From the IMG/VR virus record IMGVR_UViG_3300032213_002318, positions 1-27,263 of that record: a stretch of DNA of 27,263 bases. One strand, 5' to 3'. The notes below the pieces were generated by a model. The model was not told the DNA's origin and did not search any database. It was given only the letters and a program-made list of their open reading frames with translations. Of this stretch, positions 1 to 27,263 are shown piece after piece (within the stretch, counting starts at the first letter, position 1; each line of letters opens with the position of its first letter). Source of the DNA: a virus. A program made the position numbers and the translations under genes.

Positions 1-2010
1 CACCACCACCTGATCCACCAGCAGCACCAGATACACCAACGGTACCACCTCCACCCCCACCAGTTGACCAAACATTACTTGATGGACTTCCAGCAATATA
101 GAATCCGGAGTTAGAGCCATTGCCTCCAACTGGACTTGATTCTGTAATACCAGCACCACCAGCACCAACAACCACTGTATATGTTGTTCCGGGTGTAACG
201 GATATTGATGGACTTACTCTGTAACCACCGGCGCCACCTCCACCGCCAGCCCAATAGTTCACACCTCCACCAGCACCTCCTGCTCCACCACCACCAGCAA
301 CAACAAGATATTGCATTGAAGTCACACCGGGCGGAACAACCCATTGTTCTGTGCTATAAAAAGTAGACACTCCATTTCGATTGTTCGATGTATCAAGTTT
401 AACGACTACTATTCCCGAACCACCAGAACCAGCAGTGACAGGTATACTTCCTGTGGGGCCGCCACCAAATGTCGGTGCGCCACCGCCACCGCCACCCTGT
501 CCTGAAGCAGCACTTACACCATTCAATCCGTAGCCACCAACAGCGCCGGGCGCTCCACCAAATTGCGGATGTGCTGAACCACCTCCACCAAAAAATGGCG
601 CACCGCCTCCACCACCACCGGCATAACCAACATTAGCGCCCGTGATTGAAGAGAATAGTCCCAATCCACCTGTGCCGCCGCCGGGTGAAGCATTTCCGCC
701 AAGTCCTCCGGAACCGCCACCTCCACCGCCTGCGGGTTGTGCGCCAGCGGGACCGGGTGATCCACCACCAATTCCACCATTAAACCCTTGAGCAGGAATT
801 GATAAGCCTCCTCCATTATTAGGTCCGCCGCCACCTCCGCCAGAACCACCAATGAGTCCAGTCGCAGTAGGACCACCGCCACCAGCACCACCACCGTTTG
901 CTGAAACATTTGAAAACGGTGGTGCAGCCGTTATTGTGGAATCTGAACCTGGATTTCCAGGAGTGCCCAGCCCAGTTTTTCCGGCACCGCCAGCACCAAC
1001 CGTAATTGTATAAAGCGTATTACCATTTACTGGATAACTGACCAAATATCTCATTCCACCGGCGCCACCTCCGGCATCAGATGCACCAGAACCTCCGCCA
1101 CCAATCACCATAATATCTGCTCTTGATACACCATCAGGTATTCTCAATTGACCCGTGTTAGCAAAAACATAGACACCATTAACAGTGGGTGATGTTTCGG
1201 CATAACGAAGAATAACTACACCTGAACCACCTGAGCCTGCATTAGTTCCATCACCAATAGAACCAGCACCACCGCCACCACCAGTATTATTAACGCCACT
1301 ACCTGCATATACAACTGTTGGACTGTATGGAACACCGCCCTGTTTTTGCCCATTACCACCACCAAAGGGTGTTCCTAACCATGGTGCACCGTAAGGCGCA
1401 TAACCGCCTCCGCCAAAGAAAACGCCTTGTTGATATGCACCTCCACCGCCACCAGCATATGCTACATTTGCACCAGAAATTGTTGAAAATAATCCAATTC
1501 CACCATTACTATATCCTGAGCCAACTGGAGATACTCCACCTGCACCACCGCCACCGCCACCCTGTCTATCTGCACCCGAAGGAGTAAACACTCCAGTGCC
1601 ACCATTATTCCCCTCGGAAGGTGTATAGCCGCCAAGGTTCCCTAAACCGGCAGTGCCACCTTGATATCCACCGCCTCCTGAACCTCCACTTTGTCCAACG
1701 CCGCTTCCTGGACTGCCGGCAGCACCGCCACCGCCGCCCGTTGACCAGACAGCAGGAAATGGTGATGTGCCAAATATACCTGAGTTTGAACCATTTGCAC
1801 CAACAACGCCATATGTTCCAAAACTTCCACCGGCGCCAACAACAACTGTGTGTGTCGCTCCAGGAGTTACGGAAAGACTAGGGCTTGTTCTAAATCCACC
1901 AGCGCCTCCTGCTCCAGCATAGTATCCTCCTGCACCACCGCCACCTCCACCAACAACAAGATATTCAACTTGTGTTACTCCAGATGGCGCTACCCAAGAA
2001 CTACTTTCAG
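1..2010 (-). repeat. Three tandem glycine-rich modules of about 270 residues (third truncated)
   Basis: Module A spans about 2010-1190, module B about 1185-375, and module C about 370-1, cut by the edge. Each starts with a P-x-GV turn and a hydrophobic strand followed by a Gly run. Modules A and C share S(I/L)SVTPG and TVVVGAGG segments followed by NGSNSG and VWSTGGGGG. Modules A and B share G(I/L)GLFS, ISGANV or ITGANV, YAGGGGG and a closing GSGGSG segment. Boundaries were judged by eye. Confidence 0.75.
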
Positions 2011-2158
2011 TGAAAATTCTTGAGACAGTATAATTAATCGGAAGACGAGTTGCTAATGAAGGCACAGACATTCTACTTAAAGACAAAAAGACTTTAATAG
2101 AATGTGCTGATAACCTTCTTGAAGAAGATGAATTTATCCTAAGTCTGCGCTGACTCAT
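1..2158 (-). CDS. Glycine-rich tail-fibre/adhesin protein, partial (C-terminus outside window)
   Basis: An open frame of 719 codons runs from an ATG at 2158 to the left edge with no stop, so the C-terminus is missing. An in-frame TGA directly precedes the ATG, so this is the first possible start. No clear Shine-Dalgarno is seen; Met30 (2071) is a weaker alternative. Residues 1-30 are Arg/Ser-rich. After about residue 48 come tandem glycine-rich modules of about 270 residues, each opening with a W/L-x-(V/I)P-x-GV segment and a YLVVGGGG-type strand. Two of them close with a GSGGSG-(I/V)V(I/V) segment; the third is cut. Glycine-rich domains of this kind occur in phage fibre tips, and T-even gp38 adhesins use polyglycine segments for receptor binding. 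A receptor-binding role is inferred from composition and from its place at the end of the fibre cassette. Long open shadow frames on both strands here result from GGN codons. Confidence 0.8.
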   Translation of the reverse strand, partial: MSQRRLRINSSSSRRLSAHSIKVFLSLSRMSVPSLATRLPINYTVSRIFTESSSWVAPSGVTQVEYLVVGGGGGGAGGYYAGAGGAGGFRTSPSLSVTPGATHTVVVGAGGSFGTYGVVGANGSNSGIFGTSPFPAVWSTGGGGGAAGSPGSGVGQSGGSGGGGYQGGTAGLGNLGGYTPSEGNNGGTGVFTPSGADRQGGGGGGAGGVSPVGSGYSNGGIGLFSTISGANVAYAGGGGGAYQQGVFFGGGGYAPYGAPWLGTPFGGGNGQKQGGVPYSPTVVYAGSGVNNTGGGGGAGSIGDGTNAGSGGSGVVILRYAETSPTVNGVYVFANTGQLRIPDGVSRADIMVIGGGGSGASDAGGGAGGMRYLVSYPVNGNTLYTITVGAGGAGKTGLGTPGNPGSDSTITAAPPFSNVSANGGGAGGGGPTATGLIGGSGGGGGGPNNGGGLSIPAQGFNGGIGGGSPGPAGAQPAGGGGGGSGGLGGNASPGGGTGGLGLFSSITGANVGYAGGGGGGAPFFGGGGSAHPQFGGAPGAVGGYGLNGVSAASGQGGGGGGAPTFGGGPTGSIPVTAGSGGSGIVVVKLDTSNNRNGVSTFYSTEQWVVPPGVTSMQYLVVAGGGGAGGAGGGVNYWAGGGGGAGGYRVSPSISVTPGTTYTVVVGAGGAGITESSPVGGNGSNSGFYIAGSPSSNVWSTGGGGGGTVGVSGAAGGSGGG

Positions 2159-2168
2159 TCAAACACCA

Positions 2169-2507
2169 TTAATAAACTTCTGTACCAAAAGCGGAGAAAG
2201 CAAGCAATGAACTATTAGCGTTGACTGAAACAATTGAGCCAGCATTTAACGTAATACCTAAAGTTAATGTTACAGTATCACGACCAGGCACATTAACACC
2301 ATAAGCAATGTAACTTGCATTTGAAACAGCAGCACTTGATGTGTTGACTGCAATTCTAAATGCACCGCCAGTACCATCAGACTCATTAAGATTAGCAATA
2401 GTAATAGAAGAAATAATTGCTGAGTTTCCTGATGGAACGGTGTATAAAGTAGTCAGCGCATTGGCTGTTGGACTTGATTGACCTAAAATTTTATATGCTC
2501 TTGCCAT
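2169..2507 (-). CDS. Small beta-rich virion/fibre-associated protein, 112 aa
   Basis: This is a short protein with alternating hydrophobic residues typical of a beta sandwich. It contains VPSGNSAIISSITIAN near residues 24-39, a pattern seen in small structural proteins of T4-like aquatic phages; the exact family is not recognised. A Shine-Dalgarno AAGGAA (2517-2522) lies 9 bases before the ATG. It follows the 142-aa gene after 18 bases and precedes the glycine-rich gene by 10 bases. It resembles the 110-aa protein at 2954-3286 in length, in the (I/G)xTIAN strand and in a late G-x-L-x-AG-x-x-(L/V)xVN segment, so the two may be paralogues. A role in the tail-fibre or capsid-decoration apparatus is inference from context. 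Confidence 0.6.
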   Translation of the reverse strand: MARAYKILGQSSPTANALTTLYTVPSGNSAIISSITIANLNESDGTGGAFRIAVNTSSAAVSNASYIAYGVNVPGRDTVTLTLGITLNAGSIVSVNANSSLLAFSAFGTEVY

Positions 2508-2525
2508 TTGTTAGTTTTCCTTTGT

Positions 2526-2954
2526 TTACATTCCACCAAATAAAAATGCATCATCAAAAATATCCGCTGGTGTGCTGATTTTTTCGCCCGTAACAGTGTT
2601 GTTTGCAATTTTTTCGTTTGTTACAGAGTTCACTGCGATTGCCGTTTGTGTTACAGAATTTGGTTGTATTTGTGAAGCCGTGACCTGATTAAATGTGACT
2701 ACAACAGGTGCAAGATAACGAACCGTAATATTGTTCGTTCCCAGAGGTGGTGCTTCATCAAATGCCAAAACACCACTTATAATAATATAAGATGTTGTTG
2801 GTCTTTGAATTACACCATTTACAACAACTTCTATGGCATTTGGATCACTGATACTTCTAGTTAAAGTATATAGAGTGCAAGCACCAGTACCACTAAAACT
2901 ATCAAGGGTTATCGTAAAAGCATTTACATCAGGATTGTTACCAATGTATGACAT
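2526..2954 (-). CDS. Putative short tail-fibre protein with fibre-attachment-like N-terminal domain, 142 aa
   Basis: Residues about 10-82 form a beta-rich module of a kind common in phage tail-fibre proteins: a leading FSGTG segment, then EVVVNGV-Q-P, a SGVLAF strand and NITVRYLAP. Residues about 90-128 contain short repeats built on NSVT-x-x-x-I and NTVTGEKI, a pattern of thin trimeric beta-helical fibre shafts. The protein ends soon after with DDAFLFGGM, so it is a mini-fibre or adaptor rather than a full fibre. Its ATG overlaps the stop of the upstream 110-aa gene (TAATG), and GGAG lies 8 bases ahead of the ATG. The function is inferred from sequence style and from its place in the fibre cassette. 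Confidence 0.6.
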   Translation of the reverse strand: MSYIGNNPDVNAFTITLDSFSGTGACTLYTLTRSISDPNAIEVVVNGVIQRPTTSYIIISGVLAFDEAPPLGTNNITVRYLAPVVVTFNQVTASQIQPNSVTQTAIAVNSVTNEKIANNTVTGEKISTPADIFDDAFLFGGM

Positions 2955-3286
2955 TAAGTAATCTCCAGAATTGAGGTAATAACATCAGCAGAAGATGCAA
3001 TTGAAGTGTTAACCTGTAAATAATCTCCGGCTTCTAAAACAAGTTTTTGATCACCACCAACGGGCACTAACGCACCACCTGGAGCAATTGTAGCACTTTG
3101 AACTAGATAAACATTACCAGTAATATTTCCACCACTTAAAATGACATTCGCAGAAATAGGTGAATTAGTAATATTAGCAATCGTCATACCAATGACAGTT
3201 GCTTGTACACCGGCACCAGCGGCGTAAGTATTTTGTGCCGTAGTTCCGGCGGCTTTGAGTGTTTGATTTCTAAACGTATTTGCCAT
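2954..3286 (-). CDS. Small beta-rich virion/fibre-associated protein, 110 aa
   Basis: This 110-residue protein is rich in Ala, Asn, Thr and Val with alternating hydrophobics (IGMTIANIT, NVYLVQSATIAPGGALVPVG, LEAGDYLQVNTS), consistent with a beta-sandwich structural protein. No enzyme motif is visible. A Shine-Dalgarno AGAGGA (3291-3296) lies 4 bases before the ATG. A late-promoter-like AATAAATACT sits further upstream and overlaps the end of the preceding gene, so this gene probably starts its own transcript for the right part of the fibre cassette. It overlaps the next gene by one base. It may be a distant paralogue of the 112-aa protein at 2169-2507. Confidence 0.6.
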   Translation of the reverse strand: MANTFRNQTLKAAGTTAQNTYAAGAGVQATVIGMTIANITNSPISANVILSGGNITGNVYLVQSATIAPGGALVPVGGDQKLVLEAGDYLQVNTSIASSADVITSILEIT

Positions 3287-3308
3287 AAAATCCTCTGTTT
3301 TCCTTCAG

Positions 3309-3315
3309 TATTTAT
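3309..3315 (-). promoter_or_regulatory. T4-type late promoter -10 motif before the 110-aa fibre-cassette gene
   Basis: On the minus strand the sequence reads AATAAATACT, one mismatch from the T4 late consensus TATAAATACT. Transcription would start near 3302 and give a leader of about 16 bases that includes AGAGGA before the ATG at 3286. The motif directly follows the TGA of the upstream gene. Confidence 0.55.
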
Positions 3316-4200
3316 TCAACCTAGAGCAATAGCAAAAGCAATAGCCTGATCCGATAACGCCGAAATAGCATTGTAAATTGCTGTGTTTGCTGGGCCGATC
3401 AACGTATTAATATTAGCAGTTGACGCAGTTAAATTTGTAATGTTAACCGACTGAGCGTTTATTGTAGTGTTACCTTGAATTGATAAATTTCCGTATAGGA
3501 ATGTATCACCACCAACATACAAGTTGCTCGAAACGTTTGCAACAGCAATGTTTGAGAAGAAAGCGGTCGATCTTACATTCAAAGATTGTCCAATGTTTGC
3601 TGAACCAGCAACACTTAAATCATCAAATCCAATCGTGTCAAGTGTAACATTACCTGAGATTGTCAGATTACCATATAAGAACGTGTCGCCACCGACATAC
3701 AGATTGCTTGAAACGTTTGCTGTAGAAATATTTGAGAAGAAAGATGTTCCAGTTACATTCAAACTATTAGCAATATTCGCCGAACCCTTGACATCTAAAT
3801 CGTCGAAGCCAACAGAATCTAATGTAACATTGCCAGAAATAGTAAGATTACCGTAGATGAAAGAATCGCCGCCGACAAACAATCTGTTAGTAACATTAAC
3901 AGAAGCAACGTTACCAATTAGATTTGCATTGCGACCAATGATTAAATCTAAAGGTATTGAAACGTTACTGCTTGACACAAGAACGTTAGCAATGTTCGCC
4001 GTATTAACCGTTAGAGTATTAATATTGGCTTGTGTGCGAACATTTAAAGATGCTGCTGCGCCCTCGATAAAGATAGCAGAATTTGCTAAAAATCCACCGT
4101 TTGTATTGTCGGTAAGATTATTAGCAACAGCAATTAAAGATGATGTTGCTGTTAACCATTCCGTAAAGGTGTTTGCTGTGGTTAATTGATTTATTGCCAT
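3316..4200 (-). CDS. Repeat-containing tail-fibre-like protein, 294 aa
   Basis: This Asn/Ser/Thr/Val-rich protein is built largely of beta repeats. Residues about 103-162 and 163-222 are two copies of a 60-residue unit, and residues 223 to about 245 start a third. Each unit carries (L/F)(Y/F)VGGD, YGNL(T/S)I, GFDDL and SLNV segments, ending FFSNI in the two full copies. Residues about 50-100 contain shorter related NxT-type repeats, and the C-terminus is Ala-rich and possibly helical. Such GNL-x-I/GN-x-T ladders are typical of phage fibres with beta-helical or triple-stranded shafts. The gene lies 1 base after the 73-aa coiled-coil gene. Assignment as a virion fibre is inference from repeat style and context; no receptor specificity can be read. 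Confidence 0.65.
   Translation of the reverse strand: MAINQLTTANTFTEWLTATSSLIAVANNLTDNTNGGFLANSAIFIEGAAASLNVRTQANINTLTVNTANIANVLVSSSNVSIPLDLIIGRNANLIGNVASVNVTNRLFVGGDSFIYGNLTISGNVTLDSVGFDDLDVKGSANIANSLNVTGTSFFSNISTANVSSNLYVGGDTFLYGNLTISGNVTLDTIGFDDLSVAGSANIGQSLNVRSTAFFSNIAVANVSSNLYVGGDTFLYGNLSIQGNTTINAQSVNITNLTASTANINTLIGPANTAIYNAISALSDQAIAFAIALG
3471..3894 (-). repeat. 180-bp in-frame tandem repeat (2 full copies plus a partial third)
   Basis: Units begin at 3894, 3714 and 3534 (minus-strand direction), exactly 180 bases apart, encoding 60-residue fibre repeats. The third diverges after about 20 codons. Copies 2 and 3 both begin with the same VSSNLYVGGDTFLYGNL segment. Confidence 0.85.
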
Positions 4201-4201
4201 C

Positions 4202-4423
4202 TTATGTTCTCGTTAAAATTTGACGCAGCATATCTTTAATTTCAGACATGTCCTCTTCTAGTTTATTTACTTTACTTTCTAATGCCTGTTTTTCTTGCAG
4301 TTCTTTAATCTTTATTTCCCTCTCAGCATAATACGTTTTTAATTCTTCAACGTCTGTATTTAATATGGCTCGACTTTCAGTATCACGTATTAAGTTTTTG
4401 TTGTCTTTAATTTGTACAAACAT
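4202..4423 (-). CDS. Small coiled-coil protein, 73 aa
   Basis: The N-terminal 25 residues (MFVQIKDNKNLIRDTESRAI) look like a compact folded start. Residues about 27-70 have a heptad-like pattern of Leu/Ile/Val with many Glu and Lys, predicting a coiled coil, and end in a basic RQILTRT tail. Small proteins of this pattern occur beside structural genes in T4-like aquatic phages; I know no established function. It starts 2 bases after the stop of the DUF4815-type gene and ends 1 base before the fibre gene, so it is translationally linked to both. A trimerising or chaperone role for the neighbouring fibre is possible but unproven. Confidence 0.65.
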   Translation of the reverse strand: MFVQIKDNKNLIRDTESRAILNTDVEELKTYYAEREIKIKELQEKQALESKVNKLEEDMSEIKDMLRQILTRT

Positions 4424-4425
4424 AA

Positions 4426-7400
4426 TTATGAACTTTCTATCGTAGAAGAAGGTAATGCAATGACACGGAATTGTGCAATTCTAGGCACATCAACAGTGCT
4501 TGTGCCAAACATCACTACCTTAATTAAGAATACTGAAAAGTCTCTATACTGGCTACCATTTGAAGATGTATACAAAATTTTGTTATCAAATCTACCTGAT
4601 CCATACGTGCCTGGAGCAAATGTCAGTTCAGAATAATCATATTTGTCTTGTGAGACAAAATTTTGTGTTGTTGGACTTTCAACCATCAAATTAAAATTGT
4701 TATCTTCAATAAGTGAAGAATCAGAATCGGATAATAATTTATAGTAAACAAGAATTCCAGAACCCGCTGGACGATGTGCATCCATATACACTCTCAAATC
4801 GCCAGCCTCAAAGCCAGGTGTTAGTGCAATTTTTTTGGTAATGTAACGAATTGCTGCATTGCCGCCCGTTGATTTATCTTCTCCATTGTAAACAACAGTT
4901 GCAGTTGTGCCGCCACTTGCATTTATGGTAACCGTTGGAGATGTGATATATCCAGTCCCTGGATTCGTCAATTCAATTCTTCTTAATACACCACTTTCAA
5001 CGACACCAATCGCTGCACCACCCGCTCCTTGTCCAGGAGTTCCAGTTGGATAAGATAAAGTTACATCTGCATTACCTGAGTAACCAGAACCTCCATTTGT
5101 GATAATAAATCCGGTGTTTTGTAATGGTAAATTATTAATCTTGTTTTCAATTGTCAATAGATTCAAACGATTAATATCAATCATTGGAGAGATATCTTTA
5201 TTTGAACTTCGCATTGAAACTCTTAACTGGAATGTATTATTACCAGTCGTTGTTGACAATAAACGTCGACCATAACCATCATCACACTCGTAATCTTGAT
5301 TAGGAACAATAGGTAACAATGGATGTTGTCCACCCGTTACCATTTCAGAAACGAAATCATATTGAACTGCGGTGTTTGCGACCACCGCATCAGTTGACAT
5401 TAACTGTAACACATCAAAAACTGTATTTGATGAATACTCAGAAAGGTCAGTTTCAAAGAATCCAACGCCAGTTCCTTCCGTAAACACACGTTTTTGAATA
5501 CTAAACATAATATCACTTAACTGTTCTGCATTCCATGTCGAACCATTTTGCGACAAGAACAATGAACCGGTGTATGGTTGTTCCGAAATCTTCACGCTTG
5601 TTCGCAAATCTGTTTCACCAATCTCAGCAATGAAGCATTCATATCCATTACTATTTGACACCAAAACAAATGAATGTTCACCCGGCAATAATAGAATAGG
5701 CACATCAAATTTAAATTCCGTATACTTATTTGGATCAGTTACATCTGGCACAGTAACAGTTTTAACTTTATCTGGCGTCAAAGTTTTTTCAGCGAATGGA
5801 TAAATTACTGATGATGAAGGATAACCGTTAACGACTGGACGAATTTGGCAAGTAACTGGCTCAGTCAAGTCTTTAGTCTTAAAGCAAACACGAACTGAAT
5901 CAATAATAACACCTTGATTATATTGATTTGGATTAATCAAGAATGTTTGTGCCAGAGGATCATACCAACCAATAACAACGTTTCTTTCTACATCGGTACT
6001 TGTTGTTGTTTTAATTGAAGATGTTGATGCTGAAAAAGATTCATTTACAGTAGTTCTTTGTACAGTAGGAGTAAACACTGTTACGGATGTTTCCTGTCTT
6101 GTATCAACAGTTCCAGAAGAGAAGAAATTAAAATCGCCATTCGTTCTTGAATTTTCAATATTATTACCGGAATCATCAATTAAACGAAGAACTTTTTCAC
6201 CTGTGCGGAATGTATCTTCCGGAACCAAGAAAGTGCCAGCAGTTGCGCCTTCAGCAGTTGTTTTTAGCAAACCAATTGTATATACAGAAGTTGCGTCTGG
6301 TTGCGTTGACCATGAGCCAGTAATTGTCGCAACTCTTGTTGATGAATCATAATTTGTAATTACTGATGACTGACCTTTACCTGTACCATTTACGATGTAC
6401 AGAGTTTGGCCAACATAGTCGGCGGTGTCGGATGCGCCACCAGCACTAAATGCAAGAGTAATACTTGTTGTAGTTGCGGCATTTGCACGGCCTGTATTAT
6501 GATACCATTTATTTACACGATATGTTTTACCTGTGATGTTACCTTTAACCCAAATACCATTTGTTGCACATGCTGCCCAAGAGCCAAATGTTGGATCTGG
6601 TGCCATGTTAGTAATAAATGCATTATTATTTGCAGTTAAAACAATTCCGCCAGTGCCAATAATGGTATCAGTTGCAATCAATCCTGTATTGGATGATACA
6701 TTATAGAATGTCACCACTTCTTGATTTGAAAGTTGTGTTTGATATTCTAAATTATTATCAAACATCTCAAAACGATTTATTTTTGCAATCTTATCATCAA
6801 CATTTACATTATCAAAGAATGCATAAAGTGTCGTAAAAGGCTTAAACTTTTCAGCAGTAACAAGAACGTTAATCGATCTCATATAATTAATGATACTGAA
6901 ATCAATTAATCTATCGCCAAATGACTGTGATAATTGTTGTGGAACAATTTGAGCAAGAATGCCACTACGTGAAGCATCTAATGTTTGCGTTTCTCTTACA
7001 GTCTGTAAGAAAGTTCTTTCTTGATCAGCCAACAATAAGTTACCCGACCATCTTTGATTCGTATTTACTGTTTCACCAATCTGAGGTCCACGGCTTAAAA
7101 CTTCTTCAGTCGTTGTCCAACTTGTATTCCATGCACCCCATGTTGTGCTTTGAATTGATGACCATGCATCACGTGCTGCTTCTCCACCAGACAGATCAAT
7201 ATTTTGTGCTTCAACACGTGTGGTTGAATGCCAGACATCCGATGGTGGATCCATTTTAACAGTGCCAATATAGTTGACAATATTAAATGGATTAATGTTC
7301 ATAGTTTTTGATGCACGATTCTGCGTCACAAACGATGTGTTTGAAGAGGCAAGCATCAAAAGAGGACCATTAATTTCTACATTAAAGTTTGCTATAGAAT

Positions 7401-10400
7401 TATTTGAGAAAATTTTTGTTGATGCAATATTATAAGAGCCTCGGCACTCCCTTGATACAATATCGATAGCAGCATCAAAGTCTGGTAATGTTATGAATGC
7501 TCCATCTTTATCCGTGAATGAGTCAACAAAAATACCATTTTTTGGTCGTGACAAACCTACCGCATCACGAATCGTTCTATCATTTTTATTAATTGTGGCC
7601 AATTCTGCAATTGACAATGAAGTATAAAGTTCAAGATTTTGAATACGTCTATCAAGACGGCCAATATCTCTCATTGTATAACGACGATTATTAAATGTTT
7701 GTATCGATGTTGCGGATGTAAATGTCAAGTATGCAGGATATGACAAGATGTACAAAGTCATTGCATCATCAGGCTCAACTGGAGAAACTGGTGTTAGTGA
7801 AGGAACTCCCTGCAACACCTGAAATTGACGATTCTTGTTCAGAACAACACGATCAATACGTGGCAAATAATACTCATAATCTGTGATAATATCTAAACCG
7901 GGTTCCGAAATCTTAGGACCCAACACAGCCTCATCAACATCTAAAATAAAATTATTTGCTCTTGCAGTTGTAGTTGCATTTATACGAACAGGACGGAAAT
8001 CAAGAAAATCTCTTAATGGAATATTTAAACCTTCCTGTGAAGTAAATATAGGTATTTCGCCGTATTCAATACCCAATCCACCATTTTGTTGTGAACCTAA
8101 TCTTGTGTATGAGTCAACGCTAAAATAGCCTGAACCGGAAGAACTGAAACGATTATAACGAACAACAAGAGGACCACGTGGTGCATTTTGTCCTGGTTTT
8201 AAAACAATTGATGACCAATCATAATAAGAATCTTTTTGTCCTGTGTTCAAATAGTAACGTGATGTTACGTTCGCAGAAGCAGATGCAATTGCCGTGTTGT
8301 AATTTGCTTGTGTTAAATTAGCACCATTTAAATCAAAAATAGCATTAATTGAATGTACATCTGTTACATACAAATATTGTGCAACACCTGGCGTTTTAAC
8401 AACAATTGATTCAGAAATAATTGTTTGACCATCATTTATTGCAACGTTTGCACTTGTGTTTCCAGAAGCACCAGAACCAAACACACTAAGAACTGTACCA
8501 GAAGGAATACCCCAAGCAGGATCAACTAATTGAGTGTTTGCTTTAATGAATGTTTTGACTTTCAAACTAGGATTCGAAGCATTCACAACAGCATAAATGT
8601 TTGCTGTCATGTTTCCGCCATTATCCACCGTAATTGTGCGAGCAGATGTTGAAACTGTTACAGCCTGTGATGGCACAGTTTGGCCTGCATGATAAAAACT
8701 TGTGCCAGGAGTTGTAACAATAACTTGATAATATTGTTGTTTTGCGGAAGTTGTTGTTGCTGCTTGTAAAGATTCACCGGTACCTAATGAAAGAGTTTGT
8801 GACACACCCGCAGTAAATGTTACTGTCTGATATAATCTTCTGTATGCGTAAGAAAAATCGGAAATGGTGTTGTCAGCAATGTTTGCGTCACCGATTCTAA
8901 TTAATAAAGGTTCAGATTTTGAATCTGCAACTTGTGTTGGTTGAAATGCGCCACCTGTTGACACAATACTTGTTGGAGGAGTACCAATCGTTTCATTTTT
9001 TGAAAGTGGAGATACATTTGCTGAAGCAAGTCTAATTGAACCACTTCTTGAAACAAACGATTCAACAGAATCAAACTTTGCGTCAATGATGAATCTATGA
9101 TTGACACCTGTTGCTGCTGAAAATGGACGATCAACTGTGGCTGTTTGCGTTGAACCCGTATATTCTGTAATGATACGAGATGTATTATCTCCTGGATTGT
9201 TGATTGGTGTACCAGCAACCATTCTTATTGACATGCCTTTATAAACATCATTGTTCGCTGGAAATAAATCTGGAAGAACGATTGTTGTTGTTGTACCACC
9301 AGCACGTGCGTTTATGCCATATCCGTTGTTTGCACCAATAGAACGTGTATTAATGTCAGTCAAAAATACTTTATAGATGTAGTTATTACTGTCACTTGTA
9401 TTACCCGCAGCAGCATAGAAAGAAGAAAGTTTAATTCTGGCTGTACCAATAACTGCATTTGAATAATTACCTGTAGCGCCACCAGACAAATATGACACGA
9501 TCTGGCCGGTATTAAGTGCCGAAAGTTCTATAGTGCCATATTGATTTGTTGGAAAATTACCAAACATACCATTGGCAAAAACATAATAACCATAATCAGA
9601 GTTGATACGATGATTATTTACTGCAACGGTTGTTCTTGGTTTTGGCACAGTAATAATCACTGGTTGTCCTGTTGCAAACTCATAACCTTTGATGTATGCT
9701 TTACCTGAGCCTAAACTAATATTTGCAAATGCAGAATTTGCAACACTGTCTGTAATTGCAATATCAAAATTTTTGATAACGTAGTCACCAGATTCATCAA
9801 AAGTTCTTCTTGCAAATTCATCGGCAACGCCAGCATAAATTGGAGTTTGAACAACTTTTAATGGAACGCCACCCTCAACAACGGCCATTTCAACAAATTT
9901 TGTTAAGTCTGTACTGCCAATCGGTCTTGTTTCCAATGTCATAAAGATTTTGTAACGATCCGCACCGGGCGCTTGGAAGTTTGAAGAGCCCTGCGCTGGA
10001 TCAAGAAGAGTTGTATCTTCTGTAAAATCTATAATGTCTTCCGTTACAGTAAAGCCAACAATTGCATTACCATCTCTTACATATTTGTCGATAGCAACAC
10101 TTTGTGGTTGTACTTTTACAAAGAAGCCATCATAGTAAATGACACCTTCGTTAATAGAAAATGTTTGATTATTTCCTGTTGGATTTGCTGATGCAGTATT
10201 GGCATAATATGTAACTACAGTTGGATCAGAATTTTGTGTATAAATTGTTTCATTCGTAGTAAATGGCTCACCATACATTTGATTAATAACGAAAGTAATT
10301 GGCTGACCCGTAGCAGTGTCGGCAGAATAAGACTTTAAAATATACGCACGTTTTGTATTTGCCGCATTTGCAATAGTTTGTTTATCAAAATTAATATAAT

Positions 10401-10662
10401 TAATATCTTGACCAGAGAAAGTTGAAGCAATATTTAAATAAGCGGTATTCTGAATAACAATAGAACCACCAGTTACAATAGAACCGGTTTTAAAAATGTG
10501 ATCACCAAACTTTTTGATTTGATCTTGTAAAGTTGTTTGAAGTTGTGTTAATTCACGTGCTTGAACAGCATTGCCTGGTTTAAACAATGTACGATAATAG
10601 TTTTTATTATCGTTAAAATCATCATTATATGGATCAACATTAAAATTCGTATCTAGTGCCAT
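4426..10662 (-). CDS. Giant baseplate/tail-fibre structural protein, DUF4815-type, 2078 aa
   Basis: The N-terminus (YYRTLFKPGNAVQARELTQLQ, about residues 22-42, then QDQI-KFGDHIF) matches my knowledge of the DUF4815 family of phage structural proteins. Other recognisable points are a conserved INPFNIVNYIG segment (about 1120), a DPLAQTFLINP segment (about 1564) followed by a beta domain, and a LLPGEHSFVLVS strand. Two similar short modules carrying an SRII-x-x-Y or SSVI-x-x-Y segment followed by (T/V)ATV or VATI (about 474-519 and 1414-1459) and a GxGY module (about 1848-1930) appear to be inserted. The gene lies directly after gp8, where T4 has gp9 and gp10, so it may connect fibres to the baseplate rim. 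AAGG lies 8 bases ahead of the ATG. The function is inferred; the size and DUF4815 start are seen. Confidence 0.75.
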   Translation of the reverse strand: MALDTNFNVDPYNDDFNDNKNYYRTLFKPGNAVQARELTQLQTTLQDQIKKFGDHIFKTGSIVTGGSIVIQNTAYLNIASTFSGQDINYINFDKQTIANAANTKRAYILKSYSADTATGQPITFVINQMYGEPFTTNETIYTQNSDPTVVTYYANTASANPTGNNQTFSINEGVIYYDGFFVKVQPQSVAIDKYVRDGNAIVGFTVTEDIIDFTEDTTLLDPAQGSSNFQAPGADRYKIFMTLETRPIGSTDLTKFVEMAVVEGGVPLKVVQTPIYAGVADEFARRTFDESGDYVIKNFDIAITDSVANSAFANISLGSGKAYIKGYEFATGQPVIITVPKPRTTVAVNNHRINSDYGYYVFANGMFGNFPTNQYGTIELSALNTGQIVSYLSGGATGNYSNAVIGTARIKLSSFYAAAGNTSDSNNYIYKVFLTDINTRSIGANNGYGINARAGGTTTTIVLPDLFPANNDVYKGMSIRMVAGTPINNPGDNTSRIITEYTGSTQTATVDRPFSAATGVNHRFIIDAKFDSVESFVSRSGSIRLASANVSPLSKNETIGTPPTSIVSTGGAFQPTQVADSKSEPLLIRIGDANIADNTISDFSYAYRRLYQTVTFTAGVSQTLSLGTGESLQAATTTSAKQQYYQVIVTTPGTSFYHAGQTVPSQAVTVSTSARTITVDNGGNMTANIYAVVNASNPSLKVKTFIKANTQLVDPAWGIPSGTVLSVFGSGASGNTSANVAINDGQTIISESIVVKTPGVAQYLYVTDVHSINAIFDLNGANLTQANYNTAIASASANVTSRYYLNTGQKDSYYDWSSIVLKPGQNAPRGPLVVRYNRFSSSGSGYFSVDSYTRLGSQQNGGLGIEYGEIPIFTSQEGLNIPLRDFLDFRPVRINATTTARANNFILDVDEAVLGPKISEPGLDIITDYEYYLPRIDRVVLNKNRQFQVLQGVPSLTPVSPVEPDDAMTLYILSYPAYLTFTSATSIQTFNNRRYTMRDIGRLDRRIQNLELYTSLSIAELATINKNDRTIRDAVGLSRPKNGIFVDSFTDKDGAFITLPDFDAAIDIVSRECRGSYNIASTKIFSNNSIANFNVEINGPLLMLASSNTSFVTQNRASKTMNINPFNIVNYIGTVKMDPPSDVWHSTTRVEAQNIDLSGGEAARDAWSSIQSTTWGAWNTSWTTTEEVLSRGPQIGETVNTNQRWSGNLLLADQERTFLQTVRETQTLDASRSGILAQIVPQQLSQSFGDRLIDFSIINYMRSINVLVTAEKFKPFTTLYAFFDNVNVDDKIAKINRFEMFDNNLEYQTQLSNQEVVTFYNVSSNTGLIATDTIIGTGGIVLTANNNAFITNMAPDPTFGSWAACATNGIWVKGNITGKTYRVNKWYHNTGRANAATTTSITLAFSAGGASDTADYVGQTLYIVNGTGKGQSSVITNYDSSTRVATITGSWSTQPDATSVYTIGLLKTTAEGATAGTFLVPEDTFRTGEKVLRLIDDSGNNIENSRTNGDFNFFSSGTVDTRQETSVTVFTPTVQRTTVNESFSASTSSIKTTTSTDVERNVVIGWYDPLAQTFLINPNQYNQGVIIDSVRVCFKTKDLTEPVTCQIRPVVNGYPSSSVIYPFAEKTLTPDKVKTVTVPDVTDPNKYTEFKFDVPILLLPGEHSFVLVSNSNGYECFIAEIGETDLRTSVKISEQPYTGSLFLSQNGSTWNAEQLSDIMFSIQKRVFTEGTGVGFFETDLSEYSSNTVFDVLQLMSTDAVVANTAVQYDFVSEMVTGGQHPLLPIVPNQDYECDDGYGRRLLSTTTGNNTFQLRVSMRSSNKDISPMIDINRLNLLTIENKINNLPLQNTGFIITNGGSGYSGNADVTLSYPTGTPGQGAGGAAIGVVESGVLRRIELTNPGTGYITSPTVTINASGGTTATVVYNGEDKSTGGNAAIRYITKKIALTPGFEAGDLRVYMDAHRPAGSGILVYYKLLSDSDSSLIEDNNFNLMVESPTTQNFVSQDKYDYSELTFAPGTYGSGRFDNKILYTSSNGSQYRDFSVFLIKVVMFGTSTVDVPRIAQFRVIALPSSTIESS

Positions 10663-10672
10663 TTATTAACCT

Positions 10673-12244
10673 TTAGAATCTTACAATAAGTTTGATATTT
10701 TCAGCCTGACCTTCTGTTCGTGTCGTCTTTACTGCATTCTCTGTATAAAGAATGTCTCCAGAATATGGCTCAAATTCTGGATTTTGAACTGTTACAACCA
10801 ATCTATCTGACACACCTGAACTTGCGCCCCTTAATGGTGCACCAGTTTGGAATGTTCCTCTTACATTTGTCAGTCTTACTTGACTTGAGGTTTGATCAAG
10901 AATATTACCATGAGCAACTGTATTTGCGGTAGAAGTATCATTAGGCAAACCTTGATATGCGAACTCGTCGATGCTGTAAACTGAACCTGCCACCAAAGTT
11001 AGAACAGTTGCCTGTGAAATTACAGAATTGGCATTTAATGTACTAACTACTGTATTTTGACCATATTTATGCGGGTTTATCATAACCCCATACTGTCTAA
11101 ACGTAGTATTTGCTGGTATCTTGCCATTTTCAGTCGAATCAATTTCACCAATTCTAGACACTACCATTACGCTGTTTGAGCCTAATTCTCTTGCTGGATT
11201 ATAGCCATGACCATATTTCATATCACGAATTACACGAATTGATGCATTACTTCCTGTTCCATAAACAAAAGCATTTGCTCTGCTATAACCAATTCCGATA
11301 GTTGTCACAGTAACTTTTGTTATGAAACCATTGGAATTAATGGTTGGTGATGCTACGGCACCTGTTCCGTCGCCATCGATGTAAATTCTAGTGGTTAAAG
11401 CAATTTGATTTGCTGTTGTATTTCCGCCACCCGCCGTTGTTGTGGATGTTGATAAGAAGATGTTGCTATTTGGAACATCTACTCTTGTAATAAAAGTGCC
11501 CGGAGCAATACCAGTACCAGAAACAAACATGTTAGCGGCAACGTTTGTGGTATTTGCCAATGTTAAAGTCGTACAACCCGATGAGAAAAATGGAATAACT
11601 GCCACATTATTATTATAATACCCACTTCCGGTGTTTGCAACGACCATTGTTGTCAGTTCACCCGCAATCACACCGATAGGATTAACTCCATAATCCAATT
11701 GCACTATACTTGCTGGAACAGGAATCCAATCGGCAGATAAGAACTTGTTTGATGGTTTAACATTAAACATATACTTCCAAATATAACCATCGGAAGTAGC
11801 GATATTACCATTTGAAGATGTGTAATCTCCGGTTGGCTCTACTGTAGAATTTGCAGAAACGTTGTTCGACAAACACTTATACACATTTCTTTGTGATGTG
11901 TACACGTACATGGGTTTCACATTCATTGATGTATTACCAGTCAACAATGAATCTAACGCCACTAAATCATCATATTGTTTGTATTTTGTATTTGCCGTCC
12001 ACGTAATTTTAGGAATCACAAGTTCAACATCATTGCCCGTAATTCTCTTGGCGGCAATCATGTTTTCCCAGATCAACTTCTCATCATTAACTGAATCTAC
12101 AGTTATGGTTGGATTTGCTTCATTTGCATATGGCAAATGATTGCCAATATAAACATATCCAACTTCTGGTGCCGGTTCATAAAATGATTCTTTGAACTGC
12201 ACCGCAGTAATATATGATATTTTTTTAGACGTAACTGATGGCAT
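10673..12244 (-). CDS. 8: Baseplate wedge subunit gp8
   Basis: This 523-residue protein is longer than T4 gp8 (334 aa). Conserved landmarks match T4 gp8 as I recall it: an early YIG-HLPY segment followed by a short gap and LIWENM, a V-PK-TW segment, STVEPTGDY then DGYIWKYMFNV (about 150-162), and a C-terminal YSGDILYTENAVKTTRT with a closing IKLIVRF. Residues about 200-338 are extra: a GxGY beta module that is itself interrupted (about 218-285) by a second module with SGTGIAPGTFITRV. gp8 sits in the wedge and contacts gp7 and gp10 in T4. It follows gp7 by 15 bases. No good Shine-Dalgarno is seen; an ATAAATA motif lies 6 bases before the ATG. Confidence 0.85.
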   Translation of the reverse strand: MPSVTSKKISYITAVQFKESFYEPAPEVGYVYIGNHLPYANEANPTITVDSVNDEKLIWENMIAAKRITGNDVELVIPKITWTANTKYKQYDDLVALDSLLTGNTSMNVKPMYVYTSQRNVYKCLSNNVSANSTVEPTGDYTSSNGNIATSDGYIWKYMFNVKPSNKFLSADWIPVPASIVQLDYGVNPIGVIAGELTTMVVANTGSGYYNNNVAVIPFFSSGCTTLTLANTTNVAANMFVSGTGIAPGTFITRVDVPNSNIFLSTSTTTAGGGNTTANQIALTTRIYIDGDGTGAVASPTINSNGFITKVTVTTIGIGYSRANAFVYGTGSNASIRVIRDMKYGHGYNPARELGSNSVMVVSRIGEIDSTENGKIPANTTFRQYGVMINPHKYGQNTVVSTLNANSVISQATVLTLVAGSVYSIDEFAYQGLPNDTSTANTVAHGNILDQTSSQVRLTNVRGTFQTGAPLRGASSGVSDRLVVTVQNPEFEPYSGDILYTENAVKTTRTEGQAENIKLIVRF

Positions 12245-12250
12245 AATTTT

Positions 12251-12257
12251 TATTTAT
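12251..12257 (-). promoter_or_regulatory. ATAAATA late-promoter-like motif directly before gp8
   Basis: The minus strand reads CATAAATAAA between the gp7 stop and the gp8 ATG. With T4 late spacing, transcription would begin at about 12244-12245, on the start codon itself. It would then give a leaderless message, or the match could be a chance A/T-rich start region. Confidence 0.35.
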
Positions 12258-12259
12258 GA

Positions 12260-15200
12260 CTACTTAAAGATAACTGCTGTTTGTGCATTTGCTGTTTGTG
12301 TCCAGTTTGTTTTATTAGGTACGATTATTGCGCCAGCACCAGCAGAGTTAGGAATAACATTTGGCGTATAATAATAGTTACCTGGATTATTTATTGTGAC
12401 TTTTCTGACTGCTCCATTGCCAGAATAAACTTCAATAGAAGCGTTTGCTGCCGTGTTTCTGCCAGTAAATCCTACAGAAATAACTGCATTTGTTTGAGAG
12501 TTGGCCACAGTTGCTATTGTCAGCACAGCATTTGTATAAACGTTACTATTTGCCGTGACAGTTACAGAAGCAGTTTGTCCAACATTTACTGCTGTCGTTA
12601 TTGTCGATAGATTAGCAATGTTGGTTGTATTTGCATTGTATCCAATTTGGAAAGTTGCGTTCGAAGGATTTTGTAATTGTCCTGTTGCGGGATTCAATAT
12701 ACCCACAACTATAATATCAGCACCGTTTGCATATAGACCAACATCTCGTATAGTTGTTGATGTAATAACACCACCTGTCACATTCGCAAACGCATTTGCC
12801 GCACGATTTGCTGTTCCCTGAGTCGTTGAAAATACGATGTAACCATTTACATATGCACCACCACCAGTCAAAGTTAATGCTTGAGTTATTGAAACTGGCG
12901 TAATGTTTGTCGTAACGTTTGATGGCGGTGTGCGATATAAACCGGCATGATTTACTGTGATTGTTCGAATAACCCCATTTGACGCAAACACTTCATAAGA
13001 AACATTTGCTGGTATAACTGGATCACCACCAGTAAATACAAGTTGTCCATTGGCCAGAGCAACGCCATTGTATGTTACAGAATTAGCAGCAACAGAAACA
13101 ACTGAAACTGGTGATGTATTCAGAACAGCAGTTGGTGTTGTTGAATAACGACCCGGATCGACAATTGTAACTTTACGAATTTGACCATCTACAGAGTTAA
13201 TTTGAACTGTACCCGATCCAACATAGAAAGATGCATTTCCAGAATTTGCGGTTACAGTTGGCACACCGGTATACAATCCGTTTGCAAAAATTACCACATT
13301 TACAACTGCTCCAACGTCATTTACATACATTCTGGCATTTGCGGGTATTATTTCAGCATTACCATTTGATGTTGCAAATCTAATGTAACTGTTTACGCCA
13401 TAAGAAAGACCATTGGCCGTAATAGCCATTATCTGATTTGAACCCGGTGGGAATGTTTCGATTGCAACGACGGCAGGTCGTACTGGATTACCTCCAGAGA
13501 ATGTTAACACGCCGTTCGAGTGACCGTTACCTTTGCTTGTTACTGTAATGGCAGAAATTACCACGTTTGGACTTGTGTTTAGCGTGGCGGTAGGACTTGA
13601 TTGATATAATCCAGAGTCATTGATCGTCAGTGTTTTAATTGCGCCATTGCTTGGATAAACTTCGACAGCAACATTAGCATCACGTAATGGACCACCACCA
13701 GAAAATACTAACCAACCATTTGAATATCCTTCACCACGGGACACGATTGAAATTCCATTTGCATATAACACACGGTGTGGATTACTATCAGGTATAGCAA
13801 CAGGAGTATTCGAATACAGTCCGCCACTCACAAGTGTTAATGTACGAATTGCACCATTAGAAGCAAAAACTTCAACGTTAGCCACAGCAGCGATTGCTTC
13901 GTCTGTGCCAGAGAAAGTAACAAATCCATTTTCGTAACCAGAACCGGCCGCTGTAATTGTAAGACTTGTTACTTGACCACCGCCACCAGAGAACACAAGA
14001 TAACCGTTTGAATATCCAGAGCCAGCATTAGCAATTCTCAGATTTGATATATTAGATGATGTCAATAATACTGTATTGCTTAATATCGTATTAATTGTTC
14101 GGAGTTCACCATTAACGGCTATGCTGTTGCCTATTGACAATATACCTAAACTATTTGCAATATTGTATTTTGTGCTGTTACCAGTGACACTTACTCTGCC
14201 ATTTCCAACATTTACTGTGCCGGAAATTGTATTGCCTACATCAAAAGAATCAACAGAAACGTCTGTCAACTCAATCAAATCTTGTTTATTATAATATGAG
14301 TAATTTACAAGACCAACTGGATGTAAAAGTTCTTGCAATAATTTTTTATATAAACTAAATTCAACACTCGAAGAAATTACATAAGAATAATCTACATAAA
14401 AATCTTCGCCCTGTAGTTTTCTTTCAAATGAAGAGATAATAGAATCGGATGTTAACCAACGACCCTCTCCAGAAGAATATGAACGTTCAATTTCAGCAAT
14501 CGCTGTTGCAGATCCATCTCCACCAGAAATACTTACAATTGGATTATATTCATAACCCGAACCAGGATTTACCACTTTAATGGAGATAATTTGACCGTTA
14601 GCACCAAAACCGGTTGCAGATAATCTTTCACCATCACCAATTAAAGAATCAATTTGTATATTGGCACCAGATCCTGTTGTGGATGATACACTAATAGATG
14701 GAAAATTATTTTGTGTGTAACCATAACCACCTAATGGCCAACGATTATAAACGCCAAGTTTTTTACTTGATGCTGTATGTGTAAATGTGGAAGATACAAC
14801 TGCTGTCGTATCGGTTGGTCTAGATGTAACTATTCTTGATTCATTATTAATGTCAACAATATCGCCATTTTTTAAATCTTGCGTAAAAAATGTTCCTGTG
14901 CCAGTAATTTCATTACACGCAGCACTAACGGACACTGTACCACGAACACGTGAGTTTGCTGAAGAAACTCGAAGAATATAACCGTTGGCGGCAACTCTAG
15001 AAACTGTTGCTGCTGCCATTTGACCATATGTGCCTAATGGATTTGGACCAAATACAACTTCATCTCCGACTCTGTAATTTAATCCACCGTCATTAATTTT
15101 GTAACGGCCAATAGATTGTAAACTTTTTGAGAATCTGGGAGGATTAACAGCACCAATGGCAACATTTGAGTTGCCGTATTCTGCACCAGCAGCATCCAGT

Positions 15201-16579
15201 TTAACAAAATCTTTTTCCGTTAATGTAATAATTGAGGAAAGAACTCTTACGTTGGTAATTGGTCCAGCCTGAACTGTGACATAATTTAGAGCATCAGCGA
15301 TTGTATTAGCAGCACTAAGATTTGCTTTTCCAAACACTGTACCCCAATTCGAACTGTTTACATAAACTGTTCCATCAACATTTAGACTTAAATTTGCAAC
15401 AACATCCGGAGATATGGTAAATGAATTCGCAGCATTGGCACCAGTTGCATCAATTCCATCAACCACAGCGATCATTGTTGTGAGTGGACTATTTCCTGAA
15501 ACTGAAATTGGAGAAGAAATAGAAAAAATAGCACCGCCATGGTGAACCGAAACACTGTCAACTTTACCACTAAAAACACGTTCAACTGTACCAAAGGCGT
15601 TTACTGACGCATTTCCACCAGTTACCGTGACAACATCGCCTACACTATAATTATTACCAGAATTAACTGGATTTAATTTTCTTACAATTGAGAACGTTGA
15701 TGCACGAATGTCAATTGATATGTTATTAATTTCATCATTAATTGGTATCGTTACTTGTTCACCATTTAAAAAAGAACCTCTTAATGATTTTTGATCAATC
15801 AAAAGTTCGATCGGCAAACCAAGATTAAGTACGTCGGAAATAGTTCTTTTATTGGCAGTTTCAATAATCGCAAATGCTTTTGACGTAATTCCTGTTACTT
15901 TACGATTTTCAAGTAAATTAAAATCGAAGTTGTTATATGTCGCCAAAATTTCAGAACCATTTGAGGGTGCTGTAACAAAATTTAATCGGCGATATTCTTT
16001 GTTGACAAAATAATCAATATTAGGCGTTTTAAGAACACCATTTACGAATACTGAAAACTCATCTGGCGAAACGATCTGTGCAAGATAAAATGTCTTTGTC
16101 GTGCCATTGCCAACATAACGACTTGAGATGTTAGGATTAACTTTAAGTGAACTATCTATTTGCCAATCACTTGCTGATGCACGAAGAACATTATTTTTAG
16201 GTAATATAATGTCAGGATCTTCACCGAATATAAGTTGAAATAATAACTTAAATGAACTCTCGTTACCTTTTGATCGATAAAGATTTGATAGATGTTTAAA
16301 TAAGAGCGCCTTATTTGACTGAACATCAAGCGGAACAAGAGCAGCATACGTGTTATAAAAATTAATTTCAAAATCATCTATAGACGTATCAACATCAGAA
16401 ATTTCTCTTAGTGATTTTGCTTTTGTGACTAAGTTATTAGACGTTGGTGATGCGCCGCTCTGTTCCAAGAATTCATAATACGCTTCTAAAAACGTAATGA
16501 ATTTTGGATATTCATCTCTGACGAATTCTGGTAACTGTTTGTTAACCAGTATCGATGTTTTTAAATCTTTAAATGACAT
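12260..16579 (-). CDS. 7: Baseplate wedge protein gp7-like, 1439 aa, with C-terminal repeat extension
   Basis: Residues about 15-130 (FVRDEYPKFITFLEAYYEFLE, then YRSKGNESSFKLLFQLIFGED) resemble the C-terminal part of T4 gp7, where a similar EAYIQYL then STKGIEASYKFLFKVLY segment occurs. Residues about 735-770 (SLYKKLLQELLHPVGLVNYS) resemble a later T4 segment with FVHPVGF. The N-terminal half of T4 gp7 therefore appears absent. Residues 130-735 are beta-rich. Residues about 848-1430 are degenerate repeats with GYSNG-LVFSGG and SNGAI-TLTI signatures. The place between gp6 and gp8 fits gp7, the central wedge organiser. The ATG overlaps the gp6 stop (TAATG). A neutral name, virion structural protein, is the fallback. 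Confidence 0.75.
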   Translation of the reverse strand: MSFKDLKTSILVNKQLPEFVRDEYPKFITFLEAYYEFLEQSGASPTSNNLVTKAKSLREISDVDTSIDDFEINFYNTYAALVPLDVQSNKALLFKHLSNLYRSKGNESSFKLLFQLIFGEDPDIILPKNNVLRASASDWQIDSSLKVNPNISSRYVGNGTTKTFYLAQIVSPDEFSVFVNGVLKTPNIDYFVNKEYRRLNFVTAPSNGSEILATYNNFDFNLLENRKVTGITSKAFAIIETANKRTISDVLNLGLPIELLIDQKSLRGSFLNGEQVTIPINDEINNISIDIRASTFSIVRKLNPVNSGNNYSVGDVVTVTGGNASVNAFGTVERVFSGKVDSVSVHHGGAIFSISSPISVSGNSPLTTMIAVVDGIDATGANAANSFTISPDVVANLSLNVDGTVYVNSSNWGTVFGKANLSAANTIADALNYVTVQAGPITNVRVLSSIITLTEKDFVKLDAAGAEYGNSNVAIGAVNPPRFSKSLQSIGRYKINDGGLNYRVGDEVVFGPNPLGTYGQMAAATVSRVAANGYILRVSSANSRVRGTVSVSAACNEITGTGTFFTQDLKNGDIVDINNESRIVTSRPTDTTAVVSSTFTHTASSKKLGVYNRWPLGGYGYTQNNFPSISVSSTTGSGANIQIDSLIGDGERLSATGFGANGQIISIKVVNPGSGYEYNPIVSISGGDGSATAIAEIERSYSSGEGRWLTSDSIISSFERKLQGEDFYVDYSYVISSSVEFSLYKKLLQELLHPVGLVNYSYYNKQDLIELTDVSVDSFDVGNTISGTVNVGNGRVSVTGNSTKYNIANSLGILSIGNSIAVNGELRTINTILSNTVLLTSSNISNLRIANAGSGYSNGYLVFSGGGGQVTSLTITAAGSGYENGFVTFSGTDEAIAAVANVEVFASNGAIRTLTLVSGGLYSNTPVAIPDSNPHRVLYANGISIVSRGEGYSNGWLVFSGGGPLRDANVAVEVYPSNGAIKTLTINDSGLYQSSPTATLNTSPNVVISAITVTSKGNGHSNGVLTFSGGNPVRPAVVAIETFPPGSNQIMAITANGLSYGVNSYIRFATSNGNAEIIPANARMYVNDVGAVVNVVIFANGLYTGVPTVTANSGNASFYVGSGTVQINSVDGQIRKVTIVDPGRYSTTPTAVLNTSPVSVVSVAANSVTYNGVALANGQLVFTGGDPVIPANVSYEVFASNGVIRTITVNHAGLYRTPPSNVTTNITPVSITQALTLTGGGAYVNGYIVFSTTQGTANRAANAFANVTGGVITSTTIRDVGLYANGADIIVVGILNPATGQLQNPSNATFQIGYNANTTNIANLSTITTAVNVGQTASVTVTANSNVYTNAVLTIATVANSQTNAVISVGFTGRNTAANASIEVYSGNGAVRKVTINNPGNYYYTPNVIPNSAGAGAIIVPNKTNWTQTANAQTAVIFK
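12290..14040 (-). repeat. Degenerate repeat array in the C-terminal region of gp7-like protein
   Basis: At least five units of about 65-110 residues share a G-(Y/H)-SNG-x-L-x-FSGG start, an (A/V)NV-VEV segment, SNGAI(R/K)TLTI, GLY-x-x-x-P and often LNTSP. Units at 13640-13740 and 13460-13560 are clear, as is one near 12910-13070. DNA identity is low, so these are old protein-level repeats. Confidence 0.65.
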
Positions 16580-18636
16580 TATACAGTTTCTAGCGTTGTG
16601 CTAATTGATGTTGGATCGTTTTCATCAATTGAAATAATTGTATTTTTAGATGAAGAAATAATTCCTTTTTCCGATTCAATACTCAAACGAATGTCTCCAT
16701 CGACAGATTGAACGCCTTTGATGAAAATATTTGTAATTGTAACTATGCCCGCATCATAATCAATTGTTCCGGCGTTCTCATCAACAATCTGACGTTGTGC
16801 AAATGAATCATAATAAACTGTACGAATTGTGCCTGTACGACCATCAATAATTGCCGTTGCAGTTGCGCCTGAACCACCACCACCAGTAATAGTCACGGTA
16901 GCACGTGTGTAATCAATACCACGATTTTCTATGCTGATAGACTCGACTGAACCATTTACGATTCGAGCAATTGCATTTGCTCCATTACCATCACCCTCAA
17001 TTGTAATTTTAGGTGGTGACGTATAACCTGCGCCAGGATTTGTTACTTGAATAGAGGAGATACCGGAAAATGATTGAGGCACTTCATCAAACTGAACTTC
17101 ACGATCTATTCCAGAAGAATCAGGAACAGTAAAAGAAGTGGATGTTAATCTATTGCCAATAGTTCCTCTACGCAGAGGTAAATTAAAATAAATTGTGTAA
17201 GGCGTAGAAGCATTTGTTATTGGAGTAAATCTTTTTTGCAGACGAACTGAGATGTTTGATCCTAAAATTGAATTTGGGTCAACATTATCAACAGCATCTT
17301 GTACTTTAGATACAATGAACTGTGCGCCAAATTTATCCAAGAATGTTGTTTTATAATTTAAAATGGCATTTCGTATTGCACTTTTCAGTTGTACATCAGT
17401 TAAAGTAGTTTTCTTTGGATTATATGTAACATCGGATGAAACCAGTAAATACAAAAATTCCGGATCACGAATCACCGACTGTATGGCAACAATGGCTTTT
17501 GGTTTGATTAATTCATCAACAATTCTTTGTTTTTCTACATCAGACAAGAAATAGTTTTCTTTTGGTTTAAGTGCAATATACACAATACCAAATTTTGGTG
17601 GAAACTCATCTTCGCCACCCCACACGGAAACGGAATCTATTGATGGATAATTCTTTTGAATATATGTTTCATAATCTTTAAATGTTACCAAACGATTTTG
17701 TGTTGCATACTGAAGTGGGGCAGCAAATTTAATATTATCAACAGACTCACGCTCTGTGCCACCTGACGCTTCATTTATAGGGGTAATCAGAAAATTTGAG
17801 CGTGAAGTATTCAAAGAATCTGTTAAAGGATTTGTTGCGACAAAATTATTTGCTTTGTTCGCAGCAGTTCCGTTTGTAACAAGATATGTTACATTGACCA
17901 CTGAACCATCTGGAATTTTTTTACCAATTACATTATCACCAAAATAAATTTCGTACTTTTGATTTCTGCCCTCTTGTAAATAAAAAACTTCAGACTGTGT
18001 AGATGTATTACTTGAATCGGAAGCGTATGTATAAACAAATGTCTCAGTGTTTGTTGATGAGGGCTGCACTGAAACTGTAATTGTGGTTGTGTCAATATCA
18101 GAATCTGGTAGAATAAAAATCTGTTTAGGATTCGTAGCATCATTATGATTAAAAGAATAAGATGCTAACTGCCCCTCATATATGGGCAAATTAAAAAGTG
18201 TGAACGATGTGTTTGATTTTGTAACAGTAGTTTCATTCAATGTTACAAATGAATAACTAACACCATCTATATCGTTAGATAAAAATCTAAAGCCTTTTGG
18301 TACAGTTAATGTTGATTCAGTGGTCGTGTTCGTGTTGACTTCAAGATTAATAATTGCACGTGGTGCTTTTCTGGAATAGGGTAAATAACCCAAAGCCTTT
18401 GCATGTGACACAACAGAATCACGCAGTAATGCTGTATCCATAAAGGCTTCATTAGCAACCATATTTAAATAGTATGCTTGATAATGTGTATTATAAGCCA
18501 AGATATCAAGTAAAACGGATAAACCTGATCCTTCAAAATCATAATCGGTAAATTCCGATTGTTGATTTAAAAATGTTTTTAAATTTTCCTTGATTGTATC
18601 AAAATCAAGTTCCGTTACTCTTAGTCTATCTGCCAT
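16579..18636 (-). CDS. 6: Baseplate wedge subunit gp6 (baseplate-J-like)
   Basis: At 685 residues it is close to T4 gp6 (660). The N-terminus (LDFDTIKENLKTFL, then DYDFEGSGLSVLLDILAYNTHY, and ANEAFMDTALLRDSVVSHAK before LGYLP) is characteristic of gp6 and baseplate-J wedge proteins, which dimerise to form the ring joining the six wedges. Residues about 290-480 hold the usual central and C-terminal wedge segments (for example GGTERESVDNIKFAAPL and FKDYETYIQ). Residues about 524-606 carry a GxGY beta module that I do not recall in T4 gp6. It lies immediately after gp25 and overlaps the gp7 start by one base, the order expected for a T4-type wedge operon. There is no strong ribosome site. Confidence 0.9.
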   Translation of the reverse strand: MADRLRVTELDFDTIKENLKTFLNQQSEFTDYDFEGSGLSVLLDILAYNTHYQAYYLNMVANEAFMDTALLRDSVVSHAKALGYLPYSRKAPRAIINLEVNTNTTTESTLTVPKGFRFLSNDIDGVSYSFVTLNETTVTKSNTSFTLFNLPIYEGQLASYSFNHNDATNPKQIFILPDSDIDTTTITVSVQPSSTNTETFVYTYASDSSNTSTQSEVFYLQEGRNQKYEIYFGDNVIGKKIPDGSVVNVTYLVTNGTAANKANNFVATNPLTDSLNTSRSNFLITPINEASGGTERESVDNIKFAAPLQYATQNRLVTFKDYETYIQKNYPSIDSVSVWGGEDEFPPKFGIVYIALKPKENYFLSDVEKQRIVDELIKPKAIVAIQSVIRDPEFLYLLVSSDVTYNPKKTTLTDVQLKSAIRNAILNYKTTFLDKFGAQFIVSKVQDAVDNVDPNSILGSNISVRLQKRFTPITNASTPYTIYFNLPLRRGTIGNRLTSTSFTVPDSSGIDREVQFDEVPQSFSGISSIQVTNPGAGYTSPPKITIEGDGNGANAIARIVNGSVESISIENRGIDYTRATVTITGGGGSGATATAIIDGRTGTIRTVYYDSFAQRQIVDENAGTIDYDAGIVTITNIFIKGVQSVDGDIRLSIESEKGIISSSKNTIISIDENDPTSISTTLETV

Positions 18637-18638
18637 TT

Positions 18639-19061
18639 TTATCTAATTCGTTCTAGGAAAAAATCGATGGTAATTGGATTTGGTAAATTAATAATTGTAA
18701 AAGTCAAAGTTACAGCATACAAATTATCATCGGGAGATGCTTGCGCTCTTATATTTGTTACTGAAACTCTAGGCTCATAATTTGTAATTGTTTCTGCTAT
18801 TGCTCTTTCTAATTGAGATGCTACCAACGGATCGACGTTTTCAAATAAAAGACCTCTGACAGTAGAGCCTATTTCTGGTCTAAAAGGCTTTTCATAAAAA
18901 TTAGTCGAAATTAAATTTTTAACTGAGTTGATTATTGCGAACTCATTGATGTGCTTAGATACATCTTTCTTTACCGGATGTGCGTTAAAGTTTAAGTCCA
19001 AATCTCGAAAGGTTCTTTCAGAGGATATTGAAGGACTTCTAGATGTTATTGTGGTAGCCAT
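18639..19061 (-). CDS. 25: Baseplate wedge subunit gp25
   Basis: At 140 residues it is close to T4 gp25 (132) and belongs to the GPW/gp25 family. The conserved pattern is present: DLDLNF at the start, KDVS, INSVKNLI-T near residue 50, (R)PE-G near 62-65, LLFEN at 71-75, and the hallmark NYEPR at 94-98. gp25 nucleates sheath polymerisation on the wedge and interacts with gp6 and gp53. The gene follows PAAR and precedes gp6 by 2 bases. An ATAAATA motif lies 4 bases before the ATG, and no Shine-Dalgarno is evident. Older annotations call this family a lysozyme; no lysozyme motif is present. Confidence 0.93.
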   Translation of the reverse strand: MATTITSRSPSISSERTFRDLDLNFNAHPVKKDVSKHINEFAIINSVKNLISTNFYEKPFRPEIGSTVRGLLFENVDPLVASQLERAIAETITNYEPRVSVTNIRAQASPDDNLYAVTLTFTIINLPNPITIDFFLERIR

Positions 19062-19065
19062 CTCT

Positions 19066-19072
19066 TATTTAT
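19066..19072 (-). promoter_or_regulatory. ATAAATA late-promoter-like motif before gp25
   Basis: The minus strand reads GAATAAATAAGAGATG, directly after the PAAR stop. The 13 bases GGTTGAATAAATA are identical to those at the promoter-like site at 3309-3321. With T4 spacing, transcription would begin on or near the ATG. Confidence 0.4.
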
Positions 19073-19363
19073 TCAACCCGCAAAAACATTCGGTGATCCT
19101 GAGGCTACAGCCGTACATCCACCGATGCCATCTCCAATTCTTCCAGCGCCACGACCATTTACTTTTACTGAGCCGGAGCCAGAAGAAATGGAGGCAACGT
19201 GAACAAAACATGGTTTATCACCAGGTCTTAGATGTGGCGTGTTAATATGTCCTTGACAACTCCAAGGTAAACCATTCACAAAAACATTCGTGGAGCCTTG
19301 GGCTCTTGTTGGCGTTGAGCAGTGTGTTATATCCATATCTCCAATTCTACATGCGGCTGGCAT
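19073..19363 (-). CDS. 5.4: PAAR-domain spike-tip protein (T4 gp5.4-like), 96 aa
   Basis: This is a small PAAR-repeat protein. It opens MPAACRIGDMDITHCS, has HINTPHLRPGDKPC in the middle, and ends GRGAGRIGDGIGGC-x8-NVFAG. PAAR proteins cap the central spike and form a sharp metal-binding cone; His14, His39, His44 and Cys83 are plausible ligands in this copy. A frame extends upstream to 19396, but a strong Shine-Dalgarno AAGGAG (19370-19375) sits 6 bases before the ATG at 19363, and this start gives the canonical PAAR N-terminus, so I chose it. It lies near the gp5-like spike gene and next to gp25, fitting T4 order (5, 5.4, then wedge genes). Confidence 0.93.
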   Translation of the reverse strand: MPAACRIGDMDITHCSTPTRAQGSTNVFVNGLPWSCQGHINTPHLRPGDKPCFVHVASISSGSGSVKVNGRGAGRIGDGIGGCTAVASGSPNVFAG

Positions 19364-19379
19364 AATTTTCTCCTTAAAT

Positions 19380-20339
19380 TTATTCTGCTGGTTCAACCCA
19401 ACCCGGCGGGTCGGAAGTATATACTGGTGGTGCTACTGTTCCTGTATTGCTTGTGGGTATCCAAGCACCCGAATCATCTGTGTGATAAATTCTAACTTCT
19501 CCAGATGGTGGTGGAGTTGTAAAAGTTATATAATTTCCATTTATGTCATACATCGATGGAGTTACAACAATGTCACTGCCACCAAAATAAACTTCAACAC
19601 TATATTCTGTTGTTCCTGTTCTGATAAAAGGTGTTACTGACATCGGGCCAAATATTGTCTCAACTGTATTACCTGTAAAAATATCAGAAACAAATTGATA
19701 CTGTTCCATAGTCCTGATTGGATTTGAAGGATTTTCTTGAGAATATACTCCATCTATCAAAGAAGTCAATCTCGTAAAATGTCTTGTCGGTATTAAATGG
19801 ACCATTTGAGTTTCATACTCATTAGTGATGATGCCCAATCTAGTAAATCTAAATTTATACGTTACTTTTTTTTCTAAAGAATCATCGGGGTAAAACTTAA
19901 TAATGTGATTCCAACCAGTATTTGAACTGTGAGTTGGTGCTTTTGCTGCAAGTAATTCAGAATAAGAAGTATAAGTAGTAACTACAAAATCACCCAATGG
20001 TTTTGAATCGGATTCATAAAAACTCGAAGCATCTGGTACATAGTTATTAGAGTTAGTTACCTGATAGATGTCTTTGGTGGCCAGATCATCACCATATTTA
20101 CCAGACAATGTAAACGTAACTGTATAAACCCCCACTAACAAACCACCACTTGGAATACAACTTGTGTTCGACATTGTTACACCAGTAATTACACGCTCAG
20201 TAGATGCATTGGCGTCAACTCTAGCATCAATATACTGTATATTGACTGGTATCGTGTTGGTCTGTGAATCCCAAATAAACTGCACAGTTTCGCCGACAGG
20301 AACTTCTCTAAACTGAGTTCCATACTCAGATAAAGACAT
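19380..20339 (-). CDS. Virion structural protein of unknown function, 319 aa
   Basis: I do not recognise a family. The protein is beta-rich (VGETVQFIWDS, GVYTVTFTLSGKYG, KVTYKFRFTRLGI, YSVEVYFGG), with a Thr/Pro-rich C-terminus that includes VAPPVYTSDPPGWVEPAE. No signal peptide or catalytic motif is seen. Parts look like immunoglobulin-like strands. It starts directly after the stop of the 65-aa gene (TAA followed by ATG) and ends 16 bases before PAAR, inside the T4 interval between gp5 and gp5.4. This position suggests a spike- or hub-associated structural role, but that is inference. Structural proteins of unknown function occur at this position in T4-like aquatic phages. Confidence 0.6.
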   Translation of the reverse strand: MSLSEYGTQFREVPVGETVQFIWDSQTNTIPVNIQYIDARVDANASTERVITGVTMSNTSCIPSGGLLVGVYTVTFTLSGKYGDDLATKDIYQVTNSNNYVPDASSFYESDSKPLGDFVVTTYTSYSELLAAKAPTHSSNTGWNHIIKFYPDDSLEKKVTYKFRFTRLGIITNEYETQMVHLIPTRHFTRLTSLIDGVYSQENPSNPIRTMEQYQFVSDIFTGNTVETIFGPMSVTPFIRTGTTEYSVEVYFGGSDIVVTPSMYDINGNYITFTTPPPSGEVRIYHTDDSGAWIPTSNTGTVAPPVYTSDPPGWVEPAE

Positions 20340-20537
20340 TTAGAAAGTACCTCTTTTCAGTAACTCTTGAAATCTTGGTATCCAAGAGTCAATCTCTTCA
20401 TGCTCTTCTTCCGAGTGTGGCGGAGGCGGCATGTACGGATTAAACTTAATCATGGCATCAAACTTCAGAGGTATATCCTCATATCGAGTATATGTTTTAA
20501 TTTTACCATTTTCTAAAATAACAAATTCGTGTTTCAT
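20340..20537 (-). CDS. Small hypothetical protein, 65 aa
   Basis: This acidic small protein starts MKHEFVILENGKIKTYTRYE and has a central proline run (YMPPPPHSEEEHEE) followed by a helical end IPRFQELLKRGTF. No family is recognised. Its ATG lies 1 base after the gp5-like stop, and its stop abuts the next ATG, so it is translationally coupled on both sides, which argues that it is real. It may be a spike or hub assembly factor, but nothing in the sequence shows this. Confidence 0.65.
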   Translation of the reverse strand: MKHEFVILENGKIKTYTRYEDIPLKFDAMIKFNPYMPPPPHSEEEHEEIDSWIPRFQELLKRGTF

Positions 20538-20538
20538 A

Positions 20539-21609
20539 TTAATTCAGCCTAATTATTGATCCTTGTATAGTCATTACACCACCAGATTTAATTGTTGCTG
20601 AGCCCCTTGCTTGAATATCCAAAGTCTGACAAGTCGCTCTTAGTCTTTGTGTTACCGCTAATGTGGCATTCTTTTTAACTGTAGCATTAAGATTACCATC
20701 GACTGTGGCAGTCACATCACCCTTAACTGTTGCTGTAACATTTTTATCCACTTTGACATAAGCATTTTCTTTTACATAAACTTCAGCATCACCTTGAACT
20801 GTAACAAAACATTTTCCCATAATATAAACACGATCACTGCCCATCACAATTTCATAATTATCTTTTGTAATTTTTTCTACTTTATCACCATTAGGAAACC
20901 ATTCTTGAAATGATCCATTACGATGTGCAAGTTGAACTCGTTCTTTGCCATACGTATCATCAAATTCCATAATGTGTCCTGATTCAGTTTCTAACACATT
21001 GTTATATGGATATTTTGCGTCATACTGAGTTGTCGGTTCATTCCAAGTGCCATTGAAAGTTGGCACAGATTTAACCACATTATTCTTACGTTCTTGAATA
21101 AAAGTTTCTGACATCTTTTCATCATTACGTGCCAAGCGTGATGTCGTTGGTTCATCCAATCTTGATGGATAAAGAGATGCTTTACTTTCTTCTGTGATCT
21201 GTATTCCAGAACCATCAGTTTTATATGTTTTAGATTTTGGTGGTCTTGGCGCAGACGATAATTCTGAATCTGTTCTTGGATCAGTAAATGGCTCTTGTCG
21301 ATTGGGTGACTTCAAAGGTATGCCAGGTAAACCACCAATCATGACGGGTTCTTGAGCATTTTCGCCATCAACAAAAAATCCAAAAATCATATCACCTTCT
21401 TTTGGTGCATATACGACAGAAGAGTTTATTGGAATAATTGGAACTGCCCAAGGTAACATATTAGTTGGCAATTGCATTTTGTTTTCTGAATGCCAACCAA
21501 CACAACGAATTCGACAACGACCTAATTTTAAAGGATCATTTCTATCTTCAACAACGCCAATCCACCAGGTAAAGTTTGCTTTGCCAGCAAAGTCTATATT
21601 CTCGTTCAT
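20539..21609 (-). CDS. 5: Central spike/baseplate hub protein gp5, without visible lysozyme domain
   Basis: This is 356 residues from the chosen start, against 575 in T4 gp5. Residues about 12-95 form the OB-fold: WWIGVVEDRNDPLKLGRCRI, then LPWAVPIIP and a G-MIFGFFVDG segment, closely like T4 gp5. Residues about 263-356 form the trimeric beta-helix needle with repeats such as VKGDVTATVDGNLNATVKKN. The middle (100-260) is a linker and shaft-like region with no lysozyme domain visible. gp5 trimers with gp27 make the membrane-puncturing spike. The start is MetMet; GAGG is 5 bases before the second Met, and the upstream stop overlaps it (TGATG), so 21609 is preferred over 21612. Confidence 0.9.
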   Translation of the reverse strand: MNENIDFAGKANFTWWIGVVEDRNDPLKLGRCRIRCVGWHSENKMQLPTNMLPWAVPIIPINSSVVYAPKEGDMIFGFFVDGENAQEPVMIGGLPGIPLKSPNRQEPFTDPRTDSELSSAPRPPKSKTYKTDGSGIQITEESKASLYPSRLDEPTTSRLARNDEKMSETFIQERKNNVVKSVPTFNGTWNEPTTQYDAKYPYNNVLETESGHIMEFDDTYGKERVQLAHRNGSFQEWFPNGDKVEKITKDNYEIVMGSDRVYIMGKCFVTVQGDAEVYVKENAYVKVDKNVTATVKGDVTATVDGNLNATVKKNATLAVTQRLRATCQTLDIQARGSATIKSGGVMTIQGSIIRLN

Positions 21610-22934
21610 CATGTCCTCATTAATAATTCATTTTGTTGTGGGTTACTTGTGTAAACCTGGTTATCATTTGTTGAATCTGTGGCAATTTCAATTAAAGTTT
21701 CGTGTTTATTGTGCGTTATCGTATGTCTTGCCGCAACAATTAAATATTTCCCATTCAAAGTTACTTCTTCACCCTCTGAATTTTTACCTTTGGTTCTAAA
21801 TCCAGAAGTAAAAATTTCCACATTAAATCCAGAAGTCAGTTGAAAGTTGCCAGGCATAACAACTCTCACTCTTCTGGCTATTAAGTTTTTAAAAATGGCT
21901 CTTCTTTGAAACAAAAAGTTTTCATATGTTTCTGTTTTTGTTATTGAGTCTGCATCATATTTTTTAATATAAGCACTATCTTTTCTATTTGTACCAAAAA
22001 TACTTAGCACTTTTCTTGAATCAATAGAAGCCAGATTCGTTGAGTTATCTTTATTAAAAATTTCCGTTTTGTTTGGCGTTCTATTTAAATGATCAACAGA
22101 GCCATAGTGGTCATCAAAAGTTATAACTTTATCTCCAAGACTTCTGGTAATAGGATCAAATCCTATAAATCTGCCGGAATTTACACCACTTCTGATTCTA
22201 TCTATTGAGTCATTTTGAATCATTAATTGATAACTTCTGGCACTGCTCATCTCAGATAATGCATCATTTTTAGTCAAGTTTTTAGGATCAAAATTTATTT
22301 TTAATATTGAATCATTTCTAATTAGTGATGACAATGAAACATAATTGTATCCAAAAATATTTGAAAAAAATACAAAACTCGGTGCGTTGTTATTATCAAG
22401 TGAACGTTTAGCACACCACTCTATTGCTTGTAATGGCGGTAAATTTGGTATGACTATTTTTCTTATGCCCGAAGATTCTTCAATTATGCCGCTATCATTA
22501 TTTTCGAGTTTGAGATAATTCGTTAATATTTTTTTAGCGGCATCTGAATATGTAGTTTCATAACTTTGATTCACTCTCTGTTGATCAGAAAAGACAAACT
22601 CATCCGAGATAAAATGCAGAATGTATTTTTCCGCTGACTGATTTACATTTCTCCGGTCAGTCTGCTTGTATATTCTAAATGACTTTGTAAACGATATGAA
22701 GCCAGGACTTTTTTCAACATCAATCAGTATAACTTCAGATCCATCAAATTTGAGTGTTCTTGATAAGCCAACAGCATCGGTAAGCAAAACATTACCGGAC
22801 ATCATCGGCATAAACAAAGAATCATAAACATTAATCTCATCGTATATGGCAGAAATATCAACACTTCCACCTTTTGTCATGATGGAAATTTGTTTTATTT
22901 TAAACTGTAACGAATCTTGTAAGGTCGTAGTCAT
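21609..22934 (-). CDS. 27: Baseplate hub protein gp27
   Basis: At 441 residues it is a little longer than T4 gp27 (391). Features that fit the family are an N-terminal beta domain starting near INVYDSLFMPMMSGNVLLTD, a middle domain with an aromatic-rich IEWCAKRSL segment then FVFFSNIFGYNYVSL, and a C-terminal beta barrel with PGNFQLTSGFNVEIF followed by KYLIVAARHTITHN. gp27 trimers form the hub cylinder that holds gp5 and connects to the tail tube. The ATG overlaps the gp53 stop (ATGA), with AGAG just upstream, and the 3' end overlaps the gp5 start. The neighbour order supports the call. Confidence 0.85.
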   Translation of the reverse strand: MTTTLQDSLQFKIKQISIMTKGGSVDISAIYDEINVYDSLFMPMMSGNVLLTDAVGLSRTLKFDGSEVILIDVEKSPGFISFTKSFRIYKQTDRRNVNQSAEKYILHFISDEFVFSDQQRVNQSYETTYSDAAKKILTNYLKLENNDSGIIEESSGIRKIVIPNLPPLQAIEWCAKRSLDNNNAPSFVFFSNIFGYNYVSLSSLIRNDSILKINFDPKNLTKNDALSEMSSARSYQLMIQNDSIDRIRSGVNSGRFIGFDPITRSLGDKVITFDDHYGSVDHLNRTPNKTEIFNKDNSTNLASIDSRKVLSIFGTNRKDSAYIKKYDADSITKTETYENFLFQRRAIFKNLIARRVRVVMPGNFQLTSGFNVEIFTSGFRTKGKNSEGEEVTLNGKYLIVAARHTITHNKHETLIEIATDSTNDNQVYTSNPQQNELLMRT

Positions 22935-23596
22935 TCTCTAATAATCTGTTGAAACTCTTCAAAGACATCTGCTGCAAAATCAGGTTTTAACAATCGTATA
23001 TTTCTCTTATCTTCATTTACCTGCATCTCGTATTCATAGTATGTAAGTTTTTCTTTTGACACCGCTTCATTTACAACTTTTCCATTATTTAAAGTGTATG
23101 AATTTGTGCCGACTATAACATTGGCATATGCATTTGCAGTTATTTGTATTTTTTCTTTGATCGTTTTACTATCAACTGTTTGAGCAGTCAAACTTCTTGT
23201 ATTCACTTGATAGTAAGAATGAACATTGTTTTCACTTTTTGCCCACTGAAGTCCGGTCTGTACTGTTGTATTTGCCGCACCATTAGCGGAATATTTTTCA
23301 TTCACATACTTAACAAATTCACGATAACTTAAAGGCCAATCATATTGAGGATCAATGATGTCATTGAACATTAGAACTATCCAATGTCTTTCGGAACTGC
23401 CATAAAGTTTGTATGCAATCGATTCTGGCGTGTCCGAATCTTTTATTTCATAAGGATAAAAAATATTTAAATTTTGTTTTATATTTGGTTCAAATGCAAA
23501 ACGGGATATGATGTTGGTTACAACATCTAATGCTACCTCGTTATTGGCATCAACACTATAAAAAGTTGAAGGAAAAAGATTAAAATAATTTGCCAT
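22931..23596 (-). CDS. 53: Baseplate wedge subunit gp53
   Basis: At 221 residues it is close to T4 gp53 (196). Residues about 53-95 form the LysM-like region typical of gp53: DTPESIAYKLYGSSERHWIV, then LMFNDIIDP and a WPLSYREF segment, parallel to the T4 pattern of PEELANAIYGNPQLYWVLL and ND-YDP. The C-terminus KRNIRLLKPDF, then VFEEFQQIIRE, also has a T4 counterpart. gp53 clamps neighbouring wedges together during baseplate closure. It begins 6 bases after gp48 ends and overlaps gp27 by 4 bases. A weak TAAATAGATA stretch precedes the ATG; no strong Shine-Dalgarno is seen. Confidence 0.92.
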   Translation of the reverse strand: MANYFNLFPSTFYSVDANNEVALDVVTNIISRFAFEPNIKQNLNIFYPYEIKDSDTPESIAYKLYGSSERHWIVLMFNDIIDPQYDWPLSYREFVKYVNEKYSANGAANTTVQTGLQWAKSENNVHSYYQVNTRSLTAQTVDSKTIKEKIQITANAYANVIVGTNSYTLNNGKVVNEAVSKEKLTYYEYEMQVNEDKRNIRLLKPDFAADVFEEFQQIIRE

Positions 23597-23602
23597 TGTT
23601 AT

Positions 23603-24907
23603 CTATTTACCGAATATTCCTTGTTTTAAACCCTCAACATTTACTTTTGTTGAAGCATAACTTTTTGCAGAACCAAAATCTTCTTTTGTGATATATGTTG
23701 TTTCTCTAAACTGAAGTGTCAACTGAATACCAACTGGCATACCTGTTCGACCCAAGTCTGGATTGTTTTCACCAGGAACTTCATAAGCAGACCAACCTCT
23801 TGGCGCATAATTAACTTGTAAACTTTCCAAAACACAAGATGCTATTGGTGGTATGTTTGGATTTTGACGACCAGCATAATAGAATTGAATATCAAATTCT
23901 GATGGTGGTATCAAAAGACCTGATTGCTTGCCTGAAATTTTTTCCAATTCTGGTGCTTGGTGAAATCTAAAACGATCAATAATTTTTTGTACTTCAAGTG
24001 CTTCTCTTTCGTCACGTGGCCAAAAGAAAAACTCAAATTGAAATTGACGAAAATCTGGTGAGTTATAGATCAATTCTAACATTGGGTTTACAACTCTGCC
24101 AGTCACACCAAATACACCCAAACGAGTTGTATCTGTTGCACCTGTTGCACCACCAAGCACTCTTTCACCAAGTGCTTGCAATGCACCAGTTTTTTTGATT
24201 GCTTCAAGTGCTGCTTTGCCTCCGCCCGCTTTGTAAGTTTCAACTAGGCCAGGCAAAGCAACAAGTGCTTGACCTAATAATTCTTTACCAGGAGATAAAC
24301 CATCGTATGATTGGCGGCTATCAAATTGAATTGTATCCGGCATATACAAAGCAATCGATTCGGATGTTAATTGCGTTTTATTGATAAATCCAAAAGGTGT
24401 CTTATCAGTGATTCTTTGAATCGAACTTGTAATGTTATCGTTTATTCTTTGTTCGCCAATAGAAAATGATCTTTGTTGAAAGAAACTGGATATTCCACCA
24501 GAAATCGATCTGCCCGTGGAACCAAATTTTTCATAAAGAACAGTGTTTACTTTTGCAATACCATTTTCCAAACTTCTGTTAATTTTGTCGGCAAAAGAAT
24601 TCTTGACTTGACTTCTGGAGATTCTATCTGCAACAGAAATACCTCTTGAGAGTTGATCTTGAATTGCTTTTTCGGAGTTTGAATCGAAAACTTGGCCGCT
24701 GCGATAAGATGATGAAAATTGAGTTTCTTTTTGCTCACGTACAAAGAAAATCATGTAATGACCTTTATCTGCACTGCCTACATCCATTGGATATTTTAAA
24801 GAATTTTGTTTGAAGTTACCACCAACGGCATCCAGTGCAGATAGCGGTCCAAATTCACGTGTGTCATCATATCCGAATCTAATGTCTGATAAACCGAAAA
24901 ATGCCAT
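23603..24907 (-). CDS. 48: Baseplate tail-tube cap protein gp48
   Basis: This 434-residue protein has the gp48 style: FFGLSDIRFGYDDTREFGPL at the start, a helical Ser/Arg-rich stretch (about 80-170), MPDTIQFD near 187, NPMLELIYNSPDFRQFQFEF (about 272-291) followed by FFWPRDEREA, then an RFHQAPE segment and a C-terminal PRGWSAYEV then TGMPVGIQLTLQF (about 366-392). The C-terminal part resembles tail-tube proteins, as expected for a protein that caps the hub and templates the tube. AGGAAA (24912-24917) precedes the ATG, and a late promoter motif is at 24937-24943. This is the first gene of the long minus-strand operon. T4 keeps gp48 next to gp54; here gp54 is about 1 kb away on the other strand. 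Confidence 0.88.
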   Translation of the reverse strand: MAFFGLSDIRFGYDDTREFGPLSALDAVGGNFKQNSLKYPMDVGSADKGHYMIFFVREQKETQFSSSYRSGQVFDSNSEKAIQDQLSRGISVADRISRSQVKNSFADKINRSLENGIAKVNTVLYEKFGSTGRSISGGISSFFQQRSFSIGEQRINDNITSSIQRITDKTPFGFINKTQLTSESIALYMPDTIQFDSRQSYDGLSPGKELLGQALVALPGLVETYKAGGGKAALEAIKKTGALQALGERVLGGATGATDTTRLGVFGVTGRVVNPMLELIYNSPDFRQFQFEFFFWPRDEREALEVQKIIDRFRFHQAPELEKISGKQSGLLIPPSEFDIQFYYAGRQNPNIPPIASCVLESLQVNYAPRGWSAYEVPGENNPDLGRTGMPVGIQLTLQFRETTYITKEDFGSAKSYASTKVNVEGLKQGIFGK

Positions 24908-24936
24908 ATGGTTTCCTATTTTGATTGACTAGATAG

Positions 24937-24943
24937 TATTTAT
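24937..24943 (-). promoter_or_regulatory. T4-type late promoter -10 motif for the minus-strand baseplate operon
   Basis: The minus strand reads CATAAATACT, one mismatch from TATAAATACT. Predicted transcription starts near 24930, giving a leader of about 23 bases with AGGAAA before gp48. The motif overlaps the ATG (24942) of the divergent gp4 gene. Confidence 0.65.
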
Positions 24944-25373
24944 GTCAAACAAAGGAAGGTTTAAACCAAGAAACCCAGGAAAGTATAAGGGTGATGCCAC
25001 CAACATCATCTATAGATCCACTTGGGAAATAAAGGTAATGAGATATTTAGATGAGAATCCGAACATCATTTGGTGGGGTTCGGAAGAGTTGCCTATACCA
25101 TACATCAGTCCAATCGACAAAAGAAAGCATCGTTATTTCCCAGACTTCATTGCCAAAATACGCAAAAATGATGGTAAAGTGATGACTTACATTATTGAAG
25201 TCAAACCCGAAAAACAGACAAAGCCACCCACGCAAAAACGCAAAACAAAGACGTTTATCCAAGAAGCCATGACATATGAAGTCAACAAAGCCAAGTGGTA
25301 TGCTGCCGAAGAGTTCTGCAAAGACCACGGCTGGCAGTTTCTTGTGCTGACAGAAAAACACCTAGGCATCTAA
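24942..25373 (+). CDS. 4: Head completion protein gp4 (PD-(D/E)xK-like)
   Basis: This 143-residue protein is close to T4 gp4 in length and sequence: GRFKPRNPGKYKGD at the start, IYRSTWE (Glu29), the HRYFPDF motif (Asp68), YIIEVKP (Glu86, Lys88), a basic K-rich stretch, NKAKWYAAEEFCKDHGW, and a TEKHLGI end. The Glu29/Asp68/Glu86-x-Lys88 arrangement matches a PD-(D/E)xK nuclease fold of the TnsA N-terminal type. gp4 is needed to finish filled heads before tail joining. No Shine-Dalgarno is seen before the ATG, which lies in a divergent 34-base gap that also holds a promoter for the other strand. Confidence 0.9.
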   Translation: MSNKGRFKPRNPGKYKGDATNIIYRSTWEIKVMRYLDENPNIIWWGSEELPIPYISPIDKRKHRYFPDFIAKIRKNDGKVMTYIIEVKPEKQTKPPTQKRKTKTFIQEAMTYEVNKAKWYAAEEFCKDHGWQFLVLTEKHLGI

Positions 25374-25374
25374 G

Positions 25375-25381
25375 ATAAATA
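25375..25381 (+). promoter_or_regulatory. ATAAATA late-promoter-like motif before the gp2-like gene
   Basis: The sequence GATAAATACAG lies in the 12-base gap between gp4 and the next gene. It resembles a T4 late -10 element, but its predicted start would fall at the ATG (25386). It may be a promoter for a leaderless message or chance. Confidence 0.35.
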
Positions 25382-25385
25382 CAGA

Positions 25386-25970
25386 ATGGCTAAGAAATTA
25401 ATAGACAGAGTTAAAGAGTCGCTGGCAAAGTCTGGTTATGAACCACGCACACGTGACGCTCGTAAATGGCTAAGAACAAAAATACCAAGTCTTAGACCAA
25501 CCAAGGCTGAACTGATGCGTGACCGCATGAGACTCCGAGACAAGTCTTTTATTGGCCGTATGTATTTTTATTACTATGATCCTAAGACAAAGGACACGCT
25601 GCCATATTACGACAAGTTCCCATTGGTCATACCAATAGAACGATACTCAGACGGTTTTCTAGGGTTAAATTTACATTACATACACCCAAAGCAGCGTATA
25701 GTCCTATTAGATAAACTTAGTGTCATATTAAACAACCGTGATTATGATGAGACAACAAGGCTGAGAATCAGTTATGATTTTCTAGCAAGAGCAACGAAAG
25801 TTTTCTCTCAAGCAAAGCCTTGCATAAAACGATATTTGTTTAGCCACATACAATCTCGTTTTTTGGAAATTACAGCAGATGAGTGGGATATTGCCGTCAT
25901 GTTACCAGTAGAATCATTTGCTAAAGCAAGCGCAAGTAAAGTCTGGTCAGAATCAGAGGATAAATTTTAA
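25386..25970 (+). CDS. 2: Probable DNA end protector gp2-like protein, 194 aa
   Basis: This is a basic protein. Residues 1-55 are helical and Arg/Lys-rich. A conserved core from about residue 57 reads FIGRMYFYYYDPKTKDTLPY, then FPLVIPIERYSDGFLGLNLH and YIHPKQRIVLLDKL. As I remember them, proteins with this core in T4-like aquatic phages are annotated as gp2, which protects the packaged DNA end. T4 gp2 is longer (274), so the assignment is tentative. Its neighbour gp4 supports it, since genes 2 and 4 adjoin in T4. The DNA-binding role is suggested only by the basic N-terminus. Its stop overlaps the gp54 start (TAATG). Confidence 0.65.
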   Translation: MAKKLIDRVKESLAKSGYEPRTRDARKWLRTKIPSLRPTKAELMRDRMRLRDKSFIGRMYFYYYDPKTKDTLPYYDKFPLVIPIERYSDGFLGLNLHYIHPKQRIVLLDKLSVILNNRDYDETTRLRISYDFLARATKVFSQAKPCIKRYLFSHIQSRFLEITADEWDIAVMLPVESFAKASASKVWSESEDKF

Positions 25971-26698
25971 TGTCGTTTTCACCTAATCTATTTTTATCAA
26001 ACATTAAAGGCAAAGACGGTCTAGCCCGTCCTGCTCGTTACGAAGTAATTCTTCCAATACCAGAATATATTGGAAATGCCATAAGCAACTCTGTTATTGA
26101 AAAGATTTTGAACTTACCTAATTCTGTCTTTTCTGAAATTACAGGTGCAATAGGAAATGCTTTAGGTCAAAAAAATGATGCACAGAAAAGTGCAAATCCT
26201 GGAATGACAAGATATCTTGCATTACAATGTGAAACTGCCGAATTACCAGGAAAAACTATACAGACTGAAGATGTAAAAATATATGGACCAATTTTCAAAG
26301 TTCCATATCAAACACAATATGCTGAAACGTCTTTGACGTTTTTATGTACAAATGAATTTTATGAGCGTAAATTATTTGATCGTTGGATGGAAGCAATCAT
26401 GCCAACCGATACTAATAATTTACGTTTTCCAAAGGGTCAAAATTCAAGATACTTGACACAAATTACGATAACACAGTTTGATGATTTAATAAAACAAATA
26501 TATGCAGTAAATCTAATTGATGCTTTTCCAATAGGAATAGCAGCACAACCACTGAGTTGGTCAGAAGAGGGTTTTCATCGTTTGACTGTTCAGTTTGCCT
26601 ATCAGAGATTTGAAACAATTTACGAAGGAAAATACAATCTTGGTGCAGCCGCAGCCTCTATATTTGGCACAGGCATATCAAGATTACTATCATTTTAA
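25970..26698 (+). CDS. 54: Baseplate tail-tube initiator gp54-like protein
   Basis: This 242-residue protein has the tail-tube fold of the gp19/gp48/gp54 group. Visible points are ALQCETAELPGKTI (about 83-97), YGPIFKVPYQTQYAETSLTF, the LFDRWMEAI segment, and a C-terminal SWSEEGFHRLTVQFAYQRFE. Residues 35-80 look like a loop or amphipathic helix. T4 gp54 (320 aa) sits on gp48 and starts tube polymerisation. A plain tail-tube protein (gp19) is the main alternative, but the hub-protein gene downstream favours gp54. AGAGGA lies 9 bases before the ATG. Confidence 0.78.
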   Translation: MSFSPNLFLSNIKGKDGLARPARYEVILPIPEYIGNAISNSVIEKILNLPNSVFSEITGAIGNALGQKNDAQKSANPGMTRYLALQCETAELPGKTIQTEDVKIYGPIFKVPYQTQYAETSLTFLCTNEFYERKLFDRWMEAIMPTDTNNLRFPKGQNSRYLTQITITQFDDLIKQIYAVNLIDAFPIGIAAQPLSWSEEGFHRLTVQFAYQRFETIYEGKYNLGAAAASIFGTGISRLLSF

Positions 26699-26715
26699 TT
26701 TAATGTGAGGTTATT

Positions 26716-27263
26716 ATGTTACCTAAAATAGATGTACCAATTTACGAATTAACATTACCACTAACGAAAAAGTCAATTAGATTTAGACCATTTTTGGTAA
26801 AAGAAGAAAAGATTCTGCTAATGGCAATGGAATCAGATGAAGCAGATTCTATTCTTTTGGCAGTTAAACAAATTTTGACAAACTGCTGCATTGATGAGTT
26901 GGTTGTAGATGATCTGCCAATTACAGACATAGAATATCTGTTTTTAAATCTACGTGCAAGATCGGTTAATGAGGTAGTTGAGTTACCGTATAAGTGTAAC
27001 AACAAAATTCTAAATGATGGCAAAGAAAAAGAATGTGGCAACATCGTTAAAATTGAGATGAACTTGCTTGACATACATCCTGAGGTACACACGGAAAAAG
27101 TTGAATCAATTCCACTCGATTCAAAGATGGGGTTAATGATTAAGTACCCATCATTCAAAATGGTAGAAGAAGCACAAAAACAAGAAGTCTCTGAAGTTGA
27201 CAAACTTATGGGTGTTTTGGTTGCATGTATTGATGGCGTATATACTGAAGAAACTATTTTTTA
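26716..27263 (+). CDS. 26: Baseplate hub protein, gp26/gp51-type, partial (cut by window end)
   Basis: An open frame of 182 codons runs from the ATG at 26716 to the right edge. GAGG (26707-26710) sits 5 bases ahead of the start. The N-terminus (MLPKIDVPIYELTLPLTKKS then IRFRPFLVKEEKILLMAME) is characteristic of the T4 baseplate-hub family that contains gp26 and gp51. The middle carries VELPYKCNN and ECGN, two cysteines about 13 residues apart that may be a reduced metal site. T4 gp26 is 208 residues, so most of the protein is present. It follows gp54 by 17 bases. gp26 and gp51 cannot be separated with certainty here. Confidence 0.82.
   Translation, partial: MLPKIDVPIYELTLPLTKKSIRFRPFLVKEEKILLMAMESDEADSILLAVKQILTNCCIDELVVDDLPITDIEYLFLNLRARSVNEVVELPYKCNNKILNDGKEKECGNIVKIEMNLLDIHPEVHTEKVESIPLDSKMGLMIKYPSFKMVEEAQKQEVSEVDKLMGVLVACIDGVYTEETIF

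Follow-up and report, generated by a model that had tools for sequence, protein, structure and literature searches.

What does a virus do with a protein that is one-third glycine and repeats one large unit along almost its entire chain? The question is raised by a gene at the edge of a 27,263-nucleotide IMG/VR fragment from an uncultured virus (record IMGVR_UViG_3300032213_002318; hereafter the window, meaning the whole stretch analysed). The window carries T4-type baseplate genes (gp25, gp6, gp8, hub, tube cap and tail tube), and its closest cultured phages, at around 30–41% identity, belong to the Kyanoviridae, for example Pelagibacter phages HTVC008M and Mosig, Methylophilales phage Melnitz and cyanophages; the source is a T4-like, Kyanoviridae-related phage. 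The gene lies downstream of gp25, gp6, gp8 and a VrlC-like gene, a region where some Kyanoviridae-type relatives have annotated or probable fibre genes, and the equivalent slot in Ochrobactrum phage OC holds a 'tail fiber receptor recognition protein'. We propose, with a probability of about 0.75, that its product, referred to below as the adhesin, is a T4-like phage tail-fibre-type receptor-binding protein consisting of an N-terminal anchor and three exchangeable TNF-like/glycine-bundle modules. Receptor binding itself is suggested by gene position, fold and loop variability.

The genes between VrlC and the adhesin (Table 1) form a conserved neighbourhood. The order of the 294-aa fibre-like gene, three small genes and the adhesin is the same in the relatives L004 and L010 and mostly so in L008, and the 112-aa gene is kept in all three. 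Orthologues of the 142-aa protein differ in length (142 aa in the window, 214 aa in L008 at 6991–7635 and 172 aa in L010 at 1632–2150), tracking the number of short repeats of the ITGNLIAVNQ and TTIKIANSSI types, which may mean that a short fibre shaft varies in length. Fibre-like, small virion-type and glycine-rich adhesin genes recur as a trio in L004 (7208–10541 and 11013–14239), and this three-gene set is also repeated in L008 and L010, suggesting that the whole fibre unit has been duplicated. Elsewhere in the window, the C-terminal half of a 1439-aa baseplate-wedge-like protein (12260–16579, minus strand) consists of diverged VTSKGNGHSNGVLTFSGGNP-like repeats, seemingly present in the gp6 and gp8 homologues too.

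Table 1. Features of the adhesin region, in window coordinates.
Feature	Position	Strand	Remarks
Adhesin gene, three glycine-rich modules	2..2158	minus	719 codons, 3' end off window edge
N-terminal non-glycine segment, residues 1-47	2018..2158	minus	MSQRRL..SSRR..SHSIKVFLSLSRMSVP
Module 1 (Gly_rich_2), residues 48-319	1202..2017	minus	272 residues
Module 2 (Gly_rich_2), residues 331-588	395..1168	minus	258 residues; near-identical in L004, L005
Module 3 (Gly_rich_2), residues 599-719	2..364	minus	incomplete at window edge
Best-fitting segment exchanged with L005, residues 324-624	287..1189	minus	breakpoint fit
112-aa small virion-type protein, phrog_1276-like	2169..2507	minus	directly upstream of adhesin
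142-aa tail-fibre-like protein, repeat segment	2526..2954	minus	candidate short fibre shaft
110-aa protein, phrog_1276-like	2954..3286	minus	recently shared with L004
294-aa repetitive fibre-like protein	3316..4200	minus	between VrlC and adhesin cluster
VrlC-like large structural protein (DUF4815, phrog_358)	4426..10662	minus	baseplate-to-fibre junction marker in Kyanoviridae

The first-pass annotation had described more than 700 open codons cut by the window edge and three modules of about 270 residues. The frame indeed opens with an ATG at window position 2158 on the minus strand and continues for 719 codons to the edge free of stops, and the module length holds for the two complete modules, the third being cut. 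Glycine accounts for 33% of the residues. Gly_rich_2 (PF21722) was the only family that Pfam recognised in the adhesin. It matched three times, at window positions 1202–2005, 398–1150 and 2–352, with an E-value of 8e-46 and 157.3 bits for the whole protein against a curated cut-off of 24.3, and each stretch also passes individually. Module 1 covers positions 5–225 of the 226-position profile and module 2 positions 7–224; module 3 reaches position 113 at the window edge and is full-length in the close relative L004. The module limits in Table 1 come from a profile built on the window's modules and their relatives. An NCBIfam search of the adhesin returned no name. With the whole gene as query, cultured phages gave no match at either the protein or the DNA level, an outcome probably due to masking by the low-complexity filter; cultured phages were compared by family-profile searches instead. 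In a scan sensitive to close relatives only, the window protein had no relative among bacterial and archaeal genomes.

The repeat exceeds low complexity. Modules 1 and 2 align with a score of 462, compared with 262 ± 21 (maximum 322, n=300) for shuffles that keep glycines fixed, and the pairs 1 versus 3 and 2 versus 3 likewise score above all shuffles, glycine-fixed ones included. The shared segments noted initially were all found, though not each in every module: ISGANV/ITGANV and YAGGGGG are common to modules 1 and 2, and VWSTGGGGG to modules 1 and 3. Identity between modules is 44–58%, so the repeat is old; together with the grouping of modules by chain position across phages, this value rules out a recent triplication. 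The GC content is raised, as originally remarked (0.51 versus 0.37), because of the 236 glycine codons, the non-glycine codons having a GC content of 0.40. Open reading frames antisense to the gene seem to be a side effect of its composition.

No contig extending beyond the window edge turned up in an exact-sequence search, and the 3' end was deduced from relatives. The complete gene of L004 encodes 846 aa with exactly three modules and ends in ...GGSGIVVFKWT followed by a stop; the adhesins of L005 (827 aa) and L010 (852 aa) are in agreement, the relatives ranging from 827 to 852 aa. From this agreement we would expect neither an extra module nor an unrelated domain in the window's gene. The possibility raised at the outset, that an unrelated domain lies just past the edge, finds no counterpart in the closest relatives, in which the rest of module 3 is followed by the stop. 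Directly after the adhesin there is a 139-aa gene in L004 (10582–11001), L008 (9747–10166) and L010 (5111–5530), with links to phrog_20715, 1787 and 9114. Its relative in Pseudomonas phage Lana is located immediately after the tail fibre, which makes it a candidate fibre chaperone. Contigs end within glycine-rich genes in the window (position 1), L012 (8857) and L014 (9103), probably because the repeats break assembly.

Structure prediction of a single module, based on an alignment of 54 modules, gave a model of module 1 with a pLDDT of 89 and a pTM of 0.89. Foldseek placed the Bxb1 tail tip first (PDB 9D93, E 8e-6) and also retrieved the Pam3 fibre (7ypx, E 9.7e-5, probability 1.00, TM 0.44–0.47) and, more weakly, the glycine-rich domains of ALK/LTK (E about 2e-3 to 1e-1); in a sequence-profile search of the PDB, the Pam3 fibre was the only match (E 0.016). 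TM-scores against solved structures are moderate (0.4–0.5) and the rmsd is large over the full alignment, so the fold class is clear and the fine geometry less so. The module is predicted to be a TNF-like beta domain with a poly-glycine helix bundle. In Pam3 gp24, 12 glycine motifs form a bundle continuing from the TNF-like domain; its stem is conserved and its tip hypervariable, and the authors proposed the tip as the host-binding part (PMC9608196). Bxb1 tail domains have been described as PPII helical bundles (PMC13243192). The full-chain model of L004 repeats the strand pattern three times over, with a pTM of 0.54, a value that does not fix how modules pack against one another. The earlier idea of stacked polyglycine layers running through all modules finds no support in this model; the presence of a beta core in every module suggests three separate units. 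For the N-terminal 40 residues of L004, AlphaFold predicts neither helix nor other structure (residues 1–39), though at low confidence (pLDDT about 35). This N-terminal segment, a probable attachment segment, is shared in type by the syntenic genes of L004, L008 and L010, whereas L005 has a different one.

The first-pass annotation had likened the protein to gp38 of T-even phages, in which glycine motifs alternate with hypervariable receptor-binding loops (S16 and PP01; PMC6851490, PMC12892980). This shared principle and the T4-like context would both fit a gp38-type tip that caps a gp37 trimer with polyglycine-II receptor loops and has been enlarged by triplication. We consider such a tip unlikely, however, since no gp38 structure was among the PDB sequence and fold matches (E ≤ 10), no gp38 family was assigned to the adhesin in Pfam or PHROGs, and no gp37-like fibre was identified immediately upstream. 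Furthermore, S16 gp38 is built on a beta-helix core, packs 10 glycine motifs into 73 residues and sits as one monomer on the gp37 trimer (PMC6851490), whereas the adhesin unit spans around 260 residues. Nor does the adhesin show signs of the gp38-type N-terminal three-helix attachment whose tryptophans dock on gp37: residues 1–47 contain no tryptophan, and no helices are predicted, though at low confidence. What stands of the gp38 analogy is a glycine-rich, adhesin-like protein in a tail-fibre region; the nearest folds are those of Pam3, Bxb1 and ALK. Because gp38 is a monomer on a trimer, the trimer prediction proposed earlier is no proper test for a gp38-like protein.

Across 59 modules, entropy is mostly 0–0.9 bits in the glycine framework, around 1.3–1.9 bits in strand segments of near-fixed length and 2.5–3.2 bits in loops of variable length. 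Loop variability among relatives had been put forward as a check on a binding role, and the loops are hypervariable between conserved glycine motifs, a pattern expected of receptor-binding tips. Module number also varies. Chains across all fetched loci have 1, 2 or 3 modules, with several chains per phage (three glycine-rich chains with nine modules in L004, five chains in L012); one 857-aa chain with four profile matches, two of them partial, most likely has three. Where the gene carries the window-type N-terminus, its chain counts three modules (window, L004 and L010) or two (L008/L009), and the cultured phages Mosig and HTVC008M have one single-module chain each. Searched against predicted viral proteins, the module model matched 237 (E ≤ 0.001, TM up to 0.79). 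Module repetition is thus a trait of the family, which is common and uncharacterised: what had seemed a striking whole-module repeat is, at 1–3 modules per chain, usual in Gly_rich_2, and triplication alone is unexceptional.

Such copy-number differences, from 1 to 3, could also be read as a sign that the modules serve chiefly as structural spacers or as the shaft of a fibre, in which repeats give length and the glycine loops are weakly constrained. Repeated fibre domains often act as spacers, and other fibre-like genes are present in every syntenic cluster. Weak constraint is nevertheless difficult to reconcile with strands and glycine motifs that are strongly conserved beside the hypervariable loops, or with module 3 of the window and L004, in which a dN of 0.020 at a dS of 0.54 indicates that sequence is constrained within the lineage. 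Domain shuffling in phages, moreover, is most pronounced in receptor-binding proteins (PMC10684548). We therefore judge a spacer role improbable and favour a receptor-binding chain.

The clearest evidence that the modules are exchangeable comes from module 2. Among the window, L004 and L005, its DNA identity is 93–95% and its amino acid identity 95–96%, with a dS of 0.18 between the window and L004 and 0.12 between the window and L005. By comparison, dS reaches 0.96–1.55 in module 1, 1.42 in VrlC and 1.11 in module 3 of the window versus L005. The window resembles L004 from residue 330 onward, and the dS of module 2 compared with that of module 3, which is hardly changed in protein, points to two ages of similarity; the 142-aa gene has a dS of about 0.5 and the N-terminus and the 112-aa gene about 1.0 in the same comparison. 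For the window and L005, the best two-breakpoint split falls at residues 324 and 624 (2 x delta logL 396), with a nucleotide identity of 94.9% inside and 59.1% outside (92% and 60% between L004 and L005). Third-base agreement at glycine codons is 89% inside and 36% outside the segment (window versus L005; Fisher p 2e-15). Both breakpoints are located where a module begins, within its conserved first strands, as would fit the need of homologous recombination for shared sequence.

Could module 2 instead have been inherited vertically and kept alike by strong functional conservation, with no recent exchange? Its amino acid identity alone could be explained by purifying selection, as apparently applies to module 3 between the window and L004. 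Yet the synonymous sites of module 2 are kept as well, those of module 1, VrlC and the L005 module 3 having diverged to around 1–1.6, and the glycine-codon agreement jumps at the module edge. The L005 gene, in addition, is in an unrelated neighbourhood: beyond the adhesin (5858–8341), which is flanked by a SWIM-domain gene and by a 169-aa gene that itself follows a ClpP-like gene, L005 and the window have no DNA or neighbouring genes in common. Vertical inheritance is accordingly very improbable. A chimeric metagenome assembly could imitate an exchange in one contig; here, module 2 recurs in records that are independent of one another, and its copies are non-identical (dS 0.12–0.18). These comparisons show, at the level of sequence, that whole modules have been exchanged between otherwise different viruses. 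A second exchange, across positions, was found within L004, where module 3 of the second chain and module 1 of the third share 78% amino acid identity, the similarity beginning just inside the module. A scan with module 2 alone revealed no additional carrier.

Two further observations concern these neighbourhoods. The 110-aa gene is 96% identical in protein between the window and L004, with a dS of 0.13 where its neighbours have around 0.5–1.4, and is a second recently exchanged segment of the fibre region. Around the L005 adhesin are genes of metabolism and processing, including ClpP-like and sugar-nucleotide enzymes, and no baseplate gene was recognised in that stretch.

On a tree of the modules, made by a quick method and with few strongly supported branches, middle modules require 4 changes of position and last modules 5, compared with 10.3 each in shuffles. 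This grouping by position indicates that the three-slot plan is old and that exchange takes place mainly between like slots. Outside the main middle-slot group, the module 2 copies of the window, L004 and L005 sit together on a separate long branch; tentatively, a module of another type may have come to fill one slot. Domain mosaicism is well documented in phage receptor-binding proteins, in which shuffling is the most pronounced among phage proteins (PMC10684548). In the open-licence papers searched, we found no description of the exchange of single units within a tandem glycine-bundle array, nor of module exchange or position-specific lineages in Gly_rich_2. What is newly shown here, judged from sequence comparison, is that cassettes within one gene are exchanged in a tandem array whose modules are specific to position.

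We envisage that the short N-terminal segment anchors the chain on the tail or fibre and that three modules in tandem come after it, each being a predicted TNF-like beta domain from which the glycine motifs would project as a packed bundle. By analogy with Pam3 gp24 and gp38, the bundle ends would be the hypervariable loops contacting the host surface. Start and end segments common to all modules would allow homologous recombination to exchange a single module without touching those beside it, so that the phage could try new loop sets module by module; the adjacent small genes may supply shaft and assembly functions. More speculatively, the chain might be a multi-slot receptor-binding array of three independently folded modules with differing specificities, in which every slot is filled from a separate pool of modules. 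The slot-wise tree positions and the exchange of module 2 alone are compatible with this rather doubtful possibility, under which phages would change or widen their binding one cartridge at a time.

Glycine-rich bundle adhesins have so far been known as single tips; here they occur in a large family of uncultured T4-like phages as tandem chains, several per genome. Module exchange would offer environmental phages a simple route to host-range change, repeats in glycine-rich chains may explain assembly breaks within such genes, and proteins listed in databases only as 'glycine-rich domain-containing' gain a probable structure and role.

Among known systems, Pam3 gp24 (PDB 7YFW, 7YPX) shares with the adhesin the TNF-like domain and the glycine-rich bundle with conserved stem and hypervariable tip. 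It carries a single module after a long alpha-helical N-terminal shaft, and its trimer has been solved together with the chaperone gp25 (PMC9608196), whereas the adhesin family has up to three modules and a short N-terminus without a predicted helical shaft, the latter at low confidence. The Bxb1 tail-tip glycine-bundle proteins, the best fold match, belong to a siphophage of another host and have chains of around 230 residues with one bundle. The glycine-rich (TG) domain of ALK/LTK combines a TNF-like fold with glycine-rich helices in animal receptor kinases, a likeness in architecture only. With gp38 the adhesin shares glycine motifs between hypervariable loops, but gp38 is a single polyglycine sandwich on a beta-helix core and the adhesin units have more glycine motifs. 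The same full-length domain is found in the Gly_rich_2 proteins of Synechococcus phage Bellamy, Pelagibacter phage HTVC025P and many uncultured Caudovirales, recorded as 'glycine-rich domain-containing protein' without functional assignment, and among these database proteins lengths of around 810–850 aa occur too.
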